Assembly (NCBI GenBank): GCA_947643415.1
Contig: CANRWA010000004.1
Location: 1 to 64,000 of the forward strand
DNA length: 64,000 bases
Source of the DNA: an uncultured Clostridia bacterium
GTDB taxonomy: Bacteria > Bacillota > Clostridia > Lachnospirales > Lachnospiraceae
Reading direction: 5' to 3'
The translations under genes were made by a program, and so were the position numbers. Under the pieces are notes generated by a model. It did not search any database and had not been told where the DNA came from. It worked only from the letters and a program-made list of their open reading frames with translations. Shown here in pieces: positions 1 through 64,000 of the stretch; the first letter of the stretch is position 1, and the number at the start of each line of letters is the position of its first letter.

Positions 1-1
1 T

Positions 2-895
2 ATCAAAAAGACAGCGAAGGGAGACCGGCTGCTTACCGATAAGAAAGAAAAGGTGTTGAAGGCATGGTCGATTGACATAGATTATATTACAGATACCTAT
101 ATTATTGCGGAAATATGGGATGGGAAGAAGGAGCATGATGGGGTATGCAAGTATGAGTTAGAATCAGGAAAGCTGACACAGTTAATTCCGGAGAAAGCTG
201 ACGCAGAGTGCCTCTGGGCATCAGAGTATCCTGTGATGTGGCAGGGAGAATTGTTCTTTGAGGGATTGGATGAGTTCTACCTTTTGAATCCAGAAAAGGA
301 AAAGGTCTCTTCTATCTGCCATCTTGACAGATCCGAAAGTGTGGATGATTATGCATTGACAGGGAATGAATTCTATTTTCTTGCAGGGAATAAGTTGTAT
401 CAATATCACTGCAGCAGCAAGAAGTTAAAGTGTGTAATTTCGAAAAAGGAATTCCTGAAAGAAGTCGGAAAGCTGAAATTGGGGAGTGTAGAGGAGATCT
501 ATATAGAAGAGATGTATCTGAACCAGGGCAGGCTGTATTTTTTCACAGACGTATTCTGGACAGAGAAGGATGGCAGTTCCAAGAAGGAACTCTCTTATAG
601 CAAAAGTGAATTATTCAGTTCTGCGATAGATGATCTGGAAAGGATCAGACATGAGGATAAGCTGATGGATTATCTGGATAAGAAGGGAAAATATGAGAAT
701 TCTGAATGGGGAAGGGAAAATGGCATGCCTGCATGTCATACAAGCTGGCTGGATGGCGCCGTGGATGGCAAGATTGTTGCCGCATACCAAAAGGGAAAGG
801 AAAACTGCCGTTATGTTCTGTATGACCTCCAGACCGGTGAGCTTGAGGATATGGCAAGAGATAAATTGCCAAAAGAGTATGATGATTTATTATAG
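2..895 (+). CDS. Paralogous lipoprotein-family protein, 5' end cut off by the window
   Basis: The reading frame is open from base 2, and its first codons (IKKTAKGDRLL) already align with the interior of the next gene's product (VKKTGKGDRLL), so this is the C-terminal two thirds of a longer protein. The GTG at 53 is an internal codon, not a start. The product matches its neighbour almost collinearly, including the block EEMYLNQGRLYFF against EEMYLDQGRLYFF and the C-terminal EDKLMDYLDKKGKYE. The family is rich in short beta-strand segments of the type LYxLDPExG, suggesting a propeller-like extracellular fold (inference). I recognise no enzyme motif. It is the first visible member of a tandem array of secreted lipoproteins reaching 8.3 kb; its signal peptide must lie upstream of the window. 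Confidence 0.8.
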   Translation: MKKTAKGDRLLTDKKEKVLKAWSIDIDYITDTYIIAEIWDGKKEHDGVCKYELESGKLTQLIPEKADAECLWASEYPVMWQGELFFEGLDEFYLLNPEKEKVSSICHLDRSESVDDYALTGNEFYFLAGNKLYQYHCSSKKLKCVISKKEFLKEVGKLKLGSVEEIYIEEMYLNQGRLYFFTDVFWTEKDGSSKKELSYSKSELFSSAIDDLERIRHEDKLMDYLDKKGKYENSEWGRENGMPACHTSWLDGAVDGKIVAAYQKGKENCRYVLYDLQTGELEDMARDKLPKEYDDLL

Positions 896-952
896 TGAAC
901 AGCGGGGCAAAGAGTATTATGATATCAAGCGGATATAAGGAGGAATCAGGTC

Positions 953-2191
953 ATGAGAAGGATAACGGTGCAGATCGTTTCCCTGGTGCTGGCAGCCAGC
1001 CTGTTTACCGGATGCAGCGTTGCGAATACGGCAAGTGATACACCGGGAGCCAGCGGAGGCGCCGTCAGTGGCAGTGTGGCAGCGGAAGACGGAGAGATAG
1101 AACCTGCAGGCAGGAATGAAAGCATTCTGGAAAATAGTGATAACCGCTATGATATATTGTATGATGATGACGGGGACGAATATGTTTTTGACCAGTACCA
1201 TCTGGATGGGACACTGGTAAAGAAGAGTAAGATAGGAGAATGTGCACATATAGGATGGGTTACAGATGAATGCCTGTATTTCATAGAGGTGGATGAACAT
1301 GCAGATGATGTCCTCTGGAAAGTCCCTGTTAAAAAGACAGGGAAGGGGGACCGGCTTCTGAAAGATAAGAGGGAAAAGTTATGGAAGGCATGTCATATAG
1401 AGATAGACTATGTCACAGATTCCTATATTATTATGCAGATATGGGATGATACTGGAAAATTGGGTGGTGTATATAAGTATGAATGCAAGACAGGAAAGCT
1501 GACAGAACTGATCCCGGGAAAAGAGGAAGCAGAAGCTCTCTGGAAAGCAGAATATCCATTGATGCAGGGGGGAGAACTGTTTTATGAGGGAATTGGTAAA
1601 CTGTATAGCCTGGATCCGGAAAAGGGGCAGGTATCTTCCCTGTATACCTTTGATAAATCAGAGGCCATAGATGATTATGTATTAACAGAAAATGGTTTTT
1701 ATTTCCTCCTGGCAAATGATCTGTATCTGTTAGACTGTACCAGTAAAAACGTAGATTGTGTGACCCCGGAAAAGAAGTTTCTGAAAGCCGTCCAGAATCA
1801 TAACATTGGGAAGCAGCAGGAGATCAGCGTGGAGGAGATGTATCTGGACCAGGGCAGGCTGTACTTTTTCCTGACTGTGTTCTGGACGGAGAAGGATAAC
1901 GATTCGGGAGAGAAGACCTTTTATTCGAAAGCTGGCGTATTCAGTATATCATTGAGTGATAGGGACCAGATCCGTTGTGAAGATAAGCTGATGGCATATC
2001 TGGATAAAAAAGGGACATATGAAAAAGAGGGTTTTTATGCTGATTTTACAAGCTGTTTTTGTGGATGCGCAGATGGAAAGCTTCTTGCTTCCTATGAAAA
2101 TGGAAAGGAACGGTTTGTTTTGTATGATCTCCACACAGGGGAGATTAAGGATATCAAAGTACCGGAAAAATATGAATACCTTATGTATTGA
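953..2191 (+). CDS. Secreted lipoprotein of the tandem paralog family
   Basis: This 412-residue protein starts with a typical lipoprotein signal: positive MRRITVQ, a hydrophobic core, then the lipobox LFTGC with the acylated cysteine at residue 21. It should be anchored on the outer face of the membrane. A low-complexity Ala/Ser/Gly linker (about residues 22-50) precedes a repeat-rich domain with YKYECKTGKL and LYSLDPEKG-type strand pairs that resemble beta-propeller blades. AAGGAGGAA lies 7-15 bases before the ATG. It is closely similar to the products upstream and at 3774. The next gene begins right after its stop, suggesting co-transcription. The function is unknown; solute binding, signal reception or antibiotic shielding are all possible. 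Confidence 0.85.
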   Translation: MRRITVQIVSLVLAASLFTGCSVANTASDTPGASGGAVSGSVAAEDGEIEPAGRNESILENSDNRYDILYDDDGDEYVFDQYHLDGTLVKKSKIGECAHIGWVTDECLYFIEVDEHADDVLWKVPVKKTGKGDRLLKDKREKLWKACHIEIDYVTDSYIIMQIWDDTGKLGGVYKYECKTGKLTELIPGKEEAEALWKAEYPLMQGGELFYEGIGKLYSLDPEKGQVSSLYTFDKSEAIDDYVLTENGFYFLLANDLYLLDCTSKNVDCVTPEKKFLKAVQNHNIGKQQEISVEEMYLDQGRLYFFLTVFWTEKDNDSGEKTFYSKAGVFSISLSDRDQIRCEDKLMAYLDKKGTYEKEGFYADFTSCFCGCADGKLLASYENGKERFVLYDLHTGEIKDIKVPEKYEYLMY

Positions 2192-2223
2192 ATGGCAGGA
2201 TGCCAGAGGAAGCGCGATATACC

Positions 2224-3711
2224 ATGAAAAATAAAACAATAGGAGTCTGTCTGGCAGTGGGCGTCATTCTTTTGTCTGGTTGTGGTGCAGCCAGGGATTT
2301 ACCTGGAGGAAATGCCGTTGTAGCTCAGACAGAGACAGGGCCTGGTGTGAATGCGGAGGGGAATGAGGAAAAAGAATTATTCCGCTATGTATCAAAGGAA
2401 CATTTTTATACAGATTTTGAGGGGGAATCCGTGGTACAGACGGATGAGGAAGATGCCTGTACCATCTGCCAGAGAAGCCTGCGGGGGGAGCTTACGGATT
2501 CCTATTACATGGGAAGGAATTTCGCCGGAATTTTCTATGTGGATGAGGACTGGCTGTATTATTCTGAACTGGATGATGTTGAACCTGATTCGGATGGCAT
2601 TGACTGGGATGAGGTAAGTGATTCAGAATCTTTATACCGTGTTCCGCTGCTTCGCCAGAAGGGAAAAGAGACACCGGAATTTTCGAAAAAGGAATTTTTA
2701 TTTACTGAGCCAGAAGGATTTACAAATTCTGATTTTACAGAAAATTCTTTTTTGCAGCTCACAGATGATACCATTTATTATCATGCCGGAGGAGGGCTGG
2801 GAACATACAACCTGAAAACAAGGAAACGGAAATTTTATCCGGTCCGTGACAGGGAAGAAGAATATATGAAGGCAGCAGGGACGAAGTATATGATTGCAGA
2901 GGGGGAGAAGCAGTGTGATGTCCTTACTGATCTTACTACTGGTAAGAGCGAGGTCATGAAGACAGACAGGCATCCCTGGCTTCGTCTTGGCAGAGAATTT
3001 TATTTTCGGTTTCCATACTCTCCTTTCACGACAGGTGCTATCCTGCTGGATCTGAACAGTGGTGAGGCCTTGGAGGTGCTTTCCCAGGAAGAAGGAGAAC
3101 GGGTGGCGAAGGAAATGGCGGTGCCATGGGATAAGGAATGGCTGGAAGCGGATGGCTGGGAGTGGGATGGCATATCCATTGAATACATTGGTTATTATAA
3201 CCACCGTGTCTATGCTGAGATCCAGTATCCCACTATGGTGAAGGATAAGAAGGGGAGGGAGATTCCATTTCGGGATGCTGTCTGCGTCAGCCGGAATATG
3301 GACGAAGAGAAAGGCTGGACAGTGGAGAGAGAGATTACATCACATGCCAGAAGAGAGATCCTGAAGTATTACAAGCAGGTGGGAGAGGGAAGTTATAAGA
3401 TAGAGAAGGATGAAGATGGGGAAATAGAAGAATATGAGGTGGAGATCGGTGAGGGAATCGCCAATGGCATATTTTACTTTGAAGGTATATATAAAAAAGA
3501 TGGGAAGCTTGCCATTGATATCTATGACCTGAAAGAAAGGGAACTGCGGGTGATCGGCAGAAATTCGCCAGAGACATTCTATCCCCTTTATGATAACGGC
3601 CACGGGATGATGGATTCCATGCATGCATGGCAGAGTGTGCGGGAGCTGGTGCCGGTCCTGAGCCAGGCAGAGGCTTTATGGGACCAGGAGCAGAAGCGTA
3701 TCCAAGGATAA
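2224..3711 (+). CDS. Secreted lipoprotein, divergent member of the array
   Basis: I chose the ATG at 2224, because the open frame's first initiator (TTG at 2188) would add residues in front of a perfect signal peptide: MKNKTIGVCLAVGVILLSGC, with the lipobox cysteine at residue 20. The mature protein of about 475 residues has a polar linker followed by acidic, Trp/Tyr-rich strand segments (DEDWLYYSELDD, TIYYHAGGGLGTYNLKT) of the same general style as its neighbours. It is longer and shares little obvious sequence with them, so it is a distant paralog or an analogous protein. It sits 33 bases after the previous stop. Its 3' end runs into a 16-bp-period palindromic repeat. No catalytic motif was seen. 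Confidence 0.8.
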   Translation: MKNKTIGVCLAVGVILLSGCGAARDLPGGNAVVAQTETGPGVNAEGNEEKELFRYVSKEHFYTDFEGESVVQTDEEDACTICQRSLRGELTDSYYMGRNFAGIFYVDEDWLYYSELDDVEPDSDGIDWDEVSDSESLYRVPLLRQKGKETPEFSKKEFLFTEPEGFTNSDFTENSFLQLTDDTIYYHAGGGLGTYNLKTRKRKFYPVRDREEEYMKAAGTKYMIAEGEKQCDVLTDLTTGKSEVMKTDRHPWLRLGREFYFRFPYSPFTTGAILLDLNSGEALEVLSQEEGERVAKEMAVPWDKEWLEADGWEWDGISIEYIGYYNHRVYAEIQYPTMVKDKKGREIPFRDAVCVSRNMDEEKGWTVEREITSHARREILKYYKQVGEGSYKIEKDEDGEIEEYEVEIGEGIANGIFYFEGIYKKDGKLAIDIYDLKERELRVIGRNSPETFYPLYDNGHGMMDSMHAWQSVRELVPVLSQAEALWDQEQKRIQG

Positions 3712-3751
3712 TAATATCCTCGGATAAAAATATCCTTAGATAATAATATCC
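3706..3751. repeat. Three palindromic units with a 16-bp period
   Basis: Units GGATAATAATATCC (3706), GGATAAAAATATCC (3722) and AGATAATAATATCC (3738) recur every 16 bases between two lipoprotein genes, overlapping the last codon and stop of the first. Each unit is nearly self-complementary. They could be a protein-binding array, or a slippage-generated repeat changing the distance to the next ribosome binding site. The periodicity is seen directly; function is unknown. Confidence 0.8.
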
Positions 3752-3773
3752 ACTGAAAGAAAGGAGCCAGGCA

Positions 3774-5102
3774 ATGAAGAAAGTGATTCGGGATATCATT
3801 TCCCTGATATTGGCGGCAAGTCTGTTTACTGGCTGCAGCATGGGCAATACTGCCGGTGTGGCATCAGAGGCCAGCGGAAGCGCCATCAGAAGTGTTGTGA
3901 CAGGTTCCTCTGTCATGTCTGCGGAACCGGGAACGGATTCAGAGACCGGAACAACCCGGCAGGCGGGGGGCAAATATGCCAATGATCATAATAAATATGC
4001 AATGGAAAGAGGGGGTGGCGCCCTGTTCCAGGGGAAACTGGATACAGAATCAGATGAATATGACAAGTCGATCGAGATCGAGATTGATTCCTTGGAATGG
4101 GTGGCTAATGAGTGGATCTATTACACGGTATATGTGGATAATGCATATTGGGAAGGGGAAGAGTTATGGAGAATGCCCATTGAGAAGACGAAGAAAGGAG
4201 ACAAGGTAAGGAAGGATAAAAAAGAAAAACTGATTACTAAAGATGAAATATCAGTTGTGTATGCCACGGATTCCTATCTGATTATGGTGATCGGTGATAA
4301 AGAAGGGCGGGACCTGTGTAAATATAACCTGAATTCCGGGAAACAGAAGGAACTTATAGGAAATAAGGAATTAGGAGACTATGGTTATGTCCTCGATGAC
4401 GATTCAGGGAATCCCCACGTTGTAAATGGGGATCTGGTCATAGAGGGAGAGAGGGATCTTTATCGCCTGGATCCGGAAACAGGGGAGAGTGCAGCACTGT
4501 GTCCACTGGATTCCGAAGGAGTGTGGGGCCAGAGGCAGTCTGGCAGTATCCTGTATTTGCTCATGAATGAATCCCTTTATTCGTATGATGGGACCAGCAG
4601 GAGGGTTGCTCCCTTTATCCGAAAGAAGACATTGGAAGAGGCAGTGGAGAAACTGGGGAAGGGAAAGATATGGGATATTGATGTGAGTGATTTATATGTG
4701 GACGGAGGAAGGGTGTATCTGGTTATGGATACAGAAAGGCTGGAACCGAGTCGGGAAGATACCCCATACAGAAAGGAATACTACAATAAAACAGAGTTAT
4801 TCAGCCTGCCGGAAGATGATCCGGAACAGCTCTGCCGGGAAGATAAGCTCATAGATTATTTGGATAGAAAAGGGATATATGAGGAAGGTGATTCGGATGA
4901 TCCCAGAGAGGGCGATTATTGTGTTTATTACCATACAGAATCAATTGAGGATGTCCGTGATGGAATGGTCTATGCCTGCTATCAGACGGAGAACTATAAA
5001 GAGTATCATTATGTGAAATACGATACACGGACACAAAAGATACAAAAGTGCTCATGGGAAGAGTCTGCTGCAGGGGAGCAGGGAAGGGGAGTAGCAGGAT
5101 GA
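3774..5102 (+). CDS. Secreted lipoprotein of the tandem paralog family
   Basis: The 442-residue product begins with a signal peptide ending in the lipobox LFTGC (cysteine 21), nearly identical to that of the gene at 953. AAAGGAG stands about 8 bases before the ATG. After a Ser/Gly/Thr linker (about residues 24-65) comes the family domain, with LWRMPIEKTKKGDKVRKDK aligning to the VPVKKTGKGDR region of its paralogs, LYRLDPETGESAAL, and a C-terminal EDKLIDYLDRKGIYEEG block. It is exported and membrane anchored; no enzymatic motif is visible. The stop overlaps the ATG of the small fragment gene that follows, so the two are probably translated together. Confidence 0.85.
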   Translation: MKKVIRDIISLILAASLFTGCSMGNTAGVASEASGSAIRSVVTGSSVMSAEPGTDSETGTTRQAGGKYANDHNKYAMERGGGALFQGKLDTESDEYDKSIEIEIDSLEWVANEWIYYTVYVDNAYWEGEELWRMPIEKTKKGDKVRKDKKEKLITKDEISVVYATDSYLIMVIGDKEGRDLCKYNLNSGKQKELIGNKELGDYGYVLDDDSGNPHVVNGDLVIEGERDLYRLDPETGESAALCPLDSEGVWGQRQSGSILYLLMNESLYSYDGTSRRVAPFIRKKTLEEAVEKLGKGKIWDIDVSDLYVDGGRVYLVMDTERLEPSREDTPYRKEYYNKTELFSLPEDDPEQLCREDKLIDYLDRKGIYEEGDSDDPREGDYCVYYHTESIEDVRDGMVYACYQTENYKEYHYVKYDTRTQKIQKCSWEESAAGEQGRGVAG

Positions 5103-5380
5103 ATAAGAAAAAGATAAATATGAAAGATGAATTATTCAGTGCCCCGGAAGACCGTCTCTCACAGCTTCATCATGAGGATACACGGATGGATTACCTGAAC
5201 CCAAAAGGGTGGTATAAAAAAAGTACAGAAGATAATGATTGTATTATTTATGATTATATGAGCGGCATTAGTGATATTCATAATGGGATTATTTATGTAT
5301 GGTATCGTAAAAAGAAAGATAGCAGGTATCAGGAAATGCAGTATGATATCATGACAAAGAGAATAAAAGAAAAGATTTGA
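5099..5380 (+). pseudogene. C-terminal fragment of a lipoprotein paralog
   Basis: This 93-residue frame starts at an ATG overlapping the previous stop (ATGA). It has no signal peptide and lacks the N-terminal three quarters of the family. What remains aligns with the C-terminus of its neighbours: KDELFSAPEDRLSQLHHEDTRMDYLNPKGWYKK against KTELFSLPEDDPEQLCREDKLIDYLD. It is best read as the leftover of a tandem duplication with internal deletion. It still has an intact frame and could be translated by coupling, giving a cytoplasmic peptide of unknown use. Confidence 0.65.
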
Positions 5381-5417
5381 AGGTTGGAAAAATTGTACCT
5401 GCGAGGGTGAAAATAGA

Positions 5418-5460
5418 TGGGACTGCAACATTCTGGCAGTCTCATTCGTTTTATTTACGT
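5418..5460 (+). terminator. Hairpin terminator within the lipoprotein array
   Basis: GGACTGC and GCAGTCT pair around a 9-base loop and are followed by a T-rich stretch (TTCGTTTTATTT). It separates the first block of lipoproteins and the fragment gene from the pair starting at 5520. Confidence 0.55.
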
Positions 5461-5519
5461 GAAGGTAACGTGCGAATGCCGTTGAGCTAACAGAACAGAA
5501 AGAGGAGGAGGTATATCAT

Positions 5520-6878
5520 ATGAGAAAAGGAAAAAGAGGATTTGGGAATTTGTTGGCCTTTATGGTGATCATCAGCATATGCGCAGGGTGCAGGGGAGGA
5601 GAGTCCGGAGAAAGAGCTGAGAATGCCAGCGGAACAGCCCTGCAGTCAGAGAAGGATACAAGAGGCGGAGATACAGATGCCATTCAGATACCAGTCGGTT
5701 CCATTACATATCAGCGTTACCACAATGACAGATGTCTATATACAACAGATGGTAAATCTGTGGTCAGCCAGTATCTGCTGGATGGGACCGATAAGAAGAC
5801 ATATCAGCCTGGCGGGGACACAGGTGATATCTGGGTGACAGGGGACTGGCTCTATTATTCCACGGTATCCATGTACAGTGAAGAACGGGACGGGGCAGTC
5901 TGCCGCATTCCACTGACCGTACAGGAGGGCAGGGAACTGCCTGCCACAGAGAAGAAAGAGGAATTATTTCGGGTGAAGGACTGGTACGATTTTCTGGATG
6001 TCACAGAGGATTATATTGCATATCTCAGCTATGATGCCATATACCGGTATGACAGGAAGAGCAGGGAGATAAAGAAGATATCCAAGGGAATCCGCTTTCG
6101 TGACGATCGTGATCCAAGGCAGTGTTTGGTGAAGGACCCTTATCTGAACCCTCTTGTGAAGGATGGAGTTACCTTCTGTTATGACAAAGAGGGAAAGCTT
6201 TTCCGGCTTGACCTGAAGAAGGGGAATTATAAGAAAGCAGATTCAGAACTGACTAAAAATGGTGTTGCTTCACGGATCTGTGCCGGTGGGGACAATATGT
6301 ACTTCGGCACTTCTGAGCAGGAAAAGGGAACGGTATTACGATATAATGTGGCATCAGATACATCAGAGAAGATCCTGTCTGGCAAAGCTGTCGCAGAACT
6401 TCTGGAAAAAGAGGAACCATGGGACTGTGAAGAATCCGGTGCGGACTGGATCGCTTATCCCTCTTTTGTATATGGAGACCGTCTGTATATCTCTATTGAG
6501 CTGTGCTGGGAAGATGACTGTGATGATGAACTCCGGTATTTTGCAGACTTTGTCATAAGCTGTAAGGAGGAAGATGGTACAGATTTGAGGTATGAAGAAG
6601 ATCTTTCGTCCCTTATGCATACCGGGATAGCGAAAGAACTTGCCATGGAAGAACCACTGCCCTATTATGATGAGACAGGATATGTCCGATGCTGCATGGG
6701 GGATTATGCCATTGTCACAACGACAGCATATGAAGAGACGGATGAGTTTGCCTGGATGTTCTACAACTTAAAGACAGGAAAGTACCACAAAGTGGAAAGA
6801 GGCGGCAAAGAACAATTTTATATGTACTTTATCGGGGAAGTGCCGGAAGAAGATTCAGAAGAAGAGAAGGAAGAGTGA
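5520..6878 (+). CDS. Secreted lipoprotein of the array
   Basis: A 452-residue product with a basic N-terminus (MRKGKRGFG), hydrophobic core and a signal ending ISICAGC, giving cysteine 24 as the likely lipidation site. AGAGGAGGAGG precedes the ATG. The mature part has alternating polar and Tyr/Trp-rich strands (DWLYYSTVSMY, YDRKSREIKKIS, LFRLDLKKGNYKK) in the same style as the rest of the array and ends in an acidic tail. It is more divergent than the pair at 953/3774. It is an extracytoplasmic anchored protein of unknown function; the next gene follows without a gap, so the two form an operon. Confidence 0.8.
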   Translation: MRKGKRGFGNLLAFMVIISICAGCRGGESGERAENASGTALQSEKDTRGGDTDAIQIPVGSITYQRYHNDRCLYTTDGKSVVSQYLLDGTDKKTYQPGGDTGDIWVTGDWLYYSTVSMYSEERDGAVCRIPLTVQEGRELPATEKKEELFRVKDWYDFLDVTEDYIAYLSYDAIYRYDRKSREIKKISKGIRFRDDRDPRQCLVKDPYLNPLVKDGVTFCYDKEGKLFRLDLKKGNYKKADSELTKNGVASRICAGGDNMYFGTSEQEKGTVLRYNVASDTSEKILSGKAVAELLEKEEPWDCEESGADWIAYPSFVYGDRLYISIELCWEDDCDDELRYFADFVISCKEEDGTDLRYEEDLSSLMHTGIAKELAMEEPLPYYDETGYVRCCMGDYAIVTTTAYEETDEFAWMFYNLKTGKYHKVERGGKEQFYMYFIGEVPEEDSEEEKEE

Positions 6879-6883
6879 TCGAA

Positions 6884-8314
6884 ATGAAAGAAAGATGGAA
6901 TAAAATATTTTTTATGGTGCTTATTGTCCTTATCTTTACCGGATGTGGAGTCAAAAATACAGAAAGAGAGAAAGACAGCAGTGAAACCATAAGGAAAGAG
7001 GCTGCCAGCGGCAGCGTGATCAGTGGTGGTGCGGTGAGTGAAGGAGCAGTCAGCGAAGGAGTGGTCAGTGGTGGCGCAGTCAGTGACGGGGCAGTCAGTG
7101 GCAGGGCAGTAAGCGGAGATGTGGTCAGCGGCAGTGTGGTGTCAGAGAAAGATGTGGAGGCTGCCCACATTGGGCAAAGTTTTTTTGAAAACGATGATAA
7201 CTGGTATGACTGGCAGGATGGTGCAGATGAGGAGTATGCTGCATTAATACAGTACCGTTTGAATAAGAAGACAAAAGTGCGGGAAATAAAGATGGAGATC
7301 GATCAGGTGGAGTGGGTTTCGAACAATTGGCTCTATTATAGGGTACAGGATGAGCAAGACAGTGATGTTCTATGGCGGATCCCCATCAGGAAAACAAAAA
7401 CGGGAGACCGTCTCCAGATAAAGAAAAAAGAGAGGGTAATGGAAGCAGATGTTATCTGGGTCAGTTATGCCACGGATTCTTATCTGATCCTGGAGATAGG
7501 AGAGGAAGCGGGGGAAGAGACAGGGATATATAAATATGACCTGAAGAAAAAAAAGAAGAACAGGCTTATGTCAAACAAAGGAAATCTCGGTTTCTTGGAC
7601 CTGACGGGGCATTATATTGATGATCAGAAGATTTCCTGGCAGCAGAATTACTGTTTTATGATAGATGGCGAACTGATCGAAGAGTCAGAGGATAAATTGT
7701 ATCGGCTGAATCCGGAGACAGAGAAAGCAGCAGTTATATTTTCCAAACCAAATGAGGAACGCATAGAGTATGTTTTCTACCAAGGTGAGTTCTATTTTGA
7801 GAATGACAGTGCCCTTTATCATTACAACAGAGAAAGTAAAAAAGCAGAATGCCTTATTACGAAAAAGAAAATGATGAAGGCTGTAGGAAAACTGAAATCA
7901 GCAGAGATAAAGAAACTGACATTAAGAGACATCGTTCCTTATAAGGATAAGTTCTATCTTCCCTTCGGAGTACAGTGGAAAAAAGAAGATCCTGACACAG
8001 GAAAGGAAGCAGTATATGAAAGAGATGAGTTATTCTATATAAAAACAGGACAGCCTGATAAGATCTTTTTTGAGGATAAGCTGATGGATTATCTGGATGA
8101 AGATGGTGAATTTGGAGAGTACAAGATCAAAAAGGGAATTCCCTATTTTTCGTATTCATATGAGTACCAGGAATTTGAGGGGAAAATGGCTGTTTTTGAA
8201 TATATGGAATATTTGGAGGAAGAGAAAGATTTTGAAATGAGTGGGATCTATGTGGGCTATGATATTGCCTCAAAAAAAGGAAGGGAACTGGATGACGATG
8301 AGTATGAGGGATAG
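6884..8314 (+). CDS. Secreted lipoprotein with a pentapeptide-repeat stalk
   Basis: I place the start at the ATG at 6884: it is a normal distance from AAGGAAG, whereas the GTG at 6875 overlaps that site, and the ATG puts the lipobox cysteine (IFTGC) at residue 21 as in its paralogs. Residues about 45-85 are a run of five-residue repeats (GAVSE, GAVSD, GRAVS, GDVVS and similar), probably a flexible stalk between the lipid anchor and the folded domain. The domain has the family blocks LWRIPIRKTKTGDRL, LYRLNPETEKAAV and EDKLMDYLDEDGEF. It follows the gene at 5520 with overlapping signals and is the last member of the array. No enzymatic motif was found. Confidence 0.85.
   Translation: MKERWNKIFFMVLIVLIFTGCGVKNTEREKDSSETIRKEAASGSVISGGAVSEGAVSEGVVSGGAVSDGAVSGRAVSGDVVSGSVVSEKDVEAAHIGQSFFENDDNWYDWQDGADEEYAALIQYRLNKKTKVREIKMEIDQVEWVSNNWLYYRVQDEQDSDVLWRIPIRKTKTGDRLQIKKKERVMEADVIWVSYATDSYLILEIGEEAGEETGIYKYDLKKKKKNRLMSNKGNLGFLDLTGHYIDDQKISWQQNYCFMIDGELIEESEDKLYRLNPETEKAAVIFSKPNEERIEYVFYQGEFYFENDSALYHYNRESKKAECLITKKKMMKAVGKLKSAEIKKLTLRDIVPYKDKFYLPFGVQWKKEDPDTGKEAVYERDELFYIKTGQPDKIFFEDKLMDYLDEDGEFGEYKIKKGIPYFSYSYEYQEFEGKMAVFEYMEYLEEEKDFEMSGIYVGYDIASKKGRELDDDEYEG
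7018..7142 (+). repeat. In-frame 15-bp tandem repeats encoding (xGAVS)n
   Basis: About eight imperfect 15-base units encode alternating Gly, Ala/Val, Val and Ser. Because the period is a multiple of three, gain or loss of units would change stalk length without breaking the frame. Confidence 0.8.
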
Positions 8315-8357
8315 GATGAAGAGGATTGGCAAGAGGATTGGGAAGAATAATTTCTGG

Positions 8358-8386
8358 TAGACAATGGGTTTTTGATGCGGTAGAAT
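8358..8386 (+). promoter_or_regulatory. Candidate sigma-A promoter for ddh
   Basis: TAGACA and TAGAAT are separated by 17 bases, each one mismatch from consensus, and lie 34 bases before the ddh start codon. Confidence 0.55.
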
Positions 8387-8419
8387 GAAAGTGAATCATG
8401 TGTGACAGGAGGACAGAAT

Positions 8420-9406
8420 ATGAGCATCAGAATTGGAATTATAGGATATGGAAATCTGGGAAGAGGGGTGGAGTGTGCCATCCGACAGAATGAGGACATG
8501 GAACTGGCAGCGGTATTCACCCGCAGGGATCCGGCTTCTCTTTCCATCCTTACAGAGGGGGCAGCCGTTTGTAATGTGTCAGATGCGCCAGACTGGAAGG
8601 ATAAGATCGATGTTATGATATTGTGTGGCGGAAGTGCCACGGATCTGCCTGAGCAGACCCCGGAGTATGTGAAATATTTCAACGTGATAGACAGCTTTGA
8701 CACCCATGCGAAGATTCCAGAGCATTATGCGAAAGTAGATGCAGCGGCGAAAGAGAACTCCCATGTGGGGATCATCTCTGTGGGCTGGGATCCGGGGCTG
8801 TTTTCCCTGAACCGCCTGTACGGCAATGTTATTCTGCCAGAGGGGAGTGACTACACTTTCTGGGGTAAGGGAGTGAGCCAGGGACATTCCGATGCCATCC
8901 GCCGCATTGAGGGAGTGAAGAATGCGAAGCAATATACCATTCCGATAGAGAGTGCCCTGGAGGCAGTGCGTTCTGGCAGCGAGCCGGAATTTACCACGAG
9001 GGAGAAACATACAAGAGAATGCTTCGTTGTACTGGAAGAGGGCGCAGATGCGGCAAAGGTAGAGCAGGAGATCAAGACGATGCCGAATTATTTTGCTGAT
9101 TATGACACCACCGTTCATTTTATCAGTGAAGAAGAACTGCTGGCGGAACACAGTGGTATTCCTCATGGTGGATTTGTATTGAGAAGCGGTGTGACAGGAC
9201 TGAATAAGGAAAATAAGCATCTGGTGGAGTATCGGCTGAAACTGGATTCCAATCCGGAATTTACCTCCAGTGTTCTGGCAGCATATGCGAGGGCAGCCCA
9301 TCGTCTGGCGAAGGAAGGACAGAGTGGCTGTAAGACAGTATTTGATATCGCTCCGGCGTATCTCAGCCCAAAGAGTGGGGAAGAACTGAGGGCGGAACTG
9401 TTATAG
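8420..9406 (+). CDS. ddh: meso-Diaminopimelate D-dehydrogenase
   Basis: This NADPH-dependent enzyme interconverts L-2-amino-6-oxopimelate (tetrahydrodipicolinate) and meso-diaminopimelate, giving a one-step route to the peptidoglycan and lysine precursor. The 328-residue product has an N-terminal Rossmann motif (IGIIGYGNLGRGVE), the family segments FTRRDP, VMILCGGSATDLP and SVGWDPGLFSLNR, and the substrate-domain signature GKGVSQGHSDAIRRIEGV. Length matches the family. The start at 8420 is chosen over an earlier in-frame codon because GGAGGA lies 7 bases upstream and the protein then begins MSIRIGII. It has its own promoter and a strong downstream terminator, so it is monocistronic. Confidence 0.95.
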   Translation: MSIRIGIIGYGNLGRGVECAIRQNEDMELAAVFTRRDPASLSILTEGAAVCNVSDAPDWKDKIDVMILCGGSATDLPEQTPEYVKYFNVIDSFDTHAKIPEHYAKVDAAAKENSHVGIISVGWDPGLFSLNRLYGNVILPEGSDYTFWGKGVSQGHSDAIRRIEGVKNAKQYTIPIESALEAVRSGSEPEFTTREKHTRECFVVLEEGADAAKVEQEIKTMPNYFADYDTTVHFISEEELLAEHSGIPHGGFVLRSGVTGLNKENKHLVEYRLKLDSNPEFTSSVLAAYARAAHRLAKEGQSGCKTVFDIAPAYLSPKSGEELRAELL

Positions 9407-9441
9407 GCAGATACTATGCTGCAGCGAAATGAGGCATGACA

Positions 9442-9476
9442 AAAAGAAGATTAGCTCAATGGCTTAATCTTCTTTT
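9442..9476. terminator. Bidirectional terminator between ddh and the sanA-like gene
   Basis: AAGAAGATTAGC pairs with GCTTAATCTTCTT around a short loop, with A-rich and T-rich flanks on both sides, as expected for a terminator shared by convergent genes. Confidence 0.85.
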
Positions 9477-9490
9477 TTCATTTCCAGTTC

Positions 9491-10183
9491 CTAATCGTTC
9501 GTTGCAGTGCCTGTGCCGCTGATGGGAATTCTGTCCCCCAGATAGGTTGGTTCTGGCTGGATCATCAGATTGAAAAATTCTTTTGTCCGTGCCAGTTTTT
9601 CTCTTACTTCCAGCATCCAGCTATTCTGGTATTTTGTGGCAACAGAGGGTGTTCCATATACCGTAAGTCCCAGCTTCTTTGCAGCGTATACGGCACGGTA
9701 TTCGTGGTAGGGCTGTGTCACGATGGCGAGGCTTTTTACTTCAAAGATTTCACGGGCACGGTAGACAGATTCATAAGTAGAAAATCCGGCGTGATCCATG
9801 AAAATATCACTTTCCGGTACTCCAGCATCCATGGCGTACTGTTTCATTGCCGCCACTTCGTTATAGCCTGTTCTGCCGTGGTCTCCAGACATGAGGAGGC
9901 GGTGGGAGACTCCTTTTTTGTATAGTTCGATTCCCCGGTTCAGGCGGTCAGTGAGAATGAGGCTGGGAGTACCCTCTTTTGTAAGGCCAGCACCCAGTAT
10001 AAGGATACAGTCTACGTTAGGAAGCTGACTGAACTCATCTTCTTCATAGATCAAATCTGCTACACTGGTCTTTATGTAACTGCTGATCCCAAGTATCCCG
10101 ACTCCCCCGGCAAATCCAAGTACTGTCAGGATTAAAAGGATTCTTTTTGCCCATCGGTATTTTCCAAACCATATTTTTCTCAT
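9491..10183 (-). CDS. SanA/YdcF-like DUF218 membrane-anchored protein
   Basis: The product has a single N-terminal membrane anchor (about residues 13-37) and a soluble extracytoplasmic DUF218 domain. Family hallmarks are present: DCILILGAG, LTDRLNRGIELYKKG, LLMSGDHGRTGYNEVAAMKQYA, the D-HAGFSTYESVYRA segment, and VTQPYHEYRAVYAAKKLG. SanA-type proteins affect envelope permeability and vancomycin sensitivity in enteric bacteria; the reaction is not established. The start at 10183 (MRKIWFGKYRW) follows GGGAGGACACA, better than the upstream in-frame codon at 10207. It is transcribed toward ddh and ends at the shared terminator. Confidence 0.85.
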   Translation of the reverse strand: MRKIWFGKYRWAKRILLILTVLGFAGGVGILGISSYIKTSVADLIYEEDEFSQLPNVDCILILGAGLTKEGTPSLILTDRLNRGIELYKKGVSHRLLMSGDHGRTGYNEVAAMKQYAMDAGVPESDIFMDHAGFSTYESVYRAREIFEVKSLAIVTQPYHEYRAVYAAKKLGLTVYGTPSVATKYQNSWMLEVREKLARTKEFFNLMIQPEPTYLGDRIPISGTGTATND

Positions 10184-10298
10184 TGTGTCCTCCCTGATTT
10201 TTCCCACCTGTAACTTGCTGCGGGGTAGTTGACTATTTACATCTGTTTCTGAAAGAATTATAATATTTTCAGAATATGAAAGAAAGATTCCTTTTTTC

Positions 10299-10516
10299 TT
10301 AATATGATGTTGGGGTCAAAAGGTATTTTGCCCCCAACGGATGCCATACGCACGACTACATTGCTTCGCAATTCCCGTCGTGCTAAAAACATTCGCATTC
10401 CGCTGATTTTCAATGAAAATCGCTACATGCTCATGTTTTGGCGGTCCTCAGGTAAAATTGTGCTTTCGTGCAAGCACGAGCACAATTTATACCTTTTGAC
10501 CTTGGCATCTTAATAT
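10299..10516. mobile_element. MITE-like element, copy 1, with target duplication
   Basis: The element (10306-10509, 204 bp) begins GATGTTGGGGTCAAAAGGTAT, and its other end, read in reverse complement, is the same save for three bases near the tip: GATGCCAAGGTCAAAAGGTAT. It is flanked on both sides by TTAATAT (10299-10305 and 10510-10516), a 7-bp target duplication. An inner hairpin pairs AAATTGTGC...CGTGC with GCACGA...GCACAATTT (about 10455-10490). A 69-codon frame spans it but has no ribosome binding site, so I treat it as non-coding. A second copy at 34794-34991 has a different 7-bp duplication. The transposase must be supplied in trans. Confidence 0.85.
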
Positions 10517-10588
10517 TATAGCATGGCAGGATTTGGGTGTCAAAAGTTCATTTCAGTACAACGGGCAGCAACAAGGGAGGGAAAGGCA

Positions 10589-11272
10589 ATGTATCGGATT
10601 TATATGATAGAGGATGACACGGGCATATTAGAGGCGGTAAAAACAAGAGGGGAGAAATGGGATCTGGAGATCTTTGGTGTAAAAAACTACAGGGAGGTCC
10701 TTTCTGAGTTTTCTGAGATCCAGCCCCATCTGGTCATAATGGATATCGGGCTCCCTTCCTTTGATGGATATCACTGGTGTACAGAGATCCGCAAGATATC
10801 ACATGTCCCGATTCTTTTTCTGTCCTCTGTTTCAGATAACATCAATATGGTCATGGCTATGAACATGGGAGGTGATGATTTTGTTGCCAAACCATTTGAT
10901 TGCGATGTGCTGATCGCAAAGATTCAGGCACTTTTGCGCCGGACCTATGATTTTTCCGGGACGGTACCAGTACTGGAACATAGGGGAGCCGTCCTTAACA
11001 GGGAAAGCTGCAGACTTGTCTACCAGAATACTATCATAGAACTCACCAAAAATGAAAATCGGATCTTATCCCTGCTTATGGAGAACAAAGGACAGATTGT
11101 AAGCCGGGAACGTCTCATGGATACCCTGTGGGAATCTGACTGCTATGTGGATGACAATACATTGACGGTCAATGTGAACCGTCTTCGGAAGAAACTGGAG
11201 ACGAATGGGCTTGCTGATTTTATTCGAACGAAATTTGGTGTTGGATATTATATCGGGGAGGCGGCATCATGA
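10589..11272 (+). CDS. BceR-type OmpR-family response regulator
   Basis: A 227-residue two-domain regulator. The receiver domain has the acidic pocket (IEDD near the N-terminus), the phospho-acceptor Asp in HLVIMDIGLP (about residue 54), the switch Ser in LFLSS and the Lys in VAKPFD. The C-terminal half is an OmpR/PhoB winged helix (ELTKNENRILSLLM, NTLTVNVNRLRKKLE, VGYYI). The start at 10589 is preceded by GGGAGGGAAAGG; the upstream in-frame codon at 10523 lies next to the MITE and lacks a site. Its stop overlaps the kinase start (ATGA). With the downstream transporter it forms a peptide-antibiotic sensing module and probably acts at the box at 13391. Confidence 0.9.
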   Translation: MYRIYMIEDDTGILEAVKTRGEKWDLEIFGVKNYREVLSEFSEIQPHLVIMDIGLPSFDGYHWCTEIRKISHVPILFLSSVSDNINMVMAMNMGGDDFVAKPFDCDVLIAKIQALLRRTYDFSGTVPVLEHRGAVLNRESCRLVYQNTIIELTKNENRILSLLMENKGQIVSRERLMDTLWESDCYVDDNTLTVNVNRLRKKLETNGLADFIRTKFGVGYYIGEAAS

Positions 11273-12297
11273 GATTTATCTTTCGGTATCTGGGACAACA
11301 CAGGGGCATGATTCTGATGCAGTTATCATTTGTATTTATCTTTGCTGTTATTTTCCGGCTGTATCATCTTCCGGCTGCTGCTGTTCTTTACCCTGCACTG
11401 GTTTGTTTTCTGATAGGTGGCCTGTTTGCCTGCCGTTCTATGTACATGGCATATCAAAAGCACAAAAAGCTGACCGCACTGTATTCCCTGCCAGCCCATG
11501 TATTGATGGATTCCATGGGGAAATGCAGGACATGGGAGGAAGAAGATTACCAACGGATCATTCAGAAGCTGTGCCTGGAAATGCAGCAGCTAAATGACCA
11601 TATGGCAGATTCTTATCATGAGATGACAGAATATTTTACTATGTGGGTGCATCAGATCAAGACTCCCATCACATCCATGTGGCTGTATCTTGAACCAGAA
11701 GATACTAAATTGTCCCGGAGGATTATGTCTGATCTTCTGCGCATCGAGCAGTATGTGGAGATGGTCCTGACTTATGTGAAGATGGGTTCGGAATCAACAG
11801 ACTATGTCTTCCGTACTGTGGATATTGATCAGATTCTACGGGAAAATATACGGAGGTTTCGTGGTGATTTTATCATGAAGAAATTAAAACTGGTCTTTCA
11901 CCCATCAGGTAAAATGGTAGTGTCAGACGAAAAGTGGCTGTCTTTTGTTATCGGACAAGTTCTCTCTAATGCACTGAAATATACAAGTGAAGGATCTGTC
12001 ACAATATCCATGGAGGAATCGGATACCCTCTGTATCTGTGATACCGGAATCGGCATAGCAGCAGAGGATATTCCGCGCATTTTTGAAAAAGGATATACAG
12101 GCGGAAACGGCCGTGCGTATAAGCGTGCCAGTGGGCTGGGGCTGTATCTGTGCAGGCAGATCTGTGACCGTCTGGGGCATACGATATCCATTACCTCAGA
12201 GGCGGAGAAGGGGACTACAGTGAGGATTGGACTGGGCAGGGATAACTTTGCATGCAGCTCAACGATGTTAATTGGAAAGGGGAATAAGAGTAGATGA
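11269..12297 (+). CDS. BceS-type intramembrane-sensing histidine kinase
   Basis: The 342-residue kinase has two closely spaced N-terminal transmembrane helices (about residues 14-60) with almost no extracellular loop, the hallmark of kinases that sense flux through a BceAB-type transporter rather than binding a ligand directly. The H-box is FTMWVHQIKTPITSMWL (His about residue 130); the ATPase domain has QVLSNALKYTSEG (N box), DTGIGIAAEDIPRIFEKGYTG (G1/F boxes) and SGLGLYL (G2). The C-terminal tail (ACSSTMLIGKGNKSR) runs past the usual end. It overlaps the regulator by 4 bases upstream and the TPR gene by 4 bases downstream, so the three are translationally coupled. Confidence 0.9.
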   Translation: MRFIFRYLGQHRGMILMQLSFVFIFAVIFRLYHLPAAAVLYPALVCFLIGGLFACRSMYMAYQKHKKLTALYSLPAHVLMDSMGKCRTWEEEDYQRIIQKLCLEMQQLNDHMADSYHEMTEYFTMWVHQIKTPITSMWLYLEPEDTKLSRRIMSDLLRIEQYVEMVLTYVKMGSESTDYVFRTVDIDQILRENIRRFRGDFIMKKLKLVFHPSGKMVVSDEKWLSFVIGQVLSNALKYTSEGSVTISMEESDTLCICDTGIGIAAEDIPRIFEKGYTGGNGRAYKRASGLGLYLCRQICDRLGHTISITSEAEKGTTVRIGLGRDNFACSSTMLIGKGNKSR

Positions 12298-13361
12298 ATT
12301 TGGATCAACAGGAAAGACAGCTGTTTAGTAAGGAAATGGATGAATTACAGGTGCGAAGAAAGGCGGCTGACCGGAACCAATATGGACCGCTAATAGAAAA
12401 AGCAAACGAACTGTTACAAAAATGTCTGGCAGATGAAGTGGAGATGGACAGAGGAGATGCTTCTCTCTCTGAACTTTATTATTTGACAGCGGAATTATTA
12501 TTTGCCAGTGACCTGGCAGCCAGGGCTGTTACACATGTAAGAAGCCTTGGGCATGAAACAGAGATTGAGGAATATTATAATAAGGCAATTGAGCTCCAGG
12601 ATAAAGAAGAATATTCTTATGCGCTCTGGAACTTCCTATCTACAGCGGACCGCAGGGAAGAGGGCATTGCCGCGCTGGAACGTTTTATCCAGCGCACGGG
12701 CGGTACTGCCAAAGTGCTTGCGAGGGCAGCAGAATATATTCTGATGTATGCAGATTCAGAAGACAGCATAACAATTCAGAGATCACTTGATTATTTTTAC
12801 CAGGCCATTGAAAAAGAGCCTGACCGATATGAGACATACTGGTCTTTCTGGACCGATTTGGAGGAGGCAGTGGATGTGTGCCCCCGCCTGTTTAAAGAAT
12901 CAGTATTGTGCCTGGAGAAACTGATTGAACTTTCTCTGCCAGAGGATTCTGAAAACCATGATACCCTGGGGAACCGTTATCTGGATCTGGCTGTCACATA
13001 TAATAAAATGAAAGAATACGAAAAGGCATATGAAGCAGCAAAAAAAGGCCTGGCTGTCTGTGGTGATTCCGATTATGGAATTAAGCTGATGATGGATATA
13101 TTGAATAACAGGATTTCTGCTTTAAGTAATAATCCCGACCATGATAAAATCCGTGCTGGATTGTACTTTGAACTTGCACATTGCTATCATATTACAAACC
13201 AGCCGGAATTAGCAGGAAAGTATTATCTTGCTATGGATAAGGCGCGTGATCTGGTTCCTCCCCAGTATAAAGATGAATTTATTCTATATTATAAAGCTGC
13301 GGATCAGTCACTTTGGGGAAAAATAAAAAGATGGTTGAGAGCATTATTAAAAATGCGATAG
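12294..13361 (+). CDS. TPR-repeat cytoplasmic protein in the Bce-type operon
   Basis: A 355-residue soluble protein, charged and helical, with no signal peptide or membrane segment. TPR-like helix pairs are visible in the C-terminal half: LGNRYLDLAVTYNKMKEYEKAYEAAKKGL and LYFELAHCYHITNQPELAGKYYLAMDKA; the central part (YYNKAIELQDKEEYSYALWNFLSTA) is similar. The start overlaps the kinase stop (ATGA). Standard BceRS-BceAB loci do not carry such a gene, so it may be a scaffold or modulator linking kinase and transporter (inference). It might also be an unrelated gene captured into the operon. No catalytic motif was seen. Confidence 0.8.
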   Translation: MNLDQQERQLFSKEMDELQVRRKAADRNQYGPLIEKANELLQKCLADEVEMDRGDASLSELYYLTAELLFASDLAARAVTHVRSLGHETEIEEYYNKAIELQDKEEYSYALWNFLSTADRREEGIAALERFIQRTGGTAKVLARAAEYILMYADSEDSITIQRSLDYFYQAIEKEPDRYETYWSFWTDLEEAVDVCPRLFKESVLCLEKLIELSLPEDSENHDTLGNRYLDLAVTYNKMKEYEKAYEAAKKGLAVCGDSDYGIKLMMDILNNRISALSNNPDHDKIRAGLYFELAHCYHITNQPELAGKYYLAMDKARDLVPPQYKDEFILYYKAADQSLWGKIKRWLRALLKMR

Positions 13362-13390
13362 GGAAAGAGATGAAATTATCTTTCCCAACC

Positions 13391-13404
13391 TTACAAAACT
13401 GTAA
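13391..13404 (+). promoter_or_regulatory. BceR-type operator upstream of the ABC transporter
   Basis: TTACA-AAAC-TGTAA matches exactly the TNACA-N4-TGTAA inverted repeat described for BceR-like regulators. It lies about 30 bases before a weak -35 (TGGAAT, 13435), with TACAAT (13458-13463) 17 bases further on. That is the expected arrangement for activation of a bceAB-type operon by its own regulator. Confidence 0.75.
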
Positions 13405-13434
13405 CAATTCAGAGAGAAATGTAAGCCAATTCAA

Positions 13435-13463
13435 TGGAATACATTTCTTTTTTTCGCTACAAT
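13435..13463 (+). promoter_or_regulatory. Regulated promoter of the bceAB-like genes
   Basis: TGGAAT-N17-TACAAT: a good -10 with a poor -35, consistent with dependence on an activator bound at the operator just upstream. Confidence 0.5.
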
Positions 13464-13515
13464 AAATACGAAGAATTCTTTGAAGCGGTAAAACATGTGT
13501 GAATGGAGGGAAAGT

Positions 13516-14280
13516 ATGAGTATATTAGAGGTTAATTCATTAAAAAAAGTATACACCACCCGTTTCGGTTCGAATCAGGTCACAGCTCTTCGCAATGTAA
13601 ATTTTTCTGTGGAAGAGGGAGAATATGTGGCGATCATGGGAGAGTCGGGATCAGGAAAAACTACACTGCTCAATATTCTTGCAGCACTGGATCAGCCAAC
13701 AGGTGGTTCTGTATTATTAAATGGGGAAGAACTCACTCAGCTTCCAGAACGGAAGCTTGCCGAATTCCGCAGGAATAATCTGGGATTTGTGTTTCAGGAC
13801 TTTAATCTTCTGGATACCTTTACGCTGGAAGATAATATCTATCTTCCCCTGGTGCTTGCGGGTGAGTCTTATCAGGAGATGAAAACAAAGCTTATGCCCA
13901 TTGCACAGATGCTTGGAATCCAGGATCTATTGCAGAAATATCCCTATGAGGTATCTGGTGGGCAGAAACAGAGGGCAGCGGTTGCCAGGGCACTGATCAC
14001 CGATCCGCATCTTATTCTGGCGGATGAGCCGACAGGCGCTCTCGATTCCCGTGCTTCCGACGAACTTCTGCGCCTTTTTGCACAGGTGAACCAGTCAGGA
14101 CAGACAATTCTGATGGTGACACACTCGACTGCGGCAGCAAGCCGGGCGAACCGTGTCCTCTTTATCAAGGATGGTGAGGTGTTTCATCAGATCTACCGCA
14201 TGAATGACAGCGATGAGACATTATACCAGAAGATAGCAGATACACTGACAATTCTTATGACAGGTGGTGATGGCAGATGA
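13516..14280 (+). CDS. BceA-type ABC transporter ATP-binding protein
   Basis: The 254-residue ATPase powers a Bce-type transporter that removes cell-wall-active peptides from their lipid targets. Walker A is GESGSGKTT (about residue 39), the Q-loop is FVFQDFNLLD, the signature is VSGGQKQR, Walker B is LILADEPTGALDS and the switch His is in VTHS. The start at 13516 (MSILEVNSL) is preceded by GGAGGGAAAG; the in-frame ATG at 13495 is upstream of that site. The stop overlaps the permease start (ATGA). Its own regulated promoter separates it from the upstream regulator genes. Confidence 0.93.
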   Translation: MSILEVNSLKKVYTTRFGSNQVTALRNVNFSVEEGEYVAIMGESGSGKTTLLNILAALDQPTGGSVLLNGEELTQLPERKLAEFRRNNLGFVFQDFNLLDTFTLEDNIYLPLVLAGESYQEMKTKLMPIAQMLGIQDLLQKYPYEVSGGQKQRAAVARALITDPHLILADEPTGALDSRASDELLRLFAQVNQSGQTILMVTHSTAAASRANRVLFIKDGEVFHQIYRMNDSDETLYQKIADTLTILMTGGDGR

Positions 14281-16349
14281 AACGGTGGATGTATGCTAAG
14301 TTTGCATGGATTGATATCAGAAAAAATAAGCAGTTATATTATCCTTACCTCCTTGCCTGCATTACCATGGTTATGGTATTTTATATCTTTGGCTTTCTGT
14401 CGGCGTCGGATGTGGTTCACAGACTGCCAGGCGGGGAGGCAGTCACAGAGCTGTTTCGTATTGGGGACTGGCTGGTGGGTATCTTCTCTGTTCCATTTCT
14501 GTTTTATACAAACGCAACTCTGATCAAGAGACGGAAGAAAGAATTGGGATTATATAATGTATTGGGGATGAATAAAAAGAATCTCTTCCTTATCTTATTC
14601 TGGGAGGCGCTGATCAGTTATGGTGTCTCAGTGATGGGTGGAATTTTATCAGGAATCGTATTGTCGAAGGCGGCAGAGCTGGGCATCGTCAATATCATGG
14701 GAAAAGAAACCGATTACCAGATCTATGTGGAATGGAAAGGAGTTTTGAATGCGATCCTGGTATTTGCTGTTATTTTTGTGCTGATTCTTTTGAATATGTT
14801 CCGCCAGATCCATAATAACAATCCCATTGAACTGATGCGCAGTGAATCAGCAGGAGAACGCCCCCCCAAAAATCACTGGTTTATTGCCTTGGTCAGTCTT
14901 GGATGTATTGTGGCAGCTTATCTTCTGGCGGCAAGGCTGGATACACCAAGACAGGCGGTTCAGGGCTGCCTTATCATAGCAGCGTTGATTATTCTGGGAA
15001 CGTTCCTGCTGTTTATCTGTGCTTCTGTCGCACTCTGTAGAATCATGAAGAGCAGGAAAAAATATTATTATAAGACTTCCCATTTTGTCACTGTGTCAGC
15101 GATGCAGTATCGGATGAAGCGGAATGGGGCAAGTCTGGCATCTGTCTGTATTCTTGTCACATTGATTCTGGTGACCTTGGTTGCTGCAGTGGGGTTCTAT
15201 GTGGGGTCAGAGAATACCATTCAGGAATATTATCCGTATGACATTGGACTGACGGCAGAGATACCGGCAGAAAAGATAGTGGGTGAGATATCCTCCGGTT
15301 TATTTACAAAGAAATGCCGTCAGGGGATTGAGAAAGTGTCGAAAGGGAAAGATGCCGAGGGAGTGGAAGGCTTTGAGATCCATTCAGTTAATATGCTTGC
15401 GCAGTTATCAGGCGGGAGGATAGACCTGAGTGTGGACATGGCCGGGATAGAAAGTGATCAGATTATCCTGCTCCGTGTCTTGTCTCAAGATGACTATAAG
15501 AGTCTGTGTGGAACTTCACTGGAATTGACTGCGGGAAGAGGGGTGGCAGCAACGGCGGATATACACCAGGAAATCCATGAGATTGTATTGCAAGGTGGTA
15601 CCAAAGTATTGGTGGATGAGATAACGGAAAACATACCCAAAATATCTGCAGCCAGAAAATATGACCAAAGAGTGGATACAGGAAAGATCCGGCAAGTATT
15701 CCTGGTGGTCCCAGATCTTTCATTTTTGAAAAATGAAACTGTCCTGTCCGCCTATATAAAAAATAACGATCTGACATATCAATGGGAATATGATATCAAT
15801 ATGCCGGAGGGGGATAACGGCCAACAGAGGATCTATGAGGCAATGGATGAAAATGCCAAGGGTGCTTTCGGAGCTGAAAGGGAAGTGGAATATAGCTGTT
15901 ATCTGCGGTCAGAAAGGGCAGAACACATGAATGGGCTGTCGGGCGGACTTCTCTTTCTTATGCTGGTACTGATCATAATATTTGTCTTTGTGACAACACT
16001 GATCCTGTATTATAAACAGATCTCCGAGGGATATGAGGATCAGAAACGATTCCTGATTATGCGAAAATTGGGGATGACTAAGAAGGAGATTAAGAAAAGC
16101 ATTCATTCCCAGATACTGACGGTGTTCAGCCTGCCATTGGCCGTGGCAGGGATTCATCTCATATTCACATCACAGATCTTGTATCTAATGCTGCAGTATG
16201 CAGTGATTGATGACAGGCTGTTAGTATATCAGGTGATGAGTGTCAGTTATGTTTTCTTCGCCATTGTGTATTCTCTCGTTTATTTTCTTACGTCCAGGAC
16301 TTATTTTCGGATCGTAGGGCAGACAGCAGACGAAATATCATGCCCCTAG
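14277..16349 (+). CDS. BceB-type ABC transporter permease
   Basis: A 690-residue FtsX-family permease with the Bce layout: one N-terminal helix, groups of helices with the segments LIKRRKKELGLYNVLGMNKKNL and IHNNNPIELMRSESAGERPP, then a large extracellular domain (about residues 320-540) between helices 7 and 8, and three C-terminal helices ending with a second RFLIMRKLGMTKKEI segment. In this family the large domain determines peptide specificity and signals to the BceS kinase. It is translationally coupled to the ATPase gene. Substrate cannot be read from sequence; bacitracin, lantibiotics or defensin-like peptides are usual. Confidence 0.92.
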   Translation: MKRWMYAKFAWIDIRKNKQLYYPYLLACITMVMVFYIFGFLSASDVVHRLPGGEAVTELFRIGDWLVGIFSVPFLFYTNATLIKRRKKELGLYNVLGMNKKNLFLILFWEALISYGVSVMGGILSGIVLSKAAELGIVNIMGKETDYQIYVEWKGVLNAILVFAVIFVLILLNMFRQIHNNNPIELMRSESAGERPPKNHWFIALVSLGCIVAAYLLAARLDTPRQAVQGCLIIAALIILGTFLLFICASVALCRIMKSRKKYYYKTSHFVTVSAMQYRMKRNGASLASVCILVTLILVTLVAAVGFYVGSENTIQEYYPYDIGLTAEIPAEKIVGEISSGLFTKKCRQGIEKVSKGKDAEGVEGFEIHSVNMLAQLSGGRIDLSVDMAGIESDQIILLRVLSQDDYKSLCGTSLELTAGRGVAATADIHQEIHEIVLQGGTKVLVDEITENIPKISAARKYDQRVDTGKIRQVFLVVPDLSFLKNETVLSAYIKNNDLTYQWEYDINMPEGDNGQQRIYEAMDENAKGAFGAEREVEYSCYLRSERAEHMNGLSGGLLFLMLVLIIIFVFVTTLILYYKQISEGYEDQKRFLIMRKLGMTKKEIKKSIHSQILTVFSLPLAVAGIHLIFTSQILYLMLQYAVIDDRLLVYQVMSVSYVFFAIVYSLVYFLTSRTYFRIVGQTADEISCP

Positions 16350-16403
16350 GGGGGATTTTGGGAGATAGGCATTTTGGAGAAAAGATAGATACTCTTACAG
16401 AGG

Positions 16404-16452
16404 TAGCATCCCGAGCCCTGAGAAAGTTTGGATGCTATTTCTTTTGCATTTT
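16404..16452 (+). terminator. Possible terminator after the permease gene
   Basis: TAGCATCC pairs with GGATGCTA across an 18-base loop, followed by TTTCTTTTGCATTTTT. The loop is long, so the call is moderate. Confidence 0.45.
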
Positions 16453-16499
16453 TAAATTTGCTGAGGGCGAATCGGAGTCACACCCGATTACCTTTCTGG

Positions 16500-17558
16500 C
16501 TATTTCCGCTTTTTTGGAGGACGCTTTTTTGGGGGCTTCTTTGGTTTTTCAGGTTCTTCAACATCTATTGATATTTTAGTTGTTGTAACATTTTTTTTGG
16601 TAATCGCTAAATAGTCAGGACCTGGTCCCCTGACTATTTCATAATGCTGGCCATCATTGTGATGTCTGTAGACACCAAATATATAGATAAAGTTAGCTTT
16701 TTCTTCCCAAATCACTTTTAATCCGATAGGACCATTAAAATGGCGGACGGTAAAAACTTGTCCTTTTCCTTTAGCTTTACCTGCCTGAACATTCATATTC
16801 GTTGCTTTATTGTGAGGGATAGATATAATCTGTGAAACGATATGGTTCAATTCCGATGACGTCGAACTAAGAGCCAGAATATCTCCAAAAACCTCATTTT
16901 CATTTTCCAGCGTATAAACGGTATTAGCAAAAGTTTGTGTAATATTTCTTATTGCTTCGTCCAACTCTTCTTGTGTAATTTTTTTCTGGCAGAGCGGCAT
17001 ACTTGTACCAGTTGGCCTTTGGAGGAGAGTACCCGTAGGTTTTTGCAGCATTTGGGGCCGGAAGGACAATGCCCTTTTGCCCATCTGGTCCGCTTCCTGC
17101 TCCAAAGATTCACTTTCATTGACACCGACGCCATTTTCATAAGAGGTTGGTTTTACCCGCCCTTGAAATTGTTGTATCACATGCCATGATTCGTGTGGCA
17201 AAAAGCGCTCCTGTCCAGGTGCTACATAGATCTCTGTTCCCTGTGTATATGCTGCCGCACCCATCTTGGCGGGTTTATCTGAATGATAGTGCACCTTTAC
17301 ATCGCTCATGCTGTAACCTGACATTGCTTCGATTCCGCTCCTTAGGTTGTCTGGAAGCCCGGTATCGTTCCCTGAAAAATGCAGGTCAGGCTGCATTTTC
17401 TCTGGTGGTCCCATCAAAGTATTTTCCTCAGAAACAGATTGGAAAAGTCCTATCCCCATTTCTTTGTCAACATCAAGATCAGTCTTTTCAAGCATCTGAT
17501 ACATCTGCATCCCCCTTTTCATCGCACTGCAAAATTGCTCTTTTTTAGAGTCTATCAC
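16500..17558 (-). CDS. DUF4157 (HExxH) protein with a C-terminal putative effector domain
   Basis: The 352-residue product has a DUF4157 domain at about residues 70-140: LPDNLRSGIEAMSGYSMSDVKVHY, then GAAAYTQGTEIYVAPG and the zinc-metallopeptidase motif HESWHVIQQ. This domain is typical of cargo of extracellular contractile injection systems and polymorphic toxins, where it lies N-terminal to a variable toxin domain. Residues about 190-330 form a separate domain (FTVRHFNGPIGLKVIWEE, IYIFGVYRHHNDGQHYEIV) that I do not recognise; its strand pattern loosely recalls RelE/barnase-like folds (speculative). The tail is very Lys/Pro-rich. The start is uncertain: GTG at 17558 lacks a ribosome site, while the ATG at 17504 follows AGGGGG. 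No injection-system genes are in view. Confidence 0.75.
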   Translation of the reverse strand: MIDSKKEQFCSAMKRGMQMYQMLEKTDLDVDKEMGIGLFQSVSEENTLMGPPEKMQPDLHFSGNDTGLPDNLRSGIEAMSGYSMSDVKVHYHSDKPAKMGAAAYTQGTEIYVAPGQERFLPHESWHVIQQFQGRVKPTSYENGVGVNESESLEQEADQMGKRALSFRPQMLQKPTGTLLQRPTGTSMPLCQKKITQEELDEAIRNITQTFANTVYTLENENEVFGDILALSSTSSELNHIVSQIISIPHNKATNMNVQAGKAKGKGQVFTVRHFNGPIGLKVIWEEKANFIYIFGVYRHHNDGQHYEIVRGPGPDYLAITKKNVTTTKISIDVEEPEKPKKPPKKRPPKKRK

Positions 17559-17623
17559 ACATTTTTTTTGGCTACAATGCTTCTATTGCGTCAATAAAGA
17601 CGCTGACAGCCACAGGAATCCCA

Positions 17624-17667
17624 TCGTAAGAAAATCGTAAGGATTTCAAAAGGAATTTAACAGAATA
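17624..17667 (+). promoter_or_regulatory. VanR-like direct-repeat operator upstream of vanG
   Basis: TCGTAAG occurs at 17624 and 17635, 11 bases apart, and weaker 11-base-phased copies follow (TCAAAAGGAAT at 17646, TTAACAGAATA at 17657). TCGTAAGAAAAT matches the VanR-box consensus TCGTANGAAATT at 11 of 12 positions. A -10 (TACAAT, 17707-17712) with no good -35 lies downstream, suggesting activation by a VanR-type regulator; none is encoded next to the operon. Confidence 0.6.
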
Positions 17668-17791
17668 CATTAAGGGCAAATGAAAAAATAACGCTTTTGT
17701 TCCTGATACAATAATCGTACCAGGACAGGGGTGTTATTTTGTTTTGGGAAAAAATTATGCACAGAGGACGTGCGCAAATGGAGGTAATATT

Positions 17792-18838
17792 ATGTCGCGA
17801 AAGAGGATCGCAATTATTTTTGGCGGTAATTCTGCTGAGTACGAGGTGGCGCTGCAGTCGGCATCTGCTGTATTTGAACACATTGACCGGGAAAGATTTG
17901 ATGTAATGCCTATTGGCATCACAAGAGAAGGGGAGTGGTATCGATATACAGGGGAACGGAATCGGATTGCAGACAATACCTGGTGGGAGGATCAGGAATA
18001 CCTGCATTCTGTCGTTGTGTCCCAGAACCCTTCAGCCAGAGGCCTGATCGAGTTGTCGGAGGGAAAATATACCATGATCCCAGTCGATCTGGTGTTCCCG
18101 GTACTGCATGGTAAAAATGGTGAGGATGGCACACTGCAGGGATTATTTGAACTGGCAGGGATTCCAGTGGTGGGGTGTGGTACACTTTCCTCTGCCCTCT
18201 GCATGGATAAGGAGCGTGCCCACCAGATCGTATGCCAGGCGGGAATCTCTGTCCCACAATCTGTGACATTCCGGCAGACGGAGCGGGAAAATGCCTTGAA
18301 GGAAGTGGCGGCATATCTTGCATATCCACTTTTTGTAAAACCTGTTCGTTCGGGCTCATCTTTTGGGATAACAAAGATATCGTCAAAGGAAGAGTTGGGA
18401 GCGGCCCTCGAACTCGCCTTTCACTATGACGATGAAGTGATCGTGGAGGAAGCGGTCGAGGGGTTTGAGGTTGGCTGTGCCGTCCTTGGAAGTGAAAAAC
18501 TGACGGTGGGAAGAGTGGATGAAATCGAGTTGTCAGATGGATTTTTTGATTATGCGGAGAAATATACCCTTAAGACATCCAGGATTCATATGCCTGCCAG
18601 AGTGGATGCATGGACGGAAAAGCGGATACAGAAAACGGCAGTGGCCATATATAAAGCGCTGGGCTGTTCAGGTTTTGCCAGGGTTGATATGTTCTTAACA
18701 CCTTCTGGTGAGATTGTGTTCAATGAGGTCAATACGATTCCAGGATTTACCGCTCACAGCCGTTATCCCAGTATGATGAAAGGAATCGGACTGTCTTTTG
18801 GGGAGATGTTGGATAAGCTGCTGGCTCAGTATTGCTAA
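17792..18838 (+). CDS. vanG: VanG-type D-alanine--D-serine ligase
   Basis: This 348-residue ATP-grasp ligase is expected to make D-Ala-D-Ser, which replaces D-Ala-D-Ala in peptidoglycan precursors and lowers vancomycin affinity. It has the VanG/VanC-branch signatures IAIIFGGNSAEYEVALQSASAVFE, PVLHGKNGEDGTLQG, GIPVVGCGTLSSALCMDKERAH, FVKPVRSGSSFGITK, DEIELSDGFFDYAEKYTLK and NEVNTIPGFTAHSRYPSMM. EIELSDGFFDYAEKY is characteristic of D-Ser ligases rather than housekeeping Ddl. GGAGGTAATATT precedes the ATG at 17792. Together with the two following genes it forms a complete precursor-switching operon. Confidence 0.93.
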   Translation: MSRKRIAIIFGGNSAEYEVALQSASAVFEHIDRERFDVMPIGITREGEWYRYTGERNRIADNTWWEDQEYLHSVVVSQNPSARGLIELSEGKYTMIPVDLVFPVLHGKNGEDGTLQGLFELAGIPVVGCGTLSSALCMDKERAHQIVCQAGISVPQSVTFRQTERENALKEVAAYLAYPLFVKPVRSGSSFGITKISSKEELGAALELAFHYDDEVIVEEAVEGFEVGCAVLGSEKLTVGRVDEIELSDGFFDYAEKYTLKTSRIHMPARVDAWTEKRIQKTAVAIYKALGCSGFARVDMFLTPSGEIVFNEVNTIPGFTAHSRYPSMMKGIGLSFGEMLDKLLAQYC

Positions 18839-18851
18839 GGAGGACATTGTT

Positions 18852-19610
18852 ATGATAAAAACAATTTCACTGGAGAGAAAAAGTATTTACCGTGGTGTCC
18901 TGATCCTTGTGAATGCAGGCCATCCGCTGAGAGAGGTGGATGCAAGAGGGCTGGTGTCTGTGGACATGCGGTTCCCGGACATTCTTATCAATCGGTCGGT
19001 GGCCAATGTCCTGCAGCTTATCTTGTGGAAAATATCGGCAGGCAGTTCCATCGTGCCAGTAAGCGGATACCGGTCGGCAGAGGAACAGGCAGCAATCTAT
19101 GCCGATTCGCTCCGGGATAATGGTGAAGCATTTACACAGCAATATGTCGCCCTGCCGAACCACAGTGAACATCAGACCGGGCTTGCTGTTGATCTGGGAC
19201 TGGACAGGGAAGAGATTGATTTTATCAGACCGGATTTTCCTCATGAGGGAATCTGTGAAAGTTTTCGTAAATTGGCTCCAGACTATGGATTTATTGAACG
19301 CTATCCAGAGGGAAAAGAAAAAATAACAGGAATTTCCCACGAGCCATGGCATTTTCGGTATGTGGGCTATCCCCACTCAAAGGTCATGACGGAAAATGGA
19401 TTTTCCCTGGAGGAATATATTATTTTTTTGCGAGGGTGCCAGGAGAACCGCAGGCTCATCTGGAGACAGGAAGACAGAACAGAGACAGAGGTGTACTATG
19501 TCGCTGCCAGCGGGGTAGAGACAGAGATCACGCTGCCAGAAGACAGTATCTACCAGATATCCGGCAACAATGAGGACGGATTTATCATAACAGTCTGGAG
19601 GGAAAGATAA
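18852..19610 (+). CDS. vanXY: VanXY-type D,D-dipeptidase/carboxypeptidase
   Basis: The 252-residue M15-family zinc peptidase hydrolyses D-Ala-D-Ala and D-Ala-ending precursors so that only D-Ser-ending precursors remain. Zinc-binding motifs are SEHQTGLAVDLG (SxHxxGxAxD) and EPWHFRYVG (ExxWH); VSGYRSAEEQ is the substrate-binding segment. No signal peptide is visible, consistent with the cytoplasmic VanXY proteins. The start at 18852 follows AAGGAGGAC; it lies 13 bases after the vanG stop and its own stop overlaps the vanT ATG by one base (TAATG). Confidence 0.92.
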   Translation: MIKTISLERKSIYRGVLILVNAGHPLREVDARGLVSVDMRFPDILINRSVANVLQLILWKISAGSSIVPVSGYRSAEEQAAIYADSLRDNGEAFTQQYVALPNHSEHQTGLAVDLGLDREEIDFIRPDFPHEGICESFRKLAPDYGFIERYPEGKEKITGISHEPWHFRYVGYPHSKVMTENGFSLEEYIIFLRGCQENRRLIWRQEDRTETEVYYVAASGVETEITLPEDSIYQISGNNEDGFIITVWRER

Positions 19611-21754
19611 TGAACAGAGAAAAAGGCTATACGGGTATTGAGTATTTTCGGATCATTGCCTCTCTGCTGGTCATTGCCATTCACACCTCGCCCCTTGCTT
19701 CCTTCAGTGATGTAGGGGATTTTATCCTGACACGGGTAACAGCCCGTATTGCGGTACCATTTTTCTTTACGGCTTCAGGATATTTTCTTATTTCCTGTTA
19801 TAGCCAGAGTGCAGGGAAACTGATTCTTTTTGTGAAACATACAGCGCTTATTTATGGCGTCTCGATCCTTCTCTATCTTCCTGTGAATCTTTACAATGGT
19901 TATTTCAAAATGGAAAATCCGGCTCCTCATATTGTGAGAGATATTATTTTTGATGGTACATTATATCATCTGTGGTATCTTCCGGCGTCTATCATGGGTG
20001 CGGCTGCTGCCTGGTATCTCATCAGAAAGACGGATTATAAAAATGCGTTTATAACTGCATTGATCCTCTATCTGGTGGGACTGTTTGGGGATAGTTACTA
20101 TGGAATTGCTGAGAAGATTCCTGGCATGAGTGGTATATACCAGTTTATGTTCCAGCTTTTTGACCACACAAGGAATGGCATTTTCTTTGCTCCCATTTTC
20201 TTTTTGCTGGGTGGTTATATGGCAGACCGGTATCGGCACCGGAGAATAAATAAAATGGGCTATACCCATCTGGAGAACAGTATTTGGGGATTTGCAGTCA
20301 GTTTTTCTCTGATGTTAGGAGAGGCGATGCTGCTATGGTTTTTTGATGTGCAGCGCCATGACAGTATGTATCTGTTTCTACTGCCATGCATGTATTTTCT
20401 GTTCCGTTTCATTTTGTTTTTCCGTGGTAAGCGCCCTCCATATCTGAAGGAAGTGTCTCTTCTGATCTATATCATTCATCCAATGATAATTGTACTTCTC
20501 CGGCTGGCTGCCAGGCTGCTTCATCTCCAGTCAGTCCTGGTAGATAATAGCATGGTTCATTATCTCGTTGTGTGCGTGTTGTCAGTGGGGATCAGCGTTG
20601 TGGCAGTTATCTTTTGGGAGCGCCACAGGCCACAGGGGAACAGAGTGCCAGATGGGCGGGACCGTTCCTATATAGAGGTCAGCCTGGAGAATCTGGAGCA
20701 CAATGCCAGAGTGCTGCAGAAGGCGATGCCATCTGGGTGCAGGCTCATGGCTGTGGTAAAGGCGGAGGCGTATGGCCATGGGGCATTTGAAATAGCCACC
20801 CATTTGGACAAAATCGGAGTGAGGGCATTTGCTGTGGCTACCATAGAAGAGGGAATCCATCTGAGGAAATATGGTATCCGGGGAGAGATCCTGATTCTTG
20901 GTTATACAGATGTACATCGGGTGAGAGAATTAAAAAAATATGACCTGATACAAAGCCTGATTGATTTTGACTATGCTGCCGCCCTGAATCAGGAGGGCAT
21001 CGCTGTGAAAGCCCATATAAAGATAGACACAGGTATGCACCGGCTGGGGATATCTGCAGGTGAATGGGAAAAGGCAGAAAAGATATTTGCCATGAAAAAT
21101 ATAGATGTATGTGGGATCTTTACCCATCTTTGCTGCGCCGACCATCTTGCTCCGGATGATGTGGCGTTTACCAAAGGACAGATAGATTCTTTTTATGATC
21201 TGCTGGCGGATCTGCAGGCAGATGGCTTCCGCATACCGAAGATTCATATCCAGAACAGTTATGGATTGTTGAATTATCCGGATCTGAAGTGTGATTATGT
21301 AAGGGCTGGGATCGCACTATATGGTGTTCTCAGTTCGCCAGAGGATGATACCGTTTTGAAACTGGATCTGCGCCCGGTGCTCTCCCTGAGAAGTAAAGTG
21401 GTACTGATACGGTCTGTGGGGAAAGGAGAGCCTGTTGGTTATGGAAGGGCATTTACGGCACAGCGGCACAGCCGGATCGCAATTGTGCCTGTCGGATATG
21501 CGGACGGATATCCGAGGAGTCTGTCTTGTGGACACAGCAGTGTGTTGATCCGGGGCAGCAGAGTTCCCATTATTGGCCGTATCTGTATGGATCAGATGGC
21601 AGTGGACGTAACAGATTTGGAAGAAGCGGCTGTGGGGGATATCGTCACGCTGGTTGGCGTGGATGGCGGGAATGAACTGGAAGCTCCTGTGGTAGCTTAC
21701 GGCTCTGGCAGCATAAGCAATGAATTGCTGAGCAGAATGGGGAGGAGAGGGTAA
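19610..21754 (+). CDS. vanT: VanT membrane serine/alanine racemase
   Basis: The 714-residue two-part enzyme makes D-serine for the ligase. Residues about 1-345 form a multi-helix acyltransferase-3-like membrane domain (FRIIASLLVIAIHTSPLASF, RIAVPFFFTASGYF), thought to take up L-Ser. Residues about 355-714 are a PLP-dependent alanine racemase: VKAEAYGHGAFEIA carries the PLP lysine, followed by IKIDTGMHRLG, GYGRAFTAQRHSRIAIVPVGYADGYPR and GRICMDQMAVDVTD. Domain order and length match VanT of vanG/vanC/vanE operons. It is the last gene of the operon and is followed by a strong hairpin. Confidence 0.95.
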   Translation: MNREKGYTGIEYFRIIASLLVIAIHTSPLASFSDVGDFILTRVTARIAVPFFFTASGYFLISCYSQSAGKLILFVKHTALIYGVSILLYLPVNLYNGYFKMENPAPHIVRDIIFDGTLYHLWYLPASIMGAAAAWYLIRKTDYKNAFITALILYLVGLFGDSYYGIAEKIPGMSGIYQFMFQLFDHTRNGIFFAPIFFLLGGYMADRYRHRRINKMGYTHLENSIWGFAVSFSLMLGEAMLLWFFDVQRHDSMYLFLLPCMYFLFRFILFFRGKRPPYLKEVSLLIYIIHPMIIVLLRLAARLLHLQSVLVDNSMVHYLVVCVLSVGISVVAVIFWERHRPQGNRVPDGRDRSYIEVSLENLEHNARVLQKAMPSGCRLMAVVKAEAYGHGAFEIATHLDKIGVRAFAVATIEEGIHLRKYGIRGEILILGYTDVHRVRELKKYDLIQSLIDFDYAAALNQEGIAVKAHIKIDTGMHRLGISAGEWEKAEKIFAMKNIDVCGIFTHLCCADHLAPDDVAFTKGQIDSFYDLLADLQADGFRIPKIHIQNSYGLLNYPDLKCDYVRAGIALYGVLSSPEDDTVLKLDLRPVLSLRSKVVLIRSVGKGEPVGYGRAFTAQRHSRIAIVPVGYADGYPRSLSCGHSSVLIRGSRVPIIGRICMDQMAVDVTDLEEAAVGDIVTLVGVDGGNELEAPVVAYGSGSISNELLSRMGRRG

Positions 21755-21811
21755 GGAACTGTTCAAAAATATCTGAACCGGATGCCATTCGGACAGAAAT
21801 CAGACAGAAGA

Positions 21812-21850
21812 GAAGCGCCCGAAACCTAGACTCCTGGTTCCGGGCGCTTC
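21812..21850. terminator. Strong hairpin between vanT and the SASP gene
   Basis: GAAGCGCCCG pairs with CGGGCGCTTC (extended by AACC/GGTT) around a short loop. It lies between convergent genes and can serve both, although the T-tract is weak on either side. Confidence 0.65.
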
Positions 21851-21902
21851 ATATCATGCAGAAAATTTTGTCTTAGAGCGTATGCTCCTTAATGAGCCTG
21901 AA

Positions 21903-22100
21903 TTATTTCATGGACTCTTCCTGTCTCTTGATCATCTGACGAACCATCTCGCCTCCGATTGAACCAGCTTCACGGGAAGTAAGGTCACCATTGTAACCCT
22001 CTTTCAGGTTTACACCGATCTCATTTGCTACTTCCATCTTAAATCTGTTCATTGCTTCTTTAGCCTGTGGTACTTCCATCTTAGAAGAATTGTTAGTCAT
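21903..22100 (-). CDS. Alpha/beta-type small acid-soluble spore protein
   Basis: A 65-residue protein with the SASP alpha/beta hallmarks KMEVANEIGV and LTSREAGSIGGEMVRQMI; the second carries the GPR protease-type and DNA-binding segments. SASPs coat and protect DNA in the dormant spore and are degraded at germination, so this shows the host forms endospores. GGAGGTAATGA precedes the ATG. Expression should be forespore-specific (sigma G), though I could not identify a convincing sigma-G promoter. It stands alone between two terminators. Confidence 0.95.
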   Translation of the reverse strand: MTNNSSKMEVPQAKEAMNRFKMEVANEIGVNLKEGYNGDLTSREAGSIGGEMVRQMIKRQEESMK

Positions 22101-22142
22101 GATTCATTACCTCCAAAATTTTTTCTTATTTATAGGAAAGAT

Positions 22143-22172
22143 AAAGGAATGTGCAGGCAACCACATTCCTTT
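22143..22172 (-). terminator. Terminator of the phosphoesterase gene
   Basis: AAAGGAATGTG and CACATTCCTTT form an 11-bp stem with an 8-base loop, followed on the minus strand by ATCTTTCC. It separates the phosphoesterase from the SASP gene downstream. Confidence 0.7.
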
Positions 22173-22279
22173 CTGATGTCTTCTGTGTGAAGGTCTTTCC
22201 ACGAGAATCCGTCGTACCGAAACGCTGCTGCCGTTTTCATTCGGTTATCTTGATACTATTGTATCCACAAAAGAAAAAT

Positions 22280-23158
22280 TTATTTTGGAAAGTTTTGGAA
22301 TGACAATTCTTCTCTGTCCACAAAGAGATTGCCGCTTTCCCTTGTATCCGTATACCATTTGGCCAGGGTCAGCCTGCCACAGCAGATTTCAATGCAGGTG
22401 ACACAGAGAGGGTGGACGCAGCTTCCTGTATTCAGGTAATGTGAATCAGGGTCGGCTGAGAGCATGGGACGGTGTGTATGCCCTGTAATAAGGATGTGGT
22501 TTCTGTCCTCTGCCCATGCATTCAGCCGGATCTCTGATTTTTTCTTCTTCGTATAATTTTTGGCGGCGCTGGTGGGGTCAAGGACACCCACCTGTTCCAG
22601 TGGTTTCCATAAATAGCGGACGAGAAAACGGTTTACCGGCCATAAGGTGGAATTCAGGAGGGAGGACTGGTGGCCATGGGTCAGGTACAGGCTTTCTCCC
22701 GTACGGCTGTTTCTTAATATGATTCCGGAATAAAACCGTATGCCCGGAAAGAGCGGCTGATGCTGCTGGCTGGTGGTACAAAAGTAGGAGCCGCATTTTT
22801 TTTTCGAAAAGGAAGCATATTTTTTTACAATATCATGGTTGCCATAGATCATAAAAAGTCTTTTTTCTCTGTAGAATACAGAGAGTTCGCGGAAGATATC
22901 ACTGTGGACTTCCTTGATCTGTTCCATATTCCGGTTTTCCCAGAGTTCATCACCATCGCCCAGTTCGATATAGATATATCCTTTCTTATAATAGTGTCTC
23001 AAAGCAGCAAGATAAAGATACTGGTTTTTTAAAAAATTATCATTCTGGGTGCCATCCCCGCGGTGGCAGTCGCTGAAGAGCACATAGCGGTGGCTTCCAC
23101 CCATAGGCAGTACCAGGGCATTTTCAAAAGATTTATCCAGACGATGGTGACAGCTCAT
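22280..23158 (-). CDS. Calcineurin-like metallophosphoesterase
   Basis: A 292-residue cytoplasmic metallophosphoesterase with all five family motifs in order: FSDCHRGD, ELGDGDELW, IYGNHD, LTHGHQ and ITGHTHR, which bind two metal ions. These enzymes hydrolyse phosphomonoesters or diesters; the substrate cannot be told. The start at 23158 (MSCHHRLDKSF) follows GGAGGGAAATC, better than the in-frame ATG at 23218. Poly-aromatic segments near the centre (GSYFCTTSQQHQPLF) are peculiar to this subfamily. It lies downstream of the DUF4474 gene on the same strand and may be co-transcribed with it. Confidence 0.9.
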   Translation of the reverse strand: MSCHHRLDKSFENALVLPMGGSHRYVLFSDCHRGDGTQNDNFLKNQYLYLAALRHYYKKGYIYIELGDGDELWENRNMEQIKEVHSDIFRELSVFYREKRLFMIYGNHDIVKKYASFSKKKCGSYFCTTSQQHQPLFPGIRFYSGIILRNSRTGESLYLTHGHQSSLLNSTLWPVNRFLVRYLWKPLEQVGVLDPTSAAKNYTKKKKSEIRLNAWAEDRNHILITGHTHRPMLSADPDSHYLNTGSCVHPLCVTCIEICCGRLTLAKWYTDTRESGNLFVDREELSFQNFPK

Positions 23159-23248
23159 GATTTCCCTCCATTCGCACACGTTTTTTGTGCATAAAGAAGT
23201 TTGGGCGTGTGCGCGCAAACTTCCTGAGTGAAAAATTATTTTTCACTC

Positions 23249-24166
23249 TTATCTCCTCCTGATTTTACGGCATTTTGGTTTTGGCCTGCGTTTATACCGC
23301 CTCAATCTCAGCATACAGCGGAAGGCAAATGGCAGGTAATAATACAGATACAGAAGTCTGTCATAAGTGCAGGTAAATGGACGTGTGACGAAACGGTACA
23401 GCCAGCAGTAAAACTTATTGATGTGCTGGACAAGGCAGCAGTATGCTTTTCTCAAAATTCCGCAATGTTGATGGGAACAGACAAAATGGAAAGAAACATC
23501 TGTGCTGCATAAGGAAAGGAAGATGGAATCCGGGTCATATCCGGCAGAGACCAACCCTTCCACAAAGGCATTGCGCATTCTGGTATCGGGAAAGCAGATG
23601 TGGATCTTCATTAACAGCTCTTTCGGCTGGGAAAATACTCCCATGGAGAAGATCGTCTGCCACCAGTGTTTCCCTTCCTTTATGGCAATCTCTTTGCCAT
23701 TGCGGAATAATTTCACTGACATATCCAGATATTCATCCTTCTCTGCGGCTGAAAAAATAGTGGTCTTTCTTTTGGAAGGCGGAATGATGCCATCAGCATG
23801 ATAGACACCCAGTTCGCAGCCGGTATTGATTCCATACTGCCCCTTCCAGAATTCGATGAGCCAGGTTTTTCCGTCATAGTTAAAATAGATGGGCTGGCTG
23901 TCGATGACCATATTAAAAAGTGGTGCAAATTTATCATAGATAGCACCATATCCAAACTTCTTCTGCCAGGCATCTGTCGTACTGGTAAATATATCCTGAC
24001 AGACATCATAGCAGTAACCCAATGGTTCTGTCAGTTCATTCAGCAGACAGCATTTTTCCTGAACGGTCATACAGCATATCTTTTGTATGATTTTCCGTTT
24101 CCGGAAATGGAAGAAGATAAGGAAAAAAAGAATAAATAGTAAAAAGATAATGAAAAAATAGTACAT
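23249..24166 (-). CDS. DUF4474-like membrane-anchored protein
   Basis: The 305-residue protein starts with a single hydrophobic helix (MYYFFIIFLLFILFFLIFF) followed by a basic segment, so the rest probably lies in the cytoplasm. The central region, with FGYGAIYDKFAPLFNMVID, FNYDGKTWLIEFWKGQYGINTGCELGVYH and KHWWQTIFSMGVFS, matches my memory of the uncharacterised DUF4474 family of Clostridia. The C-terminus is Cys- and Tyr-rich and ends with a very basic tail (RRYKRRPKPKCRKIRRR). Function is unknown. A hairpin (AGCTCAAT/ATTGAGCT, about 24182-24201) lies in its presumed leader. Confidence 0.7.
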   Translation of the reverse strand: MYYFFIIFLLFILFFLIFFHFRKRKIIQKICCMTVQEKCCLLNELTEPLGYCYDVCQDIFTSTTDAWQKKFGYGAIYDKFAPLFNMVIDSQPIYFNYDGKTWLIEFWKGQYGINTGCELGVYHADGIIPPSKRKTTIFSAAEKDEYLDMSVKLFRNGKEIAIKEGKHWWQTIFSMGVFSQPKELLMKIHICFPDTRMRNAFVEGLVSAGYDPDSIFLSLCSTDVSFHFVCSHQHCGILRKAYCCLVQHINKFYCWLYRFVTRPFTCTYDRLLYLYYYLPFAFRCMLRLRRYKRRPKPKCRKIRRR

Positions 24167-24336
24167 AGTTTACCCCTATCCCAGCTCAATTTGGATTGAG
24201 CTTTGTTTCTTATCTTCAATTTATGGGAAATTTGTCGAAATGTGACGATTTACGGGAGAAACATTAGCTGGCATTCCCGTTTTGTTGTGCCTGCCGGGGA
24301 AATATTTCATAGGATATAAGAAAAAAGGATTTTTAT

Positions 24337-24963
24337 ATGGATCAATTTTATCCTTTCGTGAATTACCCACTGACTTATCCTTTTCAGAAAATGGAACCAT
24401 TTATTGATATACAGACGATGTACCTGCATCATGACATGCATCTGCAGGCATATGTAGATAATCTTAACAAGACACTGGCCGGGCATCCTGAGTGGTGGAA
24501 GGTTTCGCTGGAGGAGATGCTGTCAGATCTGAACCGGGTGCCGGAAAGCTTTCGTACTTCTGTGAGGCACAATGGGGGAGGTGTCTATAACCACCAGTTT
24601 TTCTTTGCAGGATTGCGGAACCCGGGGGAACAGCCTCAGGGAAAATTGTGGGAACAGATCAACCGACAGTATGGCTCTCTGCCCTCTTTTTTCCTGAAAT
24701 GGAAGGAGGCGGCCCTCTCTGTCTTTGGATCCGGCTATGCCTGGCTGGTGGCAGATGATAAAAATCAACTGAAGATCATCACCACAGCGAACCAGGATAC
24801 TCCCCTTGAACTGCATCTTTCCCCACTGTTGGTTATTGATGTGTGGGAACATGCGTATTATCTCAAACATAAGAACCTGCGGGGTGCGTATGTGGATGAC
24901 TGGTGGCAGGTGGTGAATTGGGAGAGGGCAGAAATTTTATATACAGAATCTTGCCGTAAGTAG
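24337..24963 (+). CDS. Iron/manganese superoxide dismutase
   Basis: A 208-residue Fe/Mn-type SOD that converts superoxide to peroxide and oxygen. Metal ligands are recognisable as the first His of LHHDMHLQAYV (residue 31), the His of VYNHQFFF, and the Asp and His of IDVWEHAYYLKHKN. The N-terminal YPLTYPF and the C-terminal DDWWQVVNWE are typical. The sequence departs from the common type in places (for example HHDMHL where HHxKHH is usual), as often seen in strict anaerobes. Metal preference cannot be assigned. It probably forms its own transcription unit. Confidence 0.92.
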   Translation: MDQFYPFVNYPLTYPFQKMEPFIDIQTMYLHHDMHLQAYVDNLNKTLAGHPEWWKVSLEEMLSDLNRVPESFRTSVRHNGGGVYNHQFFFAGLRNPGEQPQGKLWEQINRQYGSLPSFFLKWKEAALSVFGSGYAWLVADDKNQLKIITTANQDTPLELHLSPLLVIDVWEHAYYLKHKNLRGAYVDDWWQVVNWERAEILYTESCRK

Positions 24964-25024
24964 AATATTTTAGAGCGGATATAGTTAAAATAAGATACAG
25001 GAAATAGTTATAAGGAGTGATTTT

Positions 25025-26566
25025 TTGTCGAAAGATTACTTATCTGAATTTTTTCCGGATCTGGAAGAATTTAGAGAAAAAACAATGGAATTTCATAAAA
25101 AGGAGATCTCAGTGGCAGAGTACAAAGCATTCTCTGGTGGCTTTGGAAGCTATGCCGAGAGAGGAGGAGCCACCCATATGCTGAGACTCCGGATGGCGGG
25201 GGGGCAGATTACGAAAGGGCGTTTGAAGTTTATCACCGAAACATGTGATAAATATAATATTGATAAAATAAAACTTACGACATGTCAGTCAGTCCAACTG
25301 CATCATCTGGAACCCGGGGATCTGTGTGAGATGATGGCGGCGGCCTGGAAAGCTGGTATGATTTCCCGCGGCGGCGGAGGTGATTTCCCACGGAATGTTA
25401 TGGCATCCCCGCTTTCTGGCGTACAGAGGGAGGAGTACTTTGATGTGCTTCCCTTCGCACAGGCGGCAGGTGATTATATGATGGGCTTCATTAAAGCGGT
25501 AAAATTCCCCCGCAAATTGAAAGTTGGCTTTTCCAATTCCCCGGCAAATGAAACGCATGTTACCTTCCGGGATCTTGGTTTTGCCGCTGCCCCGGAAGGG
25601 ACATTTGATGTCTATGCTGCCGGGGGGCTTGGAATCAAACCCAAACTGGGAGTATGTGTAGCGAAGGGGATTACCCCCAATAAAACCCTTTATTATATTA
25701 AGGCTATGGTGAATACTTTTATAACACATGGCGATTATAAAAACCGCGGGCGGGCAAGAACCCGTTATCTGCAGGATACGTTGGGGCCGGAGGGACTTGT
25801 TAAGGCCTATCAGGAAAAGTTAGATGAGGTGCTTGCCACAGAACACCTGGATCTGGATATTGCTGTTCCGGTTCTCTCAAAGACCGGCTGTGGTACAGCT
25901 ATAGAGGACAAGCGCATTATCCTCCAAAAACAAGAGGGACTCTATGCTGTCTTTTATCAGCCGGCAGGCGGCATCTTTGCACCTGCAAAGGCAAAGGAAC
26001 TGTATCAGCTTATCAAGGATATGGATGATGTGGAAATACGCCTTACGCCAGATGAGGGGCTCTATGTCATTAACTGTAATGCCGAAGAGGCAAAGCAGGT
26101 ACTTGATCAGACAGCGGACGGGGCGAATACTTTATTTGAAACATCGGTTGCCTGTATTGGAAACGCAGTCTGTCAGGTCGGGCTTCGAGATTCCCAGGCG
26201 TTACTGCATGATTGTATAGAGGCAGTCCGCAAAGAAAATTTTGCTGATGGTGTTCTTCCCAAAATTCATATTTCCGGCTGCCCTTCTTCCTGTGGGACGC
26301 ACCAGATCGCAGACATAGGCCTGCGTGGTGCTGTAAAACAGACCCCGGACGGCCCGAAGCCGGCCTTTGCAATTTTTGTGGGAGGTTGTGAATGGCAGGG
26401 GAAAGAGACTCTTGCCGATACAGATAAAACCATTGCAATCGAAGATATTCCGCGTTTTTTTGTAGAACTTGGCAAAATTATCTCCTCTGAGAATATGACA
26501 TATGAGGAATGGGCTGCATCAGATAAGGAGTGTCTTGACAGCCTGATTGATAAGTATGCAGGCTGA
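25025..26566 (+). CDS. Ferredoxin-type nitrite/sulfite reductase (sirohaem protein)
   Basis: The 513-residue protein is a sirohaem/[4Fe-4S] reductase catalysing six-electron reduction of sulfite or nitrite. Two ferredoxin-like half-domains are seen (YAERGGATHMLRLRMAGGQITKGRLKFI and FYQPAGGIFAPAKAKEL). The sirohaem/Fe4S cysteines lie in VACIGNAVCQVG (Cx5C, about residues 378-384) and HISGCPSSCGTHQ (Cx3C, about residues 418-422). RKLKVGFSNSP and DYKNRGRARTRYL are catalytic-face segments with Arg and Lys. I choose the TTG at 25025, 7 bases after AAGGAGTG, since no closer start agrees with the family. Length fits the single-subunit ferredoxin-type enzymes. Confidence 0.88.
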   Translation: MSKDYLSEFFPDLEEFREKTMEFHKKEISVAEYKAFSGGFGSYAERGGATHMLRLRMAGGQITKGRLKFITETCDKYNIDKIKLTTCQSVQLHHLEPGDLCEMMAAAWKAGMISRGGGGDFPRNVMASPLSGVQREEYFDVLPFAQAAGDYMMGFIKAVKFPRKLKVGFSNSPANETHVTFRDLGFAAAPEGTFDVYAAGGLGIKPKLGVCVAKGITPNKTLYYIKAMVNTFITHGDYKNRGRARTRYLQDTLGPEGLVKAYQEKLDEVLATEHLDLDIAVPVLSKTGCGTAIEDKRIILQKQEGLYAVFYQPAGGIFAPAKAKELYQLIKDMDDVEIRLTPDEGLYVINCNAEEAKQVLDQTADGANTLFETSVACIGNAVCQVGLRDSQALLHDCIEAVRKENFADGVLPKIHISGCPSSCGTHQIADIGLRGAVKQTPDGPKPAFAIFVGGCEWQGKETLADTDKTIAIEDIPRFFVELGKIISSENMTYEEWAASDKECLDSLIDKYAG

Positions 26567-26961
26567 GGATTATGGCTGATCCTGCATCAGATATATTCTG
26601 AAACAGTGGACAGCTACAGAAATGTAAATTGAACCCATTCAACCGATTTTAATTATTTCACTTCAAAATATGATATAATTCTTAAGGTAGCTCAGTGGCG
26701 CCGATTTAGGGAATAGTAAAATTTAGATAAAAAGTGAGATAAAGCAATGAATCCATACCAATGTATCATAAATATTAATACAATATACCATATAGGGGCT
26801 GTCGGGAAATAGATAGCCCCAGATTGATTCTTATATGTCATAAATAGATAAAATTTTGAAGATAAATGGCATTTTACATTGAAAAACTTACCCCTTTTAG
26901 TTAGTCTGTCAACAGTGGTAAGGCATTTGTTTAAGTTGCTGAACTTTTATACACATAAATC
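26567..26961. other. A+T-rich intergenic stretch without a gene
   Basis: Nothing coding was found over about 400 bases. It holds a hairpin GGGGCT...AGCCCC (about 26794-26819) without a T-tract, resembling the end of a decayed insertion sequence, and a TATAAT (about 26672) without a convincing -35. Confidence 0.5.
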
Positions 26962-26980
26962 GGCTTACAAGCCGTAAGCC
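26962..26980 (-). terminator. Hairpin after the PDDEXK nuclease gene
   Basis: GGCTTAC/GTAAGCC pairs around five bases just after the stop. A nearly identical 19-bp palindrome (27718-27736) lies inside the same gene. Confidence 0.5.
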
Positions 26981-26983
26981 AAT

Positions 26984-28042
26984 TTATTCAGACAGTTCAT
27001 TTTCTATTTCCTCTACTGTCGGCAGACTGCTCTTAAATTCCTCACGAAGTACCTTTGTCAATTCATATTCCGCAATCCCGATTGGTTGTGAAATATCATT
27101 AAGCGTATACTCAGCAACGACATCATCTTTATCCTTACATATAAGTATACCAATTGTCGGATTATCCTTTTCTGTTTTCATCTGTTTATTGACAGCCGTG
27201 ACGTAGAAATTTAATTTTCCTGCAAATTCTGGCTTGAATTTTTCCGTTTTCAGTTCTACTACAACATAGCAATGAAGGCGGACATGGTAAAAAAGCAAAT
27301 CTATATAGAAATCACTTTCGCCGACATGCAAATGTATTTGCCTACCAAGATACGAAAAACCTGTGCCCAATTCTAATAGAAATTGAGTAATTTGATTGAT
27401 AAGGGCATCTTCCAATTCTTTTTCGTCATATTTTTCTCTCAAGGTCAGAAAGTCAAAATTGTATGGATTTTTTAATGTTTGTTCAGCTAAATCAGACTGC
27501 GGCTCTGGCAATTTTAATTGGAAATTGGTAATAGCTTTGCCTTGTCTGTCATACAGACCGCTATCTATTTGATGTTCTAAAACAGTTCTGCTCCAACCGT
27601 TATCCATCGTTTTCTGCGCATAAAATAATGCTTCTGCAATATTTTTACACTTATACATAATCCTCTGATTATGCCCCCACGGAATAGATTTAATTATTTT
27701 TTCAATTAATTCCATTTGGCTTACAGCCTGTAAGCCATTTTCGTCGGAGTTATAAAATTTGTACCAATAACGTATGCTTTTTAAGTTTTGAACTGAAAAA
27801 CCCGACATATTAGGAAAAGTCTTTCGTAAATCCTTGCTCATTGTTGCAAGAAACGCCTCTCCCCATTTTGCATTTTTCTGCTTGGCAACAATATCTCTGC
27901 CTATATCCCAATATAAATCGAGCATCTCATGATTCACCTTAACAGAAGCCTCTATCTGACTATGCTTTATCCTGTTCTTTATATTCTCTATCCATGCTTT
28001 ATATTCATCATCCACAATAAAGCCAACCTCTCTGCCTGCCAT
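26984..28042 (-). CDS. YhcG-family PDDEXK nuclease (DUF1016)
   Basis: The 352-residue product matches the YhcG/DUF1016 family. The N-terminal helical domain contains MLDLYWDIGRDIVAKQ, FPNMSGFSVQNLKSIRYWY and IPWGHNQRIMYKC. The C-terminal PDDEXK nuclease core has GESDFYIDLLFYHVRLHCYVVVELKTEKFKPE, with catalytic Asp and E-x-K in order, and GILICKDKDDVVAEY. Homologues are linked to mobile DNA and DNA repair or defence; the cellular role is unsettled. GGAGGAAGATAAG precedes the ATG. The gene is A+T-rich compared with upstream genes and lies beside a TnpV remnant, suggesting arrival by transfer. Confidence 0.88.
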   Translation of the reverse strand: MAGREVGFIVDDEYKAWIENIKNRIKHSQIEASVKVNHEMLDLYWDIGRDIVAKQKNAKWGEAFLATMSKDLRKTFPNMSGFSVQNLKSIRYWYKFYNSDENGLQAVSQMELIEKIIKSIPWGHNQRIMYKCKNIAEALFYAQKTMDNGWSRTVLEHQIDSGLYDRQGKAITNFQLKLPEPQSDLAEQTLKNPYNFDFLTLREKYDEKELEDALINQITQFLLELGTGFSYLGRQIHLHVGESDFYIDLLFYHVRLHCYVVVELKTEKFKPEFAGKLNFYVTAVNKQMKTEKDNPTIGILICKDKDDVVAEYTLNDISQPIGIAEYELTKVLREEFKSSLPTVEEIENELSE

Positions 28043-28177
28043 TCTTATCTTCCTCCAATCAGTATATCCTATCCTATGCCTGTATATGTGTTCTCCATTT
28101 TACCATATACGGATGAATTTTTCCACTTTCTCAGATGAAACAGCGCCATTAGCTGTGCGCCAATGCCGCTTTCAAAA

Positions 28178-28507
28178 TCAATTAAAAATAAGTTCTGCAA
28201 AAAATATTTCATTTGCCTGTTGCCTAACGCAATTCATGGTTCCTGTCCATTTTATAGGATTATTCTCTTTTAATTGCTCAGTAATGCCTTGGTTTTGTTT
28301 CATCTGCTCTACAATCCAAAAGACACACTCTTGTGCTTGATTGTCAATTTCAACAAGGTACTCATTCAGTTTTCCGCTTGTAAGTAGGTTTATATAAGAT
28401 ATTCTAAGGTAATGTTGTAGAAAATATAAATGTCGCTGTCCATAAATACCTATTTCAAAATTTCCTGTGTCTGGTGTTTCAAGCTTGGGAACTGCGTTAT
28501 CGCTTAC
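28178..28507 (-). pseudogene. Remnant of transposon protein TnpV
   Basis: Translated on the minus strand, this frame gives a product with IGIYGQRHLYFLQ, INLLTSGKLNEYLVEID, QAQECVFWIVEQM and GITEQLKENNPIKW, matching the TnpV family of Clostridium mobilisable transposons. The frame is closed by a stop at 28508-28510 and has no usable start codon or ribosome site near its 5' end, so the N-terminus is lost. It marks a decayed mobile element between the nuclease and the PHP gene. No transposase or recombinase is nearby. Confidence 0.75.
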
Positions 28508-28663
28508 TCATTTTATCTATTCTTTTAGTGATGCGGGAACACAATAAATTGTTGGGAAAAGAGAACAAAAATTTAAAATGTGCCGGGGAGGTAAGTAAAT
28601 GTTGAATCTGTTGACTAAATGGATGGTTAAATGTACGAGTTGTGTTAATTTGGAGACGCAACG

Positions 28664-29446
28664 CTAGGATTTCACTATAAGGCTGTTAAGTTCCTTAATC
28701 TTATATCCAACATCTTCAGGGCAGTGTGCATCAGACGAAGTGATGATTTTTACATTATATTTTTTTAATATTCTAAGCAGTTCTTCATTCATGCCAAGCG
28801 AAGCCGTTTCAGGACATCTTCTGGCGGCTCCACTATTTTGGTCTGCATACATTTTACTTTTTGAGAGTTCTATAGCCAGATCTTCATAGTAGTCTGATAG
28901 TGAATACGATGGTTTATGGCCGAATAATTTGATTGCGTCCGGATGGCCAATACCATCAAATATTCTACTCTTTGCCAGTGAAATAGAATCCTCGAAATAT
29001 CTGCGATATATTTTATCAACATCTATCCCAGCCCAATGCTCAGCCTTATGATCGAAAGCAAAATTATCAACAAAATGTATGCTTCCCAATAAAAAATCAA
29101 AGTCTTTACCTTTGGTAAGATCAAAGGTAAAGCTTTCAAACTCTCTGAAATAGCATATTTCAAGACCAAACTTGATTTCTACTGGAAACTGCTCGTTTCT
29201 AACTTGTTCGATAAGTTCCAAATAGTCTGCGAGTTTGTGTACGCCTGCATTTCTATGAAACCATGCATCTACATATTCACTATATGCACACACGGAATCA
29301 TACATTGGAACAAACTCTTCAAATCTGTAACAATGCTCAAGAAGACGTATTTCATCCATCTCCATTTCAACTGCTTGACTTACAAATTGTTTGATCCAAT
29401 CAAGCGTGTATGCCCCGCGTTCAATATGAATATGTCCATCTATCAT
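28664..29446 (-). CDS. PHP-domain phosphatase, histidinol-phosphatase-like
   Basis: A 260-residue PHP-family metallohydrolase. Metal-binding motifs appear in order: DGHIHIERG (motif I), LLEHCYRFEE (II), FGLEICYF and LGSIHFVDNFAFDH (III), GHPDAIKLFG and SSDAHCPEDVG (IV). This agrees with HisJ-type histidinol phosphatases, which release phosphate from L-histidinol phosphate, but no other his gene is in view. Another small phosphate ester is possible. GGGGGATAAAGAG precedes the ATG. It lies alone between the transposon remnant and the divergent phosphoketolase gene. Confidence 0.85.
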   Translation of the reverse strand: MIDGHIHIERGAYTLDWIKQFVSQAVEMEMDEIRLLEHCYRFEEFVPMYDSVCAYSEYVDAWFHRNAGVHKLADYLELIEQVRNEQFPVEIKFGLEICYFREFESFTFDLTKGKDFDFLLGSIHFVDNFAFDHKAEHWAGIDVDKIYRRYFEDSISLAKSRIFDGIGHPDAIKLFGHKPSYSLSDYYEDLAIELSKSKMYADQNSGAARRCPETASLGMNEELLRILKKYNVKIITSSDAHCPEDVGYKIKELNSLIVKS

Positions 29447-29603
29447 TTCTCTTTATCCCCCAAAGTCTTTTATATCCAAATACTTTAACAGCATTGGAAA
29501 GTTCCCTGACCATAATTATAACACCTCATTCCCGGAAATGAAATAGATTTCTTTGCACGGGATAAAACAAATTGGAATATACCGAAAGTTGCTTAAAAAG
29601 GAC

Positions 29604-29632
29604 TTGAATAAATTCCCCACAAACTATATAAT
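29604..29632 (+). promoter_or_regulatory. xfp: Sigma-A promoter of the phosphoketolase gene
   Basis: TTGAAT-N17-TATAAT lies 43 bases before the start codon, with consensus -10 and spacing. Confidence 0.75.
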
Positions 29633-29674
29633 AAAGATGTTCATATATAGAGAAAATGTCGAAAGGAGTTTATT

Positions 29675-32047
29675 ATGAGCGAAAATACTTGTCTTGAAAA
29701 GCAGCCTCTTAATGATGAGATGCTGCAGAAAATGGATGCTTATTGGCGTGCTGCCAACTATTTGTCTGCCGGGCAGTTATATTTGTTGGACAACCCGCTG
29801 ATGCGTGCACCACTTACGATGGAACATATCAAAAAGAAGATCGTAGGTCACTGGGGAACTGTTCCAGGACAGAACTTTGTCTGGACACATTGTAACCGTG
29901 TGATCAAGCGTTATGACCTGGATATGATCTATATTTCTGGTCCTGGCCATGGCGGTAACTTCCAGATTGCCAATACATATCTGGAGGGAACATACAGTGA
30001 AGTATATCCGAACATCAGTCAGGATGAAGAGGGTATGAAGAAGATGTTCAAGCAGTTCTCTTTCCCAAGCGGCGTACCGAGTCACTGTGCCCCGGAGACA
30101 CCTGGTTCTATCAATGAAGGTGGCGAGCTTGGATACTCTATCGCTCATGCATTTGGTGCTGTATTTGATAATCCGGATCTGATTGCTGTAGCAGTAGTCG
30201 GTGATGGCGAGTCAGAGACAGGCCCCCTTGCAACTTCATGGCATTCCAATAAATTCCTGAATCCGGTTAATGATGGTGCAGTGCTGCCAGTTCTTGACAT
30301 GAATGGATACAAGATCAGCAATCCTACCGTGTTTGCCCGTCTTTCTCATGAAGAGGTAGAGCACTTCTTCCTTGGCTGTGGCTGGGAGCCCCATTTTGTA
30401 GAGGGCGATGATCCGATGACGATGCACAAGCTGATGGCTGAGACCATGGATACCTGTATTGAAAAGATCAAAGAGATCCAGAAAAATGCCCGCGATAATA
30501 ACGATGCTACGAGACCGGCATGGCCGATGATCGTTCTCCGCACACCGAAGGGATGGACTGGTCCGAAAGTAGTAGACGGAGATAAGATTGAGGGATCTTT
30601 CCGTGCCCATCAGGTACCAATGTCCATGGAGAAACCGGAGCATCTTGACCAGCTCAAAGAGTGGCTGGAGAGCTACAGGCCAGAAGAACTTTTTGATGAA
30701 AATGGACGCCTTGTACCAGAGATCGCAGAGCTGACACCAAAGGGAAATTCCCGTATGGGATCAAATCCGCATGCCAATGGCGGTCTTCTTATGAAGGATC
30801 TGCGCCTTCCGGATTTCCGTGACTATGGCATCGAGGTACAGCCTGGTAAGACAAAGGCGCAGGATATGATTGAACTGGGCGGCTATATCCGTGACATCTT
30901 TAAATTGAATAAAGAAAATAAGAACTTCCGTATCTTCGGACCAGATGAGTCCATGTCAAACCGTCTCTACCATGCTTTTGAGGAAGAAAACCGCGCATGG
31001 AATGCCGAGATGTATGACGATGACGACAAGCTGGCTCAGGATGGACGTATTATGGACGGTATGCTTTCCGAGCATATGTGTGAAGGATGGTTAGAGGGTT
31101 ATCTGCTGACAGGACGTCATGGTTTCTTTGCCAGCTATGAAGCGTTTATCCGTATCGTTGACTCCATGGCAGCACAGCATGCAAAATGGCTGAAGGTGAC
31201 AAACCAGCTTTCCTGGAGACAGCCTATCGCTTCCCTGAACTTTATCCTGACATCCAATGTATGGCAGCAGGATCACAATGGATTTACCCATCAGGATCCG
31301 GGATTTTTAGACCATATCGCAAATAAAAAGGCGGACGTAGTACGTATGTATCTGCCGCCAGACACAAACTGCCTGCTTTCCTGCTTTGATCACTGTATCA
31401 AGAGCAAAAACTATGTCAATGCCATTGTTGCATCCAAACATCCAAGCTGTCAGTGGCTGACGATGGATCAGGCAGTAAAACACTGTACACAGGGTATTGG
31501 TGTATGGGAATGGGCCAGCAATGACCAGAATGAAGAGCCAGATCTTGTTCTTGCCTGCTGTGGTGATACACCTACTCTGGAGACACTGGCTGCTACTACG
31601 ATCCTCCGTGATGCAATGCCAGAACTTAAGATCCGTGTTGTCAATGTCGTTGACCTGTTTAAACTTGAGTCCGATACGAAACATCCTCATGGTCTCAGCG
31701 ACCGCGAATTTGATTCCATCTTTACAAAGGATGTACCAGTTATTTTCGCATTCCATGGTTATCCGACACTGATCCATGAGCTGACTCATGACCGCAACAA
31801 CAAGAAATTCTCTGTACATGGTTATCTGGAGGAAGGTACCATCACAACTCCATTTGATATGCGTGTCCAGAATGAGATTGACCGTTTCAATCTTGTGAAA
31901 GATGCCATTATGCATCTGCCGCAGCTTGGCAATAAGGGATCTTATCTGATTCAGCAGATGAATGATAAACTGGTTGAGCATAAACAGTATATCGCTGAGT
32001 ACGGTCAGGATCTTCCAGAGATCCGTGACTGGGTATGGCATGTATAA
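29675..32047 (+). CDS. xfp: Xylulose-5-phosphate/fructose-6-phosphate phosphoketolase
   Basis: The 790-residue thiamine-diphosphate enzyme splits xylulose 5-phosphate (or fructose 6-phosphate) with phosphate to acetyl phosphate and glyceraldehyde 3-phosphate (or erythrose 4-phosphate). Seen: the N-terminal [15 protein letters not shown], the GPGHGG loop, the TPP/Mg site [17 protein letters not shown], the central ETMDTC and [13 protein letters not shown] segments, and the C-terminal [15 protein letters not shown] and [15 protein letters not shown]. Length is normal. GAAAGGAG stands 8 bases before the ATG. It is monocistronic, with a promoter matching consensus and a terminator, fitting a highly expressed gene for pentose use. 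Confidence 0.97.
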
Positions 32048-32100
32048 TACAAATACAGACTGAAAGCAGTAGTTCAGTTTTGAAATGATTTTTGGAGTAG

Positions 32101-32142
32101 AGCCCTCTGTCGCTTTGTTATCAGAAGCAGCAGGGGGCTTTA
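32101..32142 (+). terminator. Phosphoketolase terminator
   Basis: AGCCCTCTGTCGCTT pairs with AAGCAGCAGGGGGCT around a 9-base loop, then TTTAT. Confidence 0.8.
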
Positions 32143-32150
32143 TGGATACA

Positions 32151-32213
32151 GGGCAATTGCTTAAAAATTTGTTTCAAAGCGGGCGGATTCCACAAATTTT
32201 TAAGCGATTGCCC
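32151..32213. repeat. Large imperfect palindrome
   Basis: GGGCAATTGCTTAAAAATTTGT pairs over 22 bases with ACAAATTTTTAAGCGATTGCCC, leaving a 19-base loop. It lies directly after the phosphoketolase terminator and before the DUF3990 promoter. It lacks a T-tract, so it may be a palindromic repeat element rather than a terminator. Confidence 0.7.
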
Positions 32214-32233
32214 TAATATGGATAAATCTTTTC

Positions 32234-32262
32234 TTGTGTATCAATTGTTTTGAGGGTATAAT
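32234..32262 (+). promoter_or_regulatory. Promoter of the DUF3990 operon
   Basis: TTGTGT-N17-TATAAT, 57 bases before the chosen start of the first gene. Confidence 0.6.
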
Positions 32263-32318
32263 AAAAGAAATAATTTTTGGTTCGTTTAAGATAAACGTTT
32301 TTGGAATGGGGATTTTAT

Positions 32319-32957
32319 ATGGATAACCATACGTTAACACTATACCATGGATCCAAATCTGGTATCCATGGTAAAATAGAACCTGTTAGCCGTGACAGAT
32401 GTGATTTTGGAAAAGGGTTTTATATGGGGACAGACCGTATTCAGCCGCTTACTTTGATCTGTAACTATGAAAGAGCTAGATTATATACATTGCAGATAAA
32501 TCTGTCAGATCTTAAAATTCTTAACTTAGAGCTGGGGGTGGAATGGGCTTTGCTCATTGCATATAATCGCCGAAAAATGGAAATGGCAAAGGATTCTCCT
32601 ATTTATAAACGGGTAGGCAATATGGCAAAGGGGTATGATATGGTTGTGGGATATATAGCAAATGACAGAATGTTTGTGGTTCTGGATCGTTTTTTCCGTG
32701 GCGACATTACAGATTCAGCGTTTATACACAGTCTATCTGCCATAAAACTGGGAAAGCAGTATGTGGCACTGACACAAAAAGCCTGCGATCATGTGCAGAT
32801 ATTGCAGGAGCAGGAACTTTTGGAAGCAGATAGAGAGAAATTAAAAAAGGAAAGTGAAGAAAACCGTCAAAGAGGTATTGCTATGGCGGATGAGATCTGT
32901 CGTAGATATCGTCGTGAGGGAAGATTTTTTGACGAGATATTGACAGCAGGAGGTTGA
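32319..32957 (+). CDS. DUF3990 protein, possible ADP-ribosyltransferase-like toxin
   Basis: The 212-residue product starts MDNHTLTLYHGSKSGI, with the YHGS motif, followed by CDFGKGFYMGTDRIQPLTL and GYDMVVGYIANDRMF. These are DUF3990 hallmarks and resemble the H-Y-E-type NAD-binding fold of ADP-ribosyltransferase toxins (fold assignment from family knowledge). A charged coiled-coil (about residues 168-195) precedes the C-terminus. The ATG at 32319 is chosen over the upstream in-frame codon at 32301 because TGGGGA sits 9 bases before it. It is the first of four tightly packed genes. The next gene is a candidate antitoxin by position only. Confidence 0.75.
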   Translation: MDNHTLTLYHGSKSGIHGKIEPVSRDRCDFGKGFYMGTDRIQPLTLICNYERARLYTLQINLSDLKILNLELGVEWALLIAYNRRKMEMAKDSPIYKRVGNMAKGYDMVVGYIANDRMFVVLDRFFRGDITDSAFIHSLSAIKLGKQYVALTQKACDHVQILQEQELLEADREKLKKESEENRQRGIAMADEICRRYRREGRFFDEILTAGG

Positions 32958-32961
32958 TGCG

Positions 32962-33402
32962 ATGGAACTTAGACTAGATCAGCGCCAGCTCTGTGATATT
33001 CAGGGAAGATTGTTTGAACTGGCTCTTAAAAACGGCTATGATTGCCCCGTGTTCATCGAGTATTTTATGAACAGCCATGCAGCGGCCTGTCTGGACGATA
33101 TTTATGACCGGCTTCAATGGGCCGGGGAAGAGTATATCCTTGAGGAATTAGAGGATGAGTCAGGAGGATTAAGAAAAGCAGGGGAGGTATATTCAAATGA
33201 AGTGATGTATTGGTCGGGATATATCTACCGTTACTGGCATTATTATAAGAATCAGACCAGTAGAAGGATCTATCAGATGGCGAATGCGCAGATCATGAAC
33301 GAATGCTGGCTTGGCTTCCATACCTTGGATGTGGAGATGGCGATCGATGATCTGGAAGAGATATATATGCAGAAAACAATGAAAACAGGAGCAGGAGAAT
33401 GA
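32962..33402 (+). CDS. Unknown helical protein, partner of the DUF3990 gene
   Basis: A 146-residue acidic, probably all-helical protein (ELRLDQRQLCDIQGRLFELALKNG, CLDDIYDRLQWAGEEYI, MYWSGYIYRYWHYY). I recognise no family. It starts 4 bases after the DUF3990 stop and overlaps the acetyltransferase gene by 4 bases (ATGA), so the three are coupled. AGGAGG stands just before the ATG. Size, acidity and order suggest a toxin-neutralising partner, but nothing in the sequence proves this. Confidence 0.75.
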   Translation: MELRLDQRQLCDIQGRLFELALKNGYDCPVFIEYFMNSHAAACLDDIYDRLQWAGEEYILEELEDESGGLRKAGEVYSNEVMYWSGYIYRYWHYYKNQTSRRIYQMANAQIMNECWLGFHTLDVEMAIDDLEEIYMQKTMKTGAGE

Positions 33403-33833
33403 TACGAAGAGCAACGAAAAAGGATGCTATATATGTTGCTGAAATGGCAGAAATGATATGGGAGAGCCATTCGGTTGAAGAATTGATAAGGGAATTCGAG
33501 ACAGAGATTGACAATGAGGAATGTGTGGTATATATATACTGCGTGGATACTATGCCGGTTGGATTCGCACAGTGTGGATTGCGCCATGATTACGTGGAAG
33601 GGACGGATAGCAGTCTGGTTGGATATTTAGAGGGAATCTTTATCCGGGAGGAATATCGGAAAAGAGGATACGCCAGGGCCTTGCTGGCAGAATGTGAAAA
33701 ATGGGCGAAGGAAAAGGGATGTTCTGAATTTGCAAGTGATTGTGAACTGAATAATGACGAGAGTTTTCATTTTCATATGAATGTTGGATTTGCGGAAGCA
33801 AACCGCATCATCTGTTTTACAAAGGAGATTTAG
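33399..33833 (+). CDS. GNAT acetyltransferase of the AAC(6') type
   Basis: The 144-residue GNAT enzyme transfers acetyl from acetyl-CoA. The CoA-binding signature is GIFIREEYRKRGYARALLAECEKWA. HDYVEGTDSSLVGYLEGIF and CSEFASDCELNNDESFHFHMNVGFAEANRIICFTK are signatures of the aminoglycoside 6'-N-acetyltransferase branch. Whether it acts on aminoglycosides cannot be read from sequence; chromosomal members often do so weakly. It overlaps the upstream gene by 4 bases, and the CPBP gene begins immediately after it. Its company with a toxin-like gene also leaves open a role in that system. Confidence 0.85.
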   Translation: MIRRATKKDAIYVAEMAEMIWESHSVEELIREFETEIDNEECVVYIYCVDTMPVGFAQCGLRHDYVEGTDSSLVGYLEGIFIREEYRKRGYARALLAECEKWAKEKGCSEFASDCELNNDESFHFHMNVGFAEANRIICFTKEI

Positions 33834-33834
33834 A

Positions 33835-34548
33835 ATGGTAAAATGTTACCCTATTTTGCTGCCATTGCGATGTGTTGTATTTTTATTGGTATTTATTGCC
33901 GGAGCATTTGTGACTGATAAGAAGGTTAATGATATAAGCAATTGGTGGTCAATGGTAGCAAGCATAGTGAATGGGATTACAATAATGATTTTGATTGCTA
34001 TAACCAAAAAGCAAAAAAGTAACTATTGGGAATTAGTTAATTATCAGAAGGGAAAAACAACAGGGGGACAGATCACAATTGTATCGGTTGTCATTGTGCT
34101 GGCCGGAATGGCTGGAATGTACTTAGCAGGATTTATTTGTTATGGAGTTATTCCCTATGCAGCGCCACAGATGATCGAACCAATACCATTATGGTTAGCA
34201 GTAATTAATGTATTTATATTACCTGTATCAACAGCATTCGCAGAAGAGGGGTTGTATTTGGGGTGTGGCGTAAATCAGATACAAAATAAGTATGGGGCGA
34301 TTATTGTTCCTGCTTTGTTTTTTGCATTACAACATAGTTTTATCCCTGCTTTGTTTGATGTGAAATATATTTTATATCGATTTTTATCATTTTTACCACT
34401 AACCTTAATCTTATGTTGGTATTACTATAAAGAGAGAAATCCGTTACCGATCATGGTGGGACATGCAATTATCGATGTAGCGACGGTAATGCAGATTCTG
34501 GCAACATCATCAATTGAGGGACTATATCAAGAAATGTGTGGTATATAG
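33835..34548 (+). CDS. CPBP-family intramembrane metalloprotease
   Basis: The 237-residue integral membrane protein has about seven hydrophobic helices and the CPBP (CAAX/Abi) motifs: AFAEEGLYLG (the paired Glu), FALQHSFIPAL (His) and HAIIDVATV (second His, with Asp in place of Asn). The usual EExxxR is altered: Arg is replaced after EEGLY, so activity may differ. In bacteria such proteins often give immunity to bacteriocins or process peptides. The start at 33835 follows AAAGGAGATTTAGA, which overlaps the end of the acetyltransferase gene. Confidence 0.82.
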   Translation: MVKCYPILLPLRCVVFLLVFIAGAFVTDKKVNDISNWWSMVASIVNGITIMILIAITKKQKSNYWELVNYQKGKTTGGQITIVSVVIVLAGMAGMYLAGFICYGVIPYAAPQMIEPIPLWLAVINVFILPVSTAFAEEGLYLGCGVNQIQNKYGAIIVPALFFALQHSFIPALFDVKYILYRFLSFLPLTLILCWYYYKERNPLPIMVGHAIIDVATVMQILATSSIEGLYQEMCGI

Positions 34549-34786
34549 GTGAATTTACATTGATAATCATCCTATTTGGGGGTGTTTAATCATTGTTATA
34601 GGCTATTATAATATTTAATAGCAAATAACGAATTTCTTCATAAGCAGTGGTATTGAAGTCCCAATGATACATTTTTTCCCATACGCCAAGAAATTTATTA
34701 AATTTTCTTTCTGTATAACAATGGGAATCCATATTCCTGCTATATACCTGGCTCAAAAAAATGATTCCATTTATAGATAAATATTG
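34549..34786. other. A+T-rich stretch with no convincing gene
   Basis: A minus-strand frame of 79 codons (34586-34825) crosses this stretch, but its first 11 codons lie inside the MITE and it lacks a ribosome site. It might be the rest of a gene cut by the element. Otherwise I see only a small palindrome near 34600. Confidence 0.4.
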
Positions 34787-34998
34787 ATATAATGATGTTG
34801 GGGTCAAAAGGTATTTTGCCCCCAACAGATGCCATACGCGCGGCTACATTGTTTCGCAATCCCCGTCGAAACATTTGCATTCCGCTGATTTTTAATGAAA
34901 ATTGCTACATGCTCATGTTTTGGCGGTCCTCGGGTAAAATTGTGCTTTCGTGCAGGCACGAGCACAATTTATACCTTTTGGTCTTGGCATCATATAAT
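34787..34998. mobile_element. MITE-like element, copy 2, with target duplication
   Basis: The 198-bp element (34794-34991) matches copy 1 along its length apart from point changes and a 6-base deletion near the centre. It starts GATGTTGGGGTCAAAAGGTAT and ends, in reverse complement, GATGCCAAGACCAAAAGGTAT. Direct repeats ATATAAT at 34787-34793 and 34992-34998 are a 7-bp target duplication different from that of copy 1, proving an independent insertion. It lies 40 bases before the transglutaminase-like gene, so that gene's promoter must overlap or follow its right end. Confidence 0.88.
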
Positions 34999-35030
34999 AA
35001 GACCAGTACGAAAAAGACAGGAGGATTCCA

Positions 35031-36804
35031 ATGAAGAAAATTATTGCAGCGTTACTTGTTTTTAGTATGTTATTCAGCGGGATAACAGTATACGATACCG
35101 CAAAAGCAGATACAGAACTGCCAGAATACACGAAAGTGATCTCCCATCCGGTAAAAGGAACCCTGTATGCGGCGCAGGAGGAAGAAGAGGGACAGTCAGG
35201 CTCGATATACAAAAGAAGTTCCCGGGCTGCCTATACGTTGGAAGATCTGGGTGAGATCATGAACCAGCAGATGGAAAGCTGGCTGTCAGACACTGGAAAC
35301 CAGGCAGCAGAGGTGGAAGAGTTATCTGATGAAGAAAAGAAAGAATTGGGGCAGGGAATTCAGTCAAAGGTCAGATTTTCCCTGGCGGATTATCAGATCT
35401 CCTATGATCTGGATAATGATTCAGACTATGTTCTCCAGTATGTCTATGAGGCGATTGGCATGTATCCGAATCTCTGTACTCTGCATACCATGACGGTCAT
35501 GTATGGCAGCCGCGGAAATATCGTATACCTTGATGTCTATAGTCCGGTTTCTGCCGAACAGATGAAGAGCCGGATCAGAAGATACAAAAGGAAATTTGCA
35601 GAGCTTATTGCAGTGCCCAAACAAGATCGTACTATGTCGGATATGGAAAAGCTTTTGTATCTTCATGATGAGATCGTAGTACGGGCTGATTATGATCTGG
35701 GGGATGGCAATGTGACAGTGCATACGCCGATGGCGCTTTTGCTAGATGGAAAGGCGGTGTGCCAGTCTTATGCAGGGGTTTTGAACCAGGCGGCGAATGC
35801 ACTTGGGATCACAAGCCTGCAGGTGGCAAGTGAGGGGCATGCCTGGAATGCGGTGGAACTGGATGGCAGATGGTATTATCTGGATGCGACCCATGATGAT
35901 CCGGTAGGTGATCTGGAGCGGGATTTTGTCAGCCATAAATATTTCCTGTTTAATATGGAAGATATAGCGGCAGATAATGGTGCGGTAATAGACCATACAT
36001 TGGATGAGATAAATAGGGAACTGTATGGTGGTATTTTGGAAAATATGGGAGAGGCATACCGTGGTATCCTGCCCAAAGAATTTCAGGTTCAGATGAATTA
36101 TCTCAGTGGGAGCTGGTTTTATGCTTATGGCAGACAGATCGGTACATGGGATGGCGAGAGCCAAAATGGGACAGAGTTTTCTGCCATTCCCTCTGCGGCT
36201 GACAGGGCGTGTGCTGTCTGTGAGGGAAAGCTGTATGTAAGCGGTTCAGATGGCCTATTTGTGGTTAGATCTGGTATTGGATGATGCGGTCAGCAAAATG
36301 GTGATCATAGACGGGGTATTACATTATAAGACCGCCACCGGATGGAAGACGGAGGTGCTTGTAGAGGAGCCGCCGGAAGATATAGAGGGGCCGGAGCCAA
36401 CACCCGATGCAACGCAGACCCCAGGTCCTGCACCAGAACAGACATCGGATCCGGCACAGAACCTGAAACCAAGTCCGAGTCCAGGTACGAGTCCGACTCC
36501 GACTGTGGCATCCGTATCAGCACCGGGACGGGTGGTTATCTCTTTAGCAAAAAATAAAAAGACAAGATCAATTGCCCTTAAATTTAAAAAGGTAAAGAAT
36601 GCGGCAGGATACCAATATTGTTATTCCACAAGTAAAAAATTTAAGAACAGTAAATCCAAGACGACAAAGAAACTTACGGTAAGCATAAAGAAATTAAAAA
36701 AGAAAAAGACCTATTATGTGAGGGTCCGCGCCTATTCCATGGTGAACAATAAAAAGAAATATGGAAGGTGGAGCAAGGTTAAGAGTGTGAAAATCAAAAA
36801 ATAA
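35031..36804 (+). pseudogene. Secreted transglutaminase-like protein with C-terminal FnIII-like domain, frameshifted
   Basis: The first frame (35031-36284) encodes a signal peptide, then a transglutaminase-like fold with catalytic Cys in GKAVCQSYAGVL (about residue 243), His in EGHAWNAVEL and Asp in WYYLDATHDDP. It stops at 36284 after LFVVRSGIG. A second frame, open from 36250 to 36804 with no ribosome site, carries on with DDAVSKMVIIDGVLHYKTATGWK, a Pro/Thr/Ser-rich linker, and a basic fibronectin-III-like domain (KVKNAAGYQYCYSTSKKF, YYVRVRAYS). The two join smoothly if one base is gained or lost near 36260-36285. Such proteins are extracellular and act on or bind wall proteins. The alternatives are a sequencing error or a truncated but functional enzyme. 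Confidence 0.75.
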
Positions 36805-36808
36805 CAGC

Positions 36809-37035
36809 GTAAGGGCTGTCGTATCACCTGATTTTGATTCAGATGGTACGCAGCCCCTTTTATTTTGCTGGAAAGTTCACCTTGAGCGGAGCGAAGAATC
36901 GCCATAGGCGATTCTTCAGAGGGCTGCGTATTTCAGCCAGCCCTTTTTATTTTGCCGGAAAGATTTTATGCGAGGAGCGAAGAATCGCCATAGGCGATTC
37001 TTCAGAGGGCTGCGTATTTCAGCCAGCCCTTTTTT
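36809..37035 (+). terminator. Tandem terminator array with an 86-bp repeat
   Basis: Three hairpins with T-tracts follow the gene. The first pairs AGGGCTG...CAGCCCC with TTTTATTTT. Then comes an 86-bp unit present twice (its GCGAAGAATC at 36891 and 36977), each with a perfect palindrome GAAGAATCGCC-ATA-GGCGATTCTTC and a terminator AGGGCTG...CAGCCAGCCCT plus TTTTT. Redundant termination before the next operon, or a spreading repeat unit, would both fit. Confidence 0.8.
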
Positions 37036-37084
37036 ATCTTCTCATCTCATCTTCATATGAAATTCATGGGAGTGTGCTATAATA

Positions 37085-37243
37085 AGGAACTGTAAATAAA
37101 TAACTTTTAATACTGCTTGTCTTTTTCTCCGAATAGTGCTACCCAAAAATCAGTTACATAGCCCACTATGCGCCTGATTTTTGGGTAACACTCTCGAAGA
37201 AAAATCCTGCGCACTATTTAAAAGTTATTTATTTACAGTTCCT
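37085..37243. repeat. 159-bp near-perfect long inverted repeat
   Basis: The two halves are reverse complements of each other over some 70 bases, with outer arms AGGAACTGTAAATAAATAAC(TTTTAA) and inner arms TACCCAAAAATCAG, leaving a loop of about 20 bases. RNA from it would fold into one very long hairpin. It has no coding frame. A shorter relative of the outer arm lies at 39563-39597 (GGAACTGTT ... AAACAGTTTCT). Confidence 0.85.
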
Positions 37244-37301
37244 AAAAAAGGTTCACACAGATATGGTACCGAAAAAGAGGAGAGACGGATTGGAGGTAAA
37301 G

Positions 37302-37964
37302 ATGCGGATATTATTTTTGGAGGATGAACCTGCCATTCGGGAGGTTTTGGCGGAATATATGAAGATGCAGGGGTATACGGTAACATGTGCCGGCGATGGC
37401 GAGGCAGCGTTGGCAATCCTCGGACAGGAGGACTTTGATATGGCCGTTCTGGATATCATGGTGCCGAAGGTCAGTGGGTTGGATGTGCTGTCATGGATTC
37501 AGGAGCACAGGCCGGATACTGCCGTGATCATGCTGACAGCATTAGAGGATGAAAAGACACAGGTTCAGGCGTTTAACCATTATGCGGACGATTATGTGAT
37601 CAAACCAGTATCGCCCATTATTCTGCTGAAAAGAATGGAGACGATCCTTCGGAGGGTGCGGAGGGAAGAACCGAAGGAAGAGAAAGGGCTGGTGATCCAT
37701 GGGGAAGCATATCAGGCATTTTATGATGGCGTGTCATTGGAACTGACATTAAGTGAATTTCTCCTGCTGCAGGTTCTGGCGGAAGAACCCAGGCGCGTAT
37801 TTACAAGAGAACAACTGATACTGCGGATATTTAATGAAGACTATGTAGGAAATGACAGGATCATTGATGCCCATGTGAAGAACCTGAGAAAGAAGCTCCC
37901 TGAAAATTTCATTAAGACGGTTATAGGCGTGGGCTATCAGTTTCAGGAAGGAGGGGGAGAATAA
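37302..37964 (+). CDS. OmpR-family response regulator
   Basis: A 220-residue regulator: receiver domain with LEDEPAIRE, phospho-acceptor Asp in MAVLDIMVPK, Thr in MLTALEDE and Lys in DDYVIKPVSP, followed by a winged-helix DNA-binding domain (LTLSEFLLLQVLAEEP, IDAHVKNLRKKL, GVGYQF). The ATG at 37302 lies 6 bases after GGAGGTAAAG and begins MRILFLEDE; the in-frame codon at 37263 has no site. It ends one base into the kinase start. It is the first gene of a nine-gene operon that it probably controls. Confidence 0.9.
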   Translation: MRILFLEDEPAIREVLAEYMKMQGYTVTCAGDGEAALAILGQEDFDMAVLDIMVPKVSGLDVLSWIQEHRPDTAVIMLTALEDEKTQVQAFNHYADDYVIKPVSPIILLKRMETILRRVRREEPKEEKGLVIHGEAYQAFYDGVSLELTLSEFLLLQVLAEEPRRVFTREQLILRIFNEDYVGNDRIIDAHVKNLRKKLPENFIKTVIGVGYQFQEGGGE

Positions 37965-39571
37965 TGGGGTTGTCGAAGAAAACATTTCTGTACAGTATCC
38001 TTCTTGCTGTCCTGATGGTCATTTTCATCACAGGGTATTTCGTACTAATGCTGCCATCCCTGTATGTGGACTATGTAATGGACAGCAATCTGGATTCTGT
38101 TGTCCAGGTCCAGAGAGGATATATGGAGAAACGGTCTTATGATGATCTGGCAGTGAAAAATCCTTCTGCTGTCTTTTCCCTGGAGATTCCAAGGGAGGGA
38201 CAGGAACTGTATGCAGTGGGGAAATTTTTCAGACTGACAGTGACAGTCAGGGACAGGGAGCTGCAGGAGCTGCTGGAAATGTTTCGGGATAAGGCAGGTT
38301 CCTTTCAGGAAAGGACAGAGTCGGGGCAGATGTCAGATCTTTTGGGGAAAGAAGATATGGCATTGTTGTCAGATATGTGGGAGAGGATAAGGGGACGTTT
38401 TGACGGAGAGAAGCTGTTTGCGGAAGATTACCCTCTTCATTTTCAACTTGAGAGCCGGGAAAAACGAGGGGTGTATAAGGAAGAATATGGAAAAGTGCAT
38501 ATGATGGCACAGGATATGTTTGTTTATGAAATGGGTGTTTCTGATGAAGATTATGAGTACACCACGTATTTTGCCATGGGACAGTCGCAGGATTCCTTTG
38601 TGCTCACGGTCCTTCCGGCAATGACGCCCCAGATGGAGGAGATCCAGCCTGTTGTCATGGGGAGCGTACCGATGATTATTTCTGTGGTGTTTCTGCTTGT
38701 TCTCGTTGCTTCCCGAATGTTTTCCAGGCGGATCGTCCATCCTGTCATACAGCTGGCAGGGTGTGCAGAAAATGCAAAGATATCAGGGGAATTTCCGTCA
38801 GATTCTTTCGATCTGGACAGTCAGGATGAGATCGGCGTGCTGGGCCGTGTCCTGCATGAACTGTATGACCAGCTTCAGGAAAATTACCAGGAGCTGGAGC
38901 AGAAAAATCTTGCCCTGGCAGAAGAGAATGAGCGGCAGGAAGTGTTTCTCCGGGCATCATCCCATCAACTGAAGACTCCGATCACGGCAGCCCTGCTTCT
39001 GGTAGATGGGATGATAGGGAGAGTGGGAAAATACAGCGATGTAGAACAGTATCTTCCTGAGATCAGGAAACAGATTATGTCCATGCGGCGGATCGTGGAA
39101 GATATTTTATCTCTGAACTACCATGCGGAGCATATGCACAAAGAAAAAACAGAACTCAGGGAACTGGTGGAAGAACTGGCAAAAGGCTACGAGATCCAGG
39201 CAGAAGCAAAAGCACTGGAGATCGTTCTTTCCGGAGAGGGAAGCATCGGCACAGACAGGGAGATGACAGGAAAGATTCTGGATAATCTTTTTTCCAATGC
39301 CGTGCAGTATACCCCGCCGGGCGGGAAGATCTGTGTGGAGATGAGCAGCCGTTCCCTGCGGATGATAAACTATGGGGCCGCAATAGAGGAGGATCTGCTT
39401 CCTCATATTTTTGATCCTTTTGTCAGCAGTGTGGAAAATCAGAAAGGCAGGGGATTGGGGCTTTATGTGGCGGCTTATTACAGCAGGGTGCAGGGATACC
39501 GCCTGGCATTGTATGATCAGGAGGATAGTGTGTGTGCGGAACTGTTATTTGAGAAGATAAGGAACTGTTAA
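37964..39571 (+). CDS. Membrane sensor histidine kinase
   Basis: The 535-residue kinase has two transmembrane helices (about residues 9-30 and 225-250) flanking an extracellular sensor domain of some 190 residues, then HAMP, a coiled-coil (LEQKNLALAEENERQ), the H-box SSHQLKTPITAALLLVDG, N-box LDNLFSNAVQYTPPGG, and GRGLGLYVAAYY. It overlaps the regulator gene by one base. The large sensor domain is unlike the Bce-type kinase at 11 kb, so it should bind its own extracytoplasmic ligand, possibly the substrate of the linked transporters. Confidence 0.9.
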   Translation: MGLSKKTFLYSILLAVLMVIFITGYFVLMLPSLYVDYVMDSNLDSVVQVQRGYMEKRSYDDLAVKNPSAVFSLEIPREGQELYAVGKFFRLTVTVRDRELQELLEMFRDKAGSFQERTESGQMSDLLGKEDMALLSDMWERIRGRFDGEKLFAEDYPLHFQLESREKRGVYKEEYGKVHMMAQDMFVYEMGVSDEDYEYTTYFAMGQSQDSFVLTVLPAMTPQMEEIQPVVMGSVPMIISVVFLLVLVASRMFSRRIVHPVIQLAGCAENAKISGEFPSDSFDLDSQDEIGVLGRVLHELYDQLQENYQELEQKNLALAEENERQEVFLRASSHQLKTPITAALLLVDGMIGRVGKYSDVEQYLPEIRKQIMSMRRIVEDILSLNYHAEHMHKEKTELRELVEELAKGYEIQAEAKALEIVLSGEGSIGTDREMTGKILDNLFSNAVQYTPPGGKICVEMSSRSLRMINYGAAIEEDLLPHIFDPFVSSVENQKGRGLGLYVAAYYSRVQGYRLALYDQEDSVCAELLFEKIRNC

Positions 39572-39615
39572 GATATAACTTTTAAACAGTTTCTAAGAAG
39601 AGGAGGTGGAAAGAT

Positions 39616-40497
39616 ATGATGACCATCAGACAGTTACAGGTAAATTATGGAGATCAGACAGCATTGCAGATCACAGATCCAATTTCTTTCCGAAGGGGGG
39701 AAAGGATAGGCATTATCGGTTCCAATGGGGCAGGGAAGTCAACATTGGTGAAAGCAGTCCTGGGGCTGGTTTCCTTTCAGGGAAACATTATCACAGAACT
39801 GGCGCCGGATCAGATGGTGGCACATATGCAGTTTAATGCCTATGTGAATACAATGCCGGTGAGATATATCATGGAGACAATTCTGGGCACAAAGATACGG
39901 CAGGACAAAGAACTGCAGAACCTGATTGAATTCTTTGATTTTGAGCCATGCCTTTCCAAAAGATTCTCTGCCCTCTCAGGTGGGCAGAAACAGAAATTTA
40001 CGATCATTATGGTCATGCTTCAAAGAGCGGAGCTCACTTTTTATGATGAAGTGACTTCCGGGTTGGATTTCGAGACAAGACAGAGGCTGATGGAGAAGAT
40101 GGTGGAATGGTATCAGGACAGGGATGACACGCTTGTCATTGTGTCACACTACTACGAAGAACTGGAGCAGCTCGCGGATAAGATCCTCATACTGGATCAG
40201 GGACAGGTGGTTGATTATGGACCGAAGGAAGAATTGTTCCGGAATTACTGTGGCGATGCCATTATTATCCTGGAAAACAATGAGAGAAACCAGGCCTTGA
40301 CTGAGGGATTCCCGGCATTGGAATCGTCTGGGCATCTTATCGCCCTGTCCTGCAGAGATAAGGAAATGGAGAGGGAGATCCTATCCATACTGCTGGAAAA
40401 TAATATTAATTTCAAGAGGAGCAATTCGGATATTGAGATCATGTCTATTAATGCGATCCGCAGATTTTACAGAGAAAAGGAGGCTGGGACGAGATGA
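39616..40497 (+). CDS. ABC transporter ATP-binding protein
   Basis: The 293-residue ATPase has Walker A GSNGAGKST (about residue 35), signature LSGGQKQK, Walker B ELTFYDEVTSGLD and switch His in VSHYYEEL. A C-terminal extension of about 90 residues follows the ATPase core, as in drug- and lantibiotic-type exporters. AGGAGGTGGAAAG precedes the ATG. It overlaps the permease start (ATGA). With the following gene it forms a small two-component exporter. Confidence 0.9.
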   Translation: MMTIRQLQVNYGDQTALQITDPISFRRGERIGIIGSNGAGKSTLVKAVLGLVSFQGNIITELAPDQMVAHMQFNAYVNTMPVRYIMETILGTKIRQDKELQNLIEFFDFEPCLSKRFSALSGGQKQKFTIIMVMLQRAELTFYDEVTSGLDFETRQRLMEKMVEWYQDRDDTLVIVSHYYEELEQLADKILILDQGQVVDYGPKEELFRNYCGDAIIILENNERNQALTEGFPALESSGHLIALSCRDKEMEREILSILLENNINFKRSNSDIEIMSINAIRRFYREKEAGTR

Positions 40498-41255
40498 AAA
40501 AGAAAAAATTCAGTGTTCAGATGGTCTGGTATGAGATAAGGAATCTCAATGGCAATCTTATGTCACACTTTTTCGGGATTGTATTTCCCAATCTCATGAG
40601 CCTGCTCATATCGAAGGCAGCCTGTGCGCAGATTCCGGCCGATATGAGACAGCAGGCAGTTACCTCCATCATGCTGAGCATGAGCCTGATCATGCCTATG
40701 TCGACCATGCTGCTTGGGTATGGCGCGCTGTATTCACAGGAGGTGGAAAAGGGAGTCCCGCTCAGGATGCATCTTTTCGGGTTTCGTGAGAGGAGTCTGC
40801 TTCTGGCAAAAATAGCAGCGCATTTTGTTCTGCTGACAGTGGAGATTATTATATTTGCTGTATTTCATGCGGCAGTGATGGATGTACAGAAACCGGCAAT
40901 CTCATCTGTGGTCTGCCTGCTTGTGTCATTGTATGCGGTTGCTCTGCTCTTCCTTGTGCTATCCCATGCCATTGCAAATATTTTCCGCAGATTCAGCTTT
41001 ACATTTGGGATAGAGATGGCACTGTATTTCATTATGATGGTACTTACGGGGATGATGGGAGTGAAGACGGAGCAGCTTCCGGCGTTTCTTCAAAAAATGG
41101 CAAAGACACTTCCCATGACATATATCAGCAGTGATTTTGTAGATTTCTGGCAGGGAGGTTCCTATCATTTTATGCCATTCATCCAGGCGTTCATATTTAT
41201 GGGAGCAGTTACCGGAATTCTATTACTGTTATCTTTAAAAATCAGACGCAAATAA
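40494..41255 (+). CDS. ABC-2-type transporter permease
   Basis: A 253-residue membrane protein with six predicted helices in ABC-2 arrangement. The segments LLGYGALYSQEVEKGVPLRMHLFGFRERSLLLAK (a cytoplasmic coupling loop) and MMVLTGMMGVKTEQLPAFLQKMAKTLPMTYISSDF (typical ABC-2 signature area) are seen. It is translationally coupled to the ATPase and is likely its membrane partner. Substrate unknown. Confidence 0.85.
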   Translation: MKKKKFSVQMVWYEIRNLNGNLMSHFFGIVFPNLMSLLISKAACAQIPADMRQQAVTSIMLSMSLIMPMSTMLLGYGALYSQEVEKGVPLRMHLFGFRERSLLLAKIAAHFVLLTVEIIIFAVFHAAVMDVQKPAISSVVCLLVSLYAVALLFLVLSHAIANIFRRFSFTFGIEMALYFIMMVLTGMMGVKTEQLPAFLQKMAKTLPMTYISSDFVDFWQGGSYHFMPFIQAFIFMGAVTGILLLLSLKIRRK

Positions 41256-41355
41256 AGAAATATTTCAAGAGTTTTTAAAGGAAATCCTGCTATCATGAAT
41301 GATGTGACGTGGAGAAAGTGATCCACAGAGCAGAGAAAGCGAGATAGGAGGAAGA

Positions 41356-43647
41356 ATGATAATGAGAAAAAGGAAAAGGGCAGTTCCCTTTACATTGCTC
41401 CTTGGCATGATACTTATGCTATTTACCGGCTGCGGAGGCGGCTCAGGGGAGCAAAAGGGAGACAAAGGAAATGGGCTGGCAGACAGTGGACTGATCAAGG
41501 CGGGCACCGGGCGGTTTATGGAGGAAGAGATAGCGCTTCCCAGTGAGGTCAGGCGGATCAAGGCATTACGGAAACTATCAGATGGCAGCCTGGAGCTGGT
41601 TGGAGAGGCAGATGGGACGGGAACCTGTTTTCTTCTCAGAAGTACTGATAATGGGAAAAAATGGAATAAAACACAGATTGAGGGACTGGGAAAGGATTAT
41701 ATTCCCTGTACAGCCATTGCTCCGGATGGAAAGGCAGTACTGCTTGATTATATGAGGGAAGGGGCAGTGAAGGGGAAGATCACGGATATGGCCGGCAAAA
41801 CGAAAGACGTTTCATTTTCATTGCCGGATAACGAGAAGGGCAGTGAGAATCAGATTATTCAGACGGCATATGATGCAGAGGGGAATCTGGTGGTCTTGGA
41901 TCTGAATGGTTCTCTTTATGAAGTGACAGCGGATGGAAATTGTAAGAAAACATATGATGTAAAAGGCGTCACTGTCAGGCATTTCAGCATTGCTGGCCAG
42001 TTCCTCTTTGCTGTCCATGAAGAAGGCATTCTTGTTTTTGACACAAAACAGAAGAGGGCGCTGGAGGCAGAAAATGTATTGGACAGCCTCATTAAAAGAA
42101 ATGGACAGTTGGTATCCATGGACACAGACCGGGGACAGCCGTTACTCATGGCATCAGGAACGAAAAATGATGCCATTATGCTGGTATGGGAGGAGGGGAT
42201 CTTTCATTTCACCAGAGGGGGGAGTGTGCTGGAACAGTTAGCGGATGGTTCGCAGACCAGTCTGGGCGGTGGAACCCTGATCCTGCTTGGCATGGCAGTG
42301 ATGGATGATAAAAACATTTTTGTGGCAGCAAACGATGGAGAGGCAGATAAGCTGTTTCACTATTCCTATGATAAGGCAGCGGCAGCAGCGCCAGAGAAGG
42401 AGCTGACTGTCTATGCGCTGGATGATTCCTCTTTTCTGCGTCAGGCTGTCAAGCTGTTCCAGAAAAATAATCCGGATATTCATGTGAATCTGGAAATCGG
42501 CCTGTCGGGTGATGACAGTGTGACACTGGAAGATGCCCTTTCTGTGCTGAGCACAAATATTCTGGCGAAGAAGGGCCCGGATGTATTGATCTTAGATGGC
42601 ATGCCGGCAGACAGCTATATTGAAAAGGGAATTCTCTGTGACCTGACGGAGCTGGTGGATGAGATTGATGAGAAAGAGGGCATTTTCCAGGGAATTAAAG
42701 AGGGCAGCAAAAAAGATGGAAAGATCTATGCCATGCCAGCGCGTTTTCTTATTTCGGTGGCAGAGGGCGACAAGGATACAGTAGCTGCCGGCGGGACATT
42801 GACATCTCTGGCAAAAAGGGCAGAAGACCTGAAGAAAGGAAAGAATTCAAACAGGATCATTCAGAAAGGAAGCCGGACACTTCTCAGGGATCTATACTAT
42901 GCGGATTCTGCCACCTGGCAGAAGGAGGATGGCACGCTGGACCAGAATGCCCTGAAGGAATATCTGATTTGTGCGAAACAGATGTATGATCCGGATCCGG
43001 ATGGCAAGGATAATGATTTTCAGGACAAAGAATTTGGGGATGCATCCTTTGGAGGGGAGAAGGTAGGTACCTGTGACAGTTCAGGACTTATCAGCGAAGA
43101 TTGCCAGATTGCCCTTGGTTCACTGGCGGGTATCTTTGATCTGCAGACTATGTGCAGCATAGAGGTACAGACAAAAACAGACTATTGTCTTATGAATGGG
43201 GAGAAAGTGAAGTCATATATACCCTATCTGATGGCTGGTGTCGTGGAAGGGGGCAATACAGAGGGAGCGAAGTTGTTTGTCCGTGAACTTCTGGGCAGCA
43301 AGGCAGGAAACAGTGCTTCTAATGGAATTCCGGTAAACCGCGCCGCTTATAATGCGGTATGTGAAGAGAAGCTGGATGCCCAGAATGTAAAAGACAAGAG
43401 CAGTGTGGGTGGCACAACAAAGGATGGAAAGGATTTTGGGTTTGAGTATGTAAATCTAACCAAAGAGGATGAGGACCGATTTACGAAGATCGTTGAAAGC
43501 CTTACAAGGCCTGCCATGACAAACCGTGTTATACAGGAAATGGTTTTGGAGCAGGGGGAAAAATATCTTCTTGGGGAACAAGAGCTTGAGAGCGCTGTGG
43601 ATGCGATACAGAAGAAAGTGAATCTGTATCTGGCGGAGAGAATGTGA
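41356..43647 (+). CDS. Sugar-type solute-binding lipoprotein with N-terminal propeller-like domain
   Basis: This 763-residue lipoprotein (lipobox LFTGC, cysteine 26) is much longer than the usual 420-450 residues of this family. Residues about 50-345 are a repeat domain with strand blocks such as LLRSTDNGKKWNKTQIEGLG and GTCFLLRS, resembling BNR/propeller repeats. From about residue 350 (KELTVYALDDSSFLRQAVKLFQKNNPDIHVNLEI) it becomes a family-1 extracellular solute-binding protein (GPDVLILDGMPADSYIEKGILCDLTELVDE). GGAGGAAGA precedes the ATG. It feeds the two permeases that follow. The extra domain may scan a wall or polysaccharide substrate (inference). Confidence 0.85.
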   Translation: MIMRKRKRAVPFTLLLGMILMLFTGCGGGSGEQKGDKGNGLADSGLIKAGTGRFMEEEIALPSEVRRIKALRKLSDGSLELVGEADGTGTCFLLRSTDNGKKWNKTQIEGLGKDYIPCTAIAPDGKAVLLDYMREGAVKGKITDMAGKTKDVSFSLPDNEKGSENQIIQTAYDAEGNLVVLDLNGSLYEVTADGNCKKTYDVKGVTVRHFSIAGQFLFAVHEEGILVFDTKQKRALEAENVLDSLIKRNGQLVSMDTDRGQPLLMASGTKNDAIMLVWEEGIFHFTRGGSVLEQLADGSQTSLGGGTLILLGMAVMDDKNIFVAANDGEADKLFHYSYDKAAAAAPEKELTVYALDDSSFLRQAVKLFQKNNPDIHVNLEIGLSGDDSVTLEDALSVLSTNILAKKGPDVLILDGMPADSYIEKGILCDLTELVDEIDEKEGIFQGIKEGSKKDGKIYAMPARFLISVAEGDKDTVAAGGTLTSLAKRAEDLKKGKNSNRIIQKGSRTLLRDLYYADSATWQKEDGTLDQNALKEYLICAKQMYDPDPDGKDNDFQDKEFGDASFGGEKVGTCDSSGLISEDCQIALGSLAGIFDLQTMCSIEVQTKTDYCLMNGEKVKSYIPYLMAGVVEGGNTEGAKLFVRELLGSKAGNSASNGIPVNRAAYNAVCEEKLDAQNVKDKSSVGGTTKDGKDFGFEYVNLTKEDEDRFTKIVESLTRPAMTNRVIQEMVLEQGEKYLLGEQELESAVDAIQKKVNLYLAERM

Positions 43648-43675
43648 TGGACATGGACAGTTCAGGAGGATATTT

Positions 43676-44521
43676 ATGGCAAAGAAAAAGGTGGCTGCCT
43701 GGACGTTTATACTGCCAGGACTGGCAGGGGTATCAGTCTTTTACCTGATCCCCTTCGGAGATGTGGTGCGGCGTTCCTTCTGGCGCGCAGCGGGAAATGG
43801 TTTTGCCGGGCTTGACAATTACCGGCAGGTATTCGAAAATCAGGCTTTCCGTCTGGCAGCAGGCAATACAGCACGGTTTGTTCTGGTGTGCCTGCCGCTC
43901 CTGCTGGTGCTTTCACTGGGACTTGCGGTATTGCTTCAGAAGCTGGGGGCAGCCGGAGGGCTGCTGAAAAGTGCTTATCTTGTCCCACTGGCAATCCCGG
44001 CGGCAAGTGTGGTGCTGCTCTGGCACATTGTATTTGACCAGGCAGGTGTTTTAAACAGTATACTCTCTGGCTTTCACCTGGATGGGAAGGACTGGATGGA
44101 TTCTGATGCATCCTTTTGGGTGTTGGTATTTAGTTATATATGGAAAAACCTTGGATATGATGTAATCTTGTGGCTGGCGGGACTTCTTGGTATTCCAGGG
44201 AGTGTTTATGAGGCGGCAAAGGTAGATGGGGCAGGGGAGTGGAAATGTTTTCTCCATATTACGCTGCCGAATATCCGTCCGGTTGCATTTACCGTCATAA
44301 TCCTGTCCTTCCTGAATTCTTTTAAGGTGTTCCGGGAGGCATATCTGGTGGCAGGCAACTATCCACAGAGAAAGATCTATCTGCTGCAGCATGTCTTTAA
44401 CAACTGGTTCGCAGATCTGTCCGTGGATAAGATGGCGGCAGGCTCAGTGCTCCTGTGTATGGTGATCACAGTATTTGTACTGCTTCTGCAGCGTAGCTGG
44501 GGGGGATTGGATGAAAAATAA
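43676..44521 (+). CDS. Sugar ABC importer permease, MalF-type
   Basis: The 281-residue protein has six transmembrane helices and the EAA-type loop EAAKVDGAGEWKCFLHITLPNIRP, which docks the ATPase. FILPGLAGVSVFYLIPFGDVVRRSF is the typical start. With the next gene it forms the heterodimeric channel of a CUT1-type importer. No importer ATPase is encoded here; such systems often use a shared MsmK-like ATPase from another locus. Confidence 0.9.
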   Translation: MAKKKVAAWTFILPGLAGVSVFYLIPFGDVVRRSFWRAAGNGFAGLDNYRQVFENQAFRLAAGNTARFVLVCLPLLLVLSLGLAVLLQKLGAAGGLLKSAYLVPLAIPAASVVLLWHIVFDQAGVLNSILSGFHLDGKDWMDSDASFWVLVFSYIWKNLGYDVILWLAGLLGIPGSVYEAAKVDGAGEWKCFLHITLPNIRPVAFTVIILSFLNSFKVFREAYLVAGNYPQRKIYLLQHVFNNWFADLSVDKMAAGSVLLCMVITVFVLLLQRSWGGLDEK

Positions 44522-45371
44522 ATGGAAGAAGGTGATCTGCTTTCTGCCACTGGCAGTATTTGCCCTTCTGGAAGTGAGCCCGCTTTTATTTTTGCTGGCA
44601 GGCACTTTTATGGGAGATCAGGAGATCATGGAGCAGATCGCCCCGGTATTGGGACAGGCAGAGGGATATGCCTCCTGGCGCCTGATCCCGCAATATCCCA
44701 CAGGAAAAAATATTGCAGGACTATTGTTTAATTCCCCGGAATTCTTTCAAATGTTCTGGAATTCGGTTAAGATCACAGTCGGAATCCTGGCAGGACAGCT
44801 TGTCTTTGGGATGCCGGCAGCATGGGGGCTGGCAAGGTATTCCTTTCGTGGCAAAAAGATCATATACATGCTTTATATCATTATGATGATGATGCCATTC
44901 CAGGTAACGATGCTGTCAGAATATCTGGTACTTGACCAGTTAAATCTGCTGGACACCAGTGCTGCGGTGATACTTCCGGGAATGTTTTCTACCTTTTCGG
45001 TATTTATCATGTATCGGTTTTTCTGTGGGATCCCGGAAAGCGTTTCAGAGGCAGCACGGATCGATGGAGCAGGGGAATGGCAGATATTCTTACGGATCGG
45101 GATTCCACTGGGAGCATCTGGTATCATTTCAGCAATGGTGCTTTCTTTTCTGGAGTGCTGGAGTATGATCGAGCAGTCTATGACATTTCTGGAGACAAAA
45201 AGCCTCTGGCCGTTTTCCATGTTTATGCCAGAGATAAACAGCAGCAATGCAGGCCTGTCTCTTTGTGCATCTTTTGTGGCGCTGTTACCCGCATTATTTG
45301 TGTTTATGTCAGGGCAGGATTATCTGGAACAGGGAATTGCCTATTCGGCAGGCGGGACAGATTCTGGCTGA
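44511..45371 (+). CDS. Sugar ABC importer permease, MalG-type
   Basis: The start at 44511 (MKNKWKKVICFLPL) overlaps the previous gene by 11 bases and follows a G-rich site; an earlier in-frame codon at 44475 has none. The 286-residue product has six helices, GMPAAWGLARYSFRGKKIIYML, PFQVTMLSEYLVL and the EAA loop EAARIDGAGEWQIFLRIGIPLG. It pairs with the MalF-type protein to import the solute presented by the fused binding protein. Confidence 0.9.
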   Translation: MKNKWKKVICFLPLAVFALLEVSPLLFLLAGTFMGDQEIMEQIAPVLGQAEGYASWRLIPQYPTGKNIAGLLFNSPEFFQMFWNSVKITVGILAGQLVFGMPAAWGLARYSFRGKKIIYMLYIIMMMMPFQVTMLSEYLVLDQLNLLDTSAAVILPGMFSTFSVFIMYRFFCGIPESVSEAARIDGAGEWQIFLRIGIPLGASGIISAMVLSFLECWSMIEQSMTFLETKSLWPFSMFMPEINSSNAGLSLCASFVALLPALFVFMSGQDYLEQGIAYSAGGTDSG

Positions 45372-45418
45372 TGCCTGTGCATCACCATATTTTGTAATGA
45401 TGGGAAGGAGGTTCATAG

Positions 45419-46720
45419 ATGAAACAGATACGGAAAATCATGGAGAAGGGGAAGCACTCATTCTGGCTGAAAGGTTTTATCTGGCTGTTCTGCATAATGT
45501 TTCTTTTTACAGTTATTTCTAAGGTCACGGATTCCTTTTCAGTGGCAAAGGTAACAGTCACCAGCCCATCTGCCAGAAAGCTTCAATATACGGTAACGGC
45601 GGAAGGGCAGATCGAGAAAAACAGGGAGCTCTCTGTACTGACCCAGCCAGAGCTTCTGGTGAAATCAGTGCTGGTCAGTGAGGGACAGCGCGTGGAAAAG
45701 GGAGATGTGCTGGCGAAACTGGATCTGGATCAATTAGGGGAACGAATCCAGAGCATCAATGGGGAGAAAAAGGCATTGGAGCTTCAGAACCAGGCAATAG
45801 AGACAAACAGGAACAGGGCGGAGCAGAGGAGAAGAAAAGCGTTGTCACAGGCGAAGGAAGATTACAGTCGGCTCAGGAAAGAAAACAAGGCTGCCCTGGC
45901 GAATGCCAGAAAGAGTCTGTCAAAGGCAAAAAAGAAACAAGATGTGGCAGAGCAGAAAAAAGCATTGGAGGAGCTTCAGGCAGCGGCGGCAAAAGAGGAA
46001 AAGGAGGCAAAGAGGGCCATCGAAGAAGCCAGAGCGGAACCAGAGGCGGATAATAGTGTAGAGGTGAATAATATTTCCATCCGGTCCCTGCAGGGGCAGG
46101 TTGATAAACTGCTGGAAATAAAGAGGCAAAAAGGGCAGATCCTGGCTCCGGAGACAGGCGTTATAACCGGGGTTCTGGTAAATGTAGGACAGCGTACACA
46201 GGATTCGGGGGTTTTTACTATGACAGATGACAGTGCAGGGCTTAAGTTTGCAGGGCAGATCTCTGTTCCAGATGCAAAATATGTTTCTGTGGGAGATGGG
46301 ATCGTGCTGGAGTCAGCAGACCAGAAACAGGAGGACATATCTGTTACCTCACTGGAGATGGATGCAAGCAAAGAGTTTATGAATATTACAGCACTGCTTC
46401 CGGCGGGTACATTTTCACTGGGAGAGACAGTCACTATGACAGCCACGCAGGAATCCGAGAATTATCCCTGTACAGTTCCGGTGACATCGCTGCGGCAGGA
46501 ATCTGGCAGAAGCTTTATCCTTATGGTACAGTCAGAGGATACTGTGCTGGGTGAACAGGAGGTGGCAAGACAGGTGGAGGTGACTGTACTGGAAAAGAAT
46601 GACTCCTATGCTGCGCTGAAGACAGGAACCCTGGATGAGGAGAGCCAGGTTATCACAGAAAGTGACAAATTTGTGCAGACAGGGGAACGGGTGCGAAGCT
46701 CAACGACGCCGTTGAGCTAG
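45419..46720 (+). CDS. HlyD/MacA-type membrane-fusion adaptor
   Basis: The 433-residue protein has one N-terminal membrane helix (about residues 16-36), a barrel-sandwich (VTSPSARKLQYTVTAEGQIEKN, paired later with ILAPETGVITGVLVNVGQRT), a long charged coiled-coil hairpin (about residues 115-225), and a C-terminal beta-barrel region. In Gram-positive bacteria such adaptors work with ABC exporters outside the membrane. AAGGAGG precedes the ATG. It probably serves the exporter at 39.6-41.2 kb, the MacB-core-like protein that follows, or both. Its last codons contain a perfect palindrome (AGCTCAACG/CGTTGAGCT). Confidence 0.85.
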   Translation: MKQIRKIMEKGKHSFWLKGFIWLFCIMFLFTVISKVTDSFSVAKVTVTSPSARKLQYTVTAEGQIEKNRELSVLTQPELLVKSVLVSEGQRVEKGDVLAKLDLDQLGERIQSINGEKKALELQNQAIETNRNRAEQRRRKALSQAKEDYSRLRKENKAALANARKSLSKAKKKQDVAEQKKALEELQAAAAKEEKEAKRAIEEARAEPEADNSVEVNNISIRSLQGQVDKLLEIKRQKGQILAPETGVITGVLVNVGQRTQDSGVFTMTDDSAGLKFAGQISVPDAKYVSVGDGIVLESADQKQEDISVTSLEMDASKEFMNITALLPAGTFSLGETVTMTATQESENYPCTVPVTSLRQESGRSFILMVQSEDTVLGEQEVARQVEVTVLEKNDSYAALKTGTLDEESQVITESDKFVQTGERVRSSTTPLS

Positions 46721-46741
46721 TATGAAGGAAGAGGGAGACAG

Positions 46742-47629
46742 TTGAGAGATAAGAGAATAAGAAAAGCAATTGTGGCGGCAGCTGGCGTGCTGCTCATCGC
46801 CGTTCTGCTGGCAGTGGGGAGATATCAGGACAGAAAGGGAAGCATTTACCTGAAAAACCTTACATTGCAGTCAGAGGAAGAAGGCTTTGATACCGTATGG
46901 CTGAAAGAGGCACTTCGGCAGATGCCGGAACAGGAAGGCGATAAGGAGAACAGGGATACAAATACACGAAAATATTCCTTCGCAGCATGGACACAGCGAA
47001 GGCAGGAATCGGTCCGTCCCGAATCCGGTGGCAGGGAATGCCCGGCAGATATCATTGCGGTGTATGGGGCATCCGGTTGTGTATTCCCTGTCGGAAAAAG
47101 TATACCGGCCAGTGATCCGGCTGGATGCATCCTTGGTAAGAAACTCTCAGAAGAATTATTTGGCAGCAGCCATGCCGAGGGGCAAAAACTGGTCTGGCAG
47201 GATTGTGAGTGGACGGTTCGGGGGATCGTGGAGGAACCATCAGAATTGTGCCTCCTGCAGGCAGGAGGCCTGGCAGACCAGCTTGTCTTTGACCGGATCA
47301 GCCTGGTCATGAAAGCCGGGGAGGACCGACGGCGGGTGGGGGAGGAATTCATCCTTCGGCAAGGTCTCAGCGCCCATACCCTCCGCTTTGACCATCTGTA
47401 TGGGCTGAGCTGGCTGAAGGAGATGATACCTTCTGATTGGTCGGACTTTGATGGCTGGAAACAGAATCTGGAAGGGCATGGTGAGGCAGTAAAGCTGGCA
47501 AAGGCAACAGAAAGGACTGTTATCGAGGAAACGGGATTGGAACATCAGAGGAGGGGGATGATATGTATTGTAGCGGGAATTGTACTTAGTATAATAGGGC
47601 TGGGGGTGATAGGACGGCATTGGAGATAA
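46742..47629 (+). CDS. MacB-periplasmic-core-like protein with two membrane helices
   Basis: The 295-residue protein has a membrane helix at each end (about residues 9-27 and 273-291) and an extracellular domain between them with IIAVYGASGCVFPVGKSI, CILGKKLSEELFGSSHAEGQKL and CEWTVRGIVEEPSE, which resembles the periplasmic core of MacB-like permeases. It lacks the three further helices of a full MacB. The start is TTG, 6-7 bases after AGGGAG. As the last gene of the operon, behind an adaptor, it is likely a reduced MacB-type partner; no ATPase of the MacB kind is present. Confidence 0.75.
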   Translation: MRDKRIRKAIVAAAGVLLIAVLLAVGRYQDRKGSIYLKNLTLQSEEEGFDTVWLKEALRQMPEQEGDKENRDTNTRKYSFAAWTQRRQESVRPESGGRECPADIIAVYGASGCVFPVGKSIPASDPAGCILGKKLSEELFGSSHAEGQKLVWQDCEWTVRGIVEEPSELCLLQAGGLADQLVFDRISLVMKAGEDRRRVGEEFILRQGLSAHTLRFDHLYGLSWLKEMIPSDWSDFDGWKQNLEGHGEAVKLAKATERTVIEETGLEHQRRGMICIVAGIVLSIIGLGVIGRHWR

Positions 47630-47645
47630 TTAGACATTTATAGAC

Positions 47646-47695
47646 AAAAAAATCCGTGTAAAATAATGTTATCGGTTATTTTACACGGATTTTTG
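47646..47695 (+). terminator. Strong terminator of the nine-gene operon
   Basis: AAAATCCGTGTAAAATAA pairs with TTATTTTACACGGATTTTT around a 9-base loop. The A- and T-rich flanks make it efficient in both directions. Confidence 0.9.
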
Positions 47696-47818
47696 ATTGA
47701 TAATAATACAAATGCCAGGTAGTATATAAAGCCCAATCATATCCTTGAATATAATATATCCATACATAATATGAAAAATAGTTGATATGATATAGAAAAA
47801 AACAAGAGGTGTCAATAA

Positions 47819-48178
47819 ATGGGCAAAGGTGCTAAAAATAGCAAAAATCCGTCAAATGTATTAGCTGGCAGGAATCTTCGGTATTTTATTGAATCAATCG
47901 GTATGTCCAGGGATGAGCTTGCCGAATTACTTGGGATTGAGAGAGATGCTGTCAACAAGATCCTGAATGGCACCAATGCCATCTCTGGTCCTTATAATGA
48001 GATCCTGCTGAACGAATTGAACTGTGACCTGAATTTTATATATGGCGGCGTTGCCCGAAGTGACAGGCTGATCAATGAGATTGGAATGCTGGAGAAAAAG
48101 GGTTCCAGAAAGCAGTTGAAGCATTCGGCAATCCGTATGATCCAGTATCTGGTGGATATTCTGGATTCTATGGAATAG
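47819..48178 (+). CDS. XRE-family helix-turn-helix regulator
   Basis: The 119-residue protein has an N-terminal Cro/CI-type HTH (RNLRYFIESIGMSRDELAELLGIERDAVNKILNGTNAIS, about residues 18-58) and a helical C-terminus. It lies 20 bases before the first GHKL kinase, in the same direction, and its upstream 24 bases (47771-47794) recur before the second kinase copy. It likely controls this signalling locus. It has a weak ribosome site (AAGAGGTG). Confidence 0.85.
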   Translation: MGKGAKNSKNPSNVLAGRNLRYFIESIGMSRDELAELLGIERDAVNKILNGTNAISGPYNEILLNELNCDLNFIYGGVARSDRLINEIGMLEKKGSRKQLKHSAIRMIQYLVDILDSME

Positions 48179-48198
48179 GTAATGGGAGGGATCGGGTT

Positions 48199-49476
48199 AT
48201 GCTCCTGCTTGTGGGCGGATTTTTTGACATTCTTTTTATCTTTCTGGCGGTCAATTATATCTGTGCTGAAAGGTATCGGTTCCGTCTTTATGATCTGGTG
48301 TTTTTTGTGGTTATCTTGATTATTCCTGAACTTATAAATTCCGGCTTAATAGAAAATCCCTATATGATCCTGGGCTATGTGCTGCTTGGAATCTATGTGA
48401 AAGTGAAATTCCATCTGGGATTGTGGGAATTTATTGTGGACTTTACGATTCTTTTTGCCTATATGGTGGCCACCCAGTTATTTTTCTCGGTCCCCATATA
48501 TTTTCTGAATGATCCGGATCTGGTGGAGATTATGGCACCGGTCGTAAATATCTGTTCCTGTCTTATTACAGTTTATATGGGAAGGAAGCATCTCTTGTGG
48601 AAGCTATCGGGTTTTATGAACCGGAATGGCTGGGTGACAAGAGGCATCCTGATCTGTTGTGGCATGGGAATATTTTACCTGGTCGTGGTGGTCAAATTTA
48701 CCTATTCTCTCCGCATCATGGACCACATTATTTTTGGAGCATGGACAGTACTGATCTGTTTCCTGGCAGTGATGTGGCAGAAGAGCAGGAATGAGGTTGA
48801 GGCAAAGGACCGGGAGATGGAGCTGCAGAAGACATATGAAGATGTCTATCAGAATCTGGTACAGTCCATCCGAAGAAGGCAGCATGAATTTGATAACCAT
48901 ATTATGGCATTGTGCGGGATATACAAAACAGTAGATACAATAGAAGAACTGATCCAACAGCAGAGCCTGTACTGCGAAGATATTGCCAGAGACAACCATT
49001 ATAATAAATTATTGTCTGCCAGTTCCCCTGTATTTATTGGTTTTCTCTATTCGAAATTTACCTTGGCAGAAGAAAAGGGATGCGAGGTAGATTACAGCGT
49101 CAATATAGCGGAAAGTGACAGTCCGGTCATTCCCGAATACTATATTGTGGAGATCTTAGGGATTCTTCTGGACAATGCACTGGAAGCATTGGAAGAAGCA
49201 GATTCCAGGAAAATTTATGTAGAGGTGCTGGGAACAGGGGAGGATCTGAGGATTACAGTAAAGAATATATCCAGTTACATCCCCCAGTCACAGATAGCGA
49301 ATTTTACGAGACATGGCTTTAGCACCAAAGGAAAAGGACGGGGAATCGGCTTGTACTCCCTCAGGGTGATCGTAGACAAATTTGGAGGTAAGCTGGCGAT
49401 ATATAATGAGAAAAGAGGGGAAGAGAACTGGCTCGTGTTTAATATCGAGATAACGGACAAGGCAGCATCCAAGTGA
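48199..49476 (+). CDS. AgrC-like GHKL sensor histidine kinase, copy 1
   Basis: The 425-residue kinase has six N-terminal membrane helices (about residues 1-200), a coiled-coil (EVEAKDREMELQKTYEDVYQNLVQ), the H-box RRRQHEFDNHIMAL and a GHKL ATPase domain (EILGILLDNALEALEEA, KGRGIGLYSLRVIVDKFGGKL). This is the AgrC-type organisation used for cyclic-peptide pheromones. GGGAGGGATCGG precedes the ATG. It is almost identical to the kinase at 50411. A LytTR regulator and a pheromone-like peptide gene lie 2.4-3.2 kb away. Confidence 0.9.
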   Translation: MLLLVGGFFDILFIFLAVNYICAERYRFRLYDLVFFVVILIIPELINSGLIENPYMILGYVLLGIYVKVKFHLGLWEFIVDFTILFAYMVATQLFFSVPIYFLNDPDLVEIMAPVVNICSCLITVYMGRKHLLWKLSGFMNRNGWVTRGILICCGMGIFYLVVVVKFTYSLRIMDHIIFGAWTVLICFLAVMWQKSRNEVEAKDREMELQKTYEDVYQNLVQSIRRRQHEFDNHIMALCGIYKTVDTIEELIQQQSLYCEDIARDNHYNKLLSASSPVFIGFLYSKFTLAEEKGCEVDYSVNIAESDSPVIPEYYIVEILGILLDNALEALEEADSRKIYVEVLGTGEDLRITVKNISSYIPQSQIANFTRHGFSTKGKGRGIGLYSLRVIVDKFGGKLAIYNEKRGEENWLVFNIEITDKAASK

Positions 49477-49501
49477 AATCAGATAAGTTTTTTGTGATTT
49501 C

Positions 49502-49732
49502 TCATGCGGCTGTAGTATAATCTAAAATGAAAATTTTACTTGCGATTTTTTCAATACTATCTAAAATATCATCAATTTTTTCAGAGACGGAGGAGACTAA
49601 GAATTCTTCGCCACATTGCGTGCACTTTAAACATGGAACATTTTCGATGATTACATAGCAATTATTTAATTGTGCGAAATATGTTGTAACGGCCTCCTGC
49701 ATTTCGCCATATTTACAACTCATACATACCAT
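49502..49732 (-). CDS. YgiT-type zinc-finger antitoxin
   Basis: The 76-residue protein contains two CxxC pairs (MVCMSCKYG and CLKCTQCGEEF), the YgiT/MqsA-type zinc finger found in antitoxins. The usual C-terminal HTH of MqsA is missing. AAAGGAGCGATAAAT precedes the ATG, and it starts 2 bases after the upstream gene's stop. With the DUF4258 protein it forms a type II toxin-antitoxin pair, toxin gene first. Confidence 0.82.
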   Translation of the reverse strand: MVCMSCKYGEMQEAVTTYFAQLNNCYVIIENVPCLKCTQCGEEFLVSSVSEKIDDILDSIEKIASKIFILDYTTAA

Positions 49733-49734
49733 AT

Positions 49735-50049
49735 TTATCGCTCCTTTCTAGTCTTAAAATCATTCTCAAATTTGTCATTGTCAGGAAAATATGCTGTAAT
49801 TATTCGTGATATAGTGCCTTCATCACTAGCTACAACATGTAATATTTTATTGTTGATTGTATATCCAAATATCAGACAACTTGGAAATGGGAAATCATCG
49901 GGATATTGTTCTATAATTTCACCAGTCGCAATACAATTTTTAATATCTTTTTGTTTTATGCCTCTTTGCCTCAATCGCTCCTGTGCGTGAATACTAATAA
50001 TAACCCTATCTTGTTTATAGTATTCTTGCAATTTTTCGATTTTAATCAA
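49735..50049 (-). CDS. DUF4258 toxin of a type II toxin-antitoxin pair
   Basis: A 104-residue basic protein with ISIHAQERLRQRGIKQKDIKNCI (the H-x-RxxxRgI motif of DUF4258), PSCLIFGYTINNKILHVVAS and RIITAYFP, a RelE/BrnT-like fold family of RNA-targeting toxins. It is followed immediately by the YgiT-type antitoxin gene. The palindrome GATTGT-GTGAT-ACAATC at 50095-50111 is a likely operator. The A+T-rich pair is inserted between two copies of the kinase gene. Confidence 0.82.
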   Translation of the reverse strand: MIKIEKLQEYYKQDRVIISIHAQERLRQRGIKQKDIKNCIATGEIIEQYPDDFPFPSCLIFGYTINNKILHVVASDEGTISRIITAYFPDNDKFENDFKTRKER

Positions 50050-50410
50050 TAACTTTCTCTCTTTCTTTTTTACAAATATTCACCGCCCTTGTTGGATTGT
50101 GTGATACAATCTTTAAAGGGAAAAGAAATAACCGCCAATTACCACAAATAGTTGACGGCTGTCCATTCGGGTAGTTACTCAATGTTTGAGGATAGACTTT
50201 TTTATGGTTTCCCTCTTTTGTAATTACAATATAACATATAATGTAATGTATATCAAGTGTCAGAATCTGCTCTTGAGGGAAAACCTCAGGAGAATCCCAA
50301 TCAGATTTTTGAATATAATTTAGCTATATATAGTATGAAAAATAGTTGATATGATATATGATGGATATTCTGGATTCCATGAAATAGATAATTGGAGGAA
50401 TAAGAGTATT
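50050..50410. other. Intergenic region with TA operator and relic of a deleted XRE gene
   Basis: No gene over 360 bases. It holds GATTGTGTGATACAATC (50095-50111), a second inverted repeat ATTACA...TGTAAT (50223-50247), and, at 50335-50358, a 24-base copy of the sequence upstream of the XRE gene (47771-47794). Directly after that comes a copy of the last codons of that XRE gene (50362-50380), so the gene body has been lost here. Confidence 0.75.
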
Positions 50411-51688
50411 ATGTTCTTGCTTATAAGAGGATTTTTTGACATTCTTTTTATCTTTCTGGCGGTCAATTATATCTGTGCTGAAAGGTATCGGTTCCGTCTT
50501 TATGATCTGGTGTTTTTTGTGGTTATCTTGATTATTCCTGAACTTATAAATTCCGGCTTAATAGAAAATCCCTATATGATCCTGGGCTATGTGCTGCTTG
50601 GAATCTATGTGAAAGTGAAATTCCATCTGGGATTGTGGGAATTTATTGTGGACTTTACGATTCTTTTTGCCTATATGGTGGCCACCCAGTTATTTTTCTC
50701 GGTCCCCATATATTTTCTGAATGATCCGGATCTGGTGGAGATTATGGCACCGGTCGTAAATATCTGTTCCTGTCTTATTACAGTTTATATGGGAAGGAAG
50801 CATCTCTTGTGGAAGCTATCGGGTTTTATGAACCGGAATGGCTGGGTGACAAGAGGCATCCTGATCTGTTGTGGCATGGGAATATTTTACCTGGTCGTGG
50901 TGGTCAAATTTACCTATTCTCTCCGCATCATGGACCACATTATTTTTGGAGCATGGACAGTACTGATCTGTTTCCTGGCAGTGATGTGGCAGAAGAGCAG
51001 GAATGAGGTTGAGGCAAAGGACCGGGAGATGGAGCTGCAGAAGACATATGAAGATGTCTATCAGAATCTGGTACAGTCCATCCGAAGAAGGCAGCATGAA
51101 TTTGATAACCATATTATGGCATTGTGCGGGATATACAAAACAGTAGATACAATAGAAGAACTGATCCAACAGCAGAGCCTGTACTGCGAAGATATTGCCA
51201 GAGACAACCATTATAATAAATTATTGTCTGCCAGTTCCCCTGTATTTATTGGTTTTCTCTATTCGAAATTTACCTTGGCAGAAGAAAAGGGATGCGAGGT
51301 AGATTACAGCGTCAATATAGCGGAAAGTGACAGTCCGGTCATTCCCGAATACTATATTGTGGAGATCTTAGGGATTCTTCTGGACAATGCACTGGAAGCA
51401 TTGGAAGAAGCAGATTCCAGGAAAATTTATGTAGAGGTGCTGGGAACAGGGGAGGATCTGAGGATTACAGTAAAGAATATATCCAGTTACATCCCCCAGT
51501 CACAGATAGCGAATTTTACGAGACATGGCTTTAGCACCAAAGGAAAAGGACGGGGAATCGGCTTGTATTCCCTCAGGGTGATCGTAGACAAATTTGGTGG
51601 TAAGCTGGCGATATATAATGAGAAAAGAGGGGAAGAGAACTGGCTCGTGCTTAATATCGAGATAACGGACAAGGCAGCGTCCAAGTAA
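50411..51688 (+). CDS. AgrC-like GHKL sensor histidine kinase, copy 2
   Basis: The 425-residue product is the same length as copy 1 and nearly identical, starting MFLLIRGFF where copy 1 has MLLLVGGFF. The ATG at 50411 is chosen because it matches copy 1 and follows GGAGGAATAAGAG; an earlier in-frame codon at 50351 lies in the relic of the deleted XRE gene. All kinase motifs (HEFDNHIMAL, DNALEALEEA, GRGIGLYS) are kept. Nucleotide differences cluster at both ends, while the middle 1.2 kb is almost unchanged, indicating recent duplication or gene conversion. It is the copy next to the pheromone-like gene. Confidence 0.9.
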   Translation: MFLLIRGFFDILFIFLAVNYICAERYRFRLYDLVFFVVILIIPELINSGLIENPYMILGYVLLGIYVKVKFHLGLWEFIVDFTILFAYMVATQLFFSVPIYFLNDPDLVEIMAPVVNICSCLITVYMGRKHLLWKLSGFMNRNGWVTRGILICCGMGIFYLVVVVKFTYSLRIMDHIIFGAWTVLICFLAVMWQKSRNEVEAKDREMELQKTYEDVYQNLVQSIRRRQHEFDNHIMALCGIYKTVDTIEELIQQQSLYCEDIARDNHYNKLLSASSPVFIGFLYSKFTLAEEKGCEVDYSVNIAESDSPVIPEYYIVEILGILLDNALEALEEADSRKIYVEVLGTGEDLRITVKNISSYIPQSQIANFTRHGFSTKGKGRGIGLYSLRVIVDKFGGKLAIYNEKRGEENWLVLNIEITDKAASK

Positions 51689-51713
51689 AATCAGACGCTG
51701 CCTATGACAAGAA

Positions 51714-51842
51714 TCAGTATTCTGTAGGATAGGGCAGTTCGCCGAACAGGACATAACTCACATGACGCCAGTAGAAAAAAACAGAGAATGCGATACATAG
51801 ATTGCAGATTTTATACAGGCATGCTTTTCCTAAGTGTTTCAT
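51714..51842 (-). CDS. AgrD-like cyclic-peptide pheromone precursor
   Basis: A 42-residue minus-strand product begins MKHLGKACLYKICNL, an amphipathic basic leader, continues with a hydrophobic segment (CIAFSVFFYW) and ends HVSYVLFGELPYPTEY. This is the AgrD layout: leader, short core that can cyclise (here Ser-Tyr-Val-Leu-Phe as a lactone, no Cys), and an acidic Pro-containing tail. GCGGGGGAA lies 6-12 bases before the ATG, and a consensus promoter lies upstream. It is placed between an AgrC-like kinase and a LytTR regulator. A longer in-frame start at 52004 overlaps the divergent regulator and is unlikely. No agrB was found, so processing would need an enzyme from elsewhere. Confidence 0.65.
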   Translation of the reverse strand: MKHLGKACLYKICNLCIAFSVFFYWRHVSYVLFGELPYPTEY

Positions 51843-51902
51843 GGTATTCCCCCGCTTTCTGTAATAAATTTGCAGCATATAACTGCAGTGGTTATAATAA
51901 AG

Positions 51903-51931
51903 ATTATACCAGTTTAGAAATTGTGTGCCAA
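51903..51931 (-). promoter_or_regulatory. Consensus promoter of the AgrD-like gene
   Basis: On the minus strand, TTGGCA (51931-51926) and TATAAT (51908-51903) are exactly 17 bases apart. The predicted start of transcription is about 50 bases before the ATG. This supports the small gene being expressed. Confidence 0.8.
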
Positions 51932-51997
51932 CATATATTTGCTGAACTGTATTATTTTTGAAACAAACGCATTTCGCCAGGAAAAGAGAGGACAGAT

Positions 51998-52723
51998 ATG
52001 ACAAAAGTACTGATTATAGAAGATAGATGGGAGTCAAGAGAGGTGCTGAGCCGGATGGTGAAAGAAATTGACGCCAGCGCGGATGTGTACGCAGTAGACA
52101 ATGAGGATGCGGCATATGCTATTGCCATGAAGAAGACAATCGATGTATTTTTAGTTGATATTATACTTCATCCGGAGAAGCCGGGAGACCAGTCAGGCGC
52201 TGTTTTTGTCATGAATATAAGGAATATTGAAAAATATCTGTTCACTCCGGTTATTTTTATTACTGCATTGTATGATACGAAAATGTGTATGTTCAGCACC
52301 GTTCAGTGTTATGGATTTATTGAGAAACCATTTGATATGGATGAAACAAGAAACTTAATTGAAACAGCCATGCGCTACCATACAACAGAGATACGTGAAA
52401 AAAATTTTATTTTTTATTTAGAGGGACTGATTGGTACTGTCCCAGTCAAAGATATCATTTACATACAGAGCCAAAGGCATAAATTACATATATATACCAC
52501 GGAAGAGGAAATAGTACTTCCATACAGGACATGTAAGAAGGTGCTGGAAGAAATTGATTCTGATGATTTTGAGATGTGCAGCAGGGGAACGATCGTTAAT
52601 ATGTCTTATATTGAGCAGATTGATTCACCCGACCGCTATCTCTATCTAAAGGGTGTGGAGGAAGCCATTGAAATTGGTTCGTCCATGAAGAAAAAATTTA
52701 TGGAAAGGTTTTTAAACAGATAA
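51998..52723 (+). CDS. LytTR-family response regulator (AgrA-like)
   Basis: The 241-residue regulator has a receiver domain (VLIIEDRWESREV; phospho-acceptor Asp in VFLVDIILHPEKPGDQ; Lys in IEKPFDMDE) and a C-terminal LytTR DNA-binding domain (VKDIIYIQSQRHKLHIYTTEEEIVLPYRTCKKVLEEID and FEMCSRGTIVNMSYIEQID). This is the partner type of GHKL kinases. AAAGAGAGGACAG precedes the ATG. It is divergent from the AgrD-like gene and lies between the kinases and the biosynthetic cluster, so it is a candidate activator of either. Confidence 0.9.
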   Translation: MTKVLIIEDRWESREVLSRMVKEIDASADVYAVDNEDAAYAIAMKKTIDVFLVDIILHPEKPGDQSGAVFVMNIRNIEKYLFTPVIFITALYDTKMCMFSTVQCYGFIEKPFDMDETRNLIETAMRYHTTEIREKNFIFYLEGLIGTVPVKDIIYIQSQRHKLHIYTTEEEIVLPYRTCKKVLEEIDSDDFEMCSRGTIVNMSYIEQIDSPDRYLYLKGVEEAIEIGSSMKKKFMERFLNR

Positions 52724-52781
52724 GTTCAGTTAGTAAATTACCCCGTTCAGCAAAAATTATGTCGAATTTTGTCGCAAATGG

Positions 52782-52787
52782 TATAAT
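52782..52787 (+). promoter_or_regulatory. -10 element before the second XRE gene
   Basis: TATAAT preceded by two TTGTCG-like words (TGTCGAATT and TTGTCGCAA). A clear -35 is missing, and the repeated word may be an operator. Confidence 0.45.
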
Positions 52788-52822
52788 ATGTTTAGGAAAA
52801 TTACAGCAGGGGGTGATGGATC

Positions 52823-53149
52823 ATGGTCGATATGGAAGAAAAAGATGCAGGAACAAGGATTATGCTCTTACGGAATGATAAAGGCTATTCCAGAGAGTAT
52901 TTATCAGAGAAAGCAGGTATATCGAGTAAATTTTTATATGAGATAGAAACCCGGGGAAAAGGGTTTTCCGCTAAAACGCTGCTGCATTTGGCTTCTGCAC
53001 TGGAGGTGACGACGGATTACATAATGGTTGGCGAGGGGAATCCAAAGTACGATGAAAAACTTGCCAATATGATCGAGATGTTTGAACCGAATGTTTTGGA
53101 GACAGTAAAGAGATTGCTGGAAGTTGCATATGAGCTGGCGAGGAAGTAG
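52823..53149 (+). CDS. XRE-family helix-turn-helix regulator
   Basis: The 108-residue protein has a Cro/CI-type HTH (RIMLLRNDKGYSREYLSEKAGISSKFLYEIETRGKGFSAKTLLHLASAL, about residues 12-60) and a short helical tail. GGGGGTGATG precedes the GTG/ATG start region (ATG at 52823). It is the last gene before the A+T-rich biosynthetic cluster and could be its local regulator, but similar regulators are common in isolation. Confidence 0.85.
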   Translation: MVDMEEKDAGTRIMLLRNDKGYSREYLSEKAGISSKFLYEIETRGKGFSAKTLLHLASALEVTTDYIMVGEGNPKYDEKLANMIEMFEPNVLETVKRLLEVAYELARK

Positions 53150-53449
53150 GGGTCAATGGTTCTTATCAGAGATAAGTCAGATAAATGTGTAGGTGTATTT
53201 ATATGACTTTTTTTGTAAAGAGTGATCCTTGTAAGTGTTAAAATAAGTAATTGGATACTTACCTTTAGTTCATTGATGTTAATAAATTTTACTGATATTA
53301 TATTCTTAAATTTTTAATTAAGTCTTAATCAATAGTGATAGCAGGATACATTTAGAAGTGTCAAATTAGTATATTTAAAATGTAATTTTGGTTTTGTTGG
53401 TGTGGGGATGAGATGTTTGGAAAGTATTTTTTGGGATTGAGGAAATGAA
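53150..53449 (+). promoter_or_regulatory. Leader region of the biosynthetic cluster with candidate promoter
   Basis: No gene in 300 bases. A promoter-like pair TTGATG-N17-TATTAT lies at 53273-53301, leaving a leader of about 140 bases before etfB. From here on the sequence is markedly richer in A+T than before. A small hairpin AAGTA/TACTT is present near 53250. Confidence 0.45.
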
Positions 53450-54223
53450 ATGTTTACAATTGTTGCATGTATGAAATACATAAATTCGAGATTGCTTTCG
53501 GGAGATGTACAATTAGAAGGCGGTTACGTTATCAATCCATATGATCTATTTATGTTGGAGCAACTGCTAAAATTCAAAAAAAATACATCTTGTCGTATTG
53601 TTGGTCTGACAATGGGACCATTGGCTTGTGTTGAGGTTATTCAGAGATGTATTGCTTATGGATTAGATGATATCTTTCTGGTCTGTGATAAGACCTTTTC
53701 TGGGTCGGATACATATGCTACATCCTACATTTTAACAGAGGCTTTGAAATATATTGGTCGGGCAGATATATATGCATTTGGAGAAAAGGCAACAGATGGA
53801 GAAACTGGGCAGGTTTCGATAGAAGTTGCCAGTCGCTTAGATTTGCTTTGCGTAATGGGAGTGCACAAATTTTGGATGAATAGTGCAAATGAGATACTTT
53901 TGGAACGCAAGTTTGCAGATAGATTAGAAGAGTTGATTCTTCCTATACCTTGTGCCCTTGGTTTTCGAGGATTTACCGTTAAAGAACCACAAATAAATTT
54001 ACTAAAAATAAAAAAAGCCAGGAATTATACTCCTAATGTATTGACAGCAGAGACTCTTAAAGTCAAGAGTTATTATTGTGGAAATTTAGGCTCAAAAACT
54101 GCAGTAAAAGAAACTGAATTCATTATTACAAAAAGAAATAATGAGGTTATAGAGGGAACATCTAAGAATAAAGCGGACATATTAAAGAAGTTGATTTCAG
54201 GATTTGGAAAGGAAAAAACATGA
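53450..54223 (+). CDS. etfB: Electron transfer flavoprotein beta subunit
   Basis: The 257-residue protein matches EtfB/FixA: N-terminal VACMKYINS, VINPYDLFMLEQLLKFK, GADxx-like segment GLDDIFLVCDKTFSGSDTYATSYIL, DIYAFGEKATDGETGQVSIEVASRLD (the AMP/FAD-contact motif) and PCALGFRGFTVKEPQINLLKIKKAR. ETF carries electrons between acyl-CoA dehydrogenase-type flavoenzymes and other partners. Its stop overlaps the acyl carrier protein start. Being separated from etfA by an ACP and a glycosyltransferase is unusual and ties the ETF to this biosynthetic cluster. Confidence 0.9.
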   Translation: MFTIVACMKYINSRLLSGDVQLEGGYVINPYDLFMLEQLLKFKKNTSCRIVGLTMGPLACVEVIQRCIAYGLDDIFLVCDKTFSGSDTYATSYILTEALKYIGRADIYAFGEKATDGETGQVSIEVASRLDLLCVMGVHKFWMNSANEILLERKFADRLEELILPIPCALGFRGFTVKEPQINLLKIKKARNYTPNVLTAETLKVKSYYCGNLGSKTAVKETEFIITKRNNEVIEGTSKNKADILKKLISGFGKEKT

Positions 54224-54465
54224 ATAAAGAAGAAGTATATAGTAAAGTAGAAGAATTGTTGCAGGAAATAACAAAGGATCAAGAGAAAAGACCAATGTTA
54301 GTTGACACTTCGATGAATAGCCTGGGGCTGGATTCTATCGCAATTATTCATTTTGTCATTTCTCTTGAAGAACAATTTGGTATCGAACTTGAGGATGAGG
54401 ATCTTTTATCCGAAAATTATGAATCTATTGAGCGAATTGTTCAAATGCTAGATAAATATATTTAG
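54220..54465 (+). CDS. Stand-alone acyl carrier protein
   Basis: An 81-residue ACP with the phosphopantetheine site in SLGLDSIAIIHFVISLEEQFGIEL (Ser 42 region of the DSxx motif) and the acidic helix III area. It overlaps etfB by 4 bases (ATGA). Discrete ACPs in NRPS/PKS clusters often carry special extender units (hydroxy-, methoxy- or aminomalonyl) or acyl starters. The Sfp-type transferase at 56.8 kb would activate it. Confidence 0.9.
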   Translation: MNKEEVYSKVEELLQEITKDQEKRPMLVDTSMNSLGLDSIAIIHFVISLEEQFGIELEDEDLLSENYESIERIVQMLDKYI

Positions 54466-54584
54466 TTTTAAGTATTATTGTTATTTAGATTTGTCAATTT
54501 CAATCAATATACATTACTATGCAAGGAGAAGAAGGGCGGGAGAATTTTTTTACTTTGGAAGCATGTGCGAGAATGGAGGAAAAT

Positions 54585-55526
54585 ATGAGATTAACTATTT
54601 CTGTTATAATATACAATGTAGAAGAGTATTTAGATAGTTGTTTAGAAAGCATTAAACAACAAATCACAAATGATGTTCAAATTCTATTAATAGATGATGG
54701 ATCTACCGATTATAGTGGAATTATTGCTAATCATTATGCGGAAATGGATGAGAGATTTAAAGTAATTCATAAAGAAAATGGAGGACCAGGTTCTGCGAGA
54801 AATACGGCTATAGATAATGCAATAGGTGACTACATATGGTTTGTGGACGGAGATGATATTATAGCTGAAAATTCTGTGCATAAGCTATTATTATATTTAA
54901 ATGAAGAACAGATATTACCAGAAATTTTAATTTGCGATTATTTTTCGTTTGATAAAGATGAAATTAAATTAGAAGCCATGGATAATATAATGCCTAATAA
55001 GGGGGAATGCTTGAATGGAAGCCAATGCGCATTCCTATGGGGAAATAGTCTTTTTGGAGCTGTATGGCATTGTTTGTTTCAACGCCAATTTATTTTAAAT
55101 ACACATCAGAGATTTGATGAAGATTTATACTGCAATGAGGATGAGGATTGGTTTATTTCTGTTTTGACCTATGCTAAGTCAATCTCCATTTTTAATGAGC
55201 CTATTTACAAATACAGAAAGGCCAGAGCAGGATCAATTCTGCATGATTCTAATTGTTTTAAGAGGTTTATAAGCAGATATAATGTGTATACAAGGTGGTT
55301 TGATTATTTTATTAATCTTCAAATTCAAAATGAGAGTACGAGACACATGATTGCATATTTTTCTGAATCGTATTTAGGTTTGGCTAGAGATATAAGTGTT
55401 TTAGATATTCAGGAGAAAAGAAAGGCAATAAAAATTTATAAAAAAAGGTTGGATATTTCTTCTAACGAATTATGCTGTTCGTCGGATTACAAATTCATGT
55501 GGTGGTCAGCAACTGACATAATATAA
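54585..55526 (+). CDS. Family 2 glycosyltransferase
   Basis: The 313-residue GT-A enzyme has TISVIIYNVEEYLDSCLESIKQQ, LLIDDGSTDYSG (nucleotide-sugar binding), ENGGPGSARNTAID and WFVDGDD (metal-binding DxD). The ATG at 54585 follows TGGAGGAAAAT; an in-frame codon at 54519 lacks a site. The C-terminal third (YKYRKARAGSI, SRYNVYTRWFDYFINLQ) resembles enzymes acting on surface polysaccharides. In this cluster it may add a sugar to the product or be a passenger. Confidence 0.88.
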   Translation: MRLTISVIIYNVEEYLDSCLESIKQQITNDVQILLIDDGSTDYSGIIANHYAEMDERFKVIHKENGGPGSARNTAIDNAIGDYIWFVDGDDIIAENSVHKLLLYLNEEQILPEILICDYFSFDKDEIKLEAMDNIMPNKGECLNGSQCAFLWGNSLFGAVWHCLFQRQFILNTHQRFDEDLYCNEDEDWFISVLTYAKSISIFNEPIYKYRKARAGSILHDSNCFKRFISRYNVYTRWFDYFINLQIQNESTRHMIAYFSESYLGLARDISVLDIQEKRKAIKIYKKRLDISSNELCCSSDYKFMWWSATDII

Positions 55527-55690
55527 AGCATATTTTAAATTATCTAATAATTGAAAGGAGTGTATATTGAAAAATATACATAATGTGTCATGAAATAATA
55601 AGTGCCATTTGTTATGCCAGTTGTTTCAAGTGTAGTCAAATGAGGCAATTGATTATTATGATTTTTATTATAATTTGCGGAGGAGAGCAA

Positions 55691-56665
55691 GTGAAAACTG
55701 TGATATGGGTTGTGTGCTTTGAAACTCCAAATAAATTAGGAGATTATTGTAAACAAATACTTTATAAGGCGAGCAAACTAATTACTAAGAATGATGTTAC
55801 GGTTTCTGCAGTATGTATTGGAGATTATGAACCAGGCAAATTACAAGCGTTGTCTAAGTATGGTGCTGATAAAGTGATCTTTTCCCAAGAGGTTTGCTCT
55901 AATTATAGACAGGTTGCTTCTATTTTGTTTCATATGTATCAAAGTGAAAACGATAGCCCTAATCTTATTATGTTTCTGGCATCAGAATGGGGAAAATGTA
56001 TTGCTGCAGATTTGGCAGTTAGAGTTGGAGCTGGTTTAATTGCAGAATGTATAGATATTAAGGCACAAAAAGAAAATAATAAATATAAATTTATTTTTAC
56101 AAGATCGGCAGTTGCTTCAACTGTTTTAGCACAAATATATTGTAAAAATACGAAGCTTAGCATGTGTACATGTAAAAAAAATGTTTTTATGGGGATTGAT
56201 GCATATCCTTTCAAACATATATCTGTTCAGAGTTGGTATGGCAACTACAGAGAGAAAACTCAACCATGGCGTATAATAAAATCGGAGTTGCAAGTATATG
56301 AAAGTACTAATGTTGAGTTAGAGACGGCAAGGCTTGTTTTTGGCATTGGCCGAGGGGTATGTAATAAAAATGATTTAATAGAGATCAGACAGGCTGCTGG
56401 AAAATATAACGCTGCTATAGTTTGTACAAGGGCTATTGTAGAAGAAGGAATTCTTGAGAAAGAACGGCAGGTGGGGCAGTCTGGTATCAGTATATCTCCG
56501 GAAATGTATATAGCAATTGGTATTTCTGGGGCAGTACAGCATATGGTTGGGATAAAAAAGGTAAAGAAAATTATTGCCATAAATACGGATGAAAGTGCCC
56601 CCATCTTTTCATATGCTGATTATTGTATTATAGATGACTATAAAAATATAATTAGAGAACTATAA
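55691..56665 (+). CDS. etfA: Electron transfer flavoprotein alpha subunit
   Basis: The 324-residue EtfA/FixB protein has an N-terminal ETF domain (VIWVVCFETPNKLGDYC, KYGADKVIF) and the C-terminal FAD domain, with VFGIGRGVCNKNDL, GQSGISISPEMYIAIGISGAVQHMVG and AINTDESAPIFSYADY. I choose GTG at 55691: GCGGAGGAGAGCAA stands just upstream and the product then begins at the family start, while the ATG at 55583 would add 36 residues of unrelated sequence. It is the partner of EtfB at 53450. An acyl-CoA dehydrogenase donor would be expected nearby, perhaps beyond the window. Confidence 0.9.
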   Translation: MKTVIWVVCFETPNKLGDYCKQILYKASKLITKNDVTVSAVCIGDYEPGKLQALSKYGADKVIFSQEVCSNYRQVASILFHMYQSENDSPNLIMFLASEWGKCIAADLAVRVGAGLIAECIDIKAQKENNKYKFIFTRSAVASTVLAQIYCKNTKLSMCTCKKNVFMGIDAYPFKHISVQSWYGNYREKTQPWRIIKSELQVYESTNVELETARLVFGIGRGVCNKNDLIEIRQAAGKYNAAIVCTRAIVEEGILEKERQVGQSGISISPEMYIAIGISGAVQHMVGIKKVKKIIAINTDESAPIFSYADYCIIDDYKNIIREL

Positions 56666-56759
56666 GTTAAAGCTGGTTTCTTGTTAACTGCCTTAATATA
56701 CTCGAAACTTTAGGAACATAATATGTATGAACAATATGTAATAGAAAATGGTGCTTTTT

Positions 56760-57458
56760 ATGGTTGAAGTATATTCGTTGAAATGTGATGATGAAATTAA
56801 TAAAGAACAATATGATTTTTTACTTTCTTTAATATCACATCAGAGATTGGAACAAATAAAAAAGTTTCATTTTGTTGAGGATGCCAAAAGAACTTTATTT
56901 GGAGAAGCAATGATAAGATACTTAGCATGTAGTCGTATGAATCTGCAGAATGAAAATATATGTTTCGGAAAAAACCAATATGGGAAACCGTTTTTGTATA
57001 ATAAACCTCGATTTTTCTTTAATGTTTCACATTCTGCAAATTGGGTGGTTTGCGCAATTAGCACTAAAGAAGTGGGAGTTGATATTGAGAAATTAAAACC
57101 AATTGATATGAAAATTGCAAAACGGTTTTTTGATAAAAGAGAGTATCATTATATAATGAGTGCTGCAGATTTCGCGACACAGGTTGAGTGCTTTTACGAT
57201 ATATGGACATTAAAAGAAAGTTATGTCAAATATATAGGTAAAGGACTGCACATACCTTTAAACTCATTTTGTGTATATAAAGAAGAACAGGATTATAAAT
57301 TATTATCTAATAGGCTAGGGAATAGACAGGATATATGTTTTTCAAAGTTTGATTTTAATAATAATTATAAATTGTCAGTATGTTCAGGAAAAATTAGGCA
57401 TAATAAAATTATTAATCAAATTAAACTTGTGGATATAGTAGGCAGATTGTGTAAATAA
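56760..57458 (+). CDS. Sfp-type 4'-phosphopantetheinyl transferase
   Basis: The 232-residue enzyme moves phosphopantetheine from CoA to the serine of carrier proteins. Sfp-type motifs are clear: FGKNQYGKPFL, FNVSHSANWVVCAIS, EVGVDIEKLKP (metal-binding D-x-E) and YDIWTLKESYVKYIGKGL. The ATG at 56760 is preferred over GTG at 56748 as it begins MVEVYSLKC, though neither has a good ribosome site. It would activate the stand-alone ACP and the PCP domain of the NRPS. Confidence 0.92.
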   Translation: MVEVYSLKCDDEINKEQYDFLLSLISHQRLEQIKKFHFVEDAKRTLFGEAMIRYLACSRMNLQNENICFGKNQYGKPFLYNKPRFFFNVSHSANWVVCAISTKEVGVDIEKLKPIDMKIAKRFFDKREYHYIMSAADFATQVECFYDIWTLKESYVKYIGKGLHIPLNSFCVYKEEQDYKLLSNRLGNRQDICFSKFDFNNNYKLSVCSGKIRHNKIINQIKLVDIVGRLCK

Positions 57459-57493
57459 GCAATTATAAATAATACATATGAGGTGTTCTGTTT

Positions 57494-60400
57494 ATGTCAT
57501 ACAAATTTTTTTCACTATCACAACCACAACAACGTATTTTTCTAACTCAAAATATATATCCCTTTTCATCTTTATATAATATTGGAGGTTCAGTCTTAAT
57601 AAATGGATATGTTGATACGAGTATACTGCAACAGGCTATTAAAATGTTTATTCATGAGAATGATTCATTTCAAATTCGTTTAGTGTATAAGGGACATATT
57701 CCTATGCAGTTTTTTTGCATGGAGGAGTCCAATGTGGATTTCTTAGATTTTAGCAGAATCAATGGAGAAGCAGAAAAACATTATAGAAAATGGGAGGCTA
57801 GACAGGCTCGAACTCCATTTGAAATGATGAATGAACCTTTATATCAGTTTGCTGTCATAAAGATAAGTGATCATTTATATGGCTATTTTGTAAAGCTGCA
57901 TCATATAATTGCTGACGGGTGGTCTATTCAATTGTTGACAAAAAGAATTCATGAAAATTACATGGAACTAAAATATGGTACAATAGTGGATAAGGAGAGT
58001 AACTGTCAATATAAGAACTATCTTGTTGACGAACAGAAATATTTAGCATCGGCTAGTTACGATAAGGATAAGCAATACTGGTTGAACTTGCTTAAAAACG
58101 TTGATTGCAATAGCAATAACATGGATTGTTTTATAGATGGAATCAGGACTACATTTTTTTTAACAGGAGATGTAGTTGTGTTGGTTCGATCCTTGTGTAA
58201 AGCATATAATATTTCTTTGAACATTTTTTTTATTAGTATATATTCTTTGTATACATATAAGAAGCGTGGATTAAAAAAATTTATAATAGGAATACCTGTT
58301 TTGGGTCGAAAAGGAAAAATGCAGCATAGTATTTTTGGAATGATGGTTAATACTGTGCCGTTGCTGATTCAGATTGAACCATCACAGTCATTTATAGAGT
58401 TGGCACGCAACATAAATAAGAGTTTTTATGACTGCTACAAACATCAAAGGTATCCATACAATCATATGGTTCGAGGGAAAGGTTGGCAAGTTCAATCTTT
58501 ATACAATGAATGTATGAATTATTATGGAACTAAATTAGATCAGACGTTTGATGGTTTTCCGGTTACAAATACAGAGTTTTATAATGGGCAGCAATCATAT
58601 ATGTTTCAAATGATAGTCAGAGAATGGCAGGGAGAGGAGAAGGTTCAGTTGGATATTGATGCAGCGAATAGTGTATATAGCCAATTGCAGATTAATGATT
58701 TGATTAGTGAATTTATAGAACTTGTTAATTGCTTTGCTGCTGACCCAACAAAGTGTGTTAATATGTTAGGAAGAAGTATAGAGGAAGAATTATCTTCGAA
58801 AGTAAAAAAAGGTTATAATGACACAAAAAGAAAGCTGGAGACAGAGATAACAATAGTTGATTTGTTTGAAAGGGCTGTTAAACGGTATGCGGACTGTGTT
58901 GCGGTAGAGTGTGAAGGTGAAACTTTTACATATGCACAATTTCATGAAAAAATATTGAAATTTTGCGCCCTTTTGGCTGAAAGGGGTATCAAATCAGGAA
59001 GTATAATTGGGGTTATAGCAACACATTCTGTTGATATGCTGACTGCTATATGGGGAATATTGGCTTATGGATGTGTCATTTTACCGATAGATCCTAAAAC
59101 TCCAGTTACAAGACAAAGATATTTATTGGAGAATGTTTCCGCAAAAATACTTTTTTCAAACATTCCAGATTTAGATATACCGGGTTTTGGTGGAGCTATT
59201 TATGCTATTCAGGACATTGAAATGGCTCGGTTAGGTGAAATAAATAGGCGGAGCAATCCTGAAAGGCTTGCATATATCATGTATACATCAGGATCGACTG
59301 GACAACCAAAAGGTGTACAAGTATCACATAAGAATCTATTAAATTATATTTGTTGGGCAAAAAAACAATATGTAGTAGGGAATAATAATCAGGAGGCAGA
59401 AGTATTTCCGTTATTTACCTCCATTTCGTTTGATCTTACCGTAACGACATTGTTTACACCATTAATCAGTGGGAGCAAAATAATTATTTATCCGGAATAT
59501 GATAACGAATGTTCATTGTTTCGTATTTTGAATGAAAACCGATGTACAGTTGTTAAATTAACACCATCGCATTTGTCTTTAATTCGAGACCGAATAGGGC
59601 TAAACTCTTCAATTCGCCGGTTTATTGTTGGAGGAGAAGCATTACAAACTTCTTTGGCCGGCAATATTTATAGAAACTGGGGAGGAAAAATAGAAATTAT
59701 TAATGAGTATGGACCGACAGAAGCGACAGTTGGCTGTATGAGTCATAGATTTGACTTCCATAAAGATGTATTTGATTCTGTTCCTATTGGAAAGCCAATC
59801 TGGAATACAAAAATTTATATTTTAGATAAAGATATGCAGGAAGTTCCCATAGGTAAAACAGGAGAAATATATATAGCTGGTGATTGTGTTACGCAAGGAT
59901 ATGTGAACTGTCCCGAATTAACAGATAAAAGATTTATATTTCATGATATGGAAGAAGGCAGAGAACAGCTATATCGGACTGGTGATAGAGCTAAATTTTT
60001 AGATCATGATACGATGCTTTATTGTGGTCGTTTAGATTCTCAAGTAAAAATACAGGGACATAGGATCGAATTGCAGGAGATAGAGTCGGAAATATTAAAA
60101 AATTCTGCTGTTGATGAGGTTCATGTAATGGCGTTGGATAATTTTAGCGGAGTAAAACAATTATGTGGGTATTATACTTCTGTAAAAGGCCTTCGTCAGG
60201 AAGAATTACGATTGTTTTTACAGGAAAATGTACAACAATATATGATACCAACCTGGCTTATACATATGAATAACTTCCCGCTAAGTAATAATGGAAAGTT
60301 AGATTCGGATTTATTGCCTAAACCGCAGAGTGGTATTTCCTCGAAAGATTATGACCATTCTCCTTTACTGGATATAAGTGCAAAGATATTAGGCGTTGAT

Positions 60401-61867
60401 GGAATTGTTTTAGATGACGATTTTTACAGTTTGGGGGGTAGTTCTATTTCTGCTATACAGATATCATCCAAATTACGAGAAAATAAGCTTTTATTGTCAG
60501 TGAAGTCAATTTTAGAAAATCCAGTTTTCAGGGATATGGAGACTTGCATAGAAAGACAGGAAGATACATTATTCGATCAGGGTCTATGTTCTGGGGAAAT
60601 CGAACCAACACCAATAGTAAAATGGTTTTTTGCGCAACCTTTCAAAAATTTAAATACTTACTATCAAGAGTTGCAGTTAATGTTAACCCGGCCGATTGAT
60701 ATCGTTACATTAGAAAAAGCTTTGACAGCTATTGTTAGATATCATGATATACTCAGAGTTAACGTAAGGGAGGATAGGCGATTATTTTATAATAATGAAC
60801 ATCTAAAAAGACAGGTTAAAATAGAAGAAATAGGATGTGAAGAACGGACAAGAGAAGCTTTTGAACATATTATTGAGAAAAGTAAACAGAAGTTATTAAG
60901 TGAAATGAACATAACTTCAGGACTTTTGGTGCGTTCCTGCTTAGTGAGTATGGGAGAAGTAAAGGTATGGTGTATATTAATACATCATTTAGTTGTGGAT
61001 GGAATCTCATTAAGAGTGCTGCTTGATGATATTACAACAAGCTTGCGGTGTTTATTGCAAGGGCAGGATGTTAAATTACCAATGAAAACATTATCCTACA
61101 AAGCATATGCAGAGGATTTTAAGAAGGGAGATGATAGGAATTGTTCAAAACGTGTTCCTGCTATCCAGAACGCAGTACGTGAAGAACAACAAAATGCAAT
61201 TTTGGAGTTGGATCAAGAAACTACACAGATTCTTCTTCAAGATGCAAATCGACGATATTCTACAAAACCTGTGGAACTGTTGCTGGCAGGATTATTATAT
61301 ACATTATATGAAAATGTACAGAATCAATGGGAACTTCAATTAGAAGGTCATGGACGTGATAATGATAAGTATAATATTTCCAGAACAGTAGGATGGTTTA
61401 CTTATCTGGCGTCAAAGAACATTAATCATATTCCTGATAATATGGAGGAACTTATTATATATGCCAAAGAAACCTACCGAAGTATGATAAATACTGCTAA
61501 TGAACATAGTTCAGAGATGTTTAATAGATCCAGAGGGGAGAGATCCATCCGATTTAATTATATGGGAGATTTTAGGACAAAGTATGATTTTTTTATAGTC
61601 GAACCAGTCTTTTCGTTACAGAATGAATTGCTTGAAACAATGGAACTAGATATGGTAGTTGTGAACCGAAAAATTATGATGTGCTTACGTATGCGCAATA
61701 GCATACTTTGTGGTGTTAAGGAAGCAGATGATTTTCTTGCAAAATACAAGCAAAATATTGAGAATATAGTAGGATTTTGTTGTCAGACAGGTGAGAGACA
61801 TTTTTCACCATCTGATTTTGGACTTGCGCATATTTCTCAGATAGAACTAGATCATCTTTTTGTATAA
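57494..61867 (+). CDS. NRPS module C-A(Asn)-PCP-E
   Basis: The 1457-residue synthetase has four domains. C, residues about 1-430: SLSQPQQRIFLTQ and HHIIADG (about 135-141). A, about 440-960: YTSGSTGQPKG (about 597), SFDLTVT, EYGPTEATVG, GRLDSQVKIQGHRIE and NGKLDSDL. PCP: FYSLGGSSISAIQ (Ser about 982). E, about 1036-1457: PIVKWFF, HHLVVDGIS (about 1164), EGHGRDND, SRTVGWFT and FNYMGDF. Aligned on the GrsA positions I read the code D-L-T-K-I-G-E-V-G-K, against DLTKLGEVGK for Asn. It should acylate Asn through the leading C domain and epimerise it to D-Asn. It has no thioesterase, so the chain passes to an enzyme outside the window. Confidence 0.92.
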   Translation: MSYKFFSLSQPQQRIFLTQNIYPFSSLYNIGGSVLINGYVDTSILQQAIKMFIHENDSFQIRLVYKGHIPMQFFCMEESNVDFLDFSRINGEAEKHYRKWEARQARTPFEMMNEPLYQFAVIKISDHLYGYFVKLHHIIADGWSIQLLTKRIHENYMELKYGTIVDKESNCQYKNYLVDEQKYLASASYDKDKQYWLNLLKNVDCNSNNMDCFIDGIRTTFFLTGDVVVLVRSLCKAYNISLNIFFISIYSLYTYKKRGLKKFIIGIPVLGRKGKMQHSIFGMMVNTVPLLIQIEPSQSFIELARNINKSFYDCYKHQRYPYNHMVRGKGWQVQSLYNECMNYYGTKLDQTFDGFPVTNTEFYNGQQSYMFQMIVREWQGEEKVQLDIDAANSVYSQLQINDLISEFIELVNCFAADPTKCVNMLGRSIEEELSSKVKKGYNDTKRKLETEITIVDLFERAVKRYADCVAVECEGETFTYAQFHEKILKFCALLAERGIKSGSIIGVIATHSVDMLTAIWGILAYGCVILPIDPKTPVTRQRYLLENVSAKILFSNIPDLDIPGFGGAIYAIQDIEMARLGEINRRSNPERLAYIMYTSGSTGQPKGVQVSHKNLLNYICWAKKQYVVGNNNQEAEVFPLFTSISFDLTVTTLFTPLISGSKIIIYPEYDNECSLFRILNENRCTVVKLTPSHLSLIRDRIGLNSSIRRFIVGGEALQTSLAGNIYRNWGGKIEIINEYGPTEATVGCMSHRFDFHKDVFDSVPIGKPIWNTKIYILDKDMQEVPIGKTGEIYIAGDCVTQGYVNCPELTDKRFIFHDMEEGREQLYRTGDRAKFLDHDTMLYCGRLDSQVKIQGHRIELQEIESEILKNSAVDEVHVMALDNFSGVKQLCGYYTSVKGLRQEELRLFLQENVQQYMIPTWLIHMNNFPLSNNGKLDSDLLPKPQSGISSKDYDHSPLLDISAKILGVDGIVLDDDFYSLGGSSISAIQISSKLRENKLLLSVKSILENPVFRDMETCIERQEDTLFDQGLCSGEIEPTPIVKWFFAQPFKNLNTYYQELQLMLTRPIDIVTLEKALTAIVRYHDILRVNVREDRRLFYNNEHLKRQVKIEEIGCEERTREAFEHIIEKSKQKLLSEMNITSGLLVRSCLVSMGEVKVWCILIHHLVVDGISLRVLLDDITTSLRCLLQGQDVKLPMKTLSYKAYAEDFKKGDDRNCSKRVPAIQNAVREEQQNAILELDQETTQILLQDANRRYSTKPVELLLAGLLYTLYENVQNQWELQLEGHGRDNDKYNISRTVGWFTYLASKNINHIPDNMEELIIYAKETYRSMINTANEHSSEMFNRSRGERSIRFNYMGDFRTKYDFFIVEPVFSLQNELLETMELDMVVVNRKIMMCLRMRNSILCGVKEADDFLAKYKQNIENIVGFCCQTGERHFSPSDFGLAHISQIELDHLFV

Positions 61868-61939
61868 GATTAAATTTAACAGGCTGCAATTTAATCGGAC
61901 ATGTCCAAAATTATTAGATACTTTTTTGGAGGGATTTGT

Positions 61940-62782
61940 ATGGATATAATTGGTGTTGTTGGAGCCGGTACCATGGGGAAAGGAATAGCATTAGCTTTAC
62001 TGCTTTCGGGACATGGTGTAACGGTAATAGAGAACAACAAGCTAAAAAGGATGAAATTTATTCAGGAGATAGAGAAAGAATATAGAATTTTAAGTATGAT
62101 GAATGCTGACAAATATTTAGAGTGGGATCAAATTGAGAATAAAATACAGATATCGGAAGACTTGGAACTTTTAAGGAATTCTTCAATTATTATAGAATGC
62201 ATCAATGAAGATATCAATAGAAAAAAGGAACTTTTTGAGAGGTTAGATCAAATTGCTGATAAACAGTGTATCTTTTATTCGAATACATCATGCATTAGTA
62301 TTACGATGCTGGCTTCGTATACACAGCGTCCGGAAAAGGTAATTGGAACACACTTTATGAATCCAGTTAATCAAATCCATAGTGTGGAAGTTATAAAAGG
62401 CATTCATACATCAGCAGAGACAATAGAAAGAACTCAGCATCTATTAGAAGTAATGGGGAAACAGGCAATCATTATTAATGACATGGCAGGTTTTGTTTCT
62501 AATCGAATATCACATCTCATGATGAATGAGGCAGCTTTTATTTTACAGGATAGAATTGCGGATGCAGCAACTATAGATGAAATATTTAAAAAGTGTTATG
62601 GGCATAAGATGGGGCCTTTAGAAACGGCTGATTTGATTGGAATAGATACAGTAGTAGATTCGCTTAACGTATTATATGAATTTTATCAGGACTTCAAGTA
62701 TAGGTGCTGTCCGCTTTTAAAACAAATGGTCGCATCAGGATATTGTGGGAAGAAGACAGGAAAAGGTTTTTATATATATTAA
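61940..62782 (+). CDS. 3-Hydroxyacyl-CoA dehydrogenase family enzyme
   Basis: The 280-residue NAD(P)-dependent enzyme has the Rossmann motif IGVVGAGTMGKGIALALLLSGH, IIIECINEDINRKKELFERLDQI, FYSNTSCISITMLASYTQRPEKVIGTHFMNPV (catalytic His) and GFVSNRISHLMMNEAAFIL, and ends with GKKTGKGFYIY. The start at 61940 follows GGAGGGATTTG. Relatives in natural-product clusters (FkbK, ClbD, ZmaI-type) oxidise ACP-bound hydroxyacyl groups on the way to hydroxy- or aminomalonyl-ACP. With the ACP and ETF genes here, that role is likely but inferred. Confidence 0.9.
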   Translation: MDIIGVVGAGTMGKGIALALLLSGHGVTVIENNKLKRMKFIQEIEKEYRILSMMNADKYLEWDQIENKIQISEDLELLRNSSIIIECINEDINRKKELFERLDQIADKQCIFYSNTSCISITMLASYTQRPEKVIGTHFMNPVNQIHSVEVIKGIHTSAETIERTQHLLEVMGKQAIIINDMAGFVSNRISHLMMNEAAFILQDRIADAATIDEIFKKCYGHKMGPLETADLIGIDTVVDSLNVLYEFYQDFKYRCCPLLKQMVASGYCGKKTGKGFYIY

Positions 62783-62856
62783 GAACAAAAAAACAAACAT
62801 GATTAAAAAATTTTGTAATTGTACTATACGAAATAAATACATTGAATGGGGAAAAA

Positions 62857-63780
62857 ATGAGACAGAGATTATATGTTCACTTATATGTGACAACAAAATG
62901 TAATTTAGCATGTAAGCATTGTTATTCAGCTTATTCAGAAAAAAGCACAAAAGAATTATCTGTTGAGCAAATTGTTTTTTTGATTCGTTGGTTAGAAAGA
63001 AAGTATGATGCATTTTTTGATGTTGAGGGTGGAGAAATTTTTCTTCGGCAAGATATTAATAGAATTCTATCTATGCTGACAGAATCAGAACGTCAGAAAA
63101 TCACAATAACTACAAATGGAACTATATTACCTAAAGTAGATCCACTTTATTTGAGGCAACTGGACGAATTCCGTGTATCAGTTGAGGGTCATACCACAGA
63201 GCTTCAAGAAAACATTCGTGGTGTTGCGCTTATGCCAATAATGAAGAATTGTGAAGAATGGTTAAAGCAAAATATTCCTGTTGAAATTCGCATGACAATT
63301 CATAAAAAGAATTACCAATATCTTCAGGAAGCCTGTCAATATTTTATTCGACTTGGCTTTCAACGTTTTAGTTTTTATGAGTTTCAGGCTGTTGGCAGGG
63401 GGAAGGATTTTGCGGAAGAATATATCTTAGATGCAGGAGCCTTTGAAGTAGTGTTAAAGCAACTTTCCAGTCTTGCCCAAACGAGACCTGTGGTTGACTG
63501 GATTAAGCTTAATATTACAAATCAGCGTAGAGATTTACTAGAGAAAAATCAAAACCAGTTGGAAAACACCAAATTTGAGATATTGGATGTATGCGATATA
63601 CCAACACTTACGATAAGCAGTGCTGGAAAGCTTGGAACATGTCCTTGGAATGTGTCAGATCAGACTATAGATATAACTAATCTTAAAGAATTTGAAGATA
63701 AAGTTGATGAGATAGTTGACTTACAAGGCGGCAGACATGCTTGTGATCATTGTAGTTCGTTTAGGATACTTTATAAATGA
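62857..63780 (+). CDS. Radical SAM enzyme
   Basis: The 307-residue enzyme binds a [4Fe-4S] cluster through CNLACKHC (CxxxCxxC, about residues 15-22), with VEGGEIFLRQDI (the GGE motif for SAM) and ITTNGT. C-terminal cysteines (VCDIPTL, GTCPWN, CDHCSSF) suggest a SPASM-like auxiliary cluster in reduced form. The ATG at 62857 is preceded by ATGGGGA. SPASM-type proteins usually modify peptides; here it could tailor a carrier-bound amino acid or another substrate. Confidence 0.88.
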   Translation: MRQRLYVHLYVTTKCNLACKHCYSAYSEKSTKELSVEQIVFLIRWLERKYDAFFDVEGGEIFLRQDINRILSMLTESERQKITITTNGTILPKVDPLYLRQLDEFRVSVEGHTTELQENIRGVALMPIMKNCEEWLKQNIPVEIRMTIHKKNYQYLQEACQYFIRLGFQRFSFYEFQAVGRGKDFAEEYILDAGAFEVVLKQLSSLAQTRPVVDWIKLNITNQRRDLLEKNQNQLENTKFEILDVCDIPTLTISSAGKLGTCPWNVSDQTIDITNLKEFEDKVDEIVDLQGGRHACDHCSSFRILYK

Positions 63781-63798
63781 AAGAGAGGGGGGATCTCT

Positions 63799-64000
63799 TT
63801 GGCATTAAAATTTGACAACAAATTTCATTTTGTTAAAACGCCAGTTTTACAATGTAGAAAATTTGCGAAAAACAATAATGTATTTGTAAAATTAGAAGGC
63901 AAAAATATAAATAATAGTGTTAAATGCCGTTCAGCATATTTTATGATACAGGATTTAGTTACTAATTATTCTGTGTCAAATATCGTTGAGTCTTCAAGTG
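63799..64000 (+). CDS. Start of a cysteine-synthase/SbnA-like PLP enzyme, cut by the window
   Basis: The frame from TTG at 63799, just after GAGAGGGGGG, runs open to the end of the window. It gives FHFVKTPVLQCRK, VFVKLEGKNINNSVKCRSAYFMIQ (PLP lysine in SVKCR) and IVESSS. This is the N-terminus of a fold-type II PLP enzyme. SbnA-type members make the diaminopropionate precursor from O-phosphoserine, while others make cysteine; the visible part cannot decide. The usual N-P-x-G-S-x-K-D-R is changed to I-N-N-S-V-K-C-R. Confidence 0.75.
   Translation, partial: MALKFDNKFHFVKTPVLQCRKFAKNNNVFVKLEGKNINNSVKCRSAYFMIQDLVTNYSVSNIVESSS

Follow-up and report, generated by a model that had tools for sequence, protein, structure and literature searches.

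A predicted initiation module for N-acyl-D-asparagine prodrugs beside a ClbP-like peptidase-exporter in an uncultured Lachnospiraceae bacterium

Prodrug-activating peptidases are described for colibactin (ClbP; structures 7MDE and 7UL6) and zwittermicin A (ZmaM), and homologous peptidases are named for the edeine, amicoumacin, paenilamicin and xenocoumacin clusters in the same report (PMC9889268). In ClbP, S95, K98 and Y186 are catalytic. N331, W460 and W466, the last two in the TM2-TM3 linker, are strictly kept in the prodrug-activating members, which also carry E92, Ser or Thr at 188 and His or Asn at 257, while P468, D381 and D387 are highly, but not strictly, conserved (PMC9889268). In ClbP the chain stops after the three helices, and a separate protein, ClbM, is the transporter; ZmaM-like peptidases, with EdeA and PamJ homologues named among the longer members, are found beside NRPS machinery, are about 1,100 aa long and include an ABC half-transporter (PMC9889268). 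A second study states that, for human gut microbiota organisms, ClbP homologs had been annotated nowhere but in the pks cluster (PMC9889270).

The stretch analysed here (the window) comprises positions 1 to 64,000 of contig CANRWA010000004.1 (assembly GCA_947643415.1). It contains an NRPS gene whose product very probably serves, judging from its domains and neighbours, to initiate an N-acyl-D-asparagine prodrug pathway of the zwittermicin and colibactin kind, with its chemistry predicted (Table 1). The original prediction described a single C-A-PCP-E protein, and the reading frame is indeed uninterrupted. Pfam recognises Condensation in two places (E 3e-97 for the complete protein), AMP-binding (1.9e-71) and PP-binding (6.6e-08), and the own-genome scan delimits the leading C domain and a second, epimerisation-type copy. 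The epimerisation domain is complete, as had been claimed, with all three motifs found, and the carrier domain has GGSS where five related modules have GGDS, the attachment serine being retained. Specificity positions in the A domain were assigned from motifs, and an alignment to tyrocidine synthetase 1 gives the same register for the nine core positions. All ten residues read exactly as in the claimed code, which we take to be one change from the textbook Asn code. An Asn-type code recurs in six capping modules that are 31-39% identical in pairs (one pair 65%), and this recurrence favours the predicted activation of Asn. The claim that a thioesterase is absent holds for the NRPS protein and for the part of the cluster inside the window; it fails downstream, where a type II enzyme is encoded.

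Table 1. Positions of the NRPS, its domains and surrounding genes (window numbering; entries marked contig use contig numbering)
Feature	Position	Strand	Remarks
ETF-domain protein, beta-like by position	53450..54223	+	first gene assigned to cluster, boundary inferred
Acyl carrier protein	54220..54465	+	
Family 2 glycosyltransferase	54519..55526	+	
ETF alpha subunit	55583..56665	+	
Sfp/AASDHPPT-type phosphopantetheinyl transferase	56748..57458	+	35 nt upstream of NRPS
Predicted initiation/capping NRPS module, Cs-A(Asn)-PCP-E	57494..61867	+	1457 aa, ATG start; Pfam and A-domain code
Starter-type condensation domain, HHIIADG intact	57506..58762	+	own-genome scan, solved-structure match, tree
Adenylation domain, code DLTKIGEVGK	58841..60328	+	Pfam match, ends set by eye around match
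Peptidyl carrier domain, GGSSI	60365..60550	+	Pfam
Epimerisation domain, HHLVVDG/EGHGRD/RTVGWFT	60623..61864	+	Pfam match 60623-61534, motifs, tree
3-Hydroxyacyl-CoA dehydrogenase family	61901..62782	+	probably extender-unit supply
Radical SAM protein	62842..63780	+	TTG start unsure
CysK/SbnA-type PLP enzyme	63799..64000	+	start only in window; runs to contig 64806
ClbP-like serine peptidase fused to ABC half-exporter	contig 64775-67912		1045 aa
Type II thioesterase, stand-alone	contig 67928-68869		fused to carrier domain
Stand-alone C domain	contig 70054-71502		

Extension of the sequence to the right, where a ClbP/ZmaM-like peptidase, an exporter and further modules had been anticipated, uncovered each of them, the additional NRPS/PKS line comprising A-PCP, KS-KR-ACP-C and A-PCP-C. 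The peptidase-exporter gene lies ~2.9 kb downstream of the NRPS gene. The best solved relatives of its product are the ClbP structures (E 4e-68, query residues 46-509, covering the catalytic and transmembrane parts), and ClbP has the peptidase catalytic domain, pocket and three-helix part in common with it. The ClbP catalytic residues correspond to S101 (S95), K104 (K98) and Y203 (Y186), the pocket to E98 (E92), T205 (position 188, as Thr), N275 (position 257) and N346 (N331), and the linker tryptophans to W475 (W460) and W481 (W466); P451 is also kept. P468 is replaced by Ser, being Pro in two of the six NRPS-linked fused relatives, and D381 and D387 are replaced by His and Phe in a region of unsure alignment. 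K235 of ClbP aligns to another residue, in a loop where alignment is likewise unsure. NRPS neighbours and a half-transporter fused to the peptidase, both hallmarks of ZmaM-like proteins, are present, and the fusion is as in ZmaM, the comparison being with its published description (PMC9889268).

Peptidase searches added five clusters (G024, G621, G765, G796a and G796b), which come from four genomes other than the window's. At all six fused peptidase-ABC loci that were examined in this family, one protein combines C-A-PCP-E with an Asn-type code; in G024 and G765 it lies ~30 kb from the peptidase, with other NRPS/PKS genes nearer. No NRPS match was found near any of eight stand-alone peptidases in the stretches fetched, which span 18-19 kb per side at best and less at contig ends. 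Pocket residues were considered as a diagnostic for prodrug peptidases and rejected: they are not sufficient, because seven of these eight relatives without a nearby NRPS keep E92, S95, K98, Y186, T188 and N331. Trp at 460 is found in 6/6 NRPS-linked fused relatives and 4/8 stand-alone proteins, and Trp at 466 in 6/6 and 8/8. The seven pocket-bearing proteins, from the same bacterial family, would suit an ordinary acyl-D-Asn lipopeptide that retains its cap, with the S12-family peptidase serving resistance or recycling, as would G555, where an Asn code and E domain form part of a 3775-aa synthetase but no peptidase match was obtained (12 genomes gave one). We nevertheless regard a retained cap as very improbable, given that the peptidase forms one protein with an exporter, in the arrangement described for ZmaM (PMC9889268), and accompanies the module at every fused locus followed up.

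At the stricter threshold of E <= 1e-100, one of 398 genomes in the phylum sample matched the fused protein, namely the window's own; two of 61 did so at 1e-60 in the sample of relatives, own genome included. The plasmid search at 1e-60 returned two records that match in the ABC part only, none covering 80% of the query. Twenty loci came from the search of genome contigs, which relied on two short peptide patterns and is therefore likely to have missed some. Apart from L026, which is the record of G024, the MAG contigs L024 (Acidobacteria) and L025 (Aminicenantes) align along almost the entire fused protein at 34-36%.

The remaining genes extend the likeness to zwittermicin A, whose ZmaO is presumably a D-Asn capping module like the one reported here. 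In our estimation, the genes for FkbH, acyl-CoA dehydrogenase, 3-hydroxyacyl-CoA dehydrogenase, carrier proteins, a free AT, the SbnA-like enzyme and a carbamoyltransferase recall the zwittermicin extender and Dap genes. The cluster differs in having two U32 proteins, radical SAM proteins, ETF subunits, a second UvrA and an A domain with a WbuX-like insert, none of which is known from the zwittermicin system; a literature search on titles and abstract starts gave nothing on point for the inserted A domain. Colibactin (ClbN/ClbP) follows the same cap logic, with ClbP as the part compared by sequence. The products and hosts of the edeine, amicoumacin, paenilamicin and xenocoumacin clusters are different. 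Visual inspection points to a transposase-like ORF at the right edge (contig 102731-103573). Together with a G+C content of 33.0% at 53450-64000 and 34.2-34.5% in L008/L009, against 44.5% at window positions 1-48000, this ORF would fit a decayed or silent island that was acquired horizontally and has ceased to function. Such decay is very unlikely, as the assembly-line genes have open reading frames in which Pfam recognises domains, the core motifs of the first module are intact, and the genes in the window part are tightly spaced (from a 4-nt overlap to gaps of 82 nt).

Classification of the leading C domain as a starter type had been suggested as a check. Here, M1 C denotes the C domain of each capping module and second C the second C domain of a cluster. 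The best solved match of the leading C domain is the starter domain RzmA-Cs (entries 7C1H and 7C1K; PMC7804268). The same holds for all three M1 C domains compared out of the six, by a small margin in G024 (9.5e-26 vs 2.9e-24 for BacC). Second C domains are nearest TycB in the window's genome and McyB, then TycB, in G024, and a third class is nearest TycC and LgrA. A tree of the six clusters' domains separates M1 C (6 rows), second C (5 rows) and E (6 rows), each with 100/100 support. The window's leading C domain thus stands apart from the two other C domains of its cluster, in line with the starter assignment. The stand-alone C domain is nearest TycB and falls within the five-row second-C group of this tree, which holds no labelled DCL reference; we take the first C domain of TycB to be of the DCL type. 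That the protein is instead an internal module acting after another NRPS protein, with an elongation-type C domain, would agree with the membership of this domain in the general C family, with HHIIADG, and with the absence of a loading domain ahead of it, but is most improbable given the starter match, the separate M1 C group and its place as the first C-domain protein of the gene row.

The starter-like C domain, the peptidase-exporter, the further NRPS/PKS genes and the six-locus association bear out the prodrug-module reading, which is well supported. Of the three outcomes named beforehand as refuting it, two did not materialise: a cluster lacking both peptidase and further assembly line, and an LCL/DCL-type leading C domain working after another module. 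From these domains we infer substrate, stereochemistry, acyl group, cleavage and export as follows. The starter C domain would acylate carrier-bound Asn from a fatty acyl thioester, and the E domain would convert this Asn to D-Asn. A D-accepting stand-alone C domain may then hand N-acyl-D-Asn to the NRPS/PKS line. The half-transporter region of the membrane protein would carry the masked product out of the cell, and the outward-facing S12 peptidase domain of the same protein would remove the acyl-D-Asn cap.

This pairing of capping module and unmasking exporter is present in the window's genome, in its congener G024 and in three more genomes from this bacterial family. The match between G024 and a record of the Mouse Gastrointestinal Bacteria Catalogue indirectly associates the window's bacterium with the gut. 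If the listed mouse isolate is cultured, the published ClbP inhibitor strategy could directly reveal masked precursors.

UvrA-like self-resistance proteins such as DrrC and Ecm16 are encoded in biosynthetic gene clusters and are without the UvrB-binding domain (PMC10413001). A second, divergent UvrA is encoded in the window's cluster and, separately, in that of G024. In the former the interaction domain is retained (PF17760, E 1.4e-20), while the latter has no PF17760 match at 1e-4 and 85 of 126 residues in that region. The two share 39% identity, compared with 44% and 43% between each and its own housekeeping copy; since five housekeeping copies are 73-85% alike, the cluster UvrAs do not look like one inherited gene. 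Their use as a general mark of these clusters was rejected, as in the stretches fetched a UvrA was found in two of six and not in G621, G765, G796a or G796b, some of which were probably covered only in part. The cluster UvrA hints at a DNA-acting product. It is conceivable, albeit doubtful, that gut-associated Clostridia make D-Asn-masked hybrid peptide-polyketides that act on DNA, in a lineage separate from colibactin, and that the two same-genus clusters each recruited a different divergent UvrA beside the capping module and unmasking exporter. If the UvrA link is meaningful, it bears on whether gut bacteria besides pks+ Enterobacteriaceae make DNA-acting metabolites with such a mask. When four cluster proteins were scanned against a defence library, two had no match, the cluster UvrA had nine ATPase-type matches (best mad3, E 1.8e-82), and pVip weakly matched a 277-aa protein (L008:14637-15470; 2.1e-08).

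The protein encoded at 57494-61867 is accurately described by the original prediction: domain search of this single open reading frame gives the order C-A-PCP-E, the specificity code reads DLTKIGEVGK in a register matching the alignment to tyrocidine synthetase 1, and the epimerisation (E) domain motifs are intact. The assembly (G000; 4.6 Mb, 230 contigs, completeness 94.64%, contamination 3.54%) holds the window as G000:C4:1-64000, on a contig that extends to 107,321. To the right, where a ClbP-like peptidase, an exporter and further modules were to be sought, lie a ClbP-like peptidase fused to an ABC exporter and NRPS/PKS modules (table). Cluster G+C (33.0% at 53450-64000; 34.2-34.5% in L008 and L009, fetched stretches of the contig right of the window) is lower than that of the left flank (44.5% in window 1-48000) and the right flank (40.2%), a pattern typical of acquired islands; the left edge is putatively 53450.

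Genes of the candidate cluster (contig coordinates, or positions in the fetched stretches L008 and L010)
Feature	Coordinates	Strand	Remark
Phosphopantetheinyl transferase			directly before NRPS gene
NRPS, C-A-PCP-E	57494-61867	+	module under study
SbnA/CysK-like PLP enzyme	63799-64806	+	
Peptidase-ABC fusion	64775-67912	+	
Type II thioesterase with carrier domain	67928-68869	+	
Free malonyl-type AT	68871-70082	+	
Stand-alone C	70054-71502	+	
First U32 protein	L008:8471-9628	+	after stand-alone C
Radical SAM, then carbamoyltransferase		+	between the two U32 genes
Second U32 protein	L008:12631-13749	+	
PIG-L deacetylase		+	after second U32
277-aa protein		+	after PIG-L deacetylase; no Pfam match
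Glycosyltransferase		+	between 277-aa protein and A-PCP
A-PCP	79632-82040	+	
KS-KR-ACP-C	82096-87024	+	
Asparagine synthase-like	87042-88898	+	
A-PCP-C with inserted domain	88927-93027	+	
BtrH-like, then nucleotidyltransferase-like		+	between A-PCP-C and UvrA
UvrA	94946-97849	+	
Carrier protein, then AMP-ligase		+	between UvrA and FkbH
FkbH	99674-100702	+	
Acyl-CoA dehydrogenase	100828-101955	+	
Transposase-like ORF (by eye)	102731-103573 (L010:4731-5573)	-	right border of low-G+C cluster

In a sequence search of the PDB, the peptidase-ABC protein matches best 7mdc, 7ul6 and 7mde (E 4e-68 to 2e-67; labelled 'Beta-lactamase' in the PDB copy) over query residues 46-509, through the three-helix part, followed at 4e-60 by chains named 'ClbP peptidase' (4e6x, 3o3v/4e6w). 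7MDE and 7UL6 are the ClbP structures of PMC9889268 (partial text). The remainder resembles cyclic-peptide exporters (TIGR01194, 287.5 bits vs a cut-off of 286.2). ZmaM of the zwittermicin system likewise has an ABC half-transporter fused to its peptidase (PMC9889268, partial text). ClbP residues E92, S95, K98, Y186, S188, H257, N331, P451, W460 and W466 align with E98, S101, K104, Y203, T205, N275, N346, P466, W475 and W481 of the fusion, respectively; the fusion has a Ser in place of ClbP P468 and, in the alignment, different residues at D381, D387 and K235. According to the same text, N331, W460 and W466 are strictly conserved among 271 aligned prodrug-activating peptidases, with Ser/Thr at position 188 and His/Asn at 257. 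Fused ClbP-ABC homologues also occur on MAG contigs of 7-9 kb from Acidobacteria (L024) and Aminicenantes (L025).

The leading C domain, which the original prediction proposed to classify by phylogeny, is set apart in a domain tree and has as its best solved match (3e-35) RzmA-Cs, a starter C domain of known structure (PMC7804268, partial text). The solved-match comparison covered three of the six such modules found (see below); RzmA-Cs also ranks first in G024 (9.5e-26, narrowly ahead of BacC at 2.9e-24) and G621 (1.9e-26). The stand-alone C of the window's cluster is nearest to TycB (4.5e-46), with no RzmA-Cs match at 1e-5, that of G024 to McyB and TycB, and the C domain after KS-KR-ACP to TycC and LgrA. 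The tree comprises 28 domains (22 C and 6 E, three of the latter entered by coordinates) from six clusters, C-domain matches shorter than ~280 residues or above 1e-5 being left out. Its six leading C domains, five second C domains and six E domains form three separate groups (100/100 each); ten other C domains group at 99/99, G024 108994 stands alone, and G796b has no second C within the fetched part. Leaning on the solved matches, the three C groups would be starter, D-accepting and elongation types, the first C of TycB being what we take to be of the D-accepting (DCL) type.

The bacterial family searched is probably Lachnospiraceae, judging by how many genera it counts (334 in the sample). 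Among 397 of its genomes, the fused-protein profile (cut-off 1e-60) matches in 12, at 13 loci: five fused (G000, G621, G765 and two clusters of one genome, G796a and G796b) and eight stand-alone. A search of relatives matches two of 61 genomes, own included, and adds G024, of the same genus and tied to the Mouse Gastrointestinal Bacteria Catalogue, which also comprises deposited cultured isolates (PMC8763404, partial text). All six fused loci have a single-protein C-A-PCP-E in the same cluster, at ≤0.4 kb from the peptidase in G621, G796a and G796b, 2.9 kb in G000 and ~30 kb in G024 and G765 (located in the latter once the rest of the contig was included). The code is DLTKIGEVGK in G000, G024, G796a and G765 and DFTKIGEIGK in G621 and G796b; as the modules share only 31-39% pairwise identity (G621/G796b, 65%), this Asn-type code is kept far beyond background. 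No NRPS match occurs at the eight stand-alone loci within the stretch fetched (18-19 kb per side in five; in G494, G800 and G751 at least one side is shorter). The stand-alone ClbP-like membrane peptidases of G494, G805, G634, G772, G480, G800 and G538 have the full D-Asn pocket. In G024, a second S12-peptidase-related gene (L046:9499-10632; 27% to the window's peptidase) adjoins the peptidase-ABC gene.

A five-module profile matches in 23 of the 397 genomes at 1e-170, and codes were read for 24 A domains of the 20 loci fetched from this list. Six either combine an E motif with an Asn-type code or are located in known modules, the latter being L109, L110, L111 and L113. L112 (G555) encodes a 3775-aa synthetase with two Asn-type A domains, one with an E motif, and L117 (G543) one Asn-type A domain, in which the E motif was not found. 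No peptidase match at 1e-60 is reported for either genome, so that, given G555, code plus E is insufficient as a mark; judged from sequence, the distinctive pair is the separate starter module with the fused peptidase.

We infer every chemical step of the following scheme. The starter C would accept a fatty acyl thioester, Asn would be loaded by A and PCP and turned to D-Asn by E, and the stand-alone C would pass N-acyl-D-Asn onward. The remaining modules would build the product body, with a C3 unit supplied via FkbH, dehydrogenases and ETF, presumably by C3 extender chemistry as in zwittermicin work. The fused exporter would carry out the masked product and its peptidase would free the active part. 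The scheme agrees with the reported build-up, in the zwittermicin system, of a species with the prezwittermicin mass on ZmaM inhibition (PMC9889270, partial text). The type of system is already known, and its members here are new as far as searched: titles and abstract openings on ClbP, NRPS and Lachnospiraceae/Clostridia, a search with most subscription papers outside it, give no such clusters. The main text of PMC9889268 does not mention Lachno- or Clostridi-; some of the members found here may be among the 271 peptidases of its network.

UbiU and UbiV provide an analogy for oxygen-free hydroxylation by U32 proteins, which the U32 pair might likewise perform; a comparable pair adjoins a stand-alone C in the G621 cluster. 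The A domain of the 88927-93027 protein (L009:8927-13027; code DPRHMALLAK) is interrupted at residues 448-778 by a WbuX-like/N-acetyl sugar amidotransferase-type insert (TIGR03573, E 4.3e-29, under the curated cut-off), which, as a guess, may equip the carrier-bound unit with an amidine or thioamide.

The cluster UvrA of G000 (1112 bits) is 44% identical to the normal copy on contig C32 (1468 bits). Besides its normal copy, G024 carries one in the cluster, located between the genes for peptidase-ABC and the stand-alone C domain, and a weaker one elsewhere that scores 682.8 bits, below the cut-off. UvrA-like proteins in clusters for DNA-binding drugs are self-resistance factors lacking the UvrB-binding domain (PMC10413001, partial text). 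The G024 cluster copy has no match to that domain; the G000 cluster copy keeps it and so, in this respect, misfits the described resistance type. The cluster UvrAs hint at a DNA-acting product.

Just upstream of the cluster lie two nearly identical AgrC-like genes (by eye; window 48199-49476 and 50351-51688; 98% identity over 300 nt, 2212 nt apart); next, at 51998, comes a gene that by eye resembles a LytTR-type regulator.
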